DNA from: Prosthecobacter dejongeii
GTDB taxonomy: Bacteria; Verrucomicrobiota; Verrucomicrobiia; Verrucomicrobiales; Verrucomicrobiaceae
Assembly: GCF_014203045.1 (NCBI RefSeq)
Contig: NZ_JACHIF010000001.1
Span: forward strand, 868,001 to 932,000
Reading direction: 5' to 3'
DNA length: 64,000 nt
Below, in pieces: positions 1 through 64,000 of the stretch (position 1 is its first letter; every line of letters starts with the position of its first letter). The position numbers and the translations under genes are program-made. The notes below the pieces were generated by a model. That model was not told the DNA's origin. It was given only the letters and a program-made list of their open reading frames with translations, and made no database searches.

Positions 1-41
1 TTTCAGATTATACTGAAAGTACAATCTCACAAGAGGAATTT

Positions 42-773
42 TCAAAGTGCCTCAGCACCTGCCAAGAGTTCATCCACTAGGCGCGGCACTTCCACACTGG
101 CCGAGCCAGCACGACGCTCGGTGAAATGGCTGCTAATCTCAGTTGATTCGAGGTTAATCTCGATCAGCCGCTTAGCGCCCTTCGACGCGGCCTGTCGGGC
201 AAAGCCTGCGGCCGGGTAAACGACGCCCGAAGTACCGATGCAAATGAAGATATCCACCGTTTCGAGCGCCTGGGTGATTTCCTCGATGTAATAAGGTATC
301 TCACCAAACCAGACAATGTCAGGCCGCATCTTCCCTGCCTTTTCACAGATGGGGCAAGCCGTAGAGCAATCCAAATCTGCCTCCCAAGGCATGACATTTC
401 GGCACCAGAGGCAGCGCACCTTCCGCAACTCTCCATGCATGTGGCACAGCTTTTGGGCACCCGCCCGTTCATTCAGGTCATCCACATTTTGAGTCACATG
501 GAGAAAAGAACCTGGCCAGCCTTGCTCCAGCCTAGCCAGAGCCTGATGCGCGGGATTGGGCTCCACGGTGTGGAGTGCGGCACGGCGTAGATTGTAGAAC
601 CGATGCACCAATTCGGGCGTTCGGCGAAAGGCATCCGGTGAAGCAACTTCTTCGATTTGATAGCCTTCCCATAAGCCATCCACCCCACGAAAGGTGGGCA
701 CACCGGATTCAGCCGAAAGACCAGCCCCGGTCAGGACCACTAGATTTGGATGTGTGAGGCCAGCCATGGTCAC
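42..773 (-). CDS. cobB: Sir2-family NAD-dependent protein deacylase (class III sirtuin)
   Basis: NAD-dependent lysine deacylase, probably cytoplasmic. The 243-residue product has the NAD-binding GAGLSAESG motif at residues 16-24, TQNVDDLNE near 94-102, the catalytic His in HMHGE (about H113), and a four-Cys zinc site (C121, C124, C140, C143). Residues Y60 and R63 form the YxxR pair that in CobB/SIRT5-type enzymes favours removal of negatively charged acyl groups such as succinyl, so desuccinylase activity is likely by family knowledge. The start read here is GTG at 773, overlapping the upstream gene's TGA by four bases (GTGA); the ATG two codons in (767) is an equally good start. The overlap implies translational coupling. 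A short inverted repeat (TTTCAG/CTGAAA, positions 1-18) lies just downstream and could be part of a terminator. Confidence 0.95.
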   Translation of the reverse strand: MTMAGLTHPNLVVLTGAGLSAESGVPTFRGVDGLWEGYQIEEVASPDAFRRTPELVHRFYNLRRAALHTVEPNPAHQALARLEQGWPGSFLHVTQNVDDLNERAGAQKLCHMHGELRKVRCLWCRNVMPWEADLDCSTACPICEKAGKMRPDIVWFGEIPYYIEEITQALETVDIFICIGTSGVVYPAAGFARQAASKGAKRLIEINLESTEISSHFTERRAGSASVEVPRLVDELLAGAEAL

Positions 774-1516
774 TTTTTAGGAAGCTGATATTGCGTGGTG
801 ATCAGCACCTTGCCCGGCGTTTCATTGTCACGGCTGATCATGAGAGTGATGGTGGATTTGCCGTCGCTCTTGGTCCCATTCATGGAGACGGATTCATGGT
901 CGCCATTGACGATGCTCGTGACTTCATAACCCATGGTTTTGAGCACACCTTCATAGTGCTCTTTGACCTGAGGTACATCGCCATTCACACTCCCGATAGT
1001 CATGCCACCGACGGACTCCGGCTGGTCCACTCGGTAGCCGCCGCCCTCTTGCAAAATGAGGCCTGGATACTGAGGCACCTCGGCCGGAGGAGCCGAGGCT
1101 GCGACGGGACCTGCGGTGATGGTTTTACCATCTGGGCCCTTAATAATGACACCTTCAGTTTGAGCCTTGGAGGCGTCAAAACCATACTCTTCACCTTTGT
1201 CGTTCTTGATGGTGAGTTTCCCCTTTTCCAAATCTTCATAAGAGATGGTGGAAGTTTCACCCGTGGATTTGTTTTTGAAAGTGATCTCTCTTTTGGCATC
1301 GTCCTTTTTCAGGACCTGAATGTCAGGGTTCATTTCCAGAGCCCAGACCGCCGCCTTCGCCGGATCTTCGGCAAAGTTTTTGATCTTGGAAGAAATCTTA
1401 GCCACCAGGAAACCGCCTCCGAGGAACGCGGCGAGGAGCAAGACACCACAGCCCATGCCTGCGATGGCGAGACCGGAAAGACCTTTTTTCTTTTGGGGAT
1501 TTTGTGGATGGCTCAT
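770..1516 (-). CDS. Membrane-anchored protein of unknown function
   Basis: A 248-residue protein not recognised as a known family. It starts with a short Lys-rich cytoplasmic stretch followed by one hydrophobic helix at about residues 13-40 (rich in Gly, Ala, Leu), then a Lys/Asp/Thr-rich soluble part likely outside the membrane. Residues about 60-125 contain repeated short beta-strand-like units (ITFKNKSTGE, LTIKNDKGEE, VIIKGPDGKT), suggesting a small beta-sheet domain, followed by an Ala/Pro linker and a C-terminal domain of about 100 residues. It overlaps cobB by four bases, so the two are probably cotranscribed, though I see no functional link. Confidence 0.75.
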   Translation of the reverse strand: MSHPQNPQKKKGLSGLAIAGMGCGVLLLAAFLGGGFLVAKISSKIKNFAEDPAKAAVWALEMNPDIQVLKKDDAKREITFKNKSTGETSTISYEDLEKGKLTIKNDKGEEYGFDASKAQTEGVIIKGPDGKTITAGPVAASAPPAEVPQYPGLILQEGGGYRVDQPESVGGMTIGSVNGDVPQVKEHYEGVLKTMGYEVTSIVNGDHESVSMNGTKSDGKSTITLMISRDNETPGKVLITTQYQLPKK

Positions 1517-1597
1517 GGTTCAAAAAGAAGTGCAGTCGTTTAGACACTAACCTATGAAGGTTAATTCCATTTTCTGGTAAAGAACAACCTCTTTTGA

Positions 1598-2263
1598 TTA
1601 CGCGATCTGACCTGCTGATAGACATGCGATGGAGGCTGATAGATTGCGCCGTGCCTTCGCCTCGTATCGCTCGTGGAAATGAGGTGTGGCATAGAGCTGC
1701 GGACGCTGTAAAAAGTCCTGCAAGACACGACTGCGACCCACCAAATAATCCGCAAGGGGGACATGCACATACTCTTGCCGAATCGCCTTTTCATAGGCCC
1801 AAAACTGGGGCTCATCCTTGCCCAGGATGGCGAGGTCAATATCACACATCAGGGCCGCATCCTGCGTGGTATCTGGGACATGCTTTTTTGTCAGCAGAAT
1901 GAGGGACCGCACCTGCTGGATGAAGTCGCTGGCTACACCACCTGTACTCAAAGCATCCATGGCCAAGTCTGCACTGAGCGCTTCATTGTCTGAACTCGAT
2001 TGTGAGTCATAGACAGCATCGTGAAACCATAGAGCTACTTCCAGAGCCAAGGGGTCATGTGCCAGGGACTTCACCTCATCCAATTCAGCAAGGCATTCAC
2101 TCAAATGCCGCAGATTATGATAATGGCGATGCGGTTGCGAATAAGCATTCACCAAATCGCCAAAGCAGCTGTGGCCATCTCCCTCAGCTGGAATGGCCTT
2201 CCAAAGATGTGACCAACGCGAGAGTTGGATGTCAGAATCTGGGGAAGGCTCATTCAGTCTCAT
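1598..2263 (-). CDS. Predicted HD-superfamily metal-dependent phosphohydrolase (COG4339 type)
   Basis: 221 residues, cytoplasmic. The metal-binding pattern of HD-domain phosphohydrolases is visible: H49/H53 in HYHNLRH, the HD pair at 81-82 in ALWFHDAVYD, and a later Asp in MCDIDLAILG. The arrangement HYHNxxH, then WFHDAVYD, then DxDLAILG is the signature of a small family usually annotated as predicted metal-dependent HD phosphohydrolase, whose substrate is unknown. The gene is 11 bases from phoD on the same strand and could be cotranscribed with it. Confidence 0.85.
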   Translation of the reverse strand: MRLNEPSPDSDIQLSRWSHLWKAIPAEGDGHSCFGDLVNAYSQPHRHYHNLRHLSECLAELDEVKSLAHDPLALEVALWFHDAVYDSQSSSDNEALSADLAMDALSTGGVASDFIQQVRSLILLTKKHVPDTTQDAALMCDIDLAILGKDEPQFWAYEKAIRQEYVHVPLADYLVGRSRVLQDFLQRPQLYATPHFHERYEAKARRNLSASIACLSAGQIA

Positions 2264-2274
2264 AGTCTTTTTGG

Positions 2275-3858
2275 TTAGGCCTGCTGAAGACCTGCCTTAC
2301 CTGCCTCCACGGCAAAGGAGGTGCGAGTGATCAAAGGAGCACCAGGGCGGGTCACATATTCCACGGCCTGATAGTTCGTTTTCCAATGCTGGGGCGTGAC
2401 CTCACAACTCACATAACCGCGTTCCGCGCTGTGGAATTTGACGAAGGGATTCTCGGCATAGATGGCATCCAGGGTCTTAGGTTTCAGCAAGCCATCGCCC
2501 CCTGAACTGATGGAGGTGCCAACGAACTCTGTGGCGACCACTTTCGACTCCAAATCATCGAAGTCGGTGAGGAGGTTGTTCGCCCAGTTGCTATGGATGT
2601 CCCCAGTCAGCACCACAGGATTGGAGATGCGCTGTTCATCGAAGTATTTCAGGATGCGGCGGCGCTCCATCTCACAGCTCGGCCACTGGTCCATGCTGTA
2701 GCCTTTTTCTTCGCCGACCTTGCGATCGGCGAGCCCCATCATGACTTGCTGAGCCAGGACGTTCCAGGTAGAGGGAGACTTAGCCAGACCTTCAAACAAC
2801 CAATCTCGCTGGATGACGCCAAGTAGGCTGGAATTCGGATTCAAAGCTTCGGCGCAAAGAGGCTTGCTGCCATCCCCACAGGGCTGATCACTGCGATACT
2901 GACGAGTGTCCAGTACATGGAAATCGGCGAGGCGGCCATAACTCACATTGCGATAAAGCAGCATGTCTGGCCCTTTAGGCATGGCGCTGCGGCGCAGAGG
3001 CATGTGCTCATAGTAGGCCTGATAAGCGGCAGCACGGCGGAGCAGGAAGTCTTCTTTTTTGACGTCCTTTTCTTCGGAGATGTCACTCGCATAATTATTG
3101 TCCACTTCATGGTCATCCCAGGTGACTAACCAAGGGACAATGGCATGCATGGCCTGAAGGGCAGGATCTCCTTTATACTGTGCGTGGCGATTGCGGTAAG
3201 CCTCCAAAGTATTGATCTCTGGCCCGGTGTGTTTGCGCACGCGTCCATCCAGCCCTTCCTTTTCATAAATGTAGTCACCGAGATGGACGACGAGGTCCAG
3301 GTCCTCCTTCGCCATGTGCTCATAGGCCGTGAAGAGACCCGTCTCAAAATGCTGACAGGAAGCGAAGGCGAAACGCAGTTTTTCCGGCAACGTTTCTTTC
3401 GCGGGGAAAGTCCGCGTGCGGCCCTTGGGACTCACCTCACCCCCGGCTTTAAATTGATACCAATACCAGCGTTCTGGCCGCAGCCCATCCACCTCCACAT
3501 GCACGGAATGCCCCCACTCAGGTGTCGCGATGGCGGTGCCTTGACGGACGATTTTGGTCATGCCCTCATCTTCCGAAACCTGCCAGGAAACCTCCACTGG
3601 CACAGGCTCCATCCCCCCGCCCTCCAAGGGCTTGGGGGCTAAGCGTGTCCAGAGCACCATGCCATCCGCCGTCGGGTCTCCCGATGCCACACCCAGGGTA
3701 AAAGGGTAGCTGGAAAACTTGGGCGCAGATTTCACGGCGCCAAAGGCACGTTCACAAGCCAAAGCCGCCAGCGCCAGTGAGGCTGAGCCGGTGACGAAAG
3801 AACGGCGGCTGGAAACGCGCGCAGGGACCAGGGGATAAACGGGGGGTGTCATGAACAC
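2275..3858 (-). CDS. phoD: PhoD-type alkaline phosphatase/phosphodiesterase, Tat-exported
   Basis: A 527-residue secreted phosphatase that releases phosphate from mono- or diesters outside the cytoplasm. The N-terminus carries a twin-arginine motif (SRRSFVTG) followed by an Ala/Leu-rich helix, so export of the folded protein by Tat is expected. PhoD hallmarks follow in order: the Fn3-like N-domain with VASGDPTADGMVLWTRLAP, then the metal site motifs HLGDYIYE, WDDHEVDNN and VLTGDIHSN, which hold the Fe/Ca ligands in this family. Length is normal. It may contribute to phosphate scavenging with the nearby glpT-glpQ genes. No PHO box was identified upstream. Confidence 0.93.
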   Translation of the reverse strand: MFMTPPVYPLVPARVSSRRSFVTGSASLALAALACERAFGAVKSAPKFSSYPFTLGVASGDPTADGMVLWTRLAPKPLEGGGMEPVPVEVSWQVSEDEGMTKIVRQGTAIATPEWGHSVHVEVDGLRPERWYWYQFKAGGEVSPKGRTRTFPAKETLPEKLRFAFASCQHFETGLFTAYEHMAKEDLDLVVHLGDYIYEKEGLDGRVRKHTGPEINTLEAYRNRHAQYKGDPALQAMHAIVPWLVTWDDHEVDNNYASDISEEKDVKKEDFLLRRAAAYQAYYEHMPLRRSAMPKGPDMLLYRNVSYGRLADFHVLDTRQYRSDQPCGDGSKPLCAEALNPNSSLLGVIQRDWLFEGLAKSPSTWNVLAQQVMMGLADRKVGEEKGYSMDQWPSCEMERRRILKYFDEQRISNPVVLTGDIHSNWANNLLTDFDDLESKVVATEFVGTSISSGGDGLLKPKTLDAIYAENPFVKFHSAERGYVSCEVTPQHWKTNYQAVEYVTRPGAPLITRTSFAVEAGKAGLQQA

Positions 3859-4558
3859 TCAACGAAACGCCTGAGTGCGACTGTTTCATCCAAGAAGATG
3901 CGACAGAAACGTTGCTCAGCGGTAACGCGCATAAGTCTTCCTCCAGAAAGGATCAAAAGCGGTCAGGAGTTTTTCGAAGGCGGAGCGCTCCGCTTTTTTC
4001 CTGGCGAGGTCACTGCCATCAAAGATGAAACTTCCGCCCACCTTGTCGTTGCTCTCTTCAAGCGCACCATAGATGTAACCTGTGCGTGTATCCATGAGCA
4101 CGGCCGAAGCGGAAGCGGTGATTTCAAAACGATTCACGCTCAACAAACCGAGCGACAATACCGTCAGCGGAGGCACCACGTCTTCATTTCGAAACTGGGT
4201 GCTGACAGTGTAGATGAGAATAGCATCGGCCTGCAATTTTGCAGCGGCCTCCCGCAGATCTTCGTCGCTATTGAGCGACTCCGGCAGCAGCAGACGATTC
4301 AGCGTCGCCACGCCTTCCAGGCCAGGGAGATTCTGAAGTTTTTCCAGATCGCCCGCGCGCTCAATGTCGCGTGTGGTGACCACACTGTAAGCGCCTGAGC
4401 CGTGAGCTCGCCCTGAATCGGAGCGGTAGCCGCTCTCTTGTACACGTACCACGGCGATGTTGGCTGGAAACTGGATGGCTGGGCGGGCGACGTAGGCCTT
4501 CTTCACTTTCGGGTCCGTGAATGTCCCCAGATCCGCAGGCCGCCCCGGCGTGGTGTAA

Positions 4559-5709
4559 TACGATTTAACTACATAATCTGGTGTAATAGTAAAATTTCAA
4601 ATAGCGTTTAGTTTTGACAGTAGGTAGCCCTTGCCGATCAGTGAGAAGACTTTTCGGCCATCCTCCCAATAGCCTTTGAGCACCCGAGTGATGTCCTTCT
4701 CCACTTCTTCAAGTGTTTCATAGACCCGGTTGCACAGGCTGTCTTTCATGAGGTCCCAGAGTTTCTCCACCGGATTGAGTTCCGGGCTGTAGGGCGGCAA
4801 GGTCAGGATGCGCACATTCTTGGGCACTCCTTCCTGCGGGCCTTTCTCACGATGGTGGAAGCCCGCTCCATCCCCGATGATCACATGCATGGCACCCGGA
4901 TCACGCCGCGATATCTGTTCCAAGAAGTTGCGGTCCGCTTCCTTGCTCACTTTCGGGCTGAACAAAAATTCGCAGCCTGCTCCTCCGATTTGCAAGGCTC
5001 CAAACACGTATCCCCACTGGTATTGCTTGTTGACCGGGCACACAACTTCAGTCCCTCTCCTGGTCCACATGCGCCGCGTCACCGGTGCCAGTCCATAGCG
5101 AGCTTCGTCATAGATCCACAGCCTCAACGAACGATCCCTTGGCAAATCAAGATCCATGAGCTTTTGGGCCAGTGTTTCTTTGAAGGCGACGACCTTGAGC
5201 GGGTCTTTTTTCGTGTGGCAGGGGCGCGTCACCTTCAAGCGCCCTCCGAGCTTTTTTAGATAGCGATAGGTCTGCGGCAGACCAAACTTGACGTTAAAAC
5301 GCTCCTTGAGCCAGGCGTAAGCCTCCTTGGCCGTGCGCCAGCGGCCTTTTTCCAGTTCAACGGCCAGTTCCTGCATCTGGCTTTCATCCAGCTCTGGAGC
5401 AAAACCTTGGCCGCGTTGCTTTTGCTCCAGAAGGCCTTCAATCCCCTTCTTTCGGTAGAGGTTGAACCAACTGGTGATGGTTGTTTGACTGTGACCAAGC
5501 TGGGCGGCGATGGCCTTAGAAGAAAGCTTTCCTTCCAGGCCAAGCTTGACGGCAAGAAGGCGCTCACGCCTCCAGCCGACTTTTTCACGGGGGTGGAGCG
5601 CCAAAACTTGGGCACCTTGATGCAGCGGATCCAATGGATTTCGAGGTCGGGCCATAGACAATTTTAAACCCATTCCCTTAATTATGCCAGATAAAGTTGT
5701 GAAATCGTA
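4559..5709 (-). mobile_element. IS630-type insertion sequence, complete, about 1.15 kb
   Basis: The element is bounded by imperfect inverted repeats of roughly 28 bases: the left end reads TACGATTTAACTACATAATC and the reverse complement of the right end reads TACGATTTCACAACTTTATC, then both continue CTGG..TAAT. It is flanked on both sides by TAA (4556-4558 and 5710-5712, + strand). IS630 elements normally duplicate TA, so the true duplication may be TA with a one-base difference at the ends; either reading restores the host frame on excision. It carries a single transposase gene on the minus strand that seems intact, so the insertion may be recent and the element mobile. No second copy is in the window. 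Confidence 0.9.
4597..5673 (-). CDS. IS630-family DDE transposase
   Basis: Transposase of the surrounding insertion sequence, about 358 residues from the ATG at 5673 (MGLKLSMARPRN). An in-frame reading extends upstream to 5814, but that crosses the element's right end into the disrupted lipoprotein gene, so it cannot be the native start; ATG at 5655 is an alternative. The N-terminal third is a helix-turn-helix (AIAAQLGHSQTTITSWFNLY). The catalytic triad is visible as Asp in IYDEARYG, Asp in IIGDGAGFHH and Glu in YSPELNPVEKLW, the last being the IS630 signature. No frameshift or internal stop is present. Confidence 0.92.
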   Translation of the reverse strand: MGLKLSMARPRNPLDPLHQGAQVLALHPREKVGWRRERLLAVKLGLEGKLSSKAIAAQLGHSQTTITSWFNLYRKKGIEGLLEQKQRGQGFAPELDESQMQELAVELEKGRWRTAKEAYAWLKERFNVKFGLPQTYRYLKKLGGRLKVTRPCHTKKDPLKVVAFKETLAQKLMDLDLPRDRSLRLWIYDEARYGLAPVTRRMWTRRGTEVVCPVNKQYQWGYVFGALQIGGAGCEFLFSPKVSKEADRNFLEQISRRDPGAMHVIIGDGAGFHHREKGPQEGVPKNVRILTLPPYSPELNPVEKLWDLMKDSLCNRVYETLEEVEKDITRVLKGYWEDGRKVFSLIGKGYLLSKLNAI

Positions 5710-5827
5710 TAAGTGGCACATGAGGCGAGTGAAAGCAGTAAAATGGCAGAGACGAGCGTGGGTTTGATATGCATGGCTCTTCTCCGTGCGAGATTCCGCA
5801 CAAGAAAGGATCATGCGGAGAAAAAAA

Positions 5828-7231
5828 TCAGCGAGTCTTCAAGGCACCCAACACGGCCTCGCGCAAACGAGCCACCGCCTGCGCATCCGCAAAATGATTC
5901 ACCATCAAGGCAAAACAAAATTCACCCCCGGAGGCAGATTTGACATAACCCGTGTAAGAACGCACGCCGGACATGGCCCCACCTTTCCACCTGACAGAGC
6001 CATCTTCCGTGGCCAGCAAAGATTCGCGATAGACGGCACCCTGAGGTCCAGTGCCGGCCACATGCTGGAGGCGAGCAAGATCCAGAGGCCGAATGAAATC
6101 AGCGCGTGCGAGACCGCAGCCATCCTCCATGCGCAATCCCTCAAAAACCAACCCTCGTGACTGCCAGTGAGCCCGCAAAACCTCATCGGAAGATTTTCCT
6201 TCACGAACACCTAACAAACGATACAAGCACTCTGTCTCGTGATTGTCCGAAGTGGCATGGATGCTGGTGACGATCTCCCTCAGGGTGGGCGAAGCATGTT
6301 TGATTAAAATCTCCGACGCCTCAGGTACGGACCCACCCGCGTTGCGCAGTTCGCTGGCGCTAGCAGCCTCTCCATCCACCTCGATCCCGGCATCCACCAA
6401 CAGCACGCGCAGGTGATGGGCTGCATAGAGTTCTGGGTCTGGCACCGCCGCCGTCACTTCAAAGTTACCCGCACTCAAAGGCACAGTTCCACGCAAATGC
6501 AGAACTCCAGTGCGTTCACCTCCATGAATCACGACGCCATCTCCTGAATTCGCAGCACCGGTGGTCGCTTCATTCACCCACTGAACGTTCGGCACCTGAG
6601 GGTTGGCCACTAGAAACATCGCTTTGGCCCCCACCTCCTCACCGGGGCGAATCCGGATCAGGCTACGGTTATGCTCCAGATTCAGCCCAGAAACGCCGCT
6701 GCCGTAGCCATTGCCGATGTCTCCCCAATTCCAAAAATCATCGTAAATGGAGCCGGGGAATAAGCTGCCATCGCCAATGATGCGGCCCTGAATGCGCTTT
6801 ACCCCTTTTTGGAGAAGTGTGAGCACCCAGCCTTCGAGATCATTCAAAGAGAGCATGGGATCTCCACCGCCGCGAATGATCACATCCCCGGTTAGGCGAC
6901 CTTCTTGAATGGGAGCGGTGGTGATTACCGTCGTTTCCAAACGATGATCAGGCCCCCATTTCTCCAGAGCGGTGGCGGTGGTGAGGGTCTTGAGGGTAGA
7001 AGCGGGAATGAAGGCCGTTTGACTGTTGAGTTCTTCGATCACTTGGCCCTGGGCATCCAACAGGCAAAAGCCGATGGCAGCCCCTTTCATGCCAGGCTCT
7101 TCAAAGACCTGCTGGAAAATCTGACCCAACGCTGTCGCAGGCGGTGCGTGACTTTCACGATCGTCACGAAAATGAAGCACCAGTAAGGCCGCCAATGCGG
7201 CCAGCAGGAGGCAAAGAAAAGCGTTTTTCAC
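5828..7231 (-). CDS. dacB: D-alanyl-D-alanine carboxypeptidase/endopeptidase (PBP4 type, peptidase S13)
   Basis: Periplasmic peptidoglycan peptidase that removes terminal D-Ala and cuts cross-links. The 467-residue product starts with a hydrophobic signal or anchor (residues about 3-20). The penicillin-binding-protein motifs are present: SxxK at S78-K81 (PASTLKT), SDN in ATSDNHETE, and KGG (in WKGGAMSGV) in place of KTG. Between motifs one and two is the long insertion typical of S13 enzymes. Length matches the family. It sits immediately upstream of the lipoprotein gene that is now broken by the IS element, so any downstream cotranscription has been altered. Confidence 0.92.
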   Translation of the reverse strand: MKNAFLCLLLAALAALLVLHFRDDRESHAPPATALGQIFQQVFEEPGMKGAAIGFCLLDAQGQVIEELNSQTAFIPASTLKTLTTATALEKWGPDHRLETTVITTAPIQEGRLTGDVIIRGGGDPMLSLNDLEGWVLTLLQKGVKRIQGRIIGDGSLFPGSIYDDFWNWGDIGNGYGSGVSGLNLEHNRSLIRIRPGEEVGAKAMFLVANPQVPNVQWVNEATTGAANSGDGVVIHGGERTGVLHLRGTVPLSAGNFEVTAAVPDPELYAAHHLRVLLVDAGIEVDGEAASASELRNAGGSVPEASEILIKHASPTLREIVTSIHATSDNHETECLYRLLGVREGKSSDEVLRAHWQSRGLVFEGLRMEDGCGLARADFIRPLDLARLQHVAGTGPQGAVYRESLLATEDGSVRWKGGAMSGVRSYTGYVKSASGGEFCFALMVNHFADAQAVARLREAVLGALKTR

Positions 7232-7262
7232 TGTGTAGAATAGCCCGTTTTCACCTTTGTGC

Positions 7263-8243
7263 TCAGCGCTTCTTGGCCAACCAACTCAACACCACATCCG
7301 GGAAATCCGTGAACAGGCCGTCCACCCCGGCCTGGGTGAAAAGCAAGTCCATGAGATCATCCGCCGAGTGTGCGAACTTGGGCAGTTCATCGGTACGCAA
7401 AGTGTAAGGATGGACTTTGAGACCCTGAGCATGAGCGTCTCTGACCAAGGCTGTCACGCTGCGATCTGCGGCAATGATGCTGCTGAGTGCCGGGCCGATG
7501 CCATCGGCCACCTGTTTCAACTCCACCAGCCCAGCCGGGGAACGCAAGTGGGCAAAGTCGGTGCCGTCTGTGCCTTGAGCCCCAGCCCCCATGAGTATGA
7601 TGAGGCGACCTTTCCAGCCTAACTCCAAACGTATTCTTTTCACCTCTTCATACTCAAAGCACTGCACATGACATGCATCCTCGCGGCTCTTGTAACCATA
7701 CTTTTCCAGGATGGGCAGGACGATGCGACTGATGTCATGACCTTCCTTGCGATGCCAGGCAGGCTGTTTGATCTCGGGATAAATGCCCGCCTGCCGCCCA
7801 GTGCTGCGGTTCAGTCCCTGGATCAATTGCAGCTCCTCCTCCAGTGTGGGAATCTGGAAGGTGGAGGTATGGATCGGAAAGCGTTTGGGAAACACCTGCT
7901 GACCTGTTTTGGCATGAAACCGTTCGGTGACGCGAAGTTGCTTCAGCTCAGCAAGAGTGAAGTCCAAGGCGTAAAAGCGGCCATCTTCGCGCTGCCGACC
8001 GGGAAATCGCGTGGCCACGTCGCTGATGGTATCCACATGGATGTCATGCAAGACGACGGGCACATCGTCCTTCGTCAGCACCACATCCTGTTCGATGGAA
8101 GGCGCGCCCTGAGCATGAGCCATGGCCTTGGCTTCCAGCGTGTGTTCAGGTAAATAACCACTGGCGCCACGATGGGCGATGACAAGGGGAGAAGGTTCCT
8201 GAGCCATAAGGGGTAAAGCGAGGAGGGGGAGGAGATATTTCAT
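7263..8243 (-). CDS. glpQ: Periplasmic glycerophosphodiester phosphodiesterase
   Basis: Hydrolyses glycerophosphodiesters to sn-glycerol 3-phosphate and an alcohol. The 326-residue protein has a short signal peptide (MKYLLPLLALPLMAQ). The GDPD motif HRGASGYLPEHT begins at H24, with the metal and catalytic residues continuing in EQDVVLTKDDVPVVLHD (E51, D53, H66). Extra insertions after about residue 80 match the longer periplasmic GlpQ form rather than the short cytoplasmic UgpQ form. Its start overlaps the stop of glpT by four bases (8240-8243), so the two are translationally coupled; transport and hydrolysis of the same substrate class explain the pairing. Confidence 0.93.
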   Translation of the reverse strand: MKYLLPLLALPLMAQEPSPLVIAHRGASGYLPEHTLEAKAMAHAQGAPSIEQDVVLTKDDVPVVLHDIHVDTISDVATRFPGRQREDGRFYALDFTLAELKQLRVTERFHAKTGQQVFPKRFPIHTSTFQIPTLEEELQLIQGLNRSTGRQAGIYPEIKQPAWHRKEGHDISRIVLPILEKYGYKSREDACHVQCFEYEEVKRIRLELGWKGRLIILMGAGAQGTDGTDFAHLRSPAGLVELKQVADGIGPALSSIIAADRSVTALVRDAHAQGLKVHPYTLRTDELPKFAHSADDLMDLLFTQAGVDGLFTDFPDVVLSWLAKKR

Positions 8244-9586
8244 ACGCGTGAGGTGTTCTTTTCAGCCCGGTGCCCGAGGGTCATGGCGCTGAAGACGATG
8301 GTGAGCAAGCTGCTAAGCCCCATGATGACGAAGGCCCAGCTCCAGCCCCAATGATCCACCAACCAGCCGACGCCTGTGCCTGCGGCAGCCGAGCCAAAAG
8401 CGTATCCAAAAAAGCCTGTGAAGCCCGCGGCTGTGCCTGCGGCCTTTTTCGGCACTAGATCCAGAGCATGAAGCCCAATGATCATGACCGGGCCGTAGAT
8501 GAAAAAGCCAATGGCCGTGAGGGACGTGCAATCAATCCAGAAAGGCCCTTGACGATTGAGAGCATAACCTGTTAGGCCAACAAAGGTCAAAGTCATAAAC
8601 AGAATGGTGGCAGGGGCACGGCGGCCTTTAAAAATTTTGTCCGAGATCCACCCACAGAGGAGGGTGCCAGGAATCGCTGCATACTCAAAGCATGAAACGG
8701 CGATGCTAGACTGCTGAAAGGAGAATCCTTTGGCCGTTTGCAAGTAGGTAGGGATCCAGTCTGCGATGCCATAACGGACGAAATAGACAAACGCATTGGC
8801 CACGGCAATGGCCCAGAGAAACTTGTTGTTAAACACATGGGTGAAGAAGATCTCCTTGAAGGTGAACGTCCGTTCATGCTCTGCCGAATAGTTCGGAGGA
8901 TAATCGTCTTTGTAAGCCTCAATGGGCGGCAGGCCACAACTCTGGGGGGTGTCCCGCATGAGCCAAAAAGCTAAAACGGCGACGATCCCAGCAGCAGCAG
9001 CATTGAAGTAAAACTTCGCGCCCCAGTCATCGAAGAGCCACACGCCCATAGCGGCGAGTCCTGCCATGCCCCCGGCTCCGACATTGTGCGCCACATTCCA
9101 GATGGCTACGGTGCGGCCCCGCTCGCGCGTGCTGAACCAATGTACCATGGTTTTGCCACAAGGAGGCCAGCCCATGCCATTCACCCACCCATTAAGCGTC
9201 TGCAAAATGACAATGATGGCCAGGGATGCATAGACCTCTTTCACCAAGCCAAAGACCGCGATGATGGAGGCCGAAAGCAGCAGACCAAACGGCAGGAAAT
9301 AGCGTGGATTGCTGCGGTCTGAAATGGAGCCCATCAAAAACTTGGACACCCCATAGGCAAAGGAAAGGCCTGTCATCGCCGTGCCGAGCTGGGCCTTGGA
9401 ATACTGCGGAAACTCCCGTAGAATGTCCGGCATGGCTAGAGAGAAATTCTTCCGCACCAAGTAGTAAGCTGCATAACCGATGAAAATCCCGATGAACACC
9501 TGCAGCCGCAAGCGTTTGTACTCAGCATCCGTTCGGTCCGCCGGGAGGAGCGGGGCATCTGGGGCAGGGCGAAAAACAGAAAACAT
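8240..9586 (-). CDS. glpT: Glycerol-3-phosphate transporter, major facilitator superfamily
   Basis: Inner-membrane antiporter that takes up sn-glycerol 3-phosphate in exchange for phosphate. 448 residues with twelve predicted membrane helices in two halves of six. The organophosphate:Pi antiporter signature is present in the first half (GWPPCGKTMVHWFSTRERGR, with conserved GxxxGWGxP-like context) together with LVRKNFSLAMPDIL near the N-terminus. Relatives UhpT and PgtP share the fold, but pairing with glpQ makes GlpT the best assignment. The upstream region (9587-9641) is shared with a divergent gene; it contains TTGACG on the minus strand as a possible -35 element but no convincing -10, and AGGA just before the ATG. 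Confidence 0.92.
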   Translation of the reverse strand: MFSVFRPAPDAPLLPADRTDAEYKRLRLQVFIGIFIGYAAYYLVRKNFSLAMPDILREFPQYSKAQLGTAMTGLSFAYGVSKFLMGSISDRSNPRYFLPFGLLLSASIIAVFGLVKEVYASLAIIVILQTLNGWVNGMGWPPCGKTMVHWFSTRERGRTVAIWNVAHNVGAGGMAGLAAMGVWLFDDWGAKFYFNAAAAGIVAVLAFWLMRDTPQSCGLPPIEAYKDDYPPNYSAEHERTFTFKEIFFTHVFNNKFLWAIAVANAFVYFVRYGIADWIPTYLQTAKGFSFQQSSIAVSCFEYAAIPGTLLCGWISDKIFKGRRAPATILFMTLTFVGLTGYALNRQGPFWIDCTSLTAIGFFIYGPVMIIGLHALDLVPKKAAGTAAGFTGFFGYAFGSAAAGTGVGWLVDHWGWSWAFVIMGLSSLLTIVFSAMTLGHRAEKNTSRV

Positions 9587-9641
9587 GAATCCTCATGCTG
9601 ACAGACTTCCTGTACTGCCGTCAATATGAAGAATCTGTGCC

Positions 9642-10274
9642 ATGACACCTGCACCTTTTACCCTCAATCGTTACCCCGTCCGACGCTGTCGTGGAGCTCT
9701 CTTGGACTGGTCTGCTGCTGTGTGTCTAGATCGTTTCACTTTCCCCTGGGAGTCCACAGTTCCACCCTCGACTCAGTTCCGTGCTCTTTGGGATGAAGAG
9801 CGGCTGCACTTCCGCTTTGACTGTGTGGATGAAGACCTGGTGCTCGGCGCGGGTGAGACGGTGAAGGAGCGTGTGCTGAGATCTGACCGGGTGGAGATCT
9901 TTCTGACACCCGATCTCACACTCACACCTTATTACGCCTTTGAGATGAGTCCAAGCAGCGAAGCCCTGGTCTATGCGGCGCGATTCTACCGCGAGTATGA
10001 CTGGAACTGGACCTGCCCGGAGCTGCACTTAAATGCAAGTATTCAGGGCCATCGTTATCAGGTGCAGGGAAGTCTGCCCTTAAATCTGCTGCGTGAGTTG
10101 AATGTGCTGAAAGCCGGAACCTCGGAATTTTATGCCGGGGTGTATCGAGCGGAGTTTTCCCACACGGCGGAGGGCGGCATTCACTCGGGCTGGATGCCGT
10201 GGGTGAACCCACAGACAGAGAAGGCCGATTTCCACACGCCAGCTTCTTTTGGGATCTTCGAGCTAGTGGAATAG
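9642..10274 (+). CDS. CBM9-like (DOMON-superfamily) domain protein
   Basis: 210 residues, no signal peptide. The sequence pattern (ALWDEERLHFRFDCVDEDL, RVEIFLTPD, YYAFEMSPS, WTCPELHLNASIQGHRYQV, SLPLNLL) matches the carbohydrate-binding-module 9-like sandwich seen in many secreted and intracellular bacterial proteins that bind sugars. As a stand-alone domain it probably binds a carbohydrate or a ligand unknown. It is transcribed away from glpT and convergent with the beta-helix gene, ending four bases before it. Function is inferred from fold resemblance only. Confidence 0.75.
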   Translation: MTPAPFTLNRYPVRRCRGALLDWSAAVCLDRFTFPWESTVPPSTQFRALWDEERLHFRFDCVDEDLVLGAGETVKERVLRSDRVEIFLTPDLTLTPYYAFEMSPSSEALVYAARFYREYDWNWTCPELHLNASIQGHRYQVQGSLPLNLLRELNVLKAGTSEFYAGVYRAEFSHTAEGGIHSGWMPWVNPQTEKADFHTPASFGIFELVE

Positions 10275-10278
10275 CGCG

Positions 10279-11340
10279 TTAACGTGGGTCTGTGCCATGG
10301 ACTCCGGCCACTTCGGCCACGGGGAGTTTCGGCTTGGAGGCCGAGGGACGATCTTCCGCGAACCAATGATTGTTTTCAAAACGAAAGGTCTCAGCAGCCA
10401 CGCCACTGCCGATGTTGACATCCACCTGCACCTGAACGCGACGGAAGACGAAGCGGTTGTTTTTCACCCAAACATTTCGGCAGGGCACAAAGCCCGGCTC
10501 CTGGGTCTCCTGCAGGATGCGGAAGAGCCACTTTTCGGGAAACAAGATCGTGTTGCCACTGAACTCACAGCCATCCACTCCGACAAAGGCGGCGGCGCAG
10601 GGGCTGCCCTCCATGATGTTTTCACGTACCACGATGCTGTGCGCTTCATGCTTGGCCCCTTGCGGGCGGAAGTAGGCGAGGCCTGTGGAACCACCGATAT
10701 TCAGCGGACGCTGCCCGGCATTCGTGAAGCGGCATTTTTCCACCACGATCTCTGAGGTACCACCTTTGAGCTGGACTCCTGCACTGGCGGAGAATCCCAC
10801 CTTACCCACGAACTGGCAGCCCGTGATGAGTGACTTGTGACAGCCGACAAAATCTATGCCCTGCCCACCCCAGCCCGTGAGGGTACAATCAAGGATCGTG
10901 AGGTTTTCCAAACCGGAGCATTTGATGCCATCGTGATTTCCTTCTGGGCCGATGTCGCTGATATGGACGTGCTCGAGGGTGATGCCCTTGACTGGGTTTG
11001 CTAGATCACCGCCATCGTCTAAATTGAGGCCATTGCCACTCTGGCCACTGATGTGGACATTCCGCAGCGTGAGCCCCGCACATTTGGAAAACTGCCAGCC
11101 ATTTCCAGCGCCTTTGAAATGCGGCGGAGACTGGGGATCCAGGGCCTCGATGGTCAAATTCTCCACGCCTATGATATGCCAGCCGCCAGGGTAGTCCCCA
11201 GGGGCGATTTTCATCACCGTGCCCGCTTTCAGCCCAGCCACGGCAGCCTTCAGAGCGGCGATATCATGGATGATCAGGGACTCGGCACGAGCCCAGGTTC
11301 CCAGGCAAAGTCCCAGCAGGATGAGGCAGACGCGTTTCAT
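10279..11340 (-). CDS. Secreted right-handed beta-helix repeat protein
   Basis: 353 residues with a cleavable signal peptide (MKRVCLILLGLCLGTWARA). The body repeats short strands of the type LTLRNVHISGQSGNGLNL, ITLEHVHISDIG, LTILDCTLTGWGGQGIDF, SLITGCQFVG and IVVRENIMEG, the ladder typical of parallel beta-helix (pectate-lyase-like, NosD/PbH1) proteins, which often bind or cleave polysaccharides. Catalytic residues cannot be assigned from sequence alone. It is nine bases downstream of another secreted protein gene on the same strand and probably in one operon with it. Confidence 0.8.
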   Translation of the reverse strand: MKRVCLILLGLCLGTWARAESLIIHDIAALKAAVAGLKAGTVMKIAPGDYPGGWHIIGVENLTIEALDPQSPPHFKGAGNGWQFSKCAGLTLRNVHISGQSGNGLNLDDGGDLANPVKGITLEHVHISDIGPEGNHDGIKCSGLENLTILDCTLTGWGGQGIDFVGCHKSLITGCQFVGKVGFSASAGVQLKGGTSEIVVEKCRFTNAGQRPLNIGGSTGLAYFRPQGAKHEAHSIVVRENIMEGSPCAAAFVGVDGCEFSGNTILFPEKWLFRILQETQEPGFVPCRNVWVKNNRFVFRRVQVQVDVNIGSGVAAETFRFENNHWFAEDRPSASKPKLPVAEVAGVHGTDPR

Positions 11341-11349
11341 GAAAGTGTC

Positions 11350-11985
11350 TCAGTGGCGAGTAAGTCCGGCAGGCAGTTCCTTCAGGCGCTGCACCTCCGT
11401 CACTTCATGGAAGAACCAAGGTTTACCACTGGCCTTTTTGTAGATCACCGTCTTGCTAGCGTACTTCACGCCGTCGTGCTCCTTCCAGTCGCTGAAAAGG
11501 TAGTAGTCCCCCCGCCAGTCGAGGCGGCGCAGGAGCTGGGTTTCTTTGTCAAAGTAGATCTCCATGGCGGGGTCCACCGTGCCGCTGACTCGGAGGCCAA
11601 AAAGTGGCGTGCCTTCATGCGTGAGGTCCGGGGCGATCTCCACCTTGGACTGGGGATCCACCAGGATGCCGAGCGTCCAGGCCCAGACATCGTATTTCGC
11701 TGGTTCATCCGCACGTTCTTTTTTGCCCAACCACCAGTACTTCGGCACTTCCAGCACGGACTCGCGGGAGGAGGCTTTTTTGCCCTCATCAGGCGTGGGG
11801 TTGGCACCGAAGTGAAAGGTTTCCTTGATGCGAAAAAGCGTGAGCAGTTTGTCCTTTCCGCCTATGGCCGTGACCACTTTGTCAATGATCGGCTGAACTG
11901 CGGGGGCTGGTGCAGGGGCGGTTTGTGCCGGGCTGGAAAGGGCTGTGGAAAGGAAAAGTAAGCTGTAGAGGGAGCGTAAAAACAT
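11350..11985 (-). CDS. Secreted protein of unknown function, lipoprotein-sorting-like beta fold
   Basis: The ATG at 11985 (MFLRSLYSLLFLSTALSSPAQ) gives a normal signal peptide; an earlier in-frame start at 12042 would bury it, so 11985 is preferred, giving about 211 residues. After an Ala/Pro linker comes VVTAIGGKDKLLTLFRIKETFHFGA, a pattern common in bacterial periplasmic proteins of the LolA/LolB-like or outer-membrane-lipoprotein-sorting type, followed by beta strands with many aromatic residues (YWWLGKK, LRRLDWRGDYYLFSDWKEHDG). Several such proteins bind lipid. Function here is not established. Confidence 0.7.
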   Translation of the reverse strand: MFLRSLYSLLFLSTALSSPAQTAPAPAPAVQPIIDKVVTAIGGKDKLLTLFRIKETFHFGANPTPDEGKKASSRESVLEVPKYWWLGKKERADEPAKYDVWAWTLGILVDPQSKVEIAPDLTHEGTPLFGLRVSGTVDPAMEIYFDKETQLLRRLDWRGDYYLFSDWKEHDGVKYASKTVIYKKASGKPWFFHEVTEVQRLKELPAGLTRH

Positions 11986-12131
11986 AGTCCGGGAGTGAAT
12001 GGCGTGGCGCTTTAGCCTAAACGCAGCCGCCCGGCCCTTCATGCGCTGGCACCTGAATGAACAAAGCTAGCAGCGGAAAATCCAGCTACGCCCTTGAATC
12101 TGACCGCATCGCCCGCCATCTCTAGGCGACT

Positions 12132-13100
12132 ATGCGTATCCTTTCCGGCCTCCAACCCAGCGGACGTCTCCACATCGGCAACTATTTTGGCATGATGGAG
12201 GCGGCCCTGAAGCTGCAACACGAAGGCGAAGCTTTCTACTTCATCGCCGATTACCACTCCCTCACAAGCATCCACGAGGGTAAGACCCTGCGCAGCAATG
12301 TGCGTGACCTTGCTATTGATTTCCTGGCCTGCGGTCTGGATCCCGAGAAGTGTGTGTTTTTCCGCCAGAGTGATGTACCAGAGCACACGGAGCTTTCCTG
12401 GATCCTGAGCACCGTCACCCCCATGGGCCTGCTGGAACGCTGCCACAGCTACAAGGACAAGGTAGCAAACGGTATAAAGCCCAGCCACGGCCTCTTTGCC
12501 TACCCGGTACTCATGGCCGCAGACATCCTTATGTATGATGCCGATCTGGTGCCTGTGGGAAAAGACCAAAAGCAGCACGTGGAGGTGACCCGCGACATCG
12601 CCATCAAGATGAACGAAACTTTTGGCCAAGACCTGCTGAAACTGCCCACACCGCGCATCCGCGAGGAAACCGCCGTGGTCCAGGGCACCGATGGCCGGAA
12701 GATGAGCAAGAGCTATGGCAACACCATCCAGCTCTTTGAAGAGCCTGGAAAACTGAAGAAGGCCATCATGGGCATCCCGACAGACTCCACCCCGGTGGAA
12801 TCGCCCAAACCTATCGAAGGCAGCAGCATCCTGGCGCTGTATCAACTCGTCGCCTCCCCGGCCGATTACGAGGCGATGGTGGCAGATTTCCAGGCCGGAG
12901 GCAAAGGCTACGGCGACTTCAAAAAGCGCCTCCTCCAAGGCATCACCGACTACTTCGCCCCCTTCCGCGAGAAGCGTGCGGAGCTGGTGGCTAACCCTGA
13001 GTATGTCAACAAGGTGCTGGCTGAGGGGGCTGAAAAAGCCCGTGCGGTCGCCCGTAAAACGCTGGATCGCGTGCGCCAGGCGGTCGGTCTTGGAGATTAA
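12132..13100 (+). CDS. trpS: Tryptophanyl-tRNA synthetase
   Basis: Charges tRNA-Trp with tryptophan in the cytoplasm. The 322-residue class I synthetase has the HIGN form of the HIGH motif at residues 14-17 (SGRLHIGNYFG) and KMSKS in GRKMSKSYGNT. The length and motif spacing are those of bacterial TrpRS. No leader peptide, T-box or attenuator-like structure is evident in the 90 bases upstream. The methyltransferase gene starts 17 bases downstream on the same strand. Confidence 0.97.
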   Translation: MRILSGLQPSGRLHIGNYFGMMEAALKLQHEGEAFYFIADYHSLTSIHEGKTLRSNVRDLAIDFLACGLDPEKCVFFRQSDVPEHTELSWILSTVTPMGLLERCHSYKDKVANGIKPSHGLFAYPVLMAADILMYDADLVPVGKDQKQHVEVTRDIAIKMNETFGQDLLKLPTPRIREETAVVQGTDGRKMSKSYGNTIQLFEEPGKLKKAIMGIPTDSTPVESPKPIEGSSILALYQLVASPADYEAMVADFQAGGKGYGDFKKRLLQGITDYFAPFREKRAELVANPEYVNKVLAEGAEKARAVARKTLDRVRQAVGLGD

Positions 13101-13117
13101 TCTGCGCTCTTTTTTGG

Positions 13118-13972
13118 ATGAATCCCAACGGCTACGAACTCCTCGACAGCGGCAACTTTCAAAAGCTGGAACGCTTTGGTGAAGTGGTGCTCTCCCGCCC
13201 CTGCGCTCAGGCGGTGTGGAAGCAAACGCTCTCCCCCATCATCTGGCAAAAGGCCACCGCCACGTTCTTTCGCGATGGCGGCAACCAGTGGCGCGGACGG
13301 GATCGCCTGCCTAGCACCTGGGACATCGGTGTGGATGGCACGCGCTTTCAGCTCAGTAGCACGGACTTTGGTCACCTGGGCATCTTCCCGGAGCAGCGCG
13401 ACCAGTGGAAACGCATCCGTGAAGTGTGTGGCGACTACCGCAAAAAACACAATCGCGCCCCGCGTGTGCTGAACCTCTTTGCCTACTCCGGTGGCAGCAC
13501 GCTGGCCGCCGCGCATGGCGGTGCGGAGGTGTGCCATGTGGATGCCTCCAAAGGCATGGTGGACTGGGCACGCAAGAACGCCACACTGAATGGCCTGGAT
13601 GAAAAACCCATCCGCTGGATCGTGGATGATGTGACCAAATTCCTCGACCGTGAGCACCGGCGCGCGCGCAGCTACGACCTCATCATCCTGGATCCGCCCA
13701 GCTATGGCCGTGGCGCGAAGGGGGAGATCTTCAAGATTGAAAACGATCTGCCGCCGCTGCTCTCCTTGATTGGCAAACTGATGTCCGATCAACCCCTGGG
13801 CGTGCTGCTTTCCTGCCACACGCCCGAGCTGACGCCCATCTCTTTACATCATTTGTTAGTCCAACAGTTTGGCTCCTCCGGTGGCAGCCTGGAACAGGGA
13901 GAGATGCAACTGCGCGGCGCGGCGAATGTGCTGCCCGTGCCCAGCGGCAGCTTCTGCTGGTGGCTGAAATGA
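13118..13972 (+). CDS. Class I SAM-dependent methyltransferase, RlmI/RlmK-like
   Basis: 284-residue cytoplasmic methyltransferase, probably acting on rRNA. The SAM-binding motif I is VLNLFAYSGGSTLAAA, followed by the acidic loop CHVDASKGMVDWARKNATLNG and the NPPY-equivalent DLIILDPPSYGRGAKGE, the arrangement of the YccW/RlmI (m5C) and C-terminal RlmK families. It lacks the N-terminal PUA domain of full RlmI, so the exact substrate is not assignable. It lies between trpS and a YheT-type hydrolase with short gaps, consistent with cotranscription. Confidence 0.85.
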   Translation: MNPNGYELLDSGNFQKLERFGEVVLSRPCAQAVWKQTLSPIIWQKATATFFRDGGNQWRGRDRLPSTWDIGVDGTRFQLSSTDFGHLGIFPEQRDQWKRIREVCGDYRKKHNRAPRVLNLFAYSGGSTLAAAHGGAEVCHVDASKGMVDWARKNATLNGLDEKPIRWIVDDVTKFLDREHRRARSYDLIILDPPSYGRGAKGEIFKIENDLPPLLSLIGKLMSDQPLGVLLSCHTPELTPISLHHLLVQQFGSSGGSLEQGEMQLRGAANVLPVPSGSFCWWLK

Positions 13973-13981
13973 TCTCGCGTC

Positions 13982-14935
13982 ATGCCCGTCGTCACCTCCA
14001 GTTACCAGGCACCCCGTTTCCTGCGTAATGGCCATGTGCAGACGGTGCTGCCAGTGTTTCTCCCGCGGGCGCACCCGCCCCAGCCCAAGCATGAACGCCT
14101 GGAACTGAGCGATGGTGATTTCCTGGATCTGCGCTGGTATCATGCTGGGAACAAGCGATTGGCCATCCTCTCGCATGGGCTGGAGGGCTCTGCCGAGGCC
14201 ATCTACATCCGCAGCATGAGTGCCGCGCTGCTGCGTGCCGGATGGAATGTACTGGCATGGAATTTCCGGGGCTGTGGTGGGGTGGAAAATCGCCTGCCAC
14301 GCTCCTACCACAGTGGCGAATCCAATGACCTGCGTAGCGTCATTGAGCATGCTTCAGATGCCTACCCGCAGATGGCCCTCGTCGGCTTCAGCCTGGGCGG
14401 TAACATCACGCTCAAGTGCATCGGCGAAATGCCCGCGCATCCACACATCGTCGCGGCTGTGGCGGTCTCGGCTCCGGTGGATCTGGCCTCCAGCGCGCGC
14501 GTCCTGGATGAGCACAAGGACAACCGCGTTTACCTGAAACGCTTTTTAAAAACCCTCGTCCTCAAGATGGAGGCGAAAGCGCGGAGGTTCCCTGAAAGCT
14601 TTGATCTGCGTGGCATTCACAGCATCCGTACCATCAAGGAATTTGATGATCGCTTCACCGCGCCGCTGCATGGCTTTCGCGATGCCGATGACTACTGGGC
14701 GCGCGCCAGTTCCCTGCCTCACCTGACCAAACTGCGTGTGCCAAGCCTGCTGCTGAATGCGCTGAACGATCCCCTGCTCACCCTGCCGTCCTTCCCGCAA
14801 GAACTCGCCTTTCACAGTGACCTGCTGCACCTGGAAACACCAGACTACGGCGGTCATGTGGGCTTCCTGGATCATCGCCTCCGCGGCTGGCATGAGCGCC
14901 GCGTGATCGAGTTCCTCAACGCTGCCTGCGTTTGA
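13982..14935 (+). CDS. YheT-family alpha/beta hydrolase
   Basis: 317 residues, cytoplasmic. The family marker FLRNGHVQTVLP near the N-terminus, HGLEGSAEAIYIRSM as the oxyanion segment, WNFRGCGG, and the nucleophile elbow GFSLGGN place it in the COG0429 (YheT/ABHD1-3) hydrolases; the catalytic His is in YGGHVGF near the end. The substrate is unknown, with esterase activity on lipids suggested for relatives. Its last 20 bases overlap the end of the convergent gene at 14916, an unusual though small tail-to-tail overlap. Confidence 0.87.
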   Translation: MPVVTSSYQAPRFLRNGHVQTVLPVFLPRAHPPQPKHERLELSDGDFLDLRWYHAGNKRLAILSHGLEGSAEAIYIRSMSAALLRAGWNVLAWNFRGCGGVENRLPRSYHSGESNDLRSVIEHASDAYPQMALVGFSLGGNITLKCIGEMPAHPHIVAAVAVSAPVDLASSARVLDEHKDNRVYLKRFLKTLVLKMEAKARRFPESFDLRGIHSIRTIKEFDDRFTAPLHGFRDADDYWARASSLPHLTKLRVPSLLLNALNDPLLTLPSFPQELAFHSDLLHLETPDYGGHVGFLDHRLRGWHERRVIEFLNAACV

Positions 14936-15644
14936 GCCACAGCAAGCCGATGCCCATGAGCACGAACAGCCCGGCACCGATGATGAGCGGAGTCCTGGGA
15001 AACTCGGGATAGACCCGTGTCACTTTGACATCGGTCACCTGGATGCCTTCAGTTTGGGTGATAGCTGGCGCAGCCACAGGAGTCACTTCCGCCGCCTTCG
15101 TAGTCTGGGTGAGTTTAAAGGGGCGACTGGTTTCGCCAGGAAAGATCACCTGCGGCTTGCGCTCGTCATTGCCTTCTTCGCTGTTGAGTAGGATGAGGCT
15201 GACGTTGGCCCCTTTGCCAAAGGCGATCTTAAAGCTGTCAGTCCCCCCAGGAACTTCAGCCTTCGCGGTGGCAAGTAAATGCGTCTCTGCTGTGTCGGGT
15301 TTCACCGGCTCATAGTTGGCCCCATCCAGCGCGACAAATTCACAGGCGGGCAAGGGCAGCGTTTGATCATTGAATGTTAGGCCGACATTTGCTTTCAGAT
15401 ACTCCGTGGCCTTTGCATAGGTCGCGGCTTTCTCCGTCTCGCTCTGGTTCAGGTACCAATCTGCCGACACCGGCGGCAGCGAGGTGGGCTGATCACTCAG
15501 AAACACCCGAGGATCCAGGTTCATCTTCAAGGTGAACTGCCGCCCCTGGGTAAACTCCGTCTCGATGGTCATGTTCGGCACCACATGCGCGAGCGCTGGG
15601 GTCACGAAGAGGATAAAAAACAGGAACCAAGGAGAGAAGCGCAT
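14916..15644 (-). CDS. Signal-peptide protein with C-terminal membrane anchor
   Basis: 242 residues. It opens with a signal peptide (MRFSPWFLFFILFVTPALA) and ends in a single helix (LIIGAGLFVLMGIGLLWLKRR) with an Arg-rich tail, so the body is probably periplasmic and tethered by its C-terminus. The body mentions no known catalytic motif; it has beta-rich segments (MTIETEFTQGRQFTLKMNLDP, and KIAFGKGANVSLILLNSE). The family is not recognised. It follows the esterase gene at 15660 by 15 bases on the same strand. Confidence 0.7.
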   Translation of the reverse strand: MRFSPWFLFFILFVTPALAHVVPNMTIETEFTQGRQFTLKMNLDPRVFLSDQPTSLPPVSADWYLNQSETEKAATYAKATEYLKANVGLTFNDQTLPLPACEFVALDGANYEPVKPDTAETHLLATAKAEVPGGTDSFKIAFGKGANVSLILLNSEEGNDERKPQVIFPGETSRPFKLTQTTKAAEVTPVAAPAITQTEGIQVTDVKVTRVYPEFPRTPLIIGAGLFVLMGIGLLWLKRRQR

Positions 15645-15659
15645 GAGGAATAAAATCCT

Positions 15660-16589
15660 TTATTTCAGAATCGGCTCGCCCAGGTGCTTTTTGAAGAAAA
15701 TCGCGGCGATGTCCACTGTCTCGGCGCACCAGGGATCGCTCATCCAGAACGGATGAGGGGCATCTTTGAGAGTGGTCACGGAGGTCTCGATGCCCAGGGC
15801 TTGGAGCTCGTCCATCATTTCGGCCCGGCCGATTTTTAGGGTGTCCTTTTCCCCTTCGATGAAGATCGTGGGCGGCACGCCAGAGCGCACGTGGGTGATG
15901 GGTGAGGCGGCTTTGTACACCTCCGTTTTTTCCTCTAGGCTCCCGCCGAAGAAGAGAACGGCCCCTTCGTTCTTTTTACCCACATTGGAGGCCACCAGAT
16001 CCTGTGTGGCAGCCATGACGATGGCCGCTTTCACTGTGCTGGATTGATCTTTAAAAGGGCCCGCACCTTCAAACTCAGGCAGGCCACTGGTCATAGCGGT
16101 GAGGCCTGAGAGGTGCCCGCCGGCAGAGCCTCCCATGCAACCGATGCGCTCGGGGTCAATCTTGAGTTCCTTCGCATGCGCTCGCAGGCAACGCAGGGCC
16201 GCTTTGCAGTCATGCAGGGCTGCCGGGTACTTCGCCTCTGTGGACAGGCGGTAACTGACTAGCGCGGTGACAAAACCGCGCTGGGCGAGACGCTCCATCA
16301 TCGGCTTATCCGCCTCCACTTGGCGCTTCTGCCAGCCGCCACCATGGATGTCCAGGATGCAAGGCCAGGTGCCCTCCGCCTCAGGTACATAAACGTAGAG
16401 TTCCACCGTGTGCTCCGGGTATTTGGCGACTTCCAGGGTCTTCAGCGTGAAGCCTGTCGGCGTCTGCGGATTCAGCTTCTTCCATTTGGGGCTTTCAGAA
16501 GCGGGTTTTTGAGCGGCAGGCTTGGTATCAGCCGCAGACAAAAGTGGAACTAGACTGATGGCGACAAGGCCAAGGATAAAGGATTTCAT
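15660..16589 (-). CDS. Secreted alpha/beta hydrolase, BD-FAE/acetyl-esterase type
   Basis: The ATG at 16589 (MKSFILGLVAISLVPLLSA) gives a signal peptide and a product of about 309 residues; a start at 16637 would add a non-native tail. The hydrolase shows LDIHGGGWQKRQ (HGGGW oxyanion motif), the nucleophile GGSAGGHLSGL and a late Asp/His (EGEKDTL, DAPHPFW). The family includes feruloyl and acetyl-xylan esterases acting on plant polysaccharides. It resembles the gene at 46369, so the genome has at least two members. Confidence 0.88.
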   Translation of the reverse strand: MKSFILGLVAISLVPLLSAADTKPAAQKPASESPKWKKLNPQTPTGFTLKTLEVAKYPEHTVELYVYVPEAEGTWPCILDIHGGGWQKRQVEADKPMMERLAQRGFVTALVSYRLSTEAKYPAALHDCKAALRCLRAHAKELKIDPERIGCMGGSAGGHLSGLTAMTSGLPEFEGAGPFKDQSSTVKAAIVMAATQDLVASNVGKKNEGAVLFFGGSLEEKTEVYKAASPITHVRSGVPPTIFIEGEKDTLKIGRAEMMDELQALGIETSVTTLKDAPHPFWMSDPWCAETVDIAAIFFKKHLGEPILK

Positions 16590-16633
16590 AGTGGATAATA
16601 AACAACGGTCGTTTTTTAAAATAAAACAGCCAA

Positions 16634-17005
16634 TCAAGCACCTCCAAGGTTTCGATCTGCCCTGAGATGCCCGTCTATAACAAACTCTCTCATTTTGGCT
16701 GCCTTCTGTCCTGCCTTTAAAAGAGTTTCGTCCTTGATCTTCGCACGCTGAGACAAACGAATTTGCACATAAACAGCCAACGGAATGTCTGGCGATTTTT
16801 TGAAGGATTTGCGATCCACTCGGGCAACAGTTTCATCGTCCTTTGTTAAAGCCTGAATCAGGGCTCGGCGAAAAGCCCGACTCGCCTTAGCCTTACGTTT
16901 CGAAATCGCTTTATTGGCGACGGACCTCGACTCAGCACGGCCATTCCTTCCGTCCTTGGCATAGCTATAAAGCTTCTTTTGCTGAGGAGTCAGTCTCGTT
17001 TTCAT
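16634..17005 (-). CDS. Small Lys/Arg-rich protein of unknown function
   Basis: From ATG 17005 (MKTRLTPQQKK) the product is 123 residues; an earlier ATG at 17050 would overlap the preceding gene by 38 bases, so 17005 is preferred, leaving a seven-base gap. The protein is very basic (runs such as SKRKAKASRAFRRALIQ) with a mixed C-terminal half, suggestive of nucleic-acid binding, but no family is recognised. It is downstream of a GNAT acetyltransferase gene whose product has an acidic tail. Confidence 0.65.
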   Translation of the reverse strand: MKTRLTPQQKKLYSYAKDGRNGRAESRSVANKAISKRKAKASRAFRRALIQALTKDDETVARVDRKSFKKSPDIPLAVYVQIRLSQRAKIKDETLLKAGQKAAKMREFVIDGHLRADRNLGGA

Positions 17006-17012
17006 CCAGTTA

Positions 17013-17633
17013 TTAAAACTCCTCCTCTTCGTCATCCTCGTCAGGATCATTTAAAAAGATACGGATGCTGCGTTCCTCCAAGGCAAAACGGATGTCCTCA
17101 ATGTCCTGGTCATCAATGCTCAGCCAGACATTGGCCCCTTCACGTTCCACGCCCCCGGCCCTCACCGAATGCAGGGCAAAGCCAAACCTGCCGTAGAACG
17201 GCACGGAATGACGCGTGGTGCGCAGCCAGAGATCCAGCGGGCGATCCTCCGTCTCCAGCAGAGCAATACGGGCGGCTAGCAAGGTGGTGCCCAGCCCACG
17301 GCGATGGTAATCCCCATGCACCATGCCATGAACAAGGGTGGCGGAGTCTGAATCGCCAATCAATTCCAGGCCACCACAGGCAACGAGTTCGCCATCATAC
17401 TCAATCACAAGGATGTAAGAGGTGCCCACGGTCAAAAACTCGGCAAAGGCCTCCAGACCTTCTTCAGGCAACAAATCAGGCGTGTTGGAACGGTAGATCT
17501 CCAGGCAGGCTTCAAAATCCTCTGGCAGATACTCGCGGACGCGGCAGGGAGTGAGCTTCGGCACGATCGCCTGCAGGAGCGGGGATAGCTCGCGCTCAGC
17601 CTCGGAATCGGGTTCAAAATCGCTGTATGACAT
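17013..17633 (-). CDS. GNAT-family N-acetyltransferase
   Basis: From ATG 17633 (MSYSDFEPD) about 206 residues; an in-frame upstream start at 17672 is less likely because it adds a Cys/His-containing stretch without a ribosome site. The acetyl-CoA site is GMVHGDYHRRGLGTTLLAARI (R/Q-x-x-G-x-G/A loop) with the preceding strand CGGLELIGDSDSATLVHG. After the domain comes a second region with an acidic C-terminus (DPDEDDEEEEF). The substrate is unknown. It is probably cotranscribed with the basic protein that follows. Confidence 0.85.
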   Translation of the reverse strand: MSYSDFEPDSEAERELSPLLQAIVPKLTPCRVREYLPEDFEACLEIYRSNTPDLLPEEGLEAFAEFLTVGTSYILVIEYDGELVACGGLELIGDSDSATLVHGMVHGDYHRRGLGTTLLAARIALLETEDRPLDLWLRTTRHSVPFYGRFGFALHSVRAGGVEREGANVWLSIDDQDIEDIRFALEERSIRIFLNDPDEDDEEEEF

Positions 17634-17694
17634 GGAGAGACAGTTTGTGTGGGTGCCTGACTCGCTCGTCAAGCTGTGCGTGGGGACAAAAAAG

Positions 17695-17726
17695 AACCGC
17701 CTTTCCCAGTGAAGGGAAAGGCGGTT
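17695..17726 (-). terminator. Strong Rho-independent terminator
   Basis: Two perfect 13-base arms (AACCGCCTTTCCC at 17695-17707 and GGGAAAGGCGGTT at 17714-17726) enclose a six-base loop. Read on the minus strand the hairpin is followed by TCTTTTTTG, the expected U-tract, so it ends the transcript of the gene at 17749. Confidence 0.9.
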
Positions 17727-17748
17727 TTAAAGACAATAAAAAGAAGGA

Positions 17749-18072
17749 TTAACGGGCCACCACGGCTGCCGTGCGGGCAGCAATCGTTGCCTGATGCGCT
17801 GCGCGCAGACCTTCCAGACCACGGTAGGTCTTGCTGACCTTGGCACAAAGGCCACGGCTCACAAGGCCCTGAAGCTTCTCATAAGAACGCAGGCGGAGCA
17901 TTTCTTCGCCCCCACTCACAGCGTTCTTCAGCTTTAAATTGTCATAGACCAGTTTGAACAACGCGTTGAACTCAAGAGTGTCCCCACTGGACAATACATT
18001 GACGAGCTCATCGGTTACATGGTCAGGGACGCGGCGGGAGAAACGTGTTTTGCGAGTCGGTGTCGTAGCCAT
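17749..18072 (-). CDS. Small basic protein of unknown function
   Basis: 107 residues: MATTPTRKTRFSRRVPDHV, then a helical region (DELVNVLSSGDTLEFNALFKLVYDNLKLK) and RLRSYEKLQGLVSRGLCAKVSKTYRGLEGL, ending in an Ala-rich tail. The Arg/Lys content and helical pattern would suit a DNA- or RNA-binding protein, but I do not recognise the family. The gene is a single unit with its own terminator and a palindrome directly before its start, so it is probably regulated on its own. Confidence 0.75.
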   Translation of the reverse strand: MATTPTRKTRFSRRVPDHVTDELVNVLSSGDTLEFNALFKLVYDNLKLKNAVSGGEEMLRLRSYEKLQGLVSRGLCAKVSKTYRGLEGLRAAHQATIAARTAAVVAR

Positions 18073-18083
18073 AGAGGTCTTTA

Positions 18084-18099
18084 GAATAACACGTTATTC
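18084..18099. promoter_or_regulatory. Palindrome upstream of the 17749 gene, possible operator
   Basis: GAATAAC and GTTATTC form a perfect 7-base inverted repeat with a two-base spacer, 11 bases before the start codon of the small basic protein gene. Related GTTAT/ATAAC words recur nearby (18131-18146). This would suit a dimeric repressor site, possibly autoregulatory. It is a sequence observation only. Confidence 0.45.
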
Positions 18100-18242
18100 G
18101 AAACTTGCGACGTATTTGTGATAAGAAGCTGTTATTTCTCTGATAACTCGCTTTCCTGATAGAATGCGGTTCCCAGCGCGTTTTTATGCGTCCGATGGCC
18201 TAAAGAGCAAAAAACAAAGCGGCGTTAGGGCATATCCAAAGG

Positions 18243-19550
18243 TTACTTAGCGGCAATTTTGAAAAGTTGTTTTTTGGTGCGGATAAAAAGAGCTCCCTCC
18301 GCCACCGCAGGTGCCGCAGTCATCGCATCCGGTAGGACGTTTTCGGCCAGCACCTCAAATTGAGGGCCTGCACGCAGCACCCGGGTATCTCCACGGTCAT
18401 TGCTGAAGTAGAGGCGATCCCCGGCTGCGATAGGGCTGGGCAGGTGCTGGCCTGTGAGGCGTTCCTCCCAAACATCTTCCCCCGTGACGGGATTCATGCA
18501 GGTGACAATGCCACCCCGGGTGATCTGAAAAAGGAGCCCGTTCACCAGCACTGAATTCGCCTCGCTGGCGTTGCGCTTTTCGCGGTCCCAAATCACATGG
18601 CTGGCTGTGATGTCACCTTTCATCTGGGCATCAATCTTTACCCCGACGGTATGCGAGCGCTCAGACCCGGTGTTCAGCACCAGCACGTTTTGATAAACCA
18701 GGGGGCGGATGGCCGCGTTGAAACCGCCATGGCGCACAGTCCACAGTTCTTTGCCCGTCTCCACCGCATAACCAAAAGCAGCGCGAGAGCCAATGGACAC
18801 CAGGGTTTCCACGCCGGCCAGATTAAAAACACTAGGCGTGTGGTAGGCCTTCCGCATGTCGCCATCGCGGGTGGGTTTGCCCTCAGCATCCAGGTCGCCA
18901 TAGTCGGTGGTGCGAGCGGTCTTCCAAACAGTCTCACCGGTCTTTTTATTGAGGGCGGTCACAAACTGTTGGTCAATGCCGTCAAAGGTCAGGATGAGTA
19001 GATCGCCATGAATCATGGGTGAGGAGCCGGGCCCCCGATAATGGCGGACATTGATATCTCGACGCTCCCAGACTTTTTTGCCCGTGGCGGGATCAATACG
19101 AGCCGTACCGTAGGTGCCAAAGTGGACATACAGGGCATCCGCCTCCAGCACGGGCGATGGGGCGGCGTAATTGTTCAGCGGATTGCCCAAACCCTCGGGA
19201 TCTGCATTTTCAAACAGCACGTCATGATGGATGATCTGGCCGCTCTGGCGGTCAATGCCATAAAGAAACTGCTTCTTCCCATCCGTGGTCGCTGAAGTGA
19301 ACCAGATGCGATCTCCGCCAATGACAGGGGAGCTATGGCCATCATCTTGAAGGTCCACTTTCCAGACGATGTTCTCCCCGGTGGTGGCATTCCATTTCAG
19401 GGGCAATTTAGCCGCCTCAGCCGCAGGCACCACGCCATCGAAAGTCGGGCCATTTTTATCCGGCCAAAAAACCGGGGTGGTGGCTGGCTGGGCCGCAAGA
19501 GCTGCCGCAAAGGCGAGCGTGGAAAGCTGGAGACGGAAAATGGCAGACAT
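18243..19550 (-). CDS. Secreted PQQ-type beta-propeller protein
   Basis: 435 residues with a signal peptide (MSAIFRLQLSTLAFAAALAA). Repeated propeller blades carry the tryptophan-docking pattern: KWNATTGENIVWKVDL, IDPATGKKVWERRD, LNKKTGETVWKTA, YAVETGKELWTVRHG, MNPVTGEDVWEERL. Such PQQ-like (BamB/quinoprotein-like) propellers without a dehydrogenase domain are abundant in secreted proteins of PVC bacteria; whether PQQ is bound is unknown because catalytic residues of alcohol dehydrogenases are not evident. Single gene, opposite in orientation to nothing nearby. Confidence 0.87.
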   Translation of the reverse strand: MSAIFRLQLSTLAFAAALAAQPATTPVFWPDKNGPTFDGVVPAAEAAKLPLKWNATTGENIVWKVDLQDDGHSSPVIGGDRIWFTSATTDGKKQFLYGIDRQSGQIIHHDVLFENADPEGLGNPLNNYAAPSPVLEADALYVHFGTYGTARIDPATGKKVWERRDINVRHYRGPGSSPMIHGDLLILTFDGIDQQFVTALNKKTGETVWKTARTTDYGDLDAEGKPTRDGDMRKAYHTPSVFNLAGVETLVSIGSRAAFGYAVETGKELWTVRHGGFNAAIRPLVYQNVLVLNTGSERSHTVGVKIDAQMKGDITASHVIWDREKRNASEANSVLVNGLLFQITRGGIVTCMNPVTGEDVWEERLTGQHLPSPIAAGDRLYFSNDRGDTRVLRAGPQFEVLAENVLPDAMTAAPAVAEGALFIRTKKQLFKIAAK

Positions 19551-19632
19551 GAGCTTCTAGTCACGGGTGGTGACGTGCGCTTCTTTCGTCAACCGCAGAA
19601 CAACTGTCCATACTGTTCTTTTTGACAACCGG

Positions 19633-20220
19633 CTAAAAAGCCGGAACCAGGGCGGGGATGACGCCTGTTTTAAGCTCTACCGGGCAGCTCTGAAAATCTG
19701 GCGCTAGCTGCCCCCACATCTTCCGCACGGCCTGTGCTAGCAAGTGCACATCGCCCCGGGCATCATGGCGCTTTACCCCATCCGAGGATAGTCCCAGGCG
19801 ATGCAAGATCGGGTCCAGTCCATGACCGCTGCGGCCACCCCAGATCTTCCGCGAGAACGCCCGAGAATCCATCATGGCCGTGGGCCGCACGGGCAGCCCG
19901 TGGCGTGTGCAGTTTTCCGCGATGAAACGCATGTCAAAGCCGGGGCCATTGTGCGCCACCAGCGTCGTTTCCTCACCGATAAACTGCGAAAAGGCCTGGA
20001 GGGCCTCCGCTGGAGTGGGGGCCCGCTCCACCTGCGCCTGAGAAATGCCCGTCAGCCCCGTGATGAAGCGCGGCATCCTAGCCTGGGGCCGCACAAACGA
20101 ATCAAAATGACCCAGCGGTTCCCAGCAGCCCACCTTGACCTTCACCGCCGCAATCTGGATGATTTCGTGGTAGCGCGGAGAAAGCCCCGTGGTTTCGAGG
20201 TCGAAGATGATGAGGGTCAT
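19633..20220 (-). CDS. DnaQ-like 3'-5' exonuclease
   Basis: 195 residues, cytoplasmic DEDDh exonuclease. Exo I is IIFDLETTGLSP (D7, E9), Exo II VAHNGPGFDMRFI, and Exo III HDARGDVHLLAQA with the His four residues before the last Asp. The size fits a stand-alone proofreading-like exonuclease or the epsilon-like family; it is short for a full DnaQ epsilon, which also has a C-terminal polymerase-binding tail. It follows the RlmM-like gene by 12 bases and is probably in the same operon. Confidence 0.9.
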   Translation of the reverse strand: MTLIIFDLETTGLSPRYHEIIQIAAVKVKVGCWEPLGHFDSFVRPQARMPRFITGLTGISQAQVERAPTPAEALQAFSQFIGEETTLVAHNGPGFDMRFIAENCTRHGLPVRPTAMMDSRAFSRKIWGGRSGHGLDPILHRLGLSSDGVKRHDARGDVHLLAQAVRKMWGQLAPDFQSCPVELKTGVIPALVPAF

Positions 20221-20232
20221 GGCAACGCGAGC

Positions 20233-21252
20233 TTAAGCCACCACGCCGAAAGCGGTGACTTCGTTTTTATTCGCGCAGAGGCGGGTGAGGCGGAAGTCGG
20301 CACACAGAGGTGGGGCGAGTTCTTTGAGAGCATCCATGAGGTGATACTCGTCACTTCCTTTAAACTTGAGCGTCACGATGAAACGACGCATCTGGCGCTC
20401 GCGCAGCCAATCCATGAGAAGATCCACACTGCGCTGGGGCGCAGCGATGATGTCACAGATCAGCCAGTCCACGGGCTGTTGGGGGCGGAATTTGAAGGCA
20501 TCGGCCTGCTGGAAGGTCAGGCGAGGATTGCGCATCAGGTCATCCCGCAGAGGGCTGCGGTCAATGGCGGTGACGTAAGCTCCGCGCTGAATGGCCACGT
20601 AGCTCCAGCTGCCTGGGGAGGCACCCAGATCCACACAGGTCTGGCTCCGTTCGATCTGCTGGCCCAGGCGCAGCTCAGACTCAATGACTTTGGCAAAAGC
20701 GCGACTGGGGGCAGCTTTGTCTTCGGCATGGGGAATGTCCCCGGCCAAGAAGGGCGAAATGAGTGCAGGCAACTGCGAAGGCTGCGGAGCGGCACTGACG
20801 GAGACAAAACCTGCGTCTGGCCCCGTAAGCACAGCCTGCACGAGGGAAGTTTCTGGCGTGAAGGGGGCGGCACTTTCTTCCAAGGAACGCGTCAGGGCGC
20901 GGCGGCGCTTTTTCAGCCGCTCATTCAGCGCGGTGCGAATGAGGTCACAGCGATGCAGTCCCGCCTTTCCTTCGCCATAGGCCGGCCAGAGGTGCAAGCG
21001 CCAGGGTTGGGCGTCCGGCAAGATCCCGGCGATGCGGGTGATGATGTGGTCTGCCCACGCATTGATGGAGGCCTCTTTCACCTCGCTCGCTTCCGGCAGA
21101 GTCTGACGAGCGAAAGCCAGCCAGGGGAGCGCGGGCAGGGCTGGCGCGTGGATGAGACCTGTGACGGCATCTTCCGTGGCAGAAACGCTGGCGCGCTGAA
21201 GCTCCTGGACCAAGAACGGGCCGCAATCAATGACAGGCAGAAAAACGTGCAT
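20233..21252 (-). CDS. RlmM-like FtsJ-type rRNA 2'-O-methyltransferase
   Basis: 339 residues. The C-terminal half has the Rossmann methyltransferase core CVDLGASPGSWSYVAIQRGAYV (motif I), AIDRSPL, ADAFKF, DWLICDIIAAP and the late Lys in VTLKFKGSDEY, matching the K-D-K-E tetrad of FtsJ/RlmM 2'-O-methyltransferases. The N-terminal half contains the helix-rich region seen in RlmM (cytidine 2498 of 23S rRNA). The exact nucleotide is inferred by homology only. ATG at 21252 overlaps the kinase stop by one base (TGATG), implying coupling. Confidence 0.83.
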   Translation of the reverse strand: MHVFLPVIDCGPFLVQELQRASVSATEDAVTGLIHAPALPALPWLAFARQTLPEASEVKEASINAWADHIITRIAGILPDAQPWRLHLWPAYGEGKAGLHRCDLIRTALNERLKKRRRALTRSLEESAAPFTPETSLVQAVLTGPDAGFVSVSAAPQPSQLPALISPFLAGDIPHAEDKAAPSRAFAKVIESELRLGQQIERSQTCVDLGASPGSWSYVAIQRGAYVTAIDRSPLRDDLMRNPRLTFQQADAFKFRPQQPVDWLICDIIAAPQRSVDLLMDWLRERQMRRFIVTLKFKGSDEYHLMDALKELAPPLCADFRLTRLCANKNEVTAFGVVA

Positions 21253-22235
21253 CAGAGGAAAAGACTGCGCAGGGACTCCAGCTCAGGGGCCTCATCGCAC
21301 ACGGAGGTGAGATTCTTCACTCCGGCAGGGATGTGCTGCTCAAAGTGGGTCTTGCCCTGGTTGCGGCTGAGATTTCCATAGGCCCCGAGGGCCTGCATGA
21401 GGCGCTGGGCAGCACATTGATACACCACCTGGCGCAGCTCTGGCAGGGGCAGGCCACGGAAGTCTGCGTAGTATTGCAGCAGCTCGCCACGCTCACTCCG
21501 GCTGAGAGTCACGTAGGGGTCAAAAAGCAGGGAGGCCAGATCATATTCGGCCAATCCCGGGCGTAGGCCCTGGTAGTCCACCAGCCAGGCTTCACCATCC
21601 CGCAGCAGCACGTTTTGACTCTGAAAATCCCGATGCACCAGGCAGCGCGGGAGCCGGGCGAGGCGCTGACGAAGGTCCAACAACACCGCGCGGGCTGGTG
21701 CATGTTCTGGCATCTCGACATCCCGGCGGAGGACACCCCGCACGAAGTGCTCGATGAAGTAATTCTGCTCCCATTCGTAGAGCGCCTCATTGAACTCAGG
21801 CTCCAGAGTGCTGAGGTCTGCGGCGGACAGGCTGGCTGCACCCACCGAGTGGATTTTCGCCGCCTGTCTCAGGGTGGCCTGGTAGTAACCCTGACGGATT
21901 TCCCAGGCATCTTCGCGGTGGGCATGCAGGTCATCCCGGCCCAGATCCTCCAGCCAGACGCACAGCCGCTGCTCATCAAAGGCATAAATCTTCGGCACGT
22001 GTACCCCAAGCCCTGCCAGCCGATGCGTAGCGGGGACAAACTTGGGATTATCCCGGCGGGCCATGGTGTAAACCATGAGAATCATGGGCGGGTGAGCGGC
22101 CCCCTCCCAGATAAAGCGATAAAAATGGCGGTCCGACCCGCCTTTGACGATGGGCTCCACCTGGCAAGGGACATCCCTCAGCGTGGGAAACTGCTGGCGG
22201 GTCAGGATGAGAAGGGCCTCGTGTTCAGGTGGCAT
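21252..22235 (-). CDS. Aminoglycoside-phosphotransferase-family kinase
   Basis: 327 residues. The kinase-like core shows the Brenner loop CLVHRDFQSQNVLLRDGEAWLVDYQGLRPG (HxDxxxxN, then the DYQG metal Asp) and an N-terminal nucleotide site, as in choline/aminoglycoside kinases. Related proteins include AmgK sugar kinases and cell-wall recycling kinases (COG3178), which is a plausible role because dacB-type wall turnover is nearby only by chance. The true substrate is not shown. It is first in a probable three-gene operon with the RlmM-like gene and the exonuclease. Confidence 0.8.
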   Translation of the reverse strand: MPPEHEALLILTRQQFPTLRDVPCQVEPIVKGGSDRHFYRFIWEGAAHPPMILMVYTMARRDNPKFVPATHRLAGLGVHVPKIYAFDEQRLCVWLEDLGRDDLHAHREDAWEIRQGYYQATLRQAAKIHSVGAASLSAADLSTLEPEFNEALYEWEQNYFIEHFVRGVLRRDVEMPEHAPARAVLLDLRQRLARLPRCLVHRDFQSQNVLLRDGEAWLVDYQGLRPGLAEYDLASLLFDPYVTLSRSERGELLQYYADFRGLPLPELRQVVYQCAAQRLMQALGAYGNLSRNQGKTHFEQHIPAGVKNLTSVCDEAPELESLRSLFL

Positions 22236-22370
22236 GGGAAACAGCCATTAAAGGGCACGCCGGGCAAAGCTGCAACCCTAGGATGAGGACAGGCGTAGAG
22301 CACCAAAAGTCCATTCTTGAGCACAAGCGTGCATTTGGCATTCGCGGAATCCGTGTTTACATTCCGGGAC

Positions 22371-23237
22371 ATGAAGCCTGTCTTTGAGAAAGTCCCGCGC
22401 CGCGATTGGGAATCGTTTCATTGTGAGCTCGTGCATGGTCCCGACTACGGCACCCGCTGGCACTTCCACCCGGAATTTCAGATCACCCTGGCCATCCGCA
22501 GCCGTGGTCACCGCGTGGTGGGGGATAACATCGCCCCGATCACCGATGGCGACTTGGTCCTCGTCGGGTCCAACCTGCCGCATGTGTGGCACCAGGAAGA
22601 GGGTGCGGGCATCGTGGATGCAATCATCATCCGTTTTGAAGAGAACTTTTTGGGTAAGGACTTGATGGCCCTGCCTGAGCTGGAATCTGTGCGCCGCCTG
22701 CTACGCCGTGCGAGTCGCGGGCTGGAAATCAAAGGCCCAGTGCGGAAAGAAGTCTCCCTGCGCCTGCGCCATCTGGCTGAAAGTGACGGCCTCACCCGCG
22801 TGGTGGACCTGCTGGCCATCCTGGATGTGATGTCCCGCGCCAAGGACCTGAAACCTCTGGCCAGTGCCGCCTACGAGCCCACTCTGCACGCCACGGACCA
22901 AGGCCGCATGGAACGCGTGTGTGACTACATCCACCAGCATCTCACGGAGGACATTGATCGGGCTCAGCTCGCGAAGCTGGCGCACCTCAGCGAAGGGGCA
23001 TTCAGCCGCTTTTTCCGCTCCCGAACGGGCAAAACCGTACCGGAGTACATCAACGAAGTCCGAATTGGCCGCGCCTGCCGCATGATCGCGGAAGACCAGA
23101 ACAACATCACGGATATCGCTCTAGACTGTGGGTATCGCAATCTGGCCAACTTCAACCGCCGTTTCCGTGAAGTGGTGGGCAGCACCCCCCGTGAATATCG
23201 CGCGCAGATGCGGACTTTGGGCGGCAAGCCGGGCTGA
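22371..23237 (+). CDS. AraC-family transcriptional regulator with cupin sensor
   Basis: The ATG at 22371 (MKPVFEKVPRRDW) gives 288 residues; an in-frame TTG start at 22317 is less likely. The N-terminal half is a cupin (GTRWHFHPEFQITLAIRSRGHRVVGDNIAPITDGDLVLVG, with HxHxE metal-type motif). The C-terminal half has two helix-turn-helix units of the AraC type, with the signature around DIALDCGYRNLANFNRRFREVVGSTPREYR. The target genes are unknown; the neighbouring ispF is separated by only about 40 bases but is unlikely to be the regulated gene. Confidence 0.92.
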   Translation: MKPVFEKVPRRDWESFHCELVHGPDYGTRWHFHPEFQITLAIRSRGHRVVGDNIAPITDGDLVLVGSNLPHVWHQEEGAGIVDAIIIRFEENFLGKDLMALPELESVRRLLRRASRGLEIKGPVRKEVSLRLRHLAESDGLTRVVDLLAILDVMSRAKDLKPLASAAYEPTLHATDQGRMERVCDYIHQHLTEDIDRAQLAKLAHLSEGAFSRFFRSRTGKTVPEYINEVRIGRACRMIAEDQNNITDIALDCGYRNLANFNRRFREVVGSTPREYRAQMRTLGGKPG

Positions 23238-23279
23238 TTTCCCTTTCGGCCTTGCCACTTCGGAAACCCGGCCTAAGGC

Positions 23280-23759
23280 ATGGGCATGAACCGAGTCGGC
23301 ATTGGCTATGATGTGCACCCCTTTGAAGAAGGACGCCCCCTGATCCTGGGAGGCATCGAAATCCCCCATATCCGTGGCCTGAAAGGTCACTCTGATGCAG
23401 ATGTGCTATGCCACGCCATTGCCGATGCCATCCTTGGTTCGTTAGGCCTGCCGGACATCGGTTTCTACTTTCCACCGACGGATGCCAGCATCGAAGGCAT
23501 CTGCAGCCTGCGCATTCTGGAAAAGTGCGCGGAGCTAGCGCAGGAAAAAGGCTACGTCATCACCAACGTGGACTCCACCCTCATCGCCGAAGCTCCGAAG
23601 GTGATGAAACATGCGGCGGCCATGAAGGATAAAATCGCCGAGGCGCTGCGCATCCAACCAGATCAGGTCGGCATCAAAGCCACCACCAATGAGCGCATGG
23701 GTTTTGTCGGTCGTGAAGAAGGCATGGCCGCCATGGCCGTGGCCTGTGTGGAGAAGTAA
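23280..23759 (+). CDS. ispF: 2-C-methyl-D-erythritol 2,4-cyclodiphosphate synthase
   Basis: Fifth enzyme of the non-mevalonate isoprenoid pathway, making MEcPP with release of CMP. The 159-residue product shows the zinc ligands D and H in GIGYDVHPF (D11, H13) and a third His in KGHSDADVLCHA, plus the family segments IGFYFPPTD, INVDSTLI-like TNVDSTLIAE and KATTNERMGFVGREEG. Start ATG is 23280, with ATG 23286 possible. Length is typical of IspF. Confidence 0.97.
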   Translation: MGMNRVGIGYDVHPFEEGRPLILGGIEIPHIRGLKGHSDADVLCHAIADAILGSLGLPDIGFYFPPTDASIEGICSLRILEKCAELAQEKGYVITNVDSTLIAEAPKVMKHAAAMKDKIAEALRIQPDQVGIKATTNERMGFVGREEGMAAMAVACVEK

Positions 23760-23833
23760 GTGGTGGGATAGCGGACGAACTTGGCTGCTAACCGCTCTGC
23801 GGCTTAAGGGCCACTCAGACCTTCCCCAGAAAG

Positions 23834-23985
23834 CCGGATAGTTTGGCGATGAGCTTTCCACAAGAACGGAGTGCCTACGCGCCAAACACATCCGGCCTAC
23901 GTTTGACCGCTGGTTCGTAGGCCGGATGTGTTCGGCTCGAAAGGATTTCGCACAAATCTTCGACCTTCTTCGCCGAACTATCCGG
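23834..23985. repeat. Nested palindromic repeat, REPIN-like, about 150 bp
   Basis: The 278-base gap between ispF and the DUF1592 gene is occupied by this element. An outer imperfect inverted repeat (CCGGATAGTTTGGCGA at 23834-23849 and TCGCCGAACTATCCGG at 23970-23985, one mismatch) encloses a perfect 17-base inverted repeat (AACACATCCGGCCTACG at 23885-23901 and its complement at 23916-23932). Two nested stems make a strong cruciform or RNA fold. The structure is typical of paired REP sequences (REPINs), which are spread by RayT-type transposases; no second copy is seen here. Confidence 0.75.
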
Positions 23986-24037
23986 CCGGTTTCTGAATGT
24001 TCGAAGTGCATTCAATTCCCGCTTCGGAGTCCTTGCT

Positions 24038-27000
24038 CTAAAGCCGCTTGCTGGTAAACTGACGGCTCTGCACCACGGCGAGCACGGCAGCGGAGAAGTG
24101 ACCTTCGTTGGTAGCCAGGTCGGTTTTGATCTTCTGCATCAGCAGCTTGTCCGTGGGCAACACTTGGCGACCTAAAGCGAAGCCGATGAGCTTGCGCGAA
24201 AAGTGGTGAGTGAGCTGGTCATCCTGGGTTTTCAGATATTCGCGCAACCCTTCAAAGCCAACAAATTTGGCTCCGCCTTTGACCTGTCCCGAGGTGTCCA
24301 GGGGCAGTCCACTTTCGTCCTTTTCCCGATAACGCCCGATGGCATCGAAGCCTTCCAAAGCGAAGCCGAGAGGGTCAATGCGATCATGGCAACCGGAGCA
24401 GGATTTGGAGGCGCGGTGCTGCTCTAGCATTTCACGCACGGTGGCAGGTTTTTCGCCATGCTCCTTCAGCTCGGGAACATCCGCCGGCGGAGGTGGCACG
24501 GGGGTGCCTAGCACGGCCTGCAGCAACCAATTTCCACGCAGCACTGGGCTGGTGCGGTGGCTGCGAGAGGTCTTGGTGAGCAGGCTGCCTTGGCCTAACA
24601 AACCACCGCGATGCTGGGCCGCGACGTTGACCTTTTTGAACTCTTCGCCCGTGACGCCTGGCACGCCATAATGTTTGGCGAGGCGTTCATTGAGGAAGGT
24701 GTAATCCGCCCCGATGATCTCCTGAACTGGCCGATCTTCGCGGATGAGGTTGGTGAAAAACAGAGTGGTTTCACGATCCAGATCACGACGCAGTTCGGGG
24801 GTGAACTGAGGGAACTTTTTGTCATCCACAGCGGCGTGTTTGTCGAAGCCTTTGAACTCCAGCCACTGGCCCGCAAATTCCTTGGCCATGGCTTCGGCCT
24901 TTGGATCCTTGAGCATGCGCTTCACCTGTGCGGCCAGCACTTCAGGCTTCAGCAGGCTGCCATCGGTGGCGGCTTTGCGCAGTTGCCAGTCGGGCTGAGA
25001 CGACCAGAGGAAGTAGCTGAGGCGGGAGGCGAGTTCCCAGGCATTGAGGGTGACTTCAGTCGGGGCGGCGGTAGCAGGAGGGGATGCGCTTTGAGGAACG
25101 CTGGTGGTCTGGCCTTCGATGGGGCGGGCAGGAGTGCCCACGCTCCCCTCGGGAGTCTTATTCGGAGATGTTTTGGCAACGGCGGGACTCTTGGGAGCCT
25201 CGTTTTTGCGGGCAGGAGTGCCCGCATCACTTTCCGCTCCTGCCACGGTGCCGACTTCGGTTTTATACAAGAAGTTAGGCGAAACCAGAATGAGCGTGAC
25301 GACTTCACGTGCAGCGGATTCGCGATCTAGATCTTTGGTTAGGCCGTCCTGATACAGCTTCGAAAGTTGCGAACGCTCTGCCTGGGTGGTGGGACGTCGC
25401 CAGGCCTGGCTGGCGAAACGATGTAGATGCTGGCGCATGAGATCGTCATACTGGACCTGCTGTTCTTTTTTCAGGGTGTCACGGGAAAGGAAGCTCCAGT
25501 CCAGACGCATCTGCTCCAGGCGCTTTTTCTCCACTTCAGGGATGATGGACTTGAGCTGCTCATCGCTGAAGTAATAGACGCCGGGGCCAGGTTTGTCGCT
25601 GTAGAGGTTGCGTGCCACTTCCTCCAGGCGGCGCTCCAGCATGTCTGGGAACACGGTCTTCATGCGGCCAAAGTCCGCCATGGTTTGACGATGGGCATCG
25701 GTGTTGCGTTTCCACACGGTCAACACGCCGGGAATGATCTCCTTGGTGTTTGGAGGTGTGCCCACAACGAGGTCCCACTGCACGGTGGCGAGATCCACCT
25801 CCGAGCTGCGCATGTCCAGACGGCCTGAGCCGAAGACTTCAGTGGTGCCTTCTGGAAGCGGCAGGGTGATGACCCGAGGGGCCTTGGCCGCGAGGACATT
25901 TTCACCGATGCCGTTTTTACCCAAAGGGTCTTTGCCAAAGTAGGATAGGGCTTTCTCAGCGGTGGCGATCCGCTGTTTCAGTTGCTCCAGCGTCAGTTCT
26001 TTGACGGCCGCTTTTCCCGCCTCGATGTCCTGCACCTGTTTGCGGAAAGCATTCCGTTCCTGGCGCATGTAGGCCGCGTATTCATAGTTCTTGCCCTGAC
26101 GGCGAATGCTGAGGCCTGTGAAAGTGACGTAGTCACCGCCATTGCCATCGCCTGTATCTCCAAGCACGACGTGGAATTCCTTGTGCCCTTTGACCTGCAC
26201 ACGGCTGCCCCCATAGGTGCGAAGGCCATCCGCGTCCTGCTGGCGGCGCTGCACGCCCGTGCCGGGTTTATCGGGATTTTGGGGGTTATTCCAGGAGCGA
26301 CGCTGATCCTGAATGGCCTGCAAAGAGGCGAGCACGGGAGCGGGTACTTCCTTGGGTTTGGCCGCATCTGGCGGGGGCAGATTGCGCCAAGGCAGCTTCG
26401 TGAGGTCGAGGAAACGAGACTGGATTTTGGTGTCGTTCAGCATCGTCCACCAGTTGTTCAGGAAAGGGACGGACAGCTTCGCTTCTTGGGCCAGTTGCTC
26501 CAGCGAGGTGGCTCCGGTGAGGTCCTTGTGCTTCCATTTCCAGCAGGCCAGCATGTAGTCGGCCTCACGCAGTTCACGGTCATAGGTGGGTAGGTGCGGG
26601 CCGGACATCTTTTGATACCAGACGTAGAGCGCCTGCTGGGCTTGCCCCTTGACCTGAGCATTGCCCCGCATGCCCACCCGTTGCGGGTGAAAGGTGACCC
26701 CCGTGCCGGGCAGGATGGTGGCGTGGTCCGCCAGCTTGCGTGCTGCGGCCAGATACTTGTCGAGTTGGGCCGGATTAACAAAAAGCGTGTCACCCGTGTT
26801 GGCGAAACCTTCGCCCCCGCCACCATCGGGCTGGAATTCTTTGGCGAGGCCGTAGTTCACACCCGTCAGGTCACGGATCGTGTAATCATACTCGGCATTG
26901 GTCAGGCGGCGCAGCGTCACCGCTCCGGGGTCTCCCGCATTCGCAGTAGCGACGGCATCCATCGCCCCAGTGGCCCAAGCGAGGAGCTGTTTTTTCTCTT

Positions 27001-27274
27001 CAGCGGAAAGCTGGGTCTCATCTTCCGGCGGCATTTCCCCCTTGGCCACCACGTCCTTCACCTTTTCCCAAAGCGCATATTCCTTCTCCACCGAAGGCTC
27101 TTTTTCCAAGCGCTCCAGGTCCACGCCACCCTTGGTCTTTTTGCCATTGTGGCAGTCGTAACAAGTCTCTGCCAGCATCGGCTGCACAGATTTCCACTCC
27201 GGTGCCGCATGAAGCGACGCCGCGAGAGACGTGAAGATGAAAAGGCGAACGGAAGGGGTCATCCGGTGAAGCAT
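24038..27274 (-). CDS. Planctomycete-type cytochrome c protein, DUF1587/1592/1588/1585 (DUF1595)
   Basis: 1078 residues. A short signal peptide is followed by a cytochrome-c motif CYDCH at residues 38-42 (planctomycete cytochrome c domain). The remainder matches the multi-domain proteins of PVC bacteria: LTNAEYDYTIRDLTG (DUF1587-type), a Pro/Thr/Lys-rich linker, SRLSYFLWSSQPDWQL (DUF1592), LNERLAKHYGVPG and HRTSPVLRGNWLLQAVLG-type segments (DUF1588), a second CSGCHDRIDPLGFALEGFD heme-like motif, and the GFALGRQV-type end (DUF1585). Partner DUF1552 proteins are usually encoded next door but none is seen here. Their biochemical role is unknown, with oxidation of polysaccharide-related substrates suspected. 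Confidence 0.9.
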   Translation of the reverse strand: MLHRMTPSVRLFIFTSLAASLHAAPEWKSVQPMLAETCYDCHNGKKTKGGVDLERLEKEPSVEKEYALWEKVKDVVAKGEMPPEDETQLSAEEKKQLLAWATGAMDAVATANAGDPGAVTLRRLTNAEYDYTIRDLTGVNYGLAKEFQPDGGGGEGFANTGDTLFVNPAQLDKYLAAARKLADHATILPGTGVTFHPQRVGMRGNAQVKGQAQQALYVWYQKMSGPHLPTYDRELREADYMLACWKWKHKDLTGATSLEQLAQEAKLSVPFLNNWWTMLNDTKIQSRFLDLTKLPWRNLPPPDAAKPKEVPAPVLASLQAIQDQRRSWNNPQNPDKPGTGVQRRQQDADGLRTYGGSRVQVKGHKEFHVVLGDTGDGNGGDYVTFTGLSIRRQGKNYEYAAYMRQERNAFRKQVQDIEAGKAAVKELTLEQLKQRIATAEKALSYFGKDPLGKNGIGENVLAAKAPRVITLPLPEGTTEVFGSGRLDMRSSEVDLATVQWDLVVGTPPNTKEIIPGVLTVWKRNTDAHRQTMADFGRMKTVFPDMLERRLEEVARNLYSDKPGPGVYYFSDEQLKSIIPEVEKKRLEQMRLDWSFLSRDTLKKEQQVQYDDLMRQHLHRFASQAWRRPTTQAERSQLSKLYQDGLTKDLDRESAAREVVTLILVSPNFLYKTEVGTVAGAESDAGTPARKNEAPKSPAVAKTSPNKTPEGSVGTPARPIEGQTTSVPQSASPPATAAPTEVTLNAWELASRLSYFLWSSQPDWQLRKAATDGSLLKPEVLAAQVKRMLKDPKAEAMAKEFAGQWLEFKGFDKHAAVDDKKFPQFTPELRRDLDRETTLFFTNLIREDRPVQEIIGADYTFLNERLAKHYGVPGVTGEEFKKVNVAAQHRGGLLGQGSLLTKTSRSHRTSPVLRGNWLLQAVLGTPVPPPPADVPELKEHGEKPATVREMLEQHRASKSCSGCHDRIDPLGFALEGFDAIGRYREKDESGLPLDTSGQVKGGAKFVGFEGLREYLKTQDDQLTHHFSRKLIGFALGRQVLPTDKLLMQKIKTDLATNEGHFSAAVLAVVQSRQFTSKRL
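25124..25223. repeat. Short repeat inside the DUF1592 coding sequence
   Basis: The 16-base word GCGGGCAGGAGTGCCC occurs at 25124-25139 and again at 25208-25223, both in the same orientation and itself nearly palindromic (GGGCAGGAGTGCCC). On the coding strand each gives GTPAR, in a low-complexity segment between two conserved domains. The repeats suggest that a repetitive sequence has spread into the coding region without disrupting the frame. Confidence 0.65.
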
Positions 27275-27407
27275 GGGCAGGGCCAGAGTTTGGGGGGAGA
27301 AAAGGATACGCCCCAGAGAGCGTACTTTTGCGATGAATGCCCGAGGTTTTGTGAATTGGGGGGGAGTTAGCGATGATGCAAGCCCATTCGAGAAGACCGC
27401 GTGGAGC

Positions 27408-27827
27408 TCACCACAACGGGGTGAAAAAACGAGTGAAGCCTTTTTTTCTCAAGCCTGTTTCCAAGACTCGGTCGCTAGTCCAAAACAGCGCATCCATATC
27501 CAAAGTAAGCGCCACATAGGCGGTATCGTTTTCATCCACGTCCCTGCATAGCCGCCATGATTCAGTCCAGCTTCCCAGTCGGATGCTGTCTTCATCAATG
27601 AATTCTATTCGCTCCAAGATGCTGTGAAGTAGCGACAGTAATTCGTGCTCAGGCAGTCCACTTGCAGAGACAATGCGTTCTTTATGCTTAAAGATCTCTA
27701 CGAAAACGTACTTTGGGCAAAGAAAACGGGTGTTTGGCAATGAGGCGAAAGCGCGCCGTAAATGATGGTTTGCCGCGATCAATTCTGAGAAGATGCGATT
27801 GGCATCAATGACCACACAGGCACTCAT
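27408..27827 (-). CDS. PIN-domain ribonuclease toxin
   Basis: The ATG at 27827 (MSACVVIDANRIFSELI) gives about 139 residues; the longer in-frame reading to 27944 overlaps the antitoxin gene and is unlikely. PIN features: DANRIF (first Asp), CPKYVFVEIFKH with a Glu, and DENDTAYVALTLDMDALFWTSDRVL with the conserved acidic pairs. This resembles the PIN_2 family (PF10130) more than classic VapC, by motif recall. It likely cleaves RNA when released. Its start overlaps the antitoxin stop by four bases. Confidence 0.82.
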   Translation of the reverse strand: MSACVVIDANRIFSELIAANHHLRRAFASLPNTRFLCPKYVFVEIFKHKERIVSASGLPEHELLSLLHSILERIEFIDEDSIRLGSWTESWRLCRDVDENDTAYVALTLDMDALFWTSDRVLETGLRKKGFTRFFTPLW

Positions 27828-28057
27828 CCGGCATCTACCTGCGCCAAAATTCTTTCGCGATTTCGAGACCACCAGGAGGAATCCACCTCCTGCGCCAGAG
27901 CTTCGGCGTCTTGTTGGGAAAACCGACTCTGCCGGGCGGTCCACTCCGCTTTGACGAAGGCAATAAAACTGGCCTCATCTGCATGTGGAAGTGCCTTCTC
28001 AGGGAATGAGAAAACGATGCGACCATCGGTGTGCAAAGTATCCAATGTTGCGGACAT
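27824..28057 (-). CDS. Putative antitoxin of the PIN toxin
   Basis: 77 residues, small and charged, directly upstream of the PIN gene with a four-base overlap (ATGA), the usual layout of a type II antitoxin. The protein opens MSATLDTLHTDGRIVFSFPEKALPHADEASF and ends in ILAQVDAG. I do not see a familiar DNA-binding fold with certainty; the assignment rests on size, position and coupling. Confidence 0.65.
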   Translation of the reverse strand: MSATLDTLHTDGRIVFSFPEKALPHADEASFIAFVKAEWTARQSRFSQQDAEALAQEVDSSWWSRNRERILAQVDAG

Positions 28058-28115
28058 GGTCAGTAACTTAACCTCCGCTTTTTAAAATTCAACGCATGAG
28101 TTTGATTGAGCAACC

Positions 28116-28916
28116 CTACTTTTTCGCAGGCGCTGCCGGGCCGGTGCCCTGAGGATTTTTGGTGCCAGGGCGCTCGATCTTTTTTGCGCCGGCGGGCAGG
28201 GTGGTGGGATCAAAGGGGAGGACAGGGACCTGTTTAAGTACCTTGAGCCGCAGGTCTTTGATCTGGACGGTGTTGGCATTGCCGCGATGGAGTTGGATGG
28301 CCAGCAGGCCCTCCAGGGTGCGACCTTTGGCGTCGTGATCCACCAACTCCGAGGTGGTCTGGCAATTGACCTGATGAATGAGGTGATTGCCACGGGCAAT
28401 GATGGTGTAGTCGTTCCACTGAGCGACATCCACTTTCACGGGCTCGTGCTCGTTGGTGAGCCAGCGCGTGCCTTCAGGATCAAGCAGCACGTTTTTGCCA
28501 TTGAGGCCGAAGATGCCACGGCCCTTTTCCTCATAGGTCATGCCGGTGTGCTCAAGGGCCGGATGGATATCGAGCTGATAACCCGCGATGCCCCAGGGGC
28601 CAGCCTCCGGTAGCGGACGGCTGCGATACTGGATGCCAGAGTTGTTGTCCCCAATCACGCGCATCGTGGCCTTCAATTCAAAGTCCTTCACCTGCCCCCC
28701 GCGCCAGATGAGGAAGGTGTTGTTCACCGGACTGTCCGGGCCCGTACAGATGCCTGTCACAAGACCCTCTTCTACCTTCCAGAGTTTCGGATCGCCGTCC
28801 CAGCCGCTGAGGTCCTTGCCATTGAATAGCTCGACAAAACCCTCCGCGTCTTTGTCCTGAGCGAAGCCAGGAGTGATGAGGGCGATGGAAGTAATAACAA
28901 GAAGAATAGGTTTCAT
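28116..28916 (-). CDS. DUF1080 3-keto-disaccharide hydrolase-family secreted protein
   Basis: 266 residues with signal peptide (MKPILLVITSIALITPGFA). The jelly-roll (concanavalin-like) fold is shown by FVELFNGKDLSGWDGDPKLWKVEEG, GQVKDFELKATMRV, NSGIQYRSRPLPE, GPWGIAGYQLDIHP and the later WNDYTIIARGNHLIHQVN. These proteins, very common in PVC bacteria, include 3-keto-disaccharide hydrolases that act on oxidised sugars. The substrate is not known here. It lies in a stretch with toxin-antitoxin and AT-richer genes. Confidence 0.9.
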   Translation of the reverse strand: MKPILLVITSIALITPGFAQDKDAEGFVELFNGKDLSGWDGDPKLWKVEEGLVTGICTGPDSPVNNTFLIWRGGQVKDFELKATMRVIGDNNSGIQYRSRPLPEAGPWGIAGYQLDIHPALEHTGMTYEEKGRGIFGLNGKNVLLDPEGTRWLTNEHEPVKVDVAQWNDYTIIARGNHLIHQVNCQTTSELVDHDAKGRTLEGLLAIQLHRGNANTVQIKDLRLKVLKQVPVLPFDPTTLPAGAKKIERPGTKNPQGTGPAAPAKK

Positions 28917-29043
28917 GATTTAAAGCCAGAGATAAAAAGAAGAGACTGTATATCGTGTGCTTTACGACAACGTGTTGCGATCAATTCTATGTCCAATAAC
29001 CAGCCTTGGCATAGCACGTATCAGTCACTAATATACCCACAAC

Positions 29044-29703
29044 ATGATGAAAAAGGCTTTCCTCATAGCACTTCTCTGTATTTCCTCTTTCTGTGCCGGA
29101 GCCATGTACGTCAGCAAGCATGAAAAAGGAAATCGTGAGTTCGAAGAATCACGGCATCTTGCTTCGATTGCGCGACTTCGCCAAAATATTTATGGTCCCA
29201 ACTTGTTTCATTGGAAATCTGAGTTGTCAGAAGCCAATCGAAAACTGTCAAAGTTTGATGCTTCAATCAGCAAAGGCTTTATGACCCTTTCATATCGTGG
29301 AGGGCTAGGAGCTTCTAACATCTCGCTTCGAGTGAGTGGGGATGGCTCTATCTATGTTTTAGAACCGGGCCAAGAAAATCGTTTGGTATGTCCACCAAAT
29401 CCGCAACGAGGAGCCGATTTTTTCAAACGAGTCCTGAAGAGTGGCATTCTCAATTATTCGGATGCAGTGATCGACCTAAAGGTGGATTTGCTAACACCTC
29501 TGCGGCATGCTTCGGTTTCGGACTCGCCTCAAACCATTTTTGATATCGTCATTCCTGAACTGGATGTGGATTGCCACTTTGCAGTTTATGCCCCGGAAGT
29601 TAAGTCGCAAAACTATCCGGACATTATCGAATACAAATTGGCGCTAGAAATCGAAAAAACGATATTACAACTTGTTCCGCCAGATGACCCATTTTGGAAT
29701 TAG
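29044..29703 (+). CDS. Secreted or anchored protein of unknown function
   Basis: 219 residues. An N-terminal hydrophobic segment (MMKKAFLIALLCISSFCAGA) is a signal peptide or anchor. The rest has no recognised motif; it includes RGGLGASNISLRVSGDGSIYVLEPG and FDIVIPELDVDCHFAVYAPEV. The base composition is more AT-rich than the neighbouring genes by eye, suggesting recent acquisition. The start ATG has a second ATG beside it (29044 or 29047). Confidence 0.65.
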   Translation: MMKKAFLIALLCISSFCAGAMYVSKHEKGNREFEESRHLASIARLRQNIYGPNLFHWKSELSEANRKLSKFDASISKGFMTLSYRGGLGASNISLRVSGDGSIYVLEPGQENRLVCPPNPQRGADFFKRVLKSGILNYSDAVIDLKVDLLTPLRHASVSDSPQTIFDIVIPELDVDCHFAVYAPEVKSQNYPDIIEYKLALEIEKTILQLVPPDDPFWN

Positions 29704-29754
29704 CTTGGCCACATTTTTACTTATAGTGGCCACCAACCAGCCACGGCAAGTTAA

Positions 29755-29988
29755 TCACAGGATCCCCGCAGCTTGACGGATGGCCTCAAGAACCGCCGGG
29801 CCGTAAGGTCGGTGTGGGGATCGCACCCCTTCCAAAAGGGCGGACTCCAGGGCTGGTGATTCATCGCATTCCTGACGTTCCAAAACTCGCAAAGCCGTTC
29901 TCACCACATCTGCTTCGTCGGCATAACGACCAGTATGCACCAAGTGCTGAACAAATGGGTCAAGTCCTGGGGGATGGGCGATTTCCAT
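29755..29988 (-). CDS. ParD-like ribbon-helix-helix antitoxin, orphan
   Basis: 77 residues: MEIAHPPGLDPFVQHLVHTGRYADEADVVRTALRVLERQE matches the ParD type (RHH DNA binding with LxxFVxxxVxxGRYxxxxxVVxxALRxLE). No ParE-like toxin gene is present on either side: the reading after the stop codon ends after about a dozen codons. It could be a remnant or act with a distant partner. Confidence 0.75.
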   Translation of the reverse strand: MEIAHPPGLDPFVQHLVHTGRYADEADVVRTALRVLERQECDESPALESALLEGVRSPHRPYGPAVLEAIRQAAGIL

Positions 29989-30071
29989 GCTTCAGTATTC
30001 TCTCACTCGAGGAGAATGGAATACATCAATGAATTTGCCTTTTTCATCAGCGCCAATATACAGGTCAAAGA

Positions 30072-30593
30072 ATGAAGACCCTACTGCTCTTTTTGATGCT
30101 GGCTGTGAATTGTAGCTTCGCAGTAGAACCGCTGATTGTCCTGACTCCCAAAAGCGAGGAAGCCGAGGAGTATGATTATGGCGAGCAACTCATTGAGAAG
30201 TTCAATTTGCTGTTGGAGAAAGACTCGCTTTTGAAAGAGCAGTTTGAGGAACTGGAGAGTGCACCCAAGGAACGAGCTGGTGGCAGATACGGGGGATTCA
30301 GCCAATCCTCATTTATTTTACATCGCTCTGAAGATTTTGATTTTGGCAGACAAGGAAGCTTTAGCAACTATCGCCAAACCGTCGTCATCCATTACGCATT
30401 TGATGAAGGGGGACGTAAAAGTATGATGTCCACGACCGGCGTTTTTGCCATCTTCCATCTCACTGGGAAAAAGATGTATAACTATTCTGAAAAGAAAGAG
30501 GAGTGGGAAATTTTAACCCATGAAGTGAGCGCTAAATTTAAGGAGTTTAGCAAAACCTTAAATGCCGATGAAAAACCCGGGGAGGATAAATAA
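30072..30593 (+). CDS. Secreted protein of unknown function
   Basis: 173 residues with a clear signal peptide (MKTLLLFLMLAVNCSFA). The mature part is acidic and charged, with a predicted helix (LIEKFNLLLEKDSLLKEQFEEL), then GRYGGFSQSSFILHRSEDFDFG and TVVIHYAFDEGGRKSMM. No family is recognised. It is AT-richer than its neighbours, as is the gene at 29044. Confidence 0.65.
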   Translation: MKTLLLFLMLAVNCSFAVEPLIVLTPKSEEAEEYDYGEQLIEKFNLLLEKDSLLKEQFEELESAPKERAGGRYGGFSQSSFILHRSEDFDFGRQGSFSNYRQTVVIHYAFDEGGRKSMMSTTGVFAIFHLTGKKMYNYSEKKEEWEILTHEVSAKFKEFSKTLNADEKPGEDK

Positions 30594-30661
30594 ATCTCGA
30601 TCCTTAACTCTGAATTCTGGCATTTTTCGTGGTCCGGCCCATCATCGGCTTTCACACCCAC

Positions 30662-32395
30662 ATGACCACCACCCGCAAGACCCCTGAACAACTGCGCTCC
30701 TGGCGCTGGTATGGCCGCGATGAACTCCGTTCCTTTGGGCATCGCTCGCGGGCGAAGCAGTCGGGCTGGGGCGCGGAAGACTATGTGGGCAAGCCGATCA
30801 TCGGCATCCTCAACACGTGGTCGGAACAAAACTCCTGCCACATGCACCTGAAGCTGACGGCGGATGGCGTGCGCCGGGGCATTTTGCAGGCGGGCGGGCA
30901 CCCCATGGAGATCCCGGTGCTTTCGGCAGGCGAGATGCTGACAAAACCGACGGCGATGTTTCACCGCAATCTGCTAGCCATGGAGGCCGAGGAAGTGCTG
31001 CGTGGCAATCCCCTGGATGGGGCAGTGCTGCTGGGCGGCTGTGACAAGTCCACGCCAGGCCTTTTGATGGGCGCTTTTAGCATGGACATCCCGGTCATCT
31101 ACATGCCCTGCGGGCCGATGATCAAAGGCAACTGGCGCGGTGAAACGCTGGGTTCCGGCAGCGATGTGTGGAAATACTGGGATGAAAAACGTGCGGGCAA
31201 TCTGAGCTGGGAACAGTGGTGCGAGATCGAAGACGGCATCGCCCGCAGCCCGGGCCACTGCATGACGATGGGCACGGCCTCCACCATGACGGCCCTGGCG
31301 GAAACGCTAGGCCTTGTGATCCCTGGGGCCTCCTCCGTACCAGCCGTGGATGCCGCGCATGTGCGCATGGCCGCTGCCGCAGGTCGGCAGATCGTGGAGA
31401 ATGCCTGGAATGACCTGAAGCCTTCGAAGATCGTCACGGAGCGTTCCTTTGAAAACGCCATCGCCGTGGATATGGCGCTGGGTGGCAGCACGAACGCCAT
31501 CGTTCACTTGGTGGCCATGGCAGGCCGCCTGGGCATTAAGCTGCCATTGGAGAAGTTTGACGAAATCAGCCGTCGCATCCCCCTGCTGGCCAACATGCGC
31601 CCGGCGGGCAAGTACCTGATGGATGAGTTTTACGTGGCCGGGGGCCTGCGTGCGCTGCTGAATGGCATGCGTGATCTTCTGCACACGGATGTGCTGACCA
31701 TCACTGGCAAGACCCTGGGCGAAAATGTAGAGGGCTGCGAAATCTACCAGCCCGATGTCATTCGCACGCCCGAAAACCCGATCCAACCCGATGGCGGCAC
31801 CGCCATCCTACGCGGCAATCTCTGCCCGGACGGGGCGGTGATCAAACACGCCGCTGCAACTCCCGAGCTCTGCCAGCACACAGGGCCAGCGCTGGTTTTT
31901 GATAGCTACCCGGACATGAAGGCCCAGATTGATAACTTGGACCTAGACGTGACGAAGGACACCGTGCTCATCCTGCGCAATGCCGGCCCTGTGGGTGCCC
32001 CAGGAATGCCGGAGTGGGGACAATTGCCCATCCCAAAGAAACTCATTCTTCAGGGCATTCGCGACATGGTGCGCCTGTCTGACTGCCGCATGAGCGGCAC
32101 CAGCTACGGTGCCTGTGCCTTGCACATCGCACCGGAAAGTGCCGTGGGCGGACCGCTGGCCTTGGTGAAAAATGGCGACCTCATCGAGCTGGATGTGCCT
32201 AACCGGAAGTTGCACCTGCATGTGAGTGATGAGGAACTGGCCAAACGCAAGGCCGAGTGGAAACCCGCCCCGCCACGTTACCAGCGCGGGTTTGCCAAGC
32301 TCTTTGTAAACCACGTCACGCAGGCCAATGAAGGGGCGGATTTCGACTTCCTCCAGCATCATCCTGAAGGTGTGCCTGAGCCGGAAATTTACTGA
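30662..32395 (+). CDS. Sugar-acid dehydratase, IlvD/Edd family, L-arabinonate-type
   Basis: Dehydrates a sugar acid to a 2-keto-3-deoxy acid. The ATG at 30662 (MTTTRKTPEQL) gives 577 residues; an in-frame GTG at 30629 is upstream but has no support. From this start, cysteines fall at residues 59 (QNSCHM), 127 (LGGCDKS) and 200 (PGHCMTM), the positions recalled for the [2Fe-2S] ligands of L-arabinonate dehydratase, which supports the start and the subfamily. Later motifs include DMALGGSTNAIVHL and MSGTSYGACALHIAPESAVGGPLALV. D-xylonate and related sugar acids are other possible substrates. An HpcH aldolase that could act on the product is encoded at 48037, but in a separate cluster. Confidence 0.88.
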   Translation: MTTTRKTPEQLRSWRWYGRDELRSFGHRSRAKQSGWGAEDYVGKPIIGILNTWSEQNSCHMHLKLTADGVRRGILQAGGHPMEIPVLSAGEMLTKPTAMFHRNLLAMEAEEVLRGNPLDGAVLLGGCDKSTPGLLMGAFSMDIPVIYMPCGPMIKGNWRGETLGSGSDVWKYWDEKRAGNLSWEQWCEIEDGIARSPGHCMTMGTASTMTALAETLGLVIPGASSVPAVDAAHVRMAAAAGRQIVENAWNDLKPSKIVTERSFENAIAVDMALGGSTNAIVHLVAMAGRLGIKLPLEKFDEISRRIPLLANMRPAGKYLMDEFYVAGGLRALLNGMRDLLHTDVLTITGKTLGENVEGCEIYQPDVIRTPENPIQPDGGTAILRGNLCPDGAVIKHAAATPELCQHTGPALVFDSYPDMKAQIDNLDLDVTKDTVLILRNAGPVGAPGMPEWGQLPIPKKLILQGIRDMVRLSDCRMSGTSYGACALHIAPESAVGGPLALVKNGDLIELDVPNRKLHLHVSDEELAKRKAEWKPAPPRYQRGFAKLFVNHVTQANEGADFDFLQHHPEGVPEPEIY

Positions 32396-32479
32396 GTTCC
32401 TGAAACGTCTGACATCACCCCAGCTCAGATTTCCGTTAATCCGGTTTTCAGACGGCTGCGTCTGCCTATCCTTGCCCTC

Positions 32480-33994
32480 ATGCTGAAAGCCTCCCCCGCT
32501 GCTCTCCTGCTGGTCCTCATTGGTTTGGGGGCAGGCGTCAGCGTGTTCCTTTCACAAAAGCCTGCGCCAAAGCCAGCCCCCGTCGCTGTGACTCCGTCGC
32601 GGAAAGATCCCCTGGAACTGCCCAAGGCGCAGCCTAGCGAGAGCCCGGAAGAACAGGAAGATCTACGGGCGCAGATCAAGCTTCTGGAAGGTCAGGTGGA
32701 GTACCTTCAAGGGCAGGTCGGCACGCTGCAGGAGGAAAACACGCAGCTCCTGCAAAAGCTGGGCACACTGGGCATGAAAGGCGTGCCCAAGATGGAGCCC
32801 GTGGTGGTGGATGAAGACCCACCAGACTATGTGGGCATGGGGATCGAACTGATGAAATTTCGCAAGCTCCAGGCCCTGCCCATCCCGACCACGGGCGTCA
32901 CCCAGCCGGAGGTGGAGCGCGCCATTCTGACCTGGCTGCGGCAGCAACAGCCCGATGATGAAGGCCCCCGTTTTGGATTGGCTCTCACCGCCCTGGGCTG
33001 GATTGATAAACCTGTGGACCCCCTGCCCCTACGCGCGGCCCTGTGGGCCCGGCAACTGGGTGGCTGGTATGATGAAGAAAGCGGCACGCTGCTGGTGACG
33101 GAGGAAAATCCCATCCCCGGCAAACCCGCCCCAGATCGCCCCATGGCGATCGCCTTTGGGCAGCTCCTTCGGCAATACGGCAGCACCCTGTTTCCGAAAG
33201 AGCGCACTGAACCCTTGACCACGGATGAGCGGCTGGCGCGTGAATCTCTGTTGGCGGGTGATGCAGGTTTGACACGCTTTTTGTTCAGCCTGCAGAATCC
33301 CGAGGCTGCGCCGAAAAGTGACCTGCCTGCAGAAGACCCAGACCACCCGCTCAATGAGGTGCCCATGCCGGTGTTCCTGAAAGAACTGGCACTTTTCCCC
33401 TTTCGTCCCGGGTTTGAATTCGCCCAAACGCTGCACAGCGCTGGGGAGTTCGGTCAGCTAAATGCGGCCTACTCCCGCCCACCCCGCGATTGTGCGGAGA
33501 TCATTGAAGCTGAGAGATATCTGGATAACTCCGCACTGCCATCCACGCGCCCGCAGTTTGCCAGCACTCGTGTGGCGGAGAGCACACCTTATTGGGACGA
33601 TAGCCTGGGCCGTTTTGCCATTTTCAATGCGCTGCGTACTTACAACAGCGATGAAGATGCCGGGCAAGCTGCGCGCGGGTGGCAGTCGGATCGTTTGTTA
33701 GCCTACGCAGCCCCAGATCATCCGCGCGATCATGCCGCCTGGCAGACGCAGTGGCTCACCCCGGCACAGGCGGGGGCTTTTTTCAAAGCCATGCGCAACT
33801 GCCTGCTGCAACGTTACGATGTAGAACCTACGCAGGATTCTGCCGAGGAAATGGCCCTCACCGCTGGCGGGCGCTCCATCCTGCTTCTGCGCAATCGCCA
33901 GGGGCAGGGTGTCCTGCTGGTGGATGCCGCGACGGCGGAGTTTGCCAAGGCCTTGCGAAGCACGCTGGATGCCGTATCCAAGACAGCTCCATGA
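32480..33994 (+). CDS. Anchored coiled-coil protein, apparent pseudo-peptidase (gluzincin-like)
   Basis: 504 residues. An N-terminal anchor (MLKASPAALLLVLIGLGAGV) is followed by a Pro/Lys linker and a short coiled coil (RAQIKLLEGQVEYLQGQVGT, about residues 63-95). The rest follows the pattern of an uncharacterised zinc peptidase family as I recall it: GWYDEESGTLLV, then where HELTHALQDQ is expected AIAFGQLLRQYG, then AGDAGLTRFL where EGDA is expected, then FPFRPGFEFA and YSRPPRDCAEIIEAERYL like the PPxSTEQxLHPEKY block. The HExxH ligands are absent, so it is likely inactive. The stop overlaps the acylphosphatase start by four bases (ATGA). Confidence 0.7.
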   Translation: MLKASPAALLLVLIGLGAGVSVFLSQKPAPKPAPVAVTPSRKDPLELPKAQPSESPEEQEDLRAQIKLLEGQVEYLQGQVGTLQEENTQLLQKLGTLGMKGVPKMEPVVVDEDPPDYVGMGIELMKFRKLQALPIPTTGVTQPEVERAILTWLRQQQPDDEGPRFGLALTALGWIDKPVDPLPLRAALWARQLGGWYDEESGTLLVTEENPIPGKPAPDRPMAIAFGQLLRQYGSTLFPKERTEPLTTDERLARESLLAGDAGLTRFLFSLQNPEAAPKSDLPAEDPDHPLNEVPMPVFLKELALFPFRPGFEFAQTLHSAGEFGQLNAAYSRPPRDCAEIIEAERYLDNSALPSTRPQFASTRVAESTPYWDDSLGRFAIFNALRTYNSDEDAGQAARGWQSDRLLAYAAPDHPRDHAAWQTQWLTPAQAGAFFKAMRNCLLQRYDVEPTQDSAEEMALTAGGRSILLLRNRQGQGVLLVDAATAEFAKALRSTLDAVSKTAP

Positions 33995-34266
33995 TTGCCA
34001 AGCAAGTCATCTACACCGGTCGCGTCCAGGGCGTGGGCTTTCGTTACTCTACCAAACAAATCGCGGCGGGGTATGAAGTCACAGGCACAGTCAAAAATCT
34101 GCCCGATGGTCGGGTGCAGTTGCAGGCCATGTCGCAAGATGCCGAGGAATTGGAGGCCTTTCTCGCGGCCATTGATGAGAGCAACTTGGGCTCGCTGATC
34201 AAGGAACGTGAAGTGTCCGTGATTCCCGCCCTGCTCGGCCAGCGGAGTTTCAGCATCGAGCGTTGA
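33991..34266 (+). CDS. acyP: Acylphosphatase
   Basis: 91 residues from ATG 33991, coupled to the preceding gene by a four-base overlap. The family pattern is complete: VIYTGRVQGVGFRYST (catalytic Arg in GFRY) and GTVKNLPDGRVQL (catalytic Asn in VKN), ending QRSFSIER. It hydrolyses carboxyl-phosphate bonds such as acetyl phosphate; its biological role in bacteria is unclear. Cotranscription with two pseudo-peptidase genes is curious. Confidence 0.95.
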   Translation: MIAKQVIYTGRVQGVGFRYSTKQIAAGYEVTGTVKNLPDGRVQLQAMSQDAEELEAFLAAIDESNLGSLIKEREVSVIPALLGQRSFSIER

Positions 34267-34377
34267 AGCGCCGGGAAGGGCGAGCGACAAGATGGTGCGG
34301 TCTCCAGAATTGCTACCGAAGCTGGCGGATTCCGCGCTTGCTCTCTGGCGGGGTTCTGATGCATCATCCACGTTCCT

Positions 34378-34944
34378 GTGAAATTCCTTTTCCATCTTTT
34401 GCTGCTCATCGGCCTGAGCGCCCTGACCGGTGCGGCCTGGGTGGCACACCGGCCTACCGCCATCGCGCCGGTGGAGCCCCCCAAGCCCGGCGCACGCCAG
34501 CGGGAACTGGTGGATGATCTGAAGCAGGCCGCCATCAAACGCTCTGCTGTCTTTGAGGTCAGCGAGGCGGAGCTGAATCGCCACCTGGCCAAAACTCTGA
34601 AGGGCACCCTGCCGCAGCCCGCTGGAGAATGGGCCACCTTTGAGCGCCTGGCCCTGGAACTGGAGCCTGAGATCGCCCATGCCACCCTAGTCTGGAAGGT
34701 GCGCAATCACCTCAGCACCGCCACGGTGGATTTCCGCATCGCGCGACAGGAGAAAGCTTTTCGCGTGGAGGTGGTGGGTGGCCGCTACGGTCACCTGGAA
34801 GTGCCCCACGGTCTCTTGCGTCCTCTGGCTCCTGCTTTGGAGAAACTGGCCGCCACTCTCCAGGAAGAAATTCAGGCCTTGTTCCAGATGAATCAGATCC
34901 AGCTCGCCCAGGACAAGCTCGTGCTCGACCCCCGTTTCCCGTAA
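34378..34944 (+). CDS. Signal-peptide protein, possibly lipid-binding (YpmS/LmeA-like)
   Basis: 188 residues, starting at GTG 34378 (MKFLFHLLLLIGLSALTGAAWVA), which places a signal peptide at the N-terminus. The segment VFEVSEAELNRHLAKTLKG and the long amphipathic strands (LALELEPEIAHATLVWKV, TVDFRIARQEKAFRVEVVGGR) resemble the pattern of YpmS/LmeA-type membrane-associated proteins, weakly. It lies between the acylphosphatase and the large Pro-rich protein with 111- and 13-base gaps. Confidence 0.6.
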   Translation: MKFLFHLLLLIGLSALTGAAWVAHRPTAIAPVEPPKPGARQRELVDDLKQAAIKRSAVFEVSEAELNRHLAKTLKGTLPQPAGEWATFERLALELEPEIAHATLVWKVRNHLSTATVDFRIARQEKAFRVEVVGGRYGHLEVPHGLLRPLAPALEKLAATLQEEIQALFQMNQIQLAQDKLVLDPRFP

Positions 34945-34957
34945 CCTTTTTGCCCGC

Positions 34958-37759
34958 ATGTCACGCGCTGCTGCCCTCGTCTCTTTTGTTTCTGCCTCCC
35001 TGCTCCTCAGTCTGGGTCTGCCTGTGACTGCCCAGGAAGCGGCGCCCCCCGTCCCCGCTGCACCTCCGGTGTCTCCCCCACCCGCGCCCGGCAGCGCCCC
35101 GGTTATCCCCGTGGCCCCTCCCCTACCGGGCCAGCTCCAGGCCGCGCCTGCGATGCCGCCACCCGCCCCAGGGGCCCTGCCGCCCGCAGTGGGCCAGGAA
35201 GAGGCCACCTCTCCTGCCCCCACAGGACTTTCCGGGCTCCCACCGCCGACCTTTAACAGCGCCCCCAGCGTGCCGCTGACCAAGCCAAAGGCACGATCCT
35301 CCACCAGCACCAGCGGCCAGTTCATCGTCCACGGAGATGACCTCACACTGCGCAGCGCCCTTTCCGGCAAATGCGAGGACATCGCCACCGAGCTACGCAA
35401 CCTTTTGCATGACAAGCAGCCCTGGGCTCTGCCCATCGTGGTCCTGCTGAACTCAGGGGAAACAGCCCGCAAAGCGGAAAAAACGGCCTCCACTGTCATC
35501 TCGCAGCTCACCCACGGTGGCTTTCACATCCAGGTGAATGTGAACATGCGGCCAGACCTGCGCCCCACCGACCTGCGCAAGGAGGTCATCCGTGCGCTCC
35601 TGGCTGAGCGCATCCTGCGTGACCGCAAGGAGATCACGACGCAGCGCAAGCTACTTCTACCGGACTGGCTTTTCCAAGGTGTCTTAGAAGCGCTGGACTA
35701 CCGCCAGCGTGCCCGCCCCAGCGCCCTGTTTGCTGCCATTTTCAAAAGCGGTAAAATCTTTGGCATCGAAGAAATCATCGAAGCCTCCGCTGCGGACATT
35801 GACGACGCGCTTTCCAAAACCATCTACCAGACCTCCTGCTGCGCGCTCGTCCTGGCCCTGCTAGATCAGCCTGACAGCGGCCTGCGAGTGGTCAAATTCC
35901 TCAATGCCCTGGCCAGTGACCCCCGCAGCGAGCGCGAGCTGCTAAACCAGTGGTTCCCCAACTTCGCCAGTAGCGAAGCAAGCCTGAATAAATGGTGGGC
36001 GCTGCAGCTTGCCACCCTGGCCAGTCCCGGCATGGCCGAACCCCTCAGTCCGCAGGATACCCTCATCGCCCTGGAAGAAGCCCTCACCTTCCGCTATCAG
36101 GCCAAACCGAGCGAGATCCCGACCTCATCCCGCCGGGTCGTGGCCGCCGTCAAACCAAGCGCTCCCAAAAGCCTGGAGACCGAAAAGCCTGCCACCAAAA
36201 CCGCCGAGCCCACACCTGCCGAAACCAAAGTCGAAACTGAAATCGCCACAATCAACGAGGAGCCCCAGGAAAAACGCGGTTTCATGAGCCGCCTGAATCC
36301 CTTCTCGCGCCGCAAGAGCAGCGATGACGAGATCGCCGCAGCGATTGAAGAAGCCGCGCGAGTCGAGGCTGAAAGCTCCGGTGCAATGCCCGAAGCCCCG
36401 GAACCACCTGCGGGAGCGGCAGAATCAGCCCTGCCTGAAGCCCCAGCACCCGCCCCGACCACTAGCGGCACGCGCCGCAAACCGCTGCTGGACCGCTGGT
36501 TTGACGAGGATAAACCCAAGGCAGACAAGCCCGTGGAAGAACCACCCCTGGAGGAAGCCAAGGTTACCACGCCCGCCCCCCCCAAGTCAGCGACTCCCGC
36601 CCCCACAGCCACGGTAGAAAAACCGAAGGGCGAACCTGAAGCGAAGTCCGAAGCCGAAGGGGACAAAAAACCCTCCACGCTCAACCCACTGAACTGGTTC
36701 CGGGGGGGTAAAAAGGAGAAGGAGGCCAAGCCTGAAGAGCCTTCGGAAGCCCCAGCCCCAGCTCCGGAAAAAGAAACGAAGGAGAAGAAAACAGTCCTTT
36801 CCCAAAGCGCAGATCCCCTCATCGCCCAACTTCGGAGCGGCCGCCCCATCTTCGCTCTGGCCATGCAGGAAGTGGCCGTAGAAGCCCCCGAAGAGGAGGC
36901 CCCCGCCGCAGAGAAAAAGCGTCTGTTTGGGCTATTCGGAAAAAAGAAGCCTAAAGACGACCCCGCCGAGCCAGAAGCCCCCAAAACGCAGGAGGAGGCC
37001 CCAAAGCCCACCAAAGAAACCAAGAAAGCCAAGGAAGCCCCCCCCGCTGCCGAAGCCCCAAAAGAAGAGCCTGCCAAAAAGGAGTCTCCCGAGCCGAAGG
37101 TGGATGAGGCGATGCCCGACGCAGCGGCTGAACTGGAAAGCCCCAAAACCAAACGTCAGCCCGTGCGGTTGCGCCTCTTTGGCTCTGAAAAGAAGGAAGA
37201 AAAAGCCCCTGAACCTGAGGCGGAAGCCCAGGAAGAGATGCCCGCAGACACACCCCCTGCCCCAGAGCCCAAACCCACCGCTCCCTCTAAACCCAAAGAA
37301 CCCGCCGCAGCAAAACCCAAGTCGTCCAAAGATGAAGCACTGGTGACGGCCTCCATCCCCATCGAGGACTACGCAGCCATTCTCAAACGCAAGGACTTGG
37401 GCAAGATCATGGAGCGCAATGTCAATGCCCTGGCCGCTCTGCAAAATCGCGCTTCCGTCCTCTACCGTCCCCTTGTGACGGAGTATGTGTCGGCCATGGA
37501 AGACATCCTCAAAGGCAAGACCAAGGGACTGGATGCCCGCCTGCGCGATCTTCGTGCCCGGACCCAAGAAGCCACGAAGAAAACCGATGCGGTGCGCGAC
37601 CTTTTGGACCTCCACGAAGCCAATGGCGCTCCCGCCATGTCCGGTTTGTTTGAGGATTACCTCAAGTTACCAGAAACCATTCAAAACGAGCTCCCCCAGC
37701 GCACCGATGCCATTTCCAAGTATCTGGACGCCCTGGACAAAGAATTCTCGAAGGAGTGA
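34958..37759 (+). CDS. Large secreted Pro/Ala/Lys/Glu-rich protein with a degenerate peptidase-like domain
   Basis: 933 residues. Signal peptide to about residue 25, a Pro-rich spacer (26-110), then a folded region (about 115-375) with LRKEVIRALLAERIL and LPDWLFQGVLEALDYR. These look like the HExxH and WLxEGLAEY blocks of peptidase MA-like gluzincins, but the sequence reads KEVIR and FQG, so all metal ligands are missing. From about 385 to 790 is a disordered Glu/Pro/Lys/Ala-rich region containing four short basic-aromatic units (NPFSRRK, NWFRGGKK, LFGLFGKKK, LRLFGSEKK). The C-terminus (793-933) is helical (LARLRDLRARTQEATKK-like). Unknown function. Confidence 0.7.
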   Translation: MSRAAALVSFVSASLLLSLGLPVTAQEAAPPVPAAPPVSPPPAPGSAPVIPVAPPLPGQLQAAPAMPPPAPGALPPAVGQEEATSPAPTGLSGLPPPTFNSAPSVPLTKPKARSSTSTSGQFIVHGDDLTLRSALSGKCEDIATELRNLLHDKQPWALPIVVLLNSGETARKAEKTASTVISQLTHGGFHIQVNVNMRPDLRPTDLRKEVIRALLAERILRDRKEITTQRKLLLPDWLFQGVLEALDYRQRARPSALFAAIFKSGKIFGIEEIIEASAADIDDALSKTIYQTSCCALVLALLDQPDSGLRVVKFLNALASDPRSERELLNQWFPNFASSEASLNKWWALQLATLASPGMAEPLSPQDTLIALEEALTFRYQAKPSEIPTSSRRVVAAVKPSAPKSLETEKPATKTAEPTPAETKVETEIATINEEPQEKRGFMSRLNPFSRRKSSDDEIAAAIEEAARVEAESSGAMPEAPEPPAGAAESALPEAPAPAPTTSGTRRKPLLDRWFDEDKPKADKPVEEPPLEEAKVTTPAPPKSATPAPTATVEKPKGEPEAKSEAEGDKKPSTLNPLNWFRGGKKEKEAKPEEPSEAPAPAPEKETKEKKTVLSQSADPLIAQLRSGRPIFALAMQEVAVEAPEEEAPAAEKKRLFGLFGKKKPKDDPAEPEAPKTQEEAPKPTKETKKAKEAPPAAEAPKEEPAKKESPEPKVDEAMPDAAAELESPKTKRQPVRLRLFGSEKKEEKAPEPEAEAQEEMPADTPPAPEPKPTAPSKPKEPAAAKPKSSKDEALVTASIPIEDYAAILKRKDLGKIMERNVNALAALQNRASVLYRPLVTEYVSAMEDILKGKTKGLDARLRDLRARTQEATKKTDAVRDLLDLHEANGAPAMSGLFEDYLKLPETIQNELPQRTDAISKYLDALDKEFSKE

Positions 37760-37806
37760 GGGGCGGTGGAGGGCTCTTGTCTAAAGGGCACCCTTTTGCG
37801 AACGTG

Positions 37807-38037
37807 GTCTTTCCGTGTTGCGACCACCCCCTCACCTTAGCCTCATCCCCCAATTCGGGGGAGAGGGAACGCGTTTTTGGAAACTCTGGATGAAAGAGCG
37901 AACGGAGGGCGGCTTCAGAGCAAATGTTGGCCGGTTGGTCTTCAGCAAACGAAGGCCAAAACACATCCCCCCTCTCCCCGTTTGTGGGGAGCAGGGCCCG
38001 GGGTGAGGGGCTGTGGGGTGGTCTTGGGGTGAAAGAC
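37807..38037. repeat. MITE-like element with long imperfect inverted repeats
   Basis: About 231 bases in a 640-base gap between the large protein gene and dnaK. The left end reads GTCTTTCCGTGTTGCGACCA and the reverse complement of the right end reads GTCTTTCACCCCAAGACCAC; both continue with CCCCTCACC and a GC-rich internal hairpin (CCCCCAATTCGGGGG in the left half, CCCCGTTTGTGGGG in the right half). No reading frame of note is inside. A second, partial copy is at 43522. Such elements are mobilised in trans. Confidence 0.75.
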
Positions 38038-38174
38038 AGAGGTCTCGCTTTTGGCTAATGTGCACCCCTTCTCGAACGAAGTTCCTCGTGCTGCCCCCAC
38101 ACGGTACCTCGCTGGATCAATACCCCCGTTTTTTAGCAGGCATCGGCATCACGCAGCGTTCTCGGGCATCCAAA

Positions 38175-38233
38175 GTGCCACATGCGCCACACTAAAGTGC
38201 CAAGTGCCAGCGCAGTTGTGCCATAAATGGCAC
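38175..38233. promoter_or_regulatory. Cluster of GTGCCA/TGGCAC words upstream of dnaK
   Basis: In 59 bases the word GTGCCA occurs at 38175, 38197, 38204 and 38218, and its complement TGGCAC at 38228; the last two make a palindrome (GTGCCAT AA ATGGCAC). Most copies are preceded by AA(A). The clustering of direct and inverted copies 170-225 bases before dnaK suggests binding sites for a regulator. The identity of the regulator is unknown. Confidence 0.5.
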
Positions 38234-38321
38234 TTTTAGCCCACACAGAACATCTGCCGTGCATTAGCCCAATTTCCTTAATCCAATGATAATCAACGGT
38301 TTACACTTTATCAAACCAAGC

Positions 38322-38336
38322 TGGCACGTCTCTAGC
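38322..38336 (+). promoter_or_regulatory. Possible sigma-54 promoter of dnaK
   Basis: TGGCACGTCTCTAGC matches the sigma-54 consensus TGGCACGNNNNTTGC with one mismatch and the exact GG-to-GC spacing of the -24/-12 elements. A start about 12 bases downstream would leave a leader of about 53 bases before the dnaK ATG. No good sigma-70 promoter or CIRCE element was found in this region. One match can be chance. Confidence 0.4.
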
Positions 38337-38400
38337 CAAGTAGAAACCAGTAATACCAACCTGTTTTCCCAAGTTTCAATCTTTCTCCTAACCATACATC

Positions 38401-40353
38401 ATGAGCAAAATCCTCGGCATTGACCTCGGCACCACCAACTCTTGCATGGCCGTCCTCGACGGTGGCAAGGCCACGGTGCTGGAAAACTCTGAAGGCGCAC
38501 GCACCACGCCTTCCGTCGTCGCTTTCACCAAGAGCGGCGAACGTGTCGTCGGTCAGGCTGCCAAGCGCCAGGCCGTGACGAACCCCCGCAACACCGTTTT
38601 CTCCGTGAAGCGCCTCATGGGCCGCAAGTTCGCTGAACTCACTGAGGCCGACAAGCGCATGCCTTACAAGATAGTGGCCGCCGCCAATGGCGATGCCCAC
38701 GTGCAGGTGGAAGTGGGTGGCGAAACCAAAACCTACTCCCCCCAGGAAGTCAGCGCCATGATCCTGGCCAAGCTGAAGGCTGATGCTGAAGCCAAACTCG
38801 GCGAAGCCATCACGGAAGCCGTGATCACCGTCCCTGCTTACTTCAATGACAGCCAGCGTAACGCCACCAAGGCCGCAGGCGAAATCGCCGGCCTGAACGT
38901 CCGCCGCATCATCAATGAGCCGACCGCTGCCGCCCTCGCTTACGGCCTGGACAGCAAGTCCGACGAAAAAGTCGCCGTGTATGACCTGGGCGGTGGTACC
39001 TTCGACATCTCCGTGCTGGAAATCGGCGACGGCGTCTTCGAAGTGCTGGCCACCGATGGCGACACCCACCTGGGCGGTGACGACTGGGACAACACTCTGA
39101 TCACCTGGATCGTCAACGAATTCAAAACCGACAGCGGCATTGACCTCAGCGGCCAGCCTGACGCGCTTCAGCGCATCAAGGAAGAAGCTGAAAAGGCCAA
39201 GATCGCCCTTAGCTCCAGCCAGAGCTACGATCTGAACCTGCCCTTCATCACTGCCGACGCCACTGGGCCAAAGCACATCATGAAGACCCTCACCCGCGCC
39301 AAGATGGAGCAGCTCACAGACAACCTGTTCGAGCGCACCATCAAGCCCGTGAAAGAGTGCCTGGCTGCTGCCAAGCTGGACGCCAGTAAGATCGACGAAC
39401 TCGTCCTCGTGGGCGGGATGACCCGCATGCCGAAAGTGGTGGAAACCGCCAAGAAATTGGCTGGCAAAGACCCTCACCAGGGCGTGAACCCAGACGAAGT
39501 GGTGGCCATCGGTGCTGCCATCCAGGGCGGCGTGCTGAAAGGCGACGTCAAGGACGTGCTCCTCCTCGATGTGACCCCGCTGACGCTCTCCATCGAGACC
39601 GCAGGCGGTGTGGCCACCCCGATGATCCCACGTAACACGACCATCCCGAAAAAGCACAGCCAGGTGTTCTCTACCTACGCTGACAACCAGCCGGGTGTGG
39701 AAATCGTCATCCTTCAGGGTGAGCGCCCGATGTCCCGCGACAACAAGACGCTGGGTACCTTCAAGCTCGACGGCATCCCGCCGCTGCCACGTGGCCAACC
39801 CCAGATCGAAGTCACCTTCGACATTGACGCCAACGGCATCCTTCACGTCTCCGCCAAGGAAAAAACCACGGGCAAGGAACAGCGCATCTCCATCCAGGGC
39901 AGCTCCGGCCTCAGCCAGGACGAGATCGAAAAAGCCAAACGCGATGCTGAAGAGCACGCCGAGGAAGACCTGAAGCGCAAAGAAGCCGTGGAAGTGAAGA
40001 ACAAGGCGGAAGGCCTGACCTTCGAGATCGAGAAGACGCTGAAAGAATGGGAAGGCAAAGTCCCAGCCGACCAGCTCACCCCGATCACCGACAAGGTGGC
40101 CGCGCTGAAGTCTGCTGTCGAAGCCGGTGACACCGACAAGATGAAGGCCCAGACCGAAGAACTGGAAAAACTCTTCGCCGCTGCCTACCAGGCCGCTGCC
40201 CAGGCTGGTGCCACCGGTGCCCCTGGCGGTATGCCCGACATGGGCGGCATGGCCGGAGCCGCCGACGCAGGCGCCTCTGCCTCCGAACCTAAGTCCCAGG
40301 ACAAAGGCAAGGTCGTGGACGCCGACTTCGAAGTCGTGGACAAAGATAAGTAA
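38401..40353 (+). CDS. dnaK: Hsp70 chaperone DnaK
   Basis: ATP-driven chaperone that binds exposed hydrophobic segments of client proteins. 650 residues, full length: [11 protein letters not shown]-like start ([15 protein letters not shown]), the second ATPase motif [23 protein letters not shown], a third around [13 protein letters not shown], then the peptide-binding domain and the C-terminal lid with the acidic end [10 protein letters not shown]. grpE and dnaJ are not next to it. A gene encoding a putative lipoprotein and then groES-groEL follow, giving a chaperone cluster. The antisense strand has a long open frame, which is a codon-usage shadow. Confidence 0.98.
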
Positions 40354-40370
40354 TCGCCTTCCAAAAAAGC

Positions 40371-41069
40371 ATGCGAAGCGTGATGACATCGCAACCGCAA
40401 GGTTGCCAGCACAGCGACTCCCCAAGAGGGTTGGCCCAACGCCAGCCCTCCCAGGAAAGCCCGACCGATCTCGCATCGGCACGCGCTGCTGTGGCTGTGG
40501 TAGGCATCGCGCTTCTCATTTCTTGTGGCAAAAAGGAAACTGCCCAAGCCCCGGTGCTGGCACCCACTCCTAAAGCAGCGGTGGTTTCCGATACCAAGAT
40601 CGAGGCCGAGCTGTCGCAAGCCCTCGCTGAAGATCCCAAGAAAGCCGCAGCAGAAGAAAACGAGGCACTGGCCGATGAGGCTGAGTCCATCTTGGACAAG
40701 TACCCGAATAAACCTGCCGCAGATCTCCTGAATCTGCCCGAAGTGAATGAGAGCCTGAAAGTGGCCCTCACGAAACTCGGCCAGGACAAAGGTCTGCAAA
40801 ACCAGATCAACTCCACCGTGGAGCTGGCCGCCAAGATGAAGGGGCTGGAAGGCACCCCCGGCTCTGTCGGTCTAGATCTCGACACCAAAAACTACAACCG
40901 CGACCAGAAGTCCCGCATGCTGCAGGCCGTCCTTTCGAAGGATCCCAAGCGCATTGTCAGCTTCCTGGTCGAGGAAATCGGCGAGGCTGCCCCTGAACTG
41001 AGTTACGGCGGCAAAGATCGCGCCAGCAATGGCATCGCCATCAAAGAAAACCAGCCTCCAGCGAAATAA
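40371..41069 (+). CDS. Putative lipoprotein between dnaK and groES
   Basis: Up to 232 residues. The hydrophobic run AVAVVGIALLISC is a lipobox (LISC), followed by GKKETAQAPVLAPTPKA, a typical post-lipobox spacer. The start is uncertain: ATG at 40371 gives an overlong 52-residue leader, while TTG at 40431, preceded by AGAGG, gives a leader near normal length. The rest is a charged helical region (ELSQALAEDPKKAAAEENEALADEAESI) and an unknown C-terminal domain (MLQAVLSKDPKRIVSFLVEEI). No family is recognised. Its position within the chaperone cluster suggests heat-related expression. Confidence 0.6.
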   Translation: MRSVMTSQPQGCQHSDSPRGLAQRQPSQESPTDLASARAAVAVVGIALLISCGKKETAQAPVLAPTPKAAVVSDTKIEAELSQALAEDPKKAAAEENEALADEAESILDKYPNKPAADLLNLPEVNESLKVALTKLGQDKGLQNQINSTVELAAKMKGLEGTPGSVGLDLDTKNYNRDQKSRMLQAVLSKDPKRIVSFLVEEIGEAAPELSYGGKDRASNGIAIKENQPPAK

Positions 41070-41210
41070 ATCCCGCTCCGCTCCGACTTCCTCTCCCCCC
41101 AACAATTTTCCGCCCGGCTGGCCGCCACACATCGCATGCGTGACTGCAAGCCGGGCAGATGAACAAACCAAACCAGAACAAGTAAACCGCTAGCAGAAAA
41201 TAGACCAACT

Positions 41211-41507
41211 ATGGCTACCGCAATCACCCCGCTTGGACGTCGCGTCCTCCTCAAGCGCTCCATCAGCGAAGAAAAAACCGCCGGTGGAATCTTCCTTCCA
41301 GACACCGCCAAAGAAAAGCCACAGGAAGCTGAAGTGCTCGCCCTTGGCACTGGCAAGGACGACGAAGGCAAAGACGTCAGCACACTCTTCACGGTGAAGG
41401 CTGGCGACAAGGTCCTCATCTCCAAATACGGCGGCACCGAAGTCAAAGTGAACGGCGAAGACCTCCTCATCGTCAACGAAACCGACATCCTGGGCATCAT
41501 CGCCTAA
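41211..41507 (+). CDS. groES: Co-chaperonin GroES
   Basis: 98 residues. The lid of the GroEL cage. Family motifs [33 protein letters not shown] (mobile loop) and [33 protein letters not shown] are all present. It is followed by groEL with a 74-base gap. Upstream (41070-41210) no CIRCE inverted repeat was found; a possible stem (CGCCCGGCT and AGCCGGGC, 41111-41158) is of unknown meaning. Confidence 0.98.
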
Positions 41508-41575
41508 GTCCACTGGGCGTGCTTCTGATGGCCGTCCCTGACTTACACATTCACAAACCACACCTCACACGCTAA

Positions 41576-43204
<1,629 letters not shown>

Positions 43205-43212
43205 TGGAATAA

Positions 43213-43233
43213 ATGAGTTCTTTTTGAACTCAT
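43213..43233 (+). other. Small hairpin after groEL, and contents of the 424-base gap
   Basis: ATGAGTTC and GAACTCAT form an 8-base stem with a T-rich loop just after the groEL stop. It lacks a following T-tract, so termination is doubtful. The gap 43205-43628 holds this hairpin, the strong terminator at 43362 and a partial MITE-like copy at its right end; no convincing gene was seen in it. Confidence 0.5.
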
Positions 43234-43361
43234 AAGGGGGGTGGCCTGTCTGTCATGGCAGGTCGCTCTTCAAAAACACTTTTTTGTCTTGAGAGATCTG
43301 TCCTCGCATACCGGGAGCTTGCGAAGACAGACCTTACGATAAAAAACCCAAACCCCCAACG

Positions 43362-43393
43362 ACGGGCCGGAAGGAAACTTCCGGCCCGTTTTT
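43362..43393 (+). terminator. Rho-independent terminator of the groESL transcript
   Basis: Perfect 12-base arms (ACGGGCCGGAAG at 43362-43373 and CTTCCGGCCCGT at 43378-43389) with a GAAA tetraloop, followed by a run of five T (43389-43393) that overlaps the stem end. It is about 160 bases after the groEL stop codon and strong enough to end that transcript. Confidence 0.9.
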
Positions 43394-43521
43394 GTTGGTT
43401 TGGCGAATGAGGTGTTCAGGAGAGGATTGCTCTTGGAGATCAGAGCTCCAAAGGCGGTCTCCTTTTTCTTTGAGAGGTGAAGGCTTAAGAACCTGGGCAC
43501 ACTTTGCGGACGATGTTTCGC

Positions 43522-43628
43522 GTGCTGCGACCACCCCTCACCTGGGCCTCTCCCCAGTTCCTGGGGCGAGGGAACGCGTTTTAGACGCTCAGGATTTGAT
43601 TGCTAACGAAAGCCAAACGACGTCCCCC
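43522..43628. repeat. Partial second copy of the MITE-like repeat
   Basis: The left block (43522-43585) matches the left part of the element at 37807: GCGTGCTGCGACCACCCCTC, then ACC, an internal hairpin (CCCCAGTTCCTGGGG) and GAGGGAACGCGTTTT. At 43610-43630 a short stretch CCAAACGACGTCCCCCTCAC resembles the start of the right arm, but the rest is missing, ending at the 3' end of the neighbouring gene (43629). The element is therefore truncated. Confidence 0.65.
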
Positions 43629-44744
43629 TCACACCGAGATGCGCCGATTGCGCGCGGTGATGGGCCAGCGCTGGGTGGCGGATTTCCCCTCCACGACTAC
43701 GGCTTCCCCGTGCATGGAAACGGTGGGGCAGATGTGGCGCGGGATGCCATGCAGAGCCTGGCCGATCTGGAACTCGTGCGCACGGTCGGTTTGCAGCACC
43801 AGGTGCTCCTCACTTTGCATCAGCACCTCCGCCTCAGGCAGTTCCTCGAACCGGACACGCGGATGCGGGTTTTCTGGGGCCACGGATTTGTGACCGAGGT
43901 CCAGAGTCAGGCGATTCGTGCCTGGTTTGCTGATCACCCGGGCGAGCAAAACAGCGGCAGGCAAAAAAGGTAAATCAGGGTGTTTGTCCCCATACCCAAA
44001 GTCCCACAGCACCGTGGTGCCTGGGGAAAGCGTGCGATCCAGCAAAGGTGCGTGGATGCCGAAGGTGGGGGAGCCGCCGGCGACCAATTCCCCCACGGGC
44101 ACGCCCTCCCCCTCCAGACGCTTGCGAAATTCCAACACGGGCGCATAAGCCGCCTCACAGCGGCTGCGGCGGGTCTCGAGATCTGCATCATGGATGTGCC
44201 CATCATAGGCATGAAGGCCGCGGAAAAGCAGTCTCGGGGTGTCTTTGATCACATGCACGAGGAAAGCCGCCGCCTCTCCAGGGATGATGCCAGTGCGGCC
44301 CATGCCGCAATCTAGCTCCAGGTAAACGCCTAGCGTCACACCGTGCTGCTGGGCCGCAGCCGCGAGCGTGCGCAGCGAGGCCTCGTCATCCGCGATGGCG
44401 GAAAACTTCACTTCAGGAAACTTTACGGCCAGCAGGGCCAGGCGATGGCCATTCGGCCCCACGCAAGGCATGGCCAGCAATACATCGGTACCGCCCCCGG
44501 CTGCACACATTTCCGCCTCCGCGATGGTGGCGGCTTTAAACTTTGTGATGCCCAACTTTACCTGGCGCTGGATCAGCGGCTGCAGCTTGTGGGTCTTCAC
44601 ATGCGGTCGCAGGCGTTCAGGCCCACCAGCGATCTCCAGCATGAGTTGGAGATTATACTCAATGCGCTCACGGTAGAGCAGCAGGGCAGGCGAGGCGATT
44701 TCGGCCTCATTTTCGATGTGGTACCAGGCTGGAGAGAGGATCAT
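43629..44744 (-). CDS. D-threonine aldolase/D-serine dehydratase-like PLP enzyme
   Basis: The ATG at 44744 (MILSPAWYHIENEAEI) gives 371 residues; the longer in-frame reading to 44912 runs into the divergent corA promoter and is unlikely. Fold-type III PLP enzyme: LRPHVKTHKL holds the PLP Lys, followed by barrel strands (GVYLELDCGMGRTGI, LHAYDGHIHD), and the C-terminal metal pair His-x-Cys in IPRHICPTVS, seen in eukaryotic-type D-serine dehydratase and D-threonine aldolases. The exact substrate is unknown. Its end abuts the truncated repeat. Confidence 0.85.
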   Translation of the reverse strand: MILSPAWYHIENEAEIASPALLLYRERIEYNLQLMLEIAGGPERLRPHVKTHKLQPLIQRQVKLGITKFKAATIAEAEMCAAGGGTDVLLAMPCVGPNGHRLALLAVKFPEVKFSAIADDEASLRTLAAAAQQHGVTLGVYLELDCGMGRTGIIPGEAAAFLVHVIKDTPRLLFRGLHAYDGHIHDADLETRRSRCEAAYAPVLEFRKRLEGEGVPVGELVAGGSPTFGIHAPLLDRTLSPGTTVLWDFGYGDKHPDLPFLPAAVLLARVISKPGTNRLTLDLGHKSVAPENPHPRVRFEELPEAEVLMQSEEHLVLQTDRAHEFQIGQALHGIPRHICPTVSMHGEAVVVEGKSATQRWPITARNRRISV

Positions 44745-44895
44745 GCAGAGGTTTCTTTCTACGCGAGACGAGGGGCAGTCTTCAACCTTCATCCAGGCCC
44801 GCCCTTGTTTCTGGTGCTTTCGTGACAAGTTGACATCTTCCGCGCCTTTTCCTTGGCGGTTCCTCACTCTGCCGCTACTGTTTGCGCCCCCCATC

Positions 44896-45873
44896 ATGGT
44901 TCGACTCATCACCCAGCAAGGTCAGCTCTTCGATTGGCAGGACGAGAAGGTACGTCCCTTCCCGGACAATCTGGTGTACTTAGACCTCCTGAATCCTTCC
45001 CGTGCGGAGGAACTGGAGGCGGAAAGCTGGCTGGAGCACGGCCTCCCGACCCGGGAAGAGATGCAGGAGATCGAGGAATCCAGCCGACTCTACACAGAGC
45101 ACGGTGCCCTGTACATGACGGCGTGGATTCCCGTAGGACTGGACACGCCCGATCCTGACACCACCGCCATCACCTTTGTGCTGGCTCCCGACTGCCTGAC
45201 GACAGTCCGTTACGCAGATCCCATGGCTTTCCGGGTCATGGTGGAGCAGGTCCGCCGCCAGTGTTCCTGCCCCATGAGCAGCGATGCCGTGTTTTTGACC
45301 CTGTGTGAACTCATCGTGGCCCGCATCGCCGATGCGCTGCAGGCCGTGGAATCCGACCTGAAAAAGATTGGTCGTGAGGTCTTCAGCCTGGATCCAAATA
45401 AGGCGAATGCCGCTGTGGAAAAAGACCTGGGAGACGTCGTCCGCACCCTGGGCCGCCGCAGTGCCCTAGTCGCGAATCTGCGTGAAAGCCTCGTGAGTGT
45501 GAACCGCATGCTGCAGTTCTTTTTAAACAATGCCGCGACCTGGATGCGCAGCGACCTCGCGGCCCAGTTCCGCAGCGTGATGCGCGACGTGAAGTCTCTG
45601 GATGACTACACCAACCAACAGCAGCAGGAGATGACCTTTCTCCTCGAGTCCACCCTGGGCCTCATCAACATCCAGCAGAACCAAATCATCAAGATCTTCA
45701 CCATCGCCAGCGTGTTGTTCATGCCGCCGACGCTCATCGCCAGCCTGTATGGCATGAACTTTGAGCACATGCCTGAGCTGAAGCTGCCCTGGGCCTACCC
45801 AGCCGTCATCTGCGTGCTGGTGATTTCCGCCCTGCTGCCCATCTGGTGGTTCAAGCGTAAAAAGCTGCTCTGA
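44896..45873 (+). CDS. corA: Magnesium/cobalt transporter CorA
   Basis: From ATG 44896 (MVRLITQQGQLFDWQ) 325 residues; an upstream in-frame start at 44716 would overlap the divergent gene. Inner-membrane divalent cation channel. The long cytoplasmic domain is followed by two C-terminal helices, the first ending in the signature YGMNFEHMPE (GMN motif), the second ending in a basic KRKKLL tail. The length fits the CorA family. The intergenic space to the divergent aldolase-like gene is about 150 bases. Confidence 0.95.
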   Translation: MVRLITQQGQLFDWQDEKVRPFPDNLVYLDLLNPSRAEELEAESWLEHGLPTREEMQEIEESSRLYTEHGALYMTAWIPVGLDTPDPDTTAITFVLAPDCLTTVRYADPMAFRVMVEQVRRQCSCPMSSDAVFLTLCELIVARIADALQAVESDLKKIGREVFSLDPNKANAAVEKDLGDVVRTLGRRSALVANLRESLVSVNRMLQFFLNNAATWMRSDLAAQFRSVMRDVKSLDDYTNQQQQEMTFLLESTLGLINIQQNQIIKIFTIASVLFMPPTLIASLYGMNFEHMPELKLPWAYPAVICVLVISALLPIWWFKRKKLL

Positions 45874-45916
45874 GCCTCTGTCAATCGTGGAAAGCCCAGC
45901 CACGGATCGTCCCGCC

Positions 45917-46315
45917 ATGAATCATCCCCTGGTCTCCTACCCGCAGAATCCCGATACACCCACCTCGCACCTGCCCTTCAGCCCCAGCGTGGTGGTGGGG
46001 GACCTGATCTTCGTTTCTGGCCAAGCCTCCGTGGATGAAACGGGGAAAATTGTCAGCGACAGCTTTGAGGGCGAATTTCGCCGTTCGGTGGAAAACCTGC
46101 GCAAGGTGCTGGAAGCGGCAGGCAGTGACCTGGCCCACGTGGTGCAGACCCGCAACTACGTGCGCGATGCAGAAGACGTGGCCACGTTTAACCAACTGTA
46201 TCGCGAATACTTCAGCGCTCCCTTCCCCGCCCGCACCACGATCACGAACTGCCTGCCGCCTTCGTTGCGGTATGAGATCGAAGCGGTGGCGGTGAAGGCG
46301 AATCGAGCCTCTTAG
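45917..46315 (+). CDS. RidA-family imine/enamine deaminase
   Basis: 132 residues from ATG 45917 (MNHPLVSYPQ); an upstream in-frame start at 45887 adds ten residues. RidA motifs: PFSPSVVVGDLIFVSGQ, FRRSVENLRKVLEAAGSDL and FPARTTITNCLPPSLRYEIEAVAVK with the conserved Arg that binds the substrate carboxylate. Members neutralise 2-aminoacrylate and related reactive imines. The corA gene is 43 bases upstream; cotranscription is possible. Confidence 0.92.
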   Translation: MNHPLVSYPQNPDTPTSHLPFSPSVVVGDLIFVSGQASVDETGKIVSDSFEGEFRRSVENLRKVLEAAGSDLAHVVQTRNYVRDAEDVATFNQLYREYFSAPFPARTTITNCLPPSLRYEIEAVAVKANRAS

Positions 46316-46319
46316 ACAG

Positions 46320-46340
46320 TCAGGGGTTGTTTCCCCCTGA
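46320..46340. terminator. Possible terminator hairpin between convergent genes
   Basis: TCAGGGG and CCCCTGA pair around a seven-base loop between ridA and the esterase gene, which converge here. There is no clear T-run, so termination activity is uncertain. Confidence 0.3.
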
Positions 46341-46368
46341 GGAGTAAGGGTTCACACCTCCGGATACA

Positions 46369-47202
46369 TCACGGCAACCAGCCCATGCTGCCCATCCATT
46401 CAGCACAACGGGCGGGCCAGGCGTTGATAGGCTGTTTGTTATCCCTCATGCCAAAGCCATGACCGCCGGCGGAAAAGAGGTGCAGTTCGGCAGAGCGTTT
46501 TTGCTTTTTATACTCCAGGTAAAGCAGGGTGGCAGCTACCGGGTTATTGCCATCGTCACTGGCACAGGCGAGGAACATGGGCGGCGCATCGGCAGGCACC
46601 GTGAAAGCAGGATTCAGCTTGAAGGGATCCGCAGGATCTAGGAAACCGCCGCCGTAGATCATGATGCCAAAATCTGGGCGCTGAGCATTCGTCTTGGAAT
46701 CGCGATCACAGGCCAGATGGCCCAACAGATTGCCCCCCGCGCTAAAGCCGAGGAGGCCCACACGTTTGGGGTTCAGCTTCCACTCAGTGGCGTGTTGACG
46801 GATGATCTCCAGGGCCTTTTGAGCATCCTGCACCGGCTTCTCATGGGGAGGTGTTTCATCCCGCGTGGGGGTGCGGTAAGTCAGCAGCACGCCCGTGACT
46901 CCCAGGGTATTCAGCCATTCACAGACCTGCGTGCCTTCATGCACAGCGGAAAGAAACGCATAGGCCCCACCTGGAGCTACGATGACGCTCGTACCATTCG
47001 GTTTATCTGGCTGGTAAACCGTGATCGTAGGGGAGGTGACGTTCGTCACCGTGCTCTTGCCCGCCCGCTTCTGAATGAACTCCGCCGTGGCGGCAGAGGG
47101 GGCTTTCATCTCTCCAGGTGCGCCTTCAGGCCACAGAGGTAGCTTTAACGGCTCGGCCGCGGTGAGCGTAAGACTGAAAAGAGGAAGAAAGAACCATTTC
47201 AT
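46369..47202 (-). CDS. Secreted alpha/beta hydrolase, acetyl-xylan-esterase type
   Basis: The ATG at 47202 (MKWFFLPLFSLTLTAAEP) yields a signal peptide and 277 residues. Motifs: VIVAPGGAYAFLSAVHEG (oxyanion), the nucleophile LLGFSAGGNLLGHLAC, and late Asp/His (LACASDDGNN, GGHGFGMRD). The protein is similar to the gene at 15660. In the cluster it is last, after an SDR and an aldolase, and likely deacetylates or hydrolyses a carbohydrate ester outside the cytoplasm. Confidence 0.87.
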   Translation of the reverse strand: MKWFFLPLFSLTLTAAEPLKLPLWPEGAPGEMKAPSAATAEFIQKRAGKSTVTNVTSPTITVYQPDKPNGTSVIVAPGGAYAFLSAVHEGTQVCEWLNTLGVTGVLLTYRTPTRDETPPHEKPVQDAQKALEIIRQHATEWKLNPKRVGLLGFSAGGNLLGHLACDRDSKTNAQRPDFGIMIYGGGFLDPADPFKLNPAFTVPADAPPMFLACASDDGNNPVAATLLYLEYKKQKRSAELHLFSAGGHGFGMRDNKQPINAWPARCAEWMGSMGWLP

Positions 47203-47257
47203 GGGTAAGCATGAACGTCGCAAAGCCGATGATCCTTCGGTGTTTCGTGAGCGGTGA

Positions 47258-48031
47258 TCACTTCGCGGTGTAACCCCCATCCACCGGCAGATTCACCCCG
47301 GTGATGTAGCGTGAAGCTTCACTGAGCAGGAAGACGACAGCTCCACCCAGATCATCGTCATCCGCCATGCGATTCAGCATCGTGTGCTCGCTGTAACGCT
47401 GCACAAACAACTCGGGCTGATTGTTGTAAAACCCACCTGGTGCCAGGCAGTTCACCCGCACGTTTTTCGGTCCATAAAGCGCCGCATAAAAGCGCGTGAG
47501 ATTCAGCATGCCGCCTTTGTGAAAAAAGTAATCGGGGGGCATGTCACCCATGCTGGTTCCCGCATAGAGCTCATAGCTGGGGCCGATCATGCCCTGGATG
47601 CTGCCGATATTGACGATGCTGCCGCGCCCCGCTTCAGCCATGGTGCTGCCAAAATGGCGATGCATCAGCATCAGCCCCGTGGCATTCACCCGCATGGAGT
47701 CTTCCCACTGACTCACATTGCCCAGTGTGCCTTTCATCGGACGCAGCACGGAGTTATTCACCAGCCCATGGAGGGGACCAAAGCGAGATTCAATGCGGCT
47801 GCGCAGGGCTAAGATAGAGTCTTCATCTCCCTGATCAAAAGCCTCCGCGTGCACCCGGTGCCCACGCGCGATTTCCGCAGTGGCCACGGCCTGTAGATTT
47901 TCCGCGCTGCGGGAGGCGATGATGAGTGTGGCCCCGGCTTCAGCCAGAGCAGTGGCCAAGCCACGGCCAAAAAGACCCGCAGCCCCAGTGAGCAGGATGG
48001 TTTTACCTTGGAGAGAAAAGGAAGAAAGCAT
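47258..48031 (-). CDS. Short-chain dehydrogenase/reductase
   Basis: 257 residues. Classical SDR: TGAAGLFGRGLA for cofactor binding, ASRSAENL (typical of NADP- or NAD-binding, not decided), NNSV-type NAG variant, the serine in NIGSIQGMIGP and the YxxxK as YFFHK, with PGGFYNNQPELF later. A sugar or sugar-acid dehydrogenase role is likely given the neighbours, but not shown. It lies five bases from the aldolase gene. Confidence 0.88.
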   Translation of the reverse strand: MLSSFSLQGKTILLTGAAGLFGRGLATALAEAGATLIIASRSAENLQAVATAEIARGHRVHAEAFDQGDEDSILALRSRIESRFGPLHGLVNNSVLRPMKGTLGNVSQWEDSMRVNATGLMLMHRHFGSTMAEAGRGSIVNIGSIQGMIGPSYELYAGTSMGDMPPDYFFHKGGMLNLTRFYAALYGPKNVRVNCLAPGGFYNNQPELFVQRYSEHTMLNRMADDDDLGGAVVFLLSEASRYITGVNLPVDGGYTAK

Positions 48032-48036
48032 GGCCG

Positions 48037-48846
48037 TTATTTGGAAGCGTAAACCGAGTCCGTCTCACCGCGCCCTGCCGCCCCGTGGAAATCTGTCACC
48101 ATCTTGCGCATAGCGTTGCCAAGCTCGATCACATCCGCCCCTAGCGTGAAGATGCGGGTGCCTTCGGCGATGACCTCCTCCTTTTGACCAAAGAGCGAGG
48201 CCACGGCGACATGCTTGCCATGTTTCAATGCCGCCGCTGCCACCCGCTTGCGGGCAGCGACGACTTGCGGGTGGGTGGCCTGGCCTAACAAACCCACGCG
48301 GTGGCTGAAATCCCCCGCTCCGAACAGCAGCGCATCATACCCCGGCACAGCGGCAATCTCCTCCACCTGCTCCAGAGCTTCGGGAGACTCGATTTGTAGA
48401 ATAACTAACTTTTCAGTATTGCAGTGGTGAACGTATTCACTCAGCGACACCTGACAAAAGAGTCCATCCATGTTTCCCCCATCCAGCGCTTTGCTACCCA
48501 CCGGCCGACAGCGCACCATGTCCACCACTTGCCGTGCCTCTTCAGCACTGGTGATGTGAGGCACCATGATGCCAGTTGCATCGCACTCAAAGGGCTTCAC
48601 ATACTCACTGTAACCGCCCTTATTCACCCGCACGATGGTGTCCATGTCATACAGCTTGGCAGCACGGATCTGGTGTTCCAGATTCAACCAATCGTTGGGC
48701 ACATGTTCATTGCAAAGCCACACTGCCGAGGCCCCAGCTAAACCAGCCAATTCGATGATGCGCGGATCAATGAGATTCAGTTTAAGAATCGTGGAGGACT
48801 CACCTGCACGCAGTTCGCGCAGGATACGGGAGGGGCGTAGTTTCAT
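48037..48846 (-). CDS. HpcH/HpaI-family aldolase (2-keto-3-deoxy sugar acid type)
   Basis: The ATG at 48846 (MKLRPSRILRELRAGES) gives 269 residues; a TTG start at 48861 is possible. Family pattern: LNLIDPRIIELAGLAGASAVWLCNEH, DATGIMVPHITSAEEARQVVD with Arg/Glu-Asp metal sites, and LQIESPEALEQVEEIAAVPG with the catalytic Glu. The enzyme probably cleaves a 2-keto-3-deoxy acid to pyruvate and an aldehyde. The sugar-acid dehydratase at 30662 would make such substrates, though it is about 16 kb away. Confidence 0.85.
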   Translation of the reverse strand: MKLRPSRILRELRAGESSTILKLNLIDPRIIELAGLAGASAVWLCNEHVPNDWLNLEHQIRAAKLYDMDTIVRVNKGGYSEYVKPFECDATGIMVPHITSAEEARQVVDMVRCRPVGSKALDGGNMDGLFCQVSLSEYVHHCNTEKLVILQIESPEALEQVEEIAAVPGYDALLFGAGDFSHRVGLLGQATHPQVVAARKRVAAAALKHGKHVAVASLFGQKEEVIAEGTRIFTLGADVIELGNAMRKMVTDFHGAAGRGETDSVYASK

Positions 48847-48929
48847 GGAAGAGTGGATCAAATCAGACCCGCTTTTGGCAGCAGGGATTCCAGGAGCGAT
48901 TGTTCAGGACAGGAGCATTCCGTCAAGCC

Positions 48930-50360
48930 TCAAGGAGCGAAACGCAGGGCATAGAGATCGGCATCCTTCATCGAGATGCGGAGGCGTACGGCTTTGCCTT
49001 GGAGAAGGCCAAGATCGGAGCCCTTCTTCCATGTCACCTCGGCTTCAAATTCATCGCCATAAAGCTCTGGCATCTCAGCCAAGGCGAATCCTGGAATGGC
49101 TTTCCCCGCCTCATCCTGCACCTCGATCTGCACACGGCCTGTGCCTGAAGTGGAGTAGTTGAGCAGCAATTTTTTGCCTGTAAAAATGAGCGGAGGTGTC
49201 ACAAATTCACCGCCTTTGACATCGGCGTGCACGGAGGCAAAACCCTGCTTGCGAAGACTGAGGCGACGCATCCTGTGATCTGGATAACGATAGTGCTCGC
49301 TGGCGTAAAGAGACCACTCACCGGGCCCCGTTTCGACGATGCCCGAGGCGACCATGTTGTTTCGGTCGGTCCAGTTCAGCGGGTCCGGGCCTGGACGTAG
49401 CCACGCCTCTAAAAAAGTGCGATCCCAATTCACCCCATCACGACTGGTCATGAACACCGTGTCTGAAACTCCAGGCAGTGCGTGTGTGGCGATCTTTTTG
49501 CGGCCAGGCATGTAGCGTTTTGGGAAAGCAAGATACAGGTGAGGAGCGGTGGGGCAAGGGATGGTGGCGGAGGTATAAAAATGCTCACGCGGAACTTCTG
49601 CCTCATAACGGTTCAAGGTAGGCTCCCCCCAAGTCAAAAAGTCCGTGGAGGGGCTGCTTTGAATGTCACGGATCTTATTCGTAAAGATGCGCGTGTAACT
49701 GGTGTATCGTTGGTTAGGCTCGTCCCAAAAAGCAATGTTTTGAGAATCGAAAGCCCCCTTGGTCATCACCGTTTCTGGCCGCATTTTATTCCACTTCAAA
49801 CCATCCGCTGAAGCAAACGCATAAAGACCGCCAGGGGTTTCCCCCGTCATCCAATTTTTCCCAGGCTCTTTTACCCCACCCAAGGCTTTGTAACGTTCCA
49901 TCGGTTTGGCGGCAGGGTTGCTATCGAGAAAGACCGCGAAGTTGTGCGACTCCACGCCGCGCCAAATGACATTGTTCTCCTTGGTGCCGCCAGCTTCAAT
50001 CAGTCCCAACTTAGGACGGCTGAAATGAATGCCATCTTCACTTTCTACCACGCATGTCACTTGGTCCGCTGAGTGATCTGAACCGCCAGCAGAGCCCCGA
50101 TAATAGAGCCGCACTTTCTTCCCATCTTGAATGGCGGAAAAGTATGCACACGTGGGTCCTTCCCAGGGCTGATCCGTCACCAGCACCACTTCCCGGCGCA
50201 CAGGTTCATGCAGTTTCAGGGTCACCCCCTTGACCTGGGTCAGCAGGAGCGAATCCATGAAAAGCTCCCACCGAGAGCCGATGTTCAGAGGCTTTGTGGG
50301 GCTGGCTGCTGAAAGCAGCAGAGGAGACAGGAGAAGGGCGGAGGAGAGCAGCGCTTTCAT
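48930..50360 (-). CDS. Secreted five-bladed beta-propeller glycosidase-like protein
   Basis: The ATG at 50360 (MKALLSSALLLSPLLLSAAS) gives 476 residues with a signal peptide. The repeated strand pattern (WELFMDSLLLTQVKG, WEGPTCAYFSAIQDGKKVRLYYRG, SEDGIHFSRPKLGLI, WDEPNQRYTSYTRIF, FMTSRDGVNWDRTFLEAWLR, GEWSLYASEHYRYPDHRMRRLSLRKQGFASV) is like GH32/GH43-type five-bladed propellers found in PVC proteins. A glycosidase role is plausible; catalytic acidic residues cannot be chosen with confidence. It lies between the aldolase and the FAD oxidoreductase. Confidence 0.72.
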   Translation of the reverse strand: MKALLSSALLLSPLLLSAASPTKPLNIGSRWELFMDSLLLTQVKGVTLKLHEPVRREVVLVTDQPWEGPTCAYFSAIQDGKKVRLYYRGSAGGSDHSADQVTCVVESEDGIHFSRPKLGLIEAGGTKENNVIWRGVESHNFAVFLDSNPAAKPMERYKALGGVKEPGKNWMTGETPGGLYAFASADGLKWNKMRPETVMTKGAFDSQNIAFWDEPNQRYTSYTRIFTNKIRDIQSSPSTDFLTWGEPTLNRYEAEVPREHFYTSATIPCPTAPHLYLAFPKRYMPGRKKIATHALPGVSDTVFMTSRDGVNWDRTFLEAWLRPGPDPLNWTDRNNMVASGIVETGPGEWSLYASEHYRYPDHRMRRLSLRKQGFASVHADVKGGEFVTPPLIFTGKKLLLNYSTSGTGRVQIEVQDEAGKAIPGFALAEMPELYGDEFEAEVTWKKGSDLGLLQGKAVRLRISMKDADLYALRFAP

Positions 50361-50452
50361 GATCACGCGGATACCAACGCCAATCGCACCCTTAAAAACA
50401 CGAACTTCTTTTGGTCTCTTCATGAGACCAGTCCTCTCCTGACTCTGCGGAT

Positions 50453-52480
50453 TTATTGCGGGAGCAACTGCACGGCATCTGCGCCCACGATGCCATCCGT
50501 GGCCTGAGTGCTGATGGTGATCACGGCATCCTGATCTGCTTTAAATGAAAAGGTGCCCAGACTGATGAAGAGCTTATCCACCGGGGGGACTTTTTTCTGG
50601 TTCACGAGCACCTGGGTGCTGCCTTTTGCATGGGCAATGCTGACGGGTACATTGCTGGCACGATTGGGAGCGGAAGCGTAAGAGACACGCACTTCATAGC
50701 GCCCCGTGGCGGGGACTTTGAGACGGTAAATGACACTCTTGCTGCCTTTCTCCAGGTTTTCATCATGGCGGCTGGAGCCATCCAACGTGCTCCCGTAGGT
50801 GCTACCCTGCCAGTGGCCCACACGCTCGGCATCTTGGTCATCCATGACGAGTCCAGGCAGTTTCGAGGAACGAGCCATGGTGGCGAGCTCCGCCAGTTCC
50901 AAAACCGCTTTTTGATCCAGCAGCTTCTGTTTCAGCGCTTTCGTATCAATGGCCTGCACCGAAGTTTTGTTCTGCATCGCCATCACTGCTGCCAAGCCTG
51001 AGGCCTGCCCCAGAGCCATGTACACGGGCTCCATGCGCAGGGAACAATACGCGATGTGACTGGCGGAAAGGCAGACGGGAACGAGCAGGTTTTCACACTC
51101 CGTGAGCTTCGGTGTCAGGCTGCGATAAGCGATCTGATAAGGCAAAGCGGGGGCATCTGGAAAACTGCCTTCATCCCTCACCGTGCCGTCCTCCGCGAGG
51201 ATGCGTTGCACGATGTGACAATCAATAACGAAGGAACCCATACCCACAGAGTCCTCTTTAAAAATGTCGTTTTGCAGATCCTTTTGCACCATGACGTACT
51301 CACCGATCATGCGACGACCTTCACGGACGTAGAGGGCGTAGGGCCAGTATTGATTGTCGGCAAATTCGTCTTTGCAGAGTCCCCAGGAGTTGCACTGATC
51401 TCGCAAGCTCTGCGGAACGCGTTCATCATGACCTAGAAACCAGAGCATGCCCTGAATGAAGTCCACATGATCCTGCCAGATCTGCGCACGCGTGGCCGCA
51501 TCTCCTTCCGGATAGGCCGTATTGGCACCTGGATAATCGGTGGAAAACAGGCCCTGGGCATTCAGGTCATACTTGTCGTTAGCCACACCCCCGAGATGAA
51601 ACAAGCGGCCAAAGCGCACGCCTGGAAAAGCCCGAATGAGACGCAGCAGCAGCTCGTATTTGGCTGGGTCATAAGTCGCGGGTTTGGGAAACGGCACTTT
51701 CAGGTCGGGTCGCTGAGTGACGCAGATGCGGAAGTTGTAAGCCTGGGTGCGGTGATCTGCACTGCCCGGCTGGAGCTGCGGTGCGGCATAGACCCCAAAG
51801 ATAGGTTTGCCTGCAGCATCCAGCCCTGAGATCCCAGCAGGGGTGCCATGAATGTAACTGGGCCCTGTGCCGCCGATGCTGGGGCAATCACTCTCCATCA
51901 CCTCCACCGTGCGCGGGCGGATGGGCATGGGGTAATAACCTGCGAGCGATTCCCCATAATGCGCCTGACTTTCCCGGCCAACGATGTAACTCACCTTGGC
52001 AGCGGCCATGAGGTCGCCCTCATAACTGGCATCCACAAACATCTTCCCCTGATAAGTCGTACCCGCACTGGTGGTGAGACGGGTGATGCGCGGGCCCTCC
52101 TTCGTGATGGATTTCAAGGACTGCGCGGTGACCACTTCCACGCCCGCTTCTTCAAGCATGGTTTTGAAGGTGGCCAGATTCGTCTTCGGCTCCGCATACC
52201 ACATGCTGGTGCCGGGTTGTGCGGCGGCGGCGCGGCTGAAGAACTCACGTGGGAAACCTCCGATGGTCTGTTCCCGCCCCACGTCCGTACGGCACAGCCC
52301 GCCCGTGACAAGCCCCCCGATCCACTGGGTCGGTTCGATAATGACCACTTTGGCCCCTTCGCGCGCGGCGGTAATGCCTGCGCTGATGCCCGCTGGGGTG
52401 CCGCCATAAACGACAAGGTCCACCTCCGCCGCTGAGAGAAGGGACGTGAGGCAGAGAAAGGAAAGAAGCTGCGTGCGCAT
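50453..52480 (-). CDS. Secreted FAD-dependent oxidoreductase with C-terminal golvesin-like domain
   Basis: The ATG at 52480 (MRTQLLSFLCLTSLLSAAE) gives 675 residues with a signal peptide. FAD-binding starts DLVVYGGTPAGISAGITAAREGA, and the internal WIGGLVTGGLCRTDVG, DASYEGDLMAAAKVSYIVGRES are typical of the FAD_oxidored family common in PVC bacteria. The last about 130 residues (from DQDAERVGHWQGSTYG) resemble the golvesin/CBM-like beta domain found in carbohydrate-acting proteins. First gene of the minus-strand cluster, with a divergent regulator 70 bases away. Confidence 0.85.
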   Translation of the reverse strand: MRTQLLSFLCLTSLLSAAEVDLVVYGGTPAGISAGITAAREGAKVVIIEPTQWIGGLVTGGLCRTDVGREQTIGGFPREFFSRAAAAQPGTSMWYAEPKTNLATFKTMLEEAGVEVVTAQSLKSITKEGPRITRLTTSAGTTYQGKMFVDASYEGDLMAAAKVSYIVGRESQAHYGESLAGYYPMPIRPRTVEVMESDCPSIGGTGPSYIHGTPAGISGLDAAGKPIFGVYAAPQLQPGSADHRTQAYNFRICVTQRPDLKVPFPKPATYDPAKYELLLRLIRAFPGVRFGRLFHLGGVANDKYDLNAQGLFSTDYPGANTAYPEGDAATRAQIWQDHVDFIQGMLWFLGHDERVPQSLRDQCNSWGLCKDEFADNQYWPYALYVREGRRMIGEYVMVQKDLQNDIFKEDSVGMGSFVIDCHIVQRILAEDGTVRDEGSFPDAPALPYQIAYRSLTPKLTECENLLVPVCLSASHIAYCSLRMEPVYMALGQASGLAAVMAMQNKTSVQAIDTKALKQKLLDQKAVLELAELATMARSSKLPGLVMDDQDAERVGHWQGSTYGSTLDGSSRHDENLEKGSKSVIYRLKVPATGRYEVRVSYASAPNRASNVPVSIAHAKGSTQVLVNQKKVPPVDKLFISLGTFSFKADQDAVITISTQATDGIVGADAVQLLPQ

Positions 52481-52550
52481 GGTCGAAGAATAGCAGAGGA
52501 GAACGGGTGGCGTCTTGTGAGTGAGCGCCATCTTTTGTTAAATCCCTGCC

Positions 52551-53291
52551 ATGATCTCCAGTCTTCAAACCGAGTTTTTTTCTCTCATGTTGGATCCACA
52601 GATTCTGCGGACCATGTTGGATCATCTCCCTGGGGTCTTCTTTTTCGTCAAAGACGCCGAAGGCCGTCTCATCGCCGCGAATGCCGCCAAGTTGGAACGT
52701 CTGGGCTTAAAGCATGAGAAAGAGCTCATCGGAGCGACAGACGATGCCTTCTTCCCACCAGATGTGGCACTGGCTTTCCGCCAAGATGACCAAGAAATCA
52801 TCCTCACAGGTAAGCCTGTGGTGAACCGGCTGGAGTTATGGCTGGATGAGCAGCGAGCACTGAATTGGTTCATGACTACCAAGCTGCCCATCACGGGTAA
52901 AGATGGGACCATCATTGGCATCATGGGGCTGAGCCGCCGCTGTGAAGAAAAGGGTGCACAACACGCTGTCCGCGAGGTGGCGGCAGCGGTGGCCTACATC
53001 CAAACACACCTTTCCGAAAGCCTAACAGCCTCCGATCTGGCCAAAGCGGTGAATCTTTCTGAACGACAGCTCCACCGAAAACTGCGCGAGACGCTGGGCA
53101 GCACTCCTCATGAGCTTATTCTACGACTGCGGATCCAAGCCGCTGCGGAGGCCTTGACTCAGACGGGGAGCTCCATCGCCGAGATCGCCTTGGATCATGG
53201 GTTTTGCGATCAAAGCGCCTTCACCCAGCACTTTCGCAAACGCACAGGCATGACACCTCGACAATTTCGTCAACGCCATACGATGGCCTGA
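52551..53291 (+). CDS. PAS-domain AraC-type transcriptional regulator
   Basis: 246 residues. An N-terminal PAS sensor (MLDHLPGVFFFVKDAEGRLIAANAAKLERLG, TKLPITGKDGTIIGIMGLSRR) is joined to AraC helix-turn-helix units (SDLAKAVNLSERQLHRKLRETLG and EIALDHGFCDQSAFTQHFRKRTGMTPRQFR). Such fusions link a signal-sensing PAS to a sugar-operon regulator. The divergent promoter with the FAD oxidoreductase (70-base gap) makes it the likely regulator of the 46369-52480 cluster. Confidence 0.88.
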   Translation: MISSLQTEFFSLMLDPQILRTMLDHLPGVFFFVKDAEGRLIAANAAKLERLGLKHEKELIGATDDAFFPPDVALAFRQDDQEIILTGKPVVNRLELWLDEQRALNWFMTTKLPITGKDGTIIGIMGLSRRCEEKGAQHAVREVAAAVAYIQTHLSESLTASDLAKAVNLSERQLHRKLRETLGSTPHELILRLRIQAAAEALTQTGSSIAEIALDHGFCDQSAFTQHFRKRTGMTPRQFRQRHTMA

Positions 53292-53298
53292 CTCCTAA

Positions 53299-53331
53299 CA
53301 AAAAGTGCGGATGGAGAAGCTCCACCCGCAC
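53299..53331 (-). terminator. Rho-independent terminator
   Basis: GTGCGGATGGAG (53305-53316) and CTCCACCCGCAC (53320-53331) pair with one wobble around a three-base loop. On the minus strand the hairpin is followed by TTTTTG, so it ends transcription of the small lipoprotein gene at 53355; it may also separate it from the regulator. Confidence 0.8.
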
Positions 53332-53354
53332 AGAAGGGTTTTAAAAGATCCATG

Positions 53355-53531
53355 TTACAAGCCCAGGGAAGCGCCGACATTGGCTTTCACTCCAGTCTTG
53401 CTTTGGTGGTGGGAGTGCTTGGCCTTACCATGCTTGACGCTGGCTCCGCCCCCCGCATTGACGTTGGTCGTGCAACTAGGGAAGGCGAAGGCCAGCATAG
53501 CGGAGAGGGTCAGATAGACGATGGATTTCAT
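53355..53531 (-). CDS. Small lipoprotein, 58 residues
   Basis: The ORF starts at ATG 53531 with a signal peptide and lipobox (MKSIVYLTLSAMLAFAFPSC), then TTNVNAGGGASVKHGKAKHS and a His/Lys-rich tail ending VGASLGL. It is followed immediately by a terminator. The lipobox makes a lipoprotein likely; the mature part is short and low in complexity, possibly a cell-envelope or metal-binding peptide. No family is recognised. Confidence 0.75.
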   Translation of the reverse strand: MKSIVYLTLSAMLAFAFPSCTTNVNAGGGASVKHGKAKHSHHQSKTGVKANVGASLGL

Positions 53532-53573
53532 GGGAGTGAAGAAGGTTAGGTTGATGCAAAAGAGAGAGGGTTT

Positions 53574-53909
53574 TTAGCGGAACAGGGTCACATCGCCGCG
53601 AACTCGGGTGCTCACGCTGGTGGAGCGATAAGGGACACTACGACGGCGGTCATAATCCCGGCGGCCATCATAGTCGCGATAGCTGGAACGATAACGAGAA
53701 GGGCCGCGGTAGGCTACCGTGCGGCCGTCATAATAGCGGCTGCTGCCATAGTATGGGCCGTGGTGATGGCGTGGAGCGGTGCGATAACCATACCCAGCGA
53801 CATAACCAGGACGTGCAGCAACGTAGCCAGTCTCTTCGACATAGGTGGTGCAGCTGGACAGTCCGAGGGCGGCCACAGCTAGGCAGAGGATTTGCAGAGT
53901 GCGTTTCAT
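53574..53909 (-). CDS. Arg/Tyr-rich lipoprotein
   Basis: 111 residues. Signal peptide with lipobox LSSC (MKRTLQILCLAVAALGLSSC), followed by TTYVEETGYVAARPGYVAG and a strongly Arg/Tyr/Ser-rich region (SRYYDGRTVAYRGPSRYRSS, YRDYDGRRDYDRRRS). Such sequences are typical of surface or envelope proteins of low complexity, probably disordered and cationic. It is the second of two lipoprotein genes in a row; the genes are in the same orientation with a 42-base gap. Upstream (53910-54127) there is a weak inverted repeat GATGTTC/GAACATC at 53991-54021 and no clear gene. Confidence 0.7.
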   Translation of the reverse strand: MKRTLQILCLAVAALGLSSCTTYVEETGYVAARPGYVAGYGYRTAPRHHHGPYYGSSRYYDGRTVAYRGPSRYRSSYRDYDGRRDYDRRRSVPYRSTSVSTRVRGDVTLFR

Positions 53910-54127
53910 AAGGGTGGAATGGTTAAGTTGAGAAATGGGCCATCCGAGTGGACGGCGACTACTTTCCCTTTAGCTAGACTCATGCCCCGTGATGTTCGGC
54001 ACACCCAAAGCGCTGAACATCAACGCTTTAGCATCCTTAGCCATTCATATCGGCGGCGACTTTCCCATGCCGATTGCAGCGATGAAAAAGGCCAGAGGCT
54101 GCCTTTTGCACGATATTACATCGAGCC

Positions 54128-55399
54128 TCAATCTTCAGCGGCCCAGGCGGCCAAAATGCCGGAGGCTTTATGCAGCGTCTCTTCCCATTCCTTTTCAGGG
54201 ATGCTGTCTGCGACGATGCCAGATCCCGCATGAAAGGTAATCTCCCCGCCTTTTTGCACGGCCGTACGGATGACGATATTCCACTGGCTTTCGCCATCGA
54301 AACCAAAGTAACCCACCGCCCCCGTGTAGGGGCCACGGGGGTAGGGCTCCAGCTCTGCAATGATCTCGGAAGCGCGTTTTTTCGGCGCACCGGTGATGCT
54401 CCCTCCAGGGAAACAGGCCCGAAAAGCCGCCGCATGACTGATGCCAGACCGCAGCGTGCCCGTGACGGTGGAGACGAGGTGATACACCTGGGCGAAACTT
54501 TCCACCCGCCAAAGATCTGGCACCTTCACGCTGCCAAACTCACACACCTGGCCGAGGTCATTGCGCTCCAGATCCGTAATCATGAGGAGCTCCGCTCGCT
54601 CCTTGTCGCTGGCTAACAACTCACGGGCAGAGGCGTCGTCACGGGCAGGATCTGTGGGAAAGCGTGGGCGGGTGCCTTTGATGGGATGCGTCGCGATAGT
54701 GCGGCCAGAAAGTTTGAGAAACAGTTCAGGCGAGGCGGAAAGAAGGGTGGTCTCTCCCAAATTCATACAGGCCGCATGGGGCGCTGGGGAAACCCGGCGC
54801 AGACGTTCGTAAAAAGGAAAAAACGGGGTGCCCACGGGCCATTCAGCACGCCAGGGCTGGGAAATATTCACCTGATAGATGTCCCCAGCGATGATGTACT
54901 CCTGCGCCCGACGAACCTGGGCCAAAAAATTTTCACGAGAGACCAAGGGCGCAAAGGGCTGCCGCGGCAATGTGAGGGCGGGAGATTCTTGGGGATGAGA
55001 GGGGATCGAACTTAATTTCTGAGTAAAATCACCACATTCGAACCATTCTCCCTGCGCGTGGTCATACAGCAGCGCATGTGGATAAAGGCCCAACACAAAT
55101 TGCCCATCATACCCCACCCAACCGAACAAACCGCCGCTGTGAGCAGCTGCGGTTCCTTCATCCAGGGCTTCTTCCACCGCAGTCCAGTCCTGGGCGAGAG
55201 TCCCCTCAAGCAGGCGATCTGGCCAAGCCGTGAGCAGAGAGACCGCACTCGGACCCGCCACGGCGCTATCCAGCCAAATAAAGCCGGGTTCTGGGGCCAA
55301 AAGACGCCCGATTTCCGCTGGGCTGCCCAAGGGAATGGTCACATGTGTCCACAATCTTCCTTTTTCGGGTGGAGAATCGGTGGAAAAGGGCTGGAGCAT
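54128..55399 (-). CDS. pabB: Aminodeoxychorismate synthase component I
   Basis: The ATG at 55399 (MLQPFSTDSPPEKG) gives 423 residues; an earlier reading to 55459 overlaps the divergent gene. Chorismate-binding enzyme motifs: IKGTRPRFPTDPARDDASARELLASDKERAELLMITDL, FRACFPGGSITGAPKKRA, and the end GSGIVADSIPEKEWEETLHKASG. The gene makes the PABA precursor for folate. Anthranilate synthase TrpE is the alternative, but the catalytic sequence PIKGT, not PIAGT, fits PabB. No pabA or pabC is next to it. Confidence 0.9.
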   Translation of the reverse strand: MLQPFSTDSPPEKGRLWTHVTIPLGSPAEIGRLLAPEPGFIWLDSAVAGPSAVSLLTAWPDRLLEGTLAQDWTAVEEALDEGTAAAHSGGLFGWVGYDGQFVLGLYPHALLYDHAQGEWFECGDFTQKLSSIPSHPQESPALTLPRQPFAPLVSRENFLAQVRRAQEYIIAGDIYQVNISQPWRAEWPVGTPFFPFYERLRRVSPAPHAACMNLGETTLLSASPELFLKLSGRTIATHPIKGTRPRFPTDPARDDASARELLASDKERAELLMITDLERNDLGQVCEFGSVKVPDLWRVESFAQVYHLVSTVTGTLRSGISHAAAFRACFPGGSITGAPKKRASEIIAELEPYPRGPYTGAVGYFGFDGESQWNIVIRTAVQKGGEITFHAGSGIVADSIPEKEWEETLHKASGILAAWAAED

Positions 55400-55450
55400 T
55401 GACACTTGAGAGCGCGGAACGTACCATACGAATTTCCTGCGGCAATCGGC

Positions 55451-56722
55451 ATGGCTCAAGCCCCTTCCATTCTCAACGCTGACCGGGGCCGTGCCAGTGC
55501 GACGGCCCTCGGAGTTCTCTGCCTACTCGCGAGTGTGCAGGTCGTTTTAGTCACCAAAGTCGTCTGGGACGCCTCACGAAGGCCTGAAATTACGGCCAAA
55601 CCGGGCTCTTCTCCTGGGGTGAATCCTTCTGAAACGCCGCTGACCCCGGTGCGGCCCACCATCAGCTTCAGCCCCCCGGCCGTTGGGCAGATCGTCCCCG
55701 CCCTCCCACCTGTGGCGGCCCCGGCACCTGCGGCACCTAGTTTTTCACCGCCGGCGATTGGCTCCTTTGCCCCGCCGACAGGCACTCCTCCGGCAGTGAG
55801 ACCCGCCACGCAGCCGACCACCCCGCCAGCACCTGCAGTAGCCCCAGCGTCCCAAGCCCCAGCACCAGTGGCCGCCACGGCTAAACTGCCGACTCCTACG
55901 CCTGCACCCGCTGCTAAAATGCCCTCGGCAGATCCCGCAGCGAACATGTCCTTGGAAGAAATGATCGACTTGGCCAAACAAGTGCGTGGGCTAGGTGACA
56001 TGCAAGGTGCCCTCGAAGTCCTCCGACGCGCGGATCTCCAATATCCGGCGAGCCCGGAGGTGATGTCGGAGACGGCTCAATGTTATGAAACCATGGGGCT
56101 GGGAGACAAAGCCGCAGCTCTATGGAGACAACTGGAAAGCATGGATCCCGCACGTGCAGCGGGCTTTCGCGACCTGGCGAAACGCCGCCTCAGCACACCT
56201 GCAGCCGCTGCTACCTCCCCAGCCAGCACAGCTTTTTCGGCCCTGACGGGCGGTGAGGGTGGGAAAATGCTTTCCCTGGGAGCCTGCCTAACCGCCCGTG
56301 ATCCTGCCTCCACCAATGGTGAAAAGGTGGTGCTACGCATCCCCATCTTACGTCAGGGCAATGGCAATGTGGACCCCAGCCAGGTGGACATTGACGTGTA
56401 CTTTTTTGACCGTGTGAATGGCGAAAAAATCGCCCAAACCATCGCCGATGAACCTGTCTCTGCCTGGGCCGCTGCGCCTGTGGACTGGAGCGGCATCGGT
56501 GAAGAACCTCTTGATGTAACCTATTTCCTGCCGGCACTCACTCCGGGAGAAATTGCCGCCCACGGCCGCCGTTCTTACCACGGCTACGTCGTCCGGCTCT
56601 ACTACCAGCACAAACTCCAGGACGTGGCCGCAGAACCGCGCGACCTCCTGGACTTTGGTTCACGCACGCCCCAGACCGTCCCCGGTGGTGTGAACCCGCT
56701 GCTCCCGCCGTTGACGAACTGA
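55451..56722 (+). CDS. Anchored protein with Pro/Ala linker and TPR-like region
   Basis: From ATG 55451 (MAQAPSILNADRG) 423 residues; an in-frame start at 55406 overlaps the pabB start region. One N-terminal helix (TALGVLCLLASVQVVLVTKVVW), then about 110 residues rich in Pro/Ala/Thr, then SLEEMIDLAKQVRGLGDMQGALEVLRRADLQYPASPEVMSETAQCYETMGLGDKAAALWRQLESMDP (written here as a helical repeat resembling TPRs; not sequence-identical), then a beta domain with YFFDRVNGEKIAQTIADEP. It precedes the fusion gene by 20 bases, so the two are likely cotranscribed. Function unknown. Confidence 0.65.
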   Translation: MAQAPSILNADRGRASATALGVLCLLASVQVVLVTKVVWDASRRPEITAKPGSSPGVNPSETPLTPVRPTISFSPPAVGQIVPALPPVAAPAPAAPSFSPPAIGSFAPPTGTPPAVRPATQPTTPPAPAVAPASQAPAPVAATAKLPTPTPAPAAKMPSADPAANMSLEEMIDLAKQVRGLGDMQGALEVLRRADLQYPASPEVMSETAQCYETMGLGDKAAALWRQLESMDPARAAGFRDLAKRRLSTPAAAATSPASTAFSALTGGEGGKMLSLGACLTARDPASTNGEKVVLRIPILRQGNGNVDPSQVDIDVYFFDRVNGEKIAQTIADEPVSAWAAAPVDWSGIGEEPLDVTYFLPALTPGEIAAHGRRSYHGYVVRLYYQHKLQDVAAEPRDLLDFGSRTPQTVPGGVNPLLPPLTN

Positions 56723-56742
56723 CGGCCCTGCCCCCCGATACG

Positions 56743-58704
56743 ATGACGATCCTTTTTCTCGATGCCAATGCCGACACTCGCGGCCCCCGAACTGAAGCCC
56801 TCCGACAACCACCTGGCTGGACCGTCCACAGCGTGGCCACCGTCACCGAAGGGCGCTCCTGGCTCGGCCGAGCGGCTGAGTTAGACCTGCTGATTACCGA
56901 AGCCATTCCTGCTGCCAGTGGCGACACGGGTTTTAATCTGCGTGACAGCGCGCTGACTCGGTTTCCCAAAGCCAAGGTGCTCTTCACCACGCGCTATGAC
57001 CTGACCGGATTTGAATCCCAGATCGCCGGCTGGCCCGTGCTGCTGGATGCGCCTTACAGCGCGGAAAAGCTTTTGCTGAAAGCGCAGGCAGCACTCACGG
57101 CCCCAACACCTCCGTGCTGTGTGGAATTGCCCCCCTTCCTGGCCCCTGGCACCATGCTTGGCAATTACCAAGTGCAGGACCGCCTGACACAGGAAACAGA
57201 ATCTGAAACCTACCGCGCCATCCAGGTCACGGTCCAGCGGCCCGTGGCCCTGGTGCTACTGCGGCCTGACTTACTGAGCCAACCCGATGCGATTCAGGGA
57301 TTCAAAGAACGCGAACGGCTGAAAGCCTCCATCTCGCATCCTCGAATCGCGCCGCTTTATGAAGCCGGTGCCGTCAATGGACTGATTTTTTATACCCGTG
57401 AACTGCCGCGAGGCCGCAACCTTGAGGAAATGGAAGCCGCTGGGGAGCATCTCTCTGAGCGGAAAATCGCCGAGCTGCTCTTTGGCGTCGCCGAGGCCAT
57501 GCAGTATGCCGTGGAGCGTGGCAACCACCATCGCCGCCTGTATGCGCGGGATATTTACCTGGATGCCGAGAACCAAGCCAGCATCGTGAACATCTTCCGC
57601 CCAGCAGGCAGCCGGCCACGTGTGGCCGTGGAAGAAGTGGCGGCACTTTTAGACCTCGTGCAGCCGCTCGCCAGTGAAGGCAAAGCCCGCGGGCTGCTCG
57701 CGACCTTGGCAGACGCCGGGCATGACTGGAATGGTTTGTTGGAAGCTTTGGACGACGTTCGCGATGCCATGCGGGAACGCAGCATCATGCGCCGGATCGA
57801 GGCCGAAGAGGGTGCCTCTGCTAGCAAGCGCCCTACCCCCTGGTGGGCCTGGGCTCTGGCAGCAGCGGCCCTAGCAGCCGTTTTTGGTCTGGGCAATCTG
57901 GTGGGCACCGCTACGCCCACCACGACACCTTTGCTCAAGGAGGAAATGGTGACTATTCCTGCCGGAAATTTTATTTATCAGAAGAAGGAATCCCGCAACC
58001 TCCCGGCTTACCAGATCAGCAAACACGAAGTCACCATCGGCCAATACGGTGAATTTGTGAAGGCGCTGGAAGACTCTCCCACGACCACCTTTGACCACCC
58101 CGACCAGCCGAAGACCAAGACTGGCCACACGCCTGCCAAATGGGCGGAAACCTATGCAGCCGCCAAAGCTGGGGCCACCTTCAATGGTCAACCCCTGAGC
58201 CTGAACACCCCTGTAACGCAGGTGGACTGGTGGGATGCGTACGCTTATGCCAAATGGAAAGGCCAGCGCCTGCCCACCGAAGAAGAATGGGAAAAAGCCG
58301 CGCGCGGTGAAAAGGGCCTGCTGTTTCCCTGGGGCAATAAAGCGGACAAAACCCTAGCCAATCTGGGAGATGACTACGACGCCAATGGTAAAGGCGGTGG
58401 TAAGGACGGCTACAATCTCTGGGCACCGGCTGACCGCAAATCTGGCGATGTTAGTCCCTATGGCATCTGCGACTTAGCAGGTAATGTCTCCGAATGGACC
58501 GCCAGTGAACGCACGGGCGAACTCTGGCCCGCCCACCCGGATTACCCAGACCTGCGTGTACCTGTGGTACGCGGTGGGCACTTCGCGCTCAAAGGCAGCA
58601 ACGATCTTTTAACCACCCGCTTTTTTGCTGAATCAGCTTCAGAGTCCACCCTGGCCCGTGGCTTCCGCACGGCCAGCGATCTCACCCCTGCCCCGAAAAA
58701 GTGA
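56743..58704 (+). CDS. Pseudo-receiver, pseudokinase, membrane anchor and formylglycine-enzyme-like domain fusion
   Basis: 653 residues. Residues 1-120 look like a response-regulator receiver (MTILFLDANAD) but the phospho-Asp position reads E (LLITEAIP) and the later Lys is Ala (LLDAPYS). Residues about 130-330 look like a Ser/Thr kinase (MLGNYQVQDRLTQETESETY), but the VAIK Lys (VALVLLRP), the HRD Asp region (HHRRLYARDIYLD) and DFG (IVNIFRP) are degenerate. A TM helix (WWAWALAAAALAAVFGLGNL) is followed by a sulfatase-modifying-factor-like (FGE/SUMF1) domain: EEMVTIPAGNF, ISKHEVTIGQYGEF, RLPTEEEWEKAARGE, LAGNVSEWTAS, VVRGGHF. The whole is a signalling scaffold of unknown role. Confidence 0.78.
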   Translation: MTILFLDANADTRGPRTEALRQPPGWTVHSVATVTEGRSWLGRAAELDLLITEAIPAASGDTGFNLRDSALTRFPKAKVLFTTRYDLTGFESQIAGWPVLLDAPYSAEKLLLKAQAALTAPTPPCCVELPPFLAPGTMLGNYQVQDRLTQETESETYRAIQVTVQRPVALVLLRPDLLSQPDAIQGFKERERLKASISHPRIAPLYEAGAVNGLIFYTRELPRGRNLEEMEAAGEHLSERKIAELLFGVAEAMQYAVERGNHHRRLYARDIYLDAENQASIVNIFRPAGSRPRVAVEEVAALLDLVQPLASEGKARGLLATLADAGHDWNGLLEALDDVRDAMRERSIMRRIEAEEGASASKRPTPWWAWALAAAALAAVFGLGNLVGTATPTTTPLLKEEMVTIPAGNFIYQKKESRNLPAYQISKHEVTIGQYGEFVKALEDSPTTTFDHPDQPKTKTGHTPAKWAETYAAAKAGATFNGQPLSLNTPVTQVDWWDAYAYAKWKGQRLPTEEEWEKAARGEKGLLFPWGNKADKTLANLGDDYDANGKGGGKDGYNLWAPADRKSGDVSPYGICDLAGNVSEWTASERTGELWPAHPDYPDLRVPVVRGGHFALKGSNDLLTTRFFAESASESTLARGFRTASDLTPAPKK

Positions 58705-58779
58705 CCGGGAAGCCGTTCTTTGAGGGCTGGAGCGCATTTTAGAGTTTTCTGTTCCTCCATTTTCCGCTTTCAATCAGTC

Positions 58780-59652
58780 ATGCGCTATCTCACCCCCCTC
58801 TTTTTCTTTTTGCTCGCGCTCACCGCGCAGGCCCAGTTCCAGGTCGGGCTGACCTTACCCCGAACCAATTATATGGTGCTGGAAGCTATCCCTGCCTCCG
58901 TCACAATCACGAATCGCTCTGGTGCCGATGTCGTGCTGGGTGGGCCTGGTCGTGCCGTGTGGATGTCCTTTGAAATGACGGATAGCAGTGGCCGCCCCCT
59001 GGCACCTATTGAAGTCTCTGGGGTAGAGCTGGTGCAGATTCCCGCCGGTGGCACCATCCAGAAAAAAATCACGGTGACGGATGCCTACTCACCCACTGAA
59101 ATCGGCAACTACGGCCTAACAGCACGTGTGGCACACACCCCATCAGGACAATTTTACGCGAGTGCCCGTGTGCGTTTTAACATCACCGATAACAAACCGA
59201 TGTGGGAACAAGCCTTCGGTGTTCCTGAAGGCTACAAAGGCGCTGGCGAAGCCCGCCGTTATGCCGTGATTTTGTTCACGGATATGGATAACACTTCCCT
59301 TTATTTCCGCCTGATTGATGACAAGACGAAGCTGCGCCTCCAGACCTACCGCCTGGGCCCCATCAGTATGGCGCATGATCCACAGATCACCCTGGATCGC
59401 GAAAACAAACTCCATGCGCTCTTCCTGGCTCAGCCACACATCTATGCACACTGCATCGTGGCTCCAGATGGTTCCTTGAAAAAGCGCTCCTACTACCGTG
59501 AGCAAAATGGAGATCGGCCCCAGATGGCGCTGAATGGCAAAGGCGAAGCCGAGATCCATGGCGGCGAATACTTTGACCCCACCAAACCTCCAGTCGCGCC
59601 GAAAAGCCCTGGAGGCCGCAAGGTCTCTGAAAAACCCCCTGGCTTGGAGTGA
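58780..59652 (+). CDS. Secreted beta-rich protein of unknown function
   Basis: The ATG at 58780 (MRYLTPLFFFLLALTAQAQ) gives a signal peptide and 290 residues; an upstream start at 58720 would not. The mature part has strand patterns (NYMVLEAIPASVTITNRSGAD, and VWMSFEMTDSSGRPLAP) like an immunoglobulin-like domain, followed by a region with YAVILFTDMDNTSLYFRLID. It is third in the run with the fusion protein and is probably cotranscribed with it. No known family. Confidence 0.65.
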   Translation: MRYLTPLFFFLLALTAQAQFQVGLTLPRTNYMVLEAIPASVTITNRSGADVVLGGPGRAVWMSFEMTDSSGRPLAPIEVSGVELVQIPAGGTIQKKITVTDAYSPTEIGNYGLTARVAHTPSGQFYASARVRFNITDNKPMWEQAFGVPEGYKGAGEARRYAVILFTDMDNTSLYFRLIDDKTKLRLQTYRLGPISMAHDPQITLDRENKLHALFLAQPHIYAHCIVAPDGSLKKRSYYREQNGDRPQMALNGKGEAEIHGGEYFDPTKPPVAPKSPGGRKVSEKPPGLE

Positions 59653-59693
59653 TCCAGGCTGCAGATCACCTGGGAGGGCTTGCTGAGTGCAGC

Positions 59694-59763
59694 CCGAGCT
59701 CCCGTCTAGGACTCAGCTAACAGAACTTAGCAAGTCTCTGCTCTACCAATGGACTATCCTCGC
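59694..59763 (-). other. tRNA-like relic, possibly from tRNA-Gly
   Basis: On the minus strand the sequence GCGAGGATAGTCCATTGG, then TAGAGCAGAGACTTGC, resembles the 5' half of a bacterial tRNA, including the D-loop word TTGGTAGAGC. However the D-stem has a mismatch, the anticodon stem pairs poorly and no matching 3' acceptor arm exists. It looks like a decayed tRNA fragment or a chance match in the 158-base gap. Confidence 0.3.
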
Positions 59764-59810
59764 AGCCCTGGGAAGATACACGGCTGAGCCGCGTATCTAG
59801 CCCTGATTCC

Positions 59811-62243
59811 ATGTCGCGGCTTTTCCCATTTCTTTGTCTGTTTTCGCCCCTGCTCACTGGGAAGCTGGCTGCGGTGGATTTTTCTCGGCAGATCCGCCCC
59901 ATACTCTCCGAGAACTGCTTTTTCTGCCATGGTCCCGATGAGGCAAAGCGTGAGGCCGGGCTGCGGCTGGATGATGAAGCGGCAGCTAAGGCTGATCATG
60001 ACGGCGTACGAGCCGTGGTGCCAGGAAATCCCGCTCAAAGCGCTCTGCTGCAGCGCATCCTCTCCACCGACAAGGATGAAGTGATGCCGCCGCCAAAGCA
60101 GCACAAGGTCATTCCGCCGGCCCAGGTGGCGCTGCTGAAACAATGGATCCAGGAAGGTGCCAAATGGGGCGGCCACTGGAGTTACGAAAAAGTGGTTAGG
60201 CCACCCGTCCCTCGGATAAAAGACACCCAACCGATTGATGCGTTTCTACTGAAACGGCTTCATGAGGACAAACTGGCTTTCCAAGCCTCTGCCGATGCCT
60301 CGACACTGATTCGCCGGGTGGCCTTGGATTTGACAGGACTGCCGCCCACGCTGGAGGAACTGCAGGCTTTTCAAAAAGCCCCGTATGAAAGGATGGTGGA
60401 TCATTTCCTGGCCAAACCCGCGTTTGGTGAACACTGGGCCAGGCAGTGGCTGGATCTAGCCCGCTACGCTGACAGTTCCGGTTACCCCAGCGATCAACCG
60501 CGCGAGATCTGGGCCTTTCGAGATTGGGTCGTTCGGGCACTGAATCAAAACCTGCCGTTCGACCAATTCACCATCGAACAAATTGCTGGGGATCTGCTGC
60601 CCGACCCGACGGACAATCAACTTATCGCCACGGCTTTCCATCGCAATACCATGACCCAAAACGAAGGTGGTACCAGCGATGAGGAATTCCGCATCGCTGC
60701 TGTGGTAGATCGAGTCAATACCACCTTTGCCGTGTGGATGGGCACCACCATGGCCTGTGCGCAGTGCCACACGCACAAGTATGACCCTCTCACCCACAAG
60801 GAATACTTCCAGGCCTACGCCTTCCTGAATCAGAGTGCGGATGCTGATAAGAAAGACGAAGCCCCCTTTCACGAAATTCTTCCTGCGGAAGTGAAGAAAC
60901 AACGCCAGCAGTGGCAGCAAGAAGCCGTTGGTTTGGAAGCTCAGTTCGCTAAAAATCCCGAGACTTGGCTGAAGGGTTACGAAACATGGCTGACGAGCAA
61001 ACCGGCCATCAAAGACAAGAAGGTCACCGAGGCCCTAGCCGCCGCGAAACGGAACCCAGAGCAGCAAAAGACCCTGCAAACTTATTACACCCGCTTTGTC
61101 GCGCCCGAAGCCAAGGCCGAGCGTGCGCGATTGAATTTTCTGAACAAGGAACTCAGCCGCACGAAGCCCGTCACGGTGCCGGTGATGATGGACTTGCCTA
61201 ACAAAGAACGCCGGAAGACCCACATTCAACTCCGTGGTAACTGGCAGGCACTGGGCGAAGAAGTACAGGAAGGCACCCCCGCCGTTTTCCCCCCACTGCC
61301 CGCAGAAGCTCCACGGAACCGGCTCACGCTGGCACGCTGGCTGGTGAACCGGGAAAATCCCCTAACCGCACGTGTGACCGTGAATCGCCTGTGGGAAAGT
61401 TTGTTCGGCATCGGCATCGTGCGCACCAGCGAGGAATTTGGCAGTCAGGGGGAGTTACCCTTTCATCCAGAACTGCTGGACTGGCTAGCGGCGGAGTTCA
61501 TGGATAGCGGCTGGGATATGAAGCACTTGCTACGCTTGATGGTGACCACGCAGGCCTACCGCCAAGACTCCCGCAGCACGGCTGAGCTCAATGAGCGCGA
61601 TCCTGAAAATCGCCTCCTGGCTCGTGGGCCGCGCTTCCGCGCGACGGGTGAATTGCTGCGCGATCAGGCCCTGGCCGTCGGCGGACTGCTGAGTCATAAA
61701 ATGGGCGGCCCCTCAGTGCGCCCTCTGGCACCAAACATGGGCCTCACCACAGCCTTTGGTCGCAGCAATGACTGGACGCTGAGTGAAGGTGAAGACAAGC
61801 ACCGTCGCAGCCTCTACACAGAGATGCGGCGCAACAGCCCTTACCCCAGTTTTAGCACCTTCGATGCGCCTAACCGCGAAGTATGCACCATCCGCCGGGG
61901 TCGCACGAACACCCCACTCCAGGCCTTTGTCACGCTCAATGACCCCGTCTTTATCGAGACGCATCAAGCCATGGCCCGCAGACTGATGAACGTGGAAGAC
62001 AAGATCGGCCACCTTTACCAACTCTGCGTGGCCCGCACTCCCACTGACCACGAACGGGCCACCCTGCAAAAGCTGCATGACGAGGCGCTGACCGACTACC
62101 GCGCGCAGCCGCAAGAAGCTGTAAAAATGGCGACTGATCCCCTAGGCCCAGCGCCCAAAGACGCAGACATCGCTGAACTAGCCGCCTGGACCACTGTGGC
62201 CAACGTGGTGATGAACCTGGATGAATTTGTGATGCGGAGATAA
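59811..62243 (+). CDS. Planctomycete cytochrome c protein, DUF1549/DUF1553
   Basis: 810 residues. Signal peptide (MSRLFPFLCLFSPLLTG) and a heme-like CFFCH motif (residues 36-40) in RPILSENCFFCHGPDEAKRE. The DUF1549 domain shows IDAFLLKRLHEDKLAFQ and LARYADSSGYPSDQPREIW, and the DUF1553 domain RLTLARWLVNRENPLTARV and LDWLAAEFMDSGWDMKHLLR. Its downstream partner is the DUF1501 gene with a 13-base gap, a pairing found widely in PVC bacteria. The biochemical activity is unknown; a role in the outer compartment near polysaccharide breakdown is suspected. Confidence 0.93.
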   Translation: MSRLFPFLCLFSPLLTGKLAAVDFSRQIRPILSENCFFCHGPDEAKREAGLRLDDEAAAKADHDGVRAVVPGNPAQSALLQRILSTDKDEVMPPPKQHKVIPPAQVALLKQWIQEGAKWGGHWSYEKVVRPPVPRIKDTQPIDAFLLKRLHEDKLAFQASADASTLIRRVALDLTGLPPTLEELQAFQKAPYERMVDHFLAKPAFGEHWARQWLDLARYADSSGYPSDQPREIWAFRDWVVRALNQNLPFDQFTIEQIAGDLLPDPTDNQLIATAFHRNTMTQNEGGTSDEEFRIAAVVDRVNTTFAVWMGTTMACAQCHTHKYDPLTHKEYFQAYAFLNQSADADKKDEAPFHEILPAEVKKQRQQWQQEAVGLEAQFAKNPETWLKGYETWLTSKPAIKDKKVTEALAAAKRNPEQQKTLQTYYTRFVAPEAKAERARLNFLNKELSRTKPVTVPVMMDLPNKERRKTHIQLRGNWQALGEEVQEGTPAVFPPLPAEAPRNRLTLARWLVNRENPLTARVTVNRLWESLFGIGIVRTSEEFGSQGELPFHPELLDWLAAEFMDSGWDMKHLLRLMVTTQAYRQDSRSTAELNERDPENRLLARGPRFRATGELLRDQALAVGGLLSHKMGGPSVRPLAPNMGLTTAFGRSNDWTLSEGEDKHRRSLYTEMRRNSPYPSFSTFDAPNREVCTIRRGRTNTPLQAFVTLNDPVFIETHQAMARRLMNVEDKIGHLYQLCVARTPTDHERATLQKLHDEALTDYRAQPQEAVKMATDPLGPAPKDADIAELAAWTTVANVVMNLDEFVMRR

Positions 62244-62256
62244 CTTTGCCCTGACT

Positions 62257-63714
62257 GTGCCCATGAACCCCGTCCGCCACGACAGCCTCGAATTCACCAC
62301 ACGCCGCACCTTCCTGAGTGGGGCGGGCCAGTTTAGCCTGGGGGCCATCGCTCTTCAGGCCCTGCAAGGCCAAGGTAAAGCCATGCCTGGAACAGAGAAC
62401 CCCATGGCCCCGAGGGTGACGCACCACGCGGCCAAAGCCAAGCGGGTGATCTACCTGCACATGTCTGGCGCGCCCCCGCACCTGGACCTTTTCGATTACA
62501 AACCGGAGCTGGTGAAACACGATGGGCAGAACTGCCCAGACTCCATCCTCAAAGGTCGTACCTTTGCCTTCACCACCGGCGTGCCAAAGCTGATGGGCAC
62601 ACCTCGAACCTTTAAACAGTATGGCAAAGCAGGCATGTGGATGAGCGATGCCTGCCCGAACTTCCACACCATCGCCGATGAGATTACCATGGTGCGGTCC
62701 ATGCACACGGACCAGTTTAATCATGCCCCTGCGGAGCTTCTGTTATTCACCGGGCATACCCGTCAGGGACGGCCTTCTCTGGGCTCCTGGGCCACTTACG
62801 GACTGGGCACGGAAAACCAGGATCTACCCGGCTTCGTCACCCTCATCTCCAGCGGCACTCAGCCCAGTGGCGGCCAGGGCCTGTGGGGCAGTGGCTTCAT
62901 CCCTTCCGTCTTTCAAGGGGTGCAATGCCGCAGCAAAGGTGATCCTGTCTTGTATGCCTCTGACCCAGCGGGCATGAACCGGAACCTGCGCCGCCGCACG
63001 CTGGATGCTCTGAAGGATCTGAATGAACAGCAGGCCGCAGAACTGGGCCATGCAGAGACGGTGACGCGCATCGCCCAATACGAGCTGGCTTACCGCATGC
63101 AGATGAGTGTGCCGGAGGTGATGGATATCTCCAAAGAGCCTGCCAAAGTCATCGAGGACTATGGGGCCAAGCCCGGGGAAGCCAGCTTTGCGAATAACTG
63201 CCTGCTCGCCCGCCGCTTGGTGGAAAAAGGCGTGCGCTTTGTACAGCTCTTTGACTGGGGCTGGGACTTTCATGGCACCTCAGAGGCCTCTGGCATCACC
63301 GATGGTCTAACGAAAAAAATGGCCGAGACGGACAAGCCCGTGGCCGCACTGATCAAAGACCTGAAACAACGGGGGCTGCTGGAGGATACCCTCATCATCT
63401 GGGGCGGTGAATTTGGCCGCACCCCTTTCCGCGAGGGCCGCACCGCTGCTAGCAAGGTGCTAGGGAGGGATCATTACCCCGATTGTTTTACCCTTTTCAT
63501 GGCAGGTGGTGGAGTAAAGTCCGGCTTTGACTATGGCAGTACGGATGAACTGGGCTTCAGCGTGGCGGAGAAAAAAGTCCACGTTCATGACTTCCAGGCC
63601 ACGGTGATGCACCTGCTGGGCTTTGACCATGAGCGCTTCACTTATCGTTTCCAGGGGCGTAACTACCGCCTTACCGATGTACACGGTCATGTGGTGAAAG
63701 ATCTCCTGGCTTAA
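62257..63714 (+). CDS. DUF1501 secreted protein (sulfatase-like fold)
   Basis: 485 residues. N-terminus TTRRTFLSGAGQFSLGAIALQAL suggests a Tat-type signal (RRTFL). The body shows KRVIYLHMSGAPPHLDLFDYKP, SDACPNFHTIADEITMVRSMHTDQFNHAPAE, VRFVQLFDWGWDFHG, LIIWGGEFGRTPFREG and DHYPDCFTLFMAGGGVKSGFDYG, the standard DUF1501 sequence, which has an alkaline-phosphatase/sulfatase-like fold. It is always next to DUF1549/1553 proteins in these genomes. Substrate unknown. Confidence 0.93.
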   Translation: MPMNPVRHDSLEFTTRRTFLSGAGQFSLGAIALQALQGQGKAMPGTENPMAPRVTHHAAKAKRVIYLHMSGAPPHLDLFDYKPELVKHDGQNCPDSILKGRTFAFTTGVPKLMGTPRTFKQYGKAGMWMSDACPNFHTIADEITMVRSMHTDQFNHAPAELLLFTGHTRQGRPSLGSWATYGLGTENQDLPGFVTLISSGTQPSGGQGLWGSGFIPSVFQGVQCRSKGDPVLYASDPAGMNRNLRRRTLDALKDLNEQQAAELGHAETVTRIAQYELAYRMQMSVPEVMDISKEPAKVIEDYGAKPGEASFANNCLLARRLVEKGVRFVQLFDWGWDFHGTSEASGITDGLTKKMAETDKPVAALIKDLKQRGLLEDTLIIWGGEFGRTPFREGRTAASKVLGRDHYPDCFTLFMAGGGVKSGFDYGSTDELGFSVAEKKVHVHDFQATVMHLLGFDHERFTYRFQGRNYRLTDVHGHVVKDLLA

Positions 63715-63860
63715 TGGAAGATCTCTCACTCCTGCGAATCTACCACGCAGAACATTGCGATTTGGCCCGTTGCAAATACTGGAATTGTCGTTAGCCTCGC
63801 CACGCTCAGTCTCACTTGTGGATGCTGTAGCATTCAAACAAACACGTTACATAACACACT

Positions 63861-63974
63861 ATGAAATACGCCCTCCTCGCTCTCGCAGCATCGGTCATCG
63901 CCGGTGGTCTCGTCTCCTGCGCCTCCAAGGCTCCCCCACCGCCACCACCAGCACCGGTGCAGATGAGCAAGTAA
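63861..63974 (+). CDS. 37-residue lipoprotein
   Basis: A short complete ORF: MKYALLALAASVIAGGLVSC with lipobox LVSC, then ASKAPPPPPPAPVQMSK and stop. The Pro-rich tail is too short to fold. The lipobox and typical signal make it a likely lipoprotein; its upstream region (63715-63860) has no other gene. Function unknown. Confidence 0.7.
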   Translation: MKYALLALAASVIAGGLVSCASKAPPPPPPAPVQMSK

Positions 63975-64000
63975 TTTGAATGGTTTCGAGGTCGTCTCAT

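Follow-up and report, generated by a model that had tools for sequence, protein, structure and literature searches.

Two of the four genes at 32,480–37,759 of the window (the whole 64,000-nucleotide stretch of DNA that was analysed) appear to encode non-catalytic descendants of zinc peptidases, which belong to families without detectable relationship and have a partner of their own each, the larger of them, p4, working with the product of the preceding gene, p3; we put the probability of this reading at about 0.5. The four ORFs, p1–p2–p3–p4, lie on the same (+) strand of a 6.0 Mb genome, exactly at the positions given in the first-pass annotation of this DNA, and comprise the following features.

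32480..33994, + strand: p1, 504 residues, likely a pseudo-peptidase of the Hvo_1808-like type
33146..33160, + strand: residues 223–227 of p1, AIAFG, in place of the HExxH of the relatives L121–L124 (hhalign register, column counts)
33254..33265, + strand: residues 259–262 of p1, AGDA, in place of the EGxA of the HExxH relatives (alignment)
33991..34266, + strand: p2, acylphosphatase (Pfam PF00708, E 5.2e-18)
34378..34944, + strand: p3, 188 residues, GTG start, predicted membrane helix and likely TULIP-like domain (AlphaFold2, Foldseek, VIA)
34958..37759, + strand: p4, 933 residues, with a signal-peptide-like N-terminus, a pseudo-gluzincin domain, a low-complexity linker and a conserved C-terminal domain
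35240..36157, + strand: residues 95–400 of p4, modelled gluzincin domain (AlphaFold2)
35579..35593, + strand: residues 208–212 of p4, KEVIR, replacing HExxH (alignment)
35666..35680, + strand: residues 237–241 of p4, WLFQG, replacing WLxEG (alignment)
36158..37249, + strand: residues 401–764 of p4, linker rich in E, K, P and A (sequence)
37250..37756, + strand: residues 765–933 of p4, conserved C-terminal domain (conservation)

The p1 and p2 frames overlap by 4 bases (ATGA), as had been described before, and gaps of 111 and 13 bases separate p2 from p3 and p3 from p4, respectively. Hydrophobic N-termini were seen in p1, p3 and p4, but not in the acylphosphatase p2. The scan for terminators and promoters gave 14 vs 9.0 and 2 vs 0.9 in shuffled sequences, which is a mild excess without a clear operon signal, and no Rfam match was obtained over 28000–44000. 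Compared with the nearest relative (G033), dN/dS was 0.053 for p1, 0.051 for p2 and 0.095 for p3, while the N-domain, linker and C-domain of p4 gave 0.066, 0.091 and 0.156, as calculated by NG86, a crude method, at dS values of 0.57 to 2.43 in these pairs. All four genes and each part of p4 are under purifying selection, and at dN/dS of 0.05 to 0.16 the loss of zinc ligands in p1 and p4 is thus not a matter of random decay.

The AlphaFold2 model of residues 95–400 of p4, built from 69 sequences, reached a pLDDT of 88.8 and a pTM of 0.81. Foldseek placed M9 collagenases at the top (7esi_A, E 2.3e-5), followed by M61 and M1-type chains, and the VIA comparison with 7esi_A gave Z 15.5 and an rmsd of 5.4 over 234 residues at about 12% identity. 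The next VIA rows were M9, M30 and M1-type structures plus one TFIID chain (7edx_B, Z 9.7), and the viral structure library, where peptidase-like and unnamed rows were found, added nothing. At the sequence level, p4 had no Pfam match at E 1, and Peptidase_MA_2 (PF13485) was detected in none of the 69 p4 members at E 0.1. The profile of p4 aligned weakly with Peptidase_MA_2 relatives (hhalign 11.5%, E 0.0026; the best control, the C-domain of p4 against the profile of these relatives, gave E 0.061), and the motif columns coincided. Elsewhere, the same genome encodes a Peptidase_MA_2 protein whose motifs are intact (HEFCH and PRWLSEG; L149, on contig C8 of G000).

The alignment confirmed that KEVIR stands in p4 where HExxH is expected and that FQG (within WLFQG) stands in the place of the WLxEG motif, as the first-pass annotation had proposed. 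HExxH was not found at this site in any of 51 p4 sequences (window included), 69 aligned rows or 29 deep loci, the last being p4 loci sampled farther out in the phylum. Of the 69 rows, 44 retain the Glu of HExxH, 17 the third-ligand Glu and 5 the first His, whereas the second His is missing from all of them. Three rows combine the first His with the third-ligand Glu, and no row has more. In the p4 of the window the catalytic-type Glu is retained as E209 (it is Ala in 19 of the 69 rows) and the third-ligand position is Q240, while W237 and G241, the borders of the second motif, are invariant in all 69 rows. The 17 rows with the third-ligand Glu are distant p4 proteins from records with mixed titles (Akkermansiaceae/Akkermansia, Prosthecobacter debontii, Verrucomicrobiaceae). 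Such a patchwork of kept ligands fits a zinc site that would have decayed once catalysis was lost. By its model, p4 is a gluzincin fold without a zinc site, and the pseudo-enzyme reading is well supported for this protein.

The linker of p4 contains repeated short hydrophobic-basic motifs, such as LNWFRGGKK, RLFGLFGKKK, LNPLNWFRGGKK and KKRLFGLFGKKK. In the 38 rows of the window's family it is between 153 and 457 residues long, compared with 0 to 38 in 13 rows of other families. A pattern that was made after the motifs had been seen found 107 of them in the 38 linkers, against a mean of 10.9 and a maximum of 21 in shuffled sequences, and none in four linkers; the rows are related and the count is hence not an independent one. 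One such motif (LKRLFSRKK) is kept in several compact p4 relatives outside the window's family. These motifs could be membrane- or partner-binding.

Among the nearer genomes, p4 was present in 93 of 96 (own genome included); the 74 good-quality genomes all had it. Of 288 genomes sampled across the phylum, 89 matched the compact-p4 profile with E 1e-4 or lower. The weakest of these matches extend over a part of the model only, and the class of the window has many genomes without a match; this patchy distribution makes loss or lateral transfer possible. In the one scan reaching beyond Verrucomicrobiota, made with a single peptide pattern, 80 of 141 relatives were kept, and the record titles of all 80 carry Verrucomicrobiota names. 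In four records titled Prosthecobacter debontii (L209, L218, L225 and L229) p4 is about 29–32% identical to that of the window, compared with about 50–80% in other Prosthecobacter-titled records; wrong MAG titles may be behind this divergence.

The membrane-type protein that had been noticed between the acylphosphatase and p4 is p3. Its AlphaFold2 model (pLDDT 88.7) has one N-terminal transmembrane-like helix, after which come strands and more helices. Foldseek ranked CETP (E 7.6e-4) and YceB (E 1.4e-3) highest, and in the VIA comparison rows 1–12 (Z 6.4 to 5.3) and 13–16 (Z 4.6 to 4.2) were TULIP types, an assignment partly presumed by us, with other folds appearing from Z 4.1 down. These scores are modest (Z below 8), so the TULIP-like fold of p3 is likely, not proven. 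In three loci the p3 relatives (L304, 5415–6341; L305, 6337–7104; L306, 8843–9730) carry an N-terminal zinc ribbon ahead of the membrane helix, as identified by Pfam on L304 and L305. The gene following p4 in these three loci is argininosuccinate-lyase-like, an identity that we assume.

The gene order around p4 was surveyed in three sets of loci, where genes on the same strand were counted as neighbours up to 3.5 kb upstream of p4, or up to 6 kb in the case of p1. Of 80 named p4 loci, 65 had p3 upstream, 51 had an FmdB-type zinc ribbon gene and 50 had the two together; p2 was seen in 8 and p1 in one. Of the 29 deep loci, nine were chosen from the window's order, its class and the phylum (three each) and the other 20 from the 22 strongest remaining phylum-level matches, G127 and G304 being left out; here p3 was found in 16, FmdB in 17, both in 14, and p1 and p2 in none. 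FmdB and p3 occurred together in 13 of the 26 deep loci lying outside the window's order. The 32 relative loci (without the window) gave p3 in 23, FmdB in 15, both in 14, and p1 and p2 in three each. The sets overlap, some contigs being shared, and records ending close upstream account for five named, one deep and one relative locus. With the window included, p3 and p4 stand together in 24 of 33 p4 loci. Where p3 was not counted (15 of the 80 named, 13 of the 29 deep and nine of the 32 relative loci), the p3 match of L194 and L343 overlaps the p4 frame too far to count and that of L345 is weak; in the deep loci L306, L340, L341, L344, L347 and L351 about 2 kb separates p3 from p4. The genome of the window has its FmdB gene on a different contig, not next to p3–p4.

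Other neighbours of p4 recur less often. In the window, p4 is followed at 38401–43204 by an Hsp70 gene (dnaK), a 232-residue ORF, groES and a GroEL-like gene; Hsp70 and Cpn10 were identified by Pfam, and the last gene we take to be GroEL from its sequence. An lgt-like gene (prolipoprotein diacylglyceryl transferase) lies directly after p4 in L209, L218, L220, L223, L225, L228 and L229, its identity coming from L218 alone (Pfam LGT, E 5.8e-63), and an L,D-transpeptidase gene is located upstream on the other strand in nine p4 loci (Pfam on L081 only). The last two neighbours give p4 an envelope setting in some lineages.

The 504-residue p1 consists of a hydrophobic segment (about residues 5–25), a coiled coil (about 52–95) and a domain derived from an HExxH domain. 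The NCBIfam model of the Hvo_1808 family surface protein (NF038145) matched it with E 5.1e-14 and 52.4 bits, under the curated cut-off of 200. Among 240 genomes of the phylum, this model finds matches in 10, including the own genome; four of the 10 are outside the window's class (G251, G099, G289 and G184). The proteins from these four (L121–L124) also match NF038145 and carry HELCH, HELTH, HEFCH and HEFCH, respectively, with EGxA downstream. The p1 family aligned with them over its full length (hhalign 99.9%, E 1.4e-33, 362 columns), while the E values of p1 with ten column-shuffled profiles were all 0.15 or higher. In the alignment with the relatives, the columns in which these HExxH/EGxA proteins have H, E, H and E are occupied by A223, I224, G227 and A259 of p1; AGDA in place of EGDA and the register proposed by the first-pass annotation came out the same by hhalign. 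HExxH, alone or with EGxA, was not found at the p1 site in any of 50 p1 sequences (window included), and the absence of zinc ligands, which had been reported for both proteins, is confirmed. An unrelated HERDH is present elsewhere in one p1 relative, and in some order-level relatives (L078) LQDQH still follows the lost motif. As far as sequence comparison goes, p1 is related to HExxH proteins over its full length and lacks the zinc site, and a pseudo-enzyme is likely here as well.

The first-pass annotation had ascribed a gluzincin layout to both proteins; for p4 the predicted fold bears this out, whereas p1 can be called a gluzincin by fold only through its HExxH relatives, which gave one weak match in the PDB (3cmn, E 0.043). 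The p1 profile itself had 106 PDB matches, and the 60 listed all fall in the N-terminal coiled coil. A common origin of p1 and p4 was considered and found no support at the profile level (hhalign E 0.45, no detectable kinship), though one at the level of the fold may exist. Likewise, a second Hvo_1808-type protein was sought in the own genome, and the model matched p1 alone at E 1e-5. Of the 96 nearer genomes, 68 (own included) had p1; many genomes of the phylum match the p1 profile in the coiled coil only and were not counted. The genomes of genus g12 (Akkermansia) gave no p1 match and have p4. The p1 ORFs of L018 and L116 (both from G016), L021 and L025 are much longer N-terminally, probably from starts misplaced by the mechanical ORF rule.

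The identification of p2 as an acylphosphatase was upheld: it scored 65.6 bits against PF00708, above the cut-off of 22.5, and it was the sole acylphosphatase found in a search of its own genome. It accompanies p1 in 17 of 32 p1 loci (window included). The order p2–FmdB–p3–p4 without p1 was seen in seven distant loci (L209, L216, L218, L220, L223, L225 and L229), the record titles of which are mixed. In other families a secreted-looking protein is encoded directly upstream of p1 (L070, L071, L072, L073, L075, L077, L078 and L080), that of L075 having no Pfam match, and several loci have a folP-like gene upstream on the other strand. These eight are the strong matches (E < 1e-60) of the gene cluster upstream of p1, part of which proved to be folP read on the reverse strand; no role is assigned to the gene. 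The conserved pairings are those of p1 with the acylphosphatase and of p3 with p4, the latter often with FmdB too. The four genes had been described as a conserved run; p1 and p4 are joined in only 4 of 32 p1 loci (window included) and in one of the 80 named p4 loci, which is itself one of these four, and the run as such is therefore not conserved in relatives, the outcome that the first-pass annotation had named as speaking against it.

Among known systems, the peptidase domain of M9 collagenases (7esi and others) is the closest to p4 by fold, and the distance from the second His position (212) to the Glu position (240), 28 residues, is presumably the same as in ColG. In contrast to these enzymes, p4 has no zinc ligands and possesses its own linker and conserved C-terminal domain. 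Peptidase_MA_2 proteins share the order of motifs with p4, whereas p4 is unmatched by that family's model, has lost the ligands and has a longer spacing than intact relatives (17 in L133). The TULIP proteins (YceB 3l6i, BPI, CETP) resemble, with modest scores, the predicted fold of p3, which adds a transmembrane-like anchor. The Hvo_1808 proteins differ from p1 in that p1 falls short of the family cut-off and has no HExxH; according to PMC2945643, Hvo_1808 of Haloferax is a lipobox protein. The pseudo-metallopeptidases Tma108, Ebp1, MPP alpha, Goe and FtsHi are covered by a review (PMC11266112), in whose section 4 most pseudo-peptidases are eukaryotic, the old active site is sometimes reused for binding, and the proteins have a peptidase fold without catalysis, as p4 does, none of those treated being a bacterial envelope gluzincin with a TULIP-like partner. 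PMC7448276 describes Ruc (Rv0991c), a zinc-ribbon protein, as a chaperone that has chaperone genes as neighbours in PVC bacteria. Among the papers listed in the literature search, which was thin on subscription papers, none names such a system.

The fold of p4, the loss of ligands, selection and gene order are established by computation; from these, p4 is most likely an adaptor of peptidase fold in the periplasm, which has no catalytic function and works with p3, where we infer its location, binding and function. Hydropathy suggests that p4 is exported and that p3 is anchored in the inner membrane, and the gene order points to a contact between the two. At the membrane, p3 would hold or pass on a lipid-like or other hydrophobic ligand, while the vestigial peptidase cleft of p4 would bind, but not cut, a client peptide or protein; both the ligand and the purpose of the pair are conjectured here. 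The long linker with its hydrophobic-basic repeats could let p4 reach several partners or the membrane. Elsewhere in the phylum an FmdB-type gene often precedes the p3–p4 pair, and p1 with the acylphosphatase would form a second unit that stands beside p3–p4 only in a small Prosthecobacter-like clade. A scaffold or binding role of p1 and p4 is plausible; no pointer to an inhibitor role was found for either. A more far-reaching proposal, which we regard as tentative, is that FmdB, p3 and p4 make up an envelope unit of Verrucomicrobiota not described so far. Its peptidase fold, non-catalytic since early in the phylum, would serve as a receptor in the periplasm, coupled to a TULIP lipid carrier that is anchored in the membrane, and in the window's family the linker motif, binding membrane or partners, would have multiplied into an array.

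The main rival to the adaptor reading is a role of FmdB–p3–p4 in envelope protein quality control, with p4 as a chaperone-like receptor for unfolded or lipoprotein clients. Homologues of the window's Hsp70, Cpn10 and GroEL-like genes near p4 and the lgt-like gene after it speak for this, and Ruc is a further hint on the sole condition that it shares a family with FmdB, as we presume. Since the chaperone homologues are found near p4 in only 5 of 33 loci (window included), FmdB is not adjacent in the window and no client of p4 is known, we consider this role rather improbable. It is less probable still that p4, and perhaps p1, are enzymes of a different chemistry or with another metal site. The catalytic-type Glu kept by the p4 of the window would allow such chemistry, and its retention in 44 of the 69 rows and that of the third-ligand Glu in 17 are in favour, but no zinc-site position is invariant, the two His positions being kept in five rows and in none, and Glu209 has become Ala in 19.

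A single functional complex of all four genes with two pseudo-peptidases is comparably unlikely. Their common strand, the overlap of 4 bases and the gap of 13 bases are what such a complex would predict, as is the acylphosphatase, which is linked to both units by its position near p1 in some loci and upstream of FmdB–p3–p4 in the seven p1-less ones; against it stand the rarity of p1 and p4 in one locus, the presence of p4 in genus g12, where p1 was not detected, and the 111 bases between the acylphosphatase and p3. The same rare adjacency, together with the lack of relatedness between the p1 and p4 profiles, could also mean that p1 and p4 are ordinary proteins of the lineage which became neighbours by accident, their lost ligands having no meaning for a shared role. 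The low dN/dS values argue against this, and as p3 is kept near p4 across orders and classes, accident is hard to invoke; we give this explanation very little weight. Considering these results, we retain the reading of two pseudo-peptidases of no detectable kinship with separate partners, p4 probably working with p3.

The predicted pseudo-peptidase p4 is found in many lineages of Verrucomicrobiota, Akkermansia included, and often beside a membrane protein predicted to bind lipid; this suggests that p4 has a task other than cutting at the cell envelope. If p3 and p4 work together, they would constitute an uncharacterised envelope system of these bacteria.
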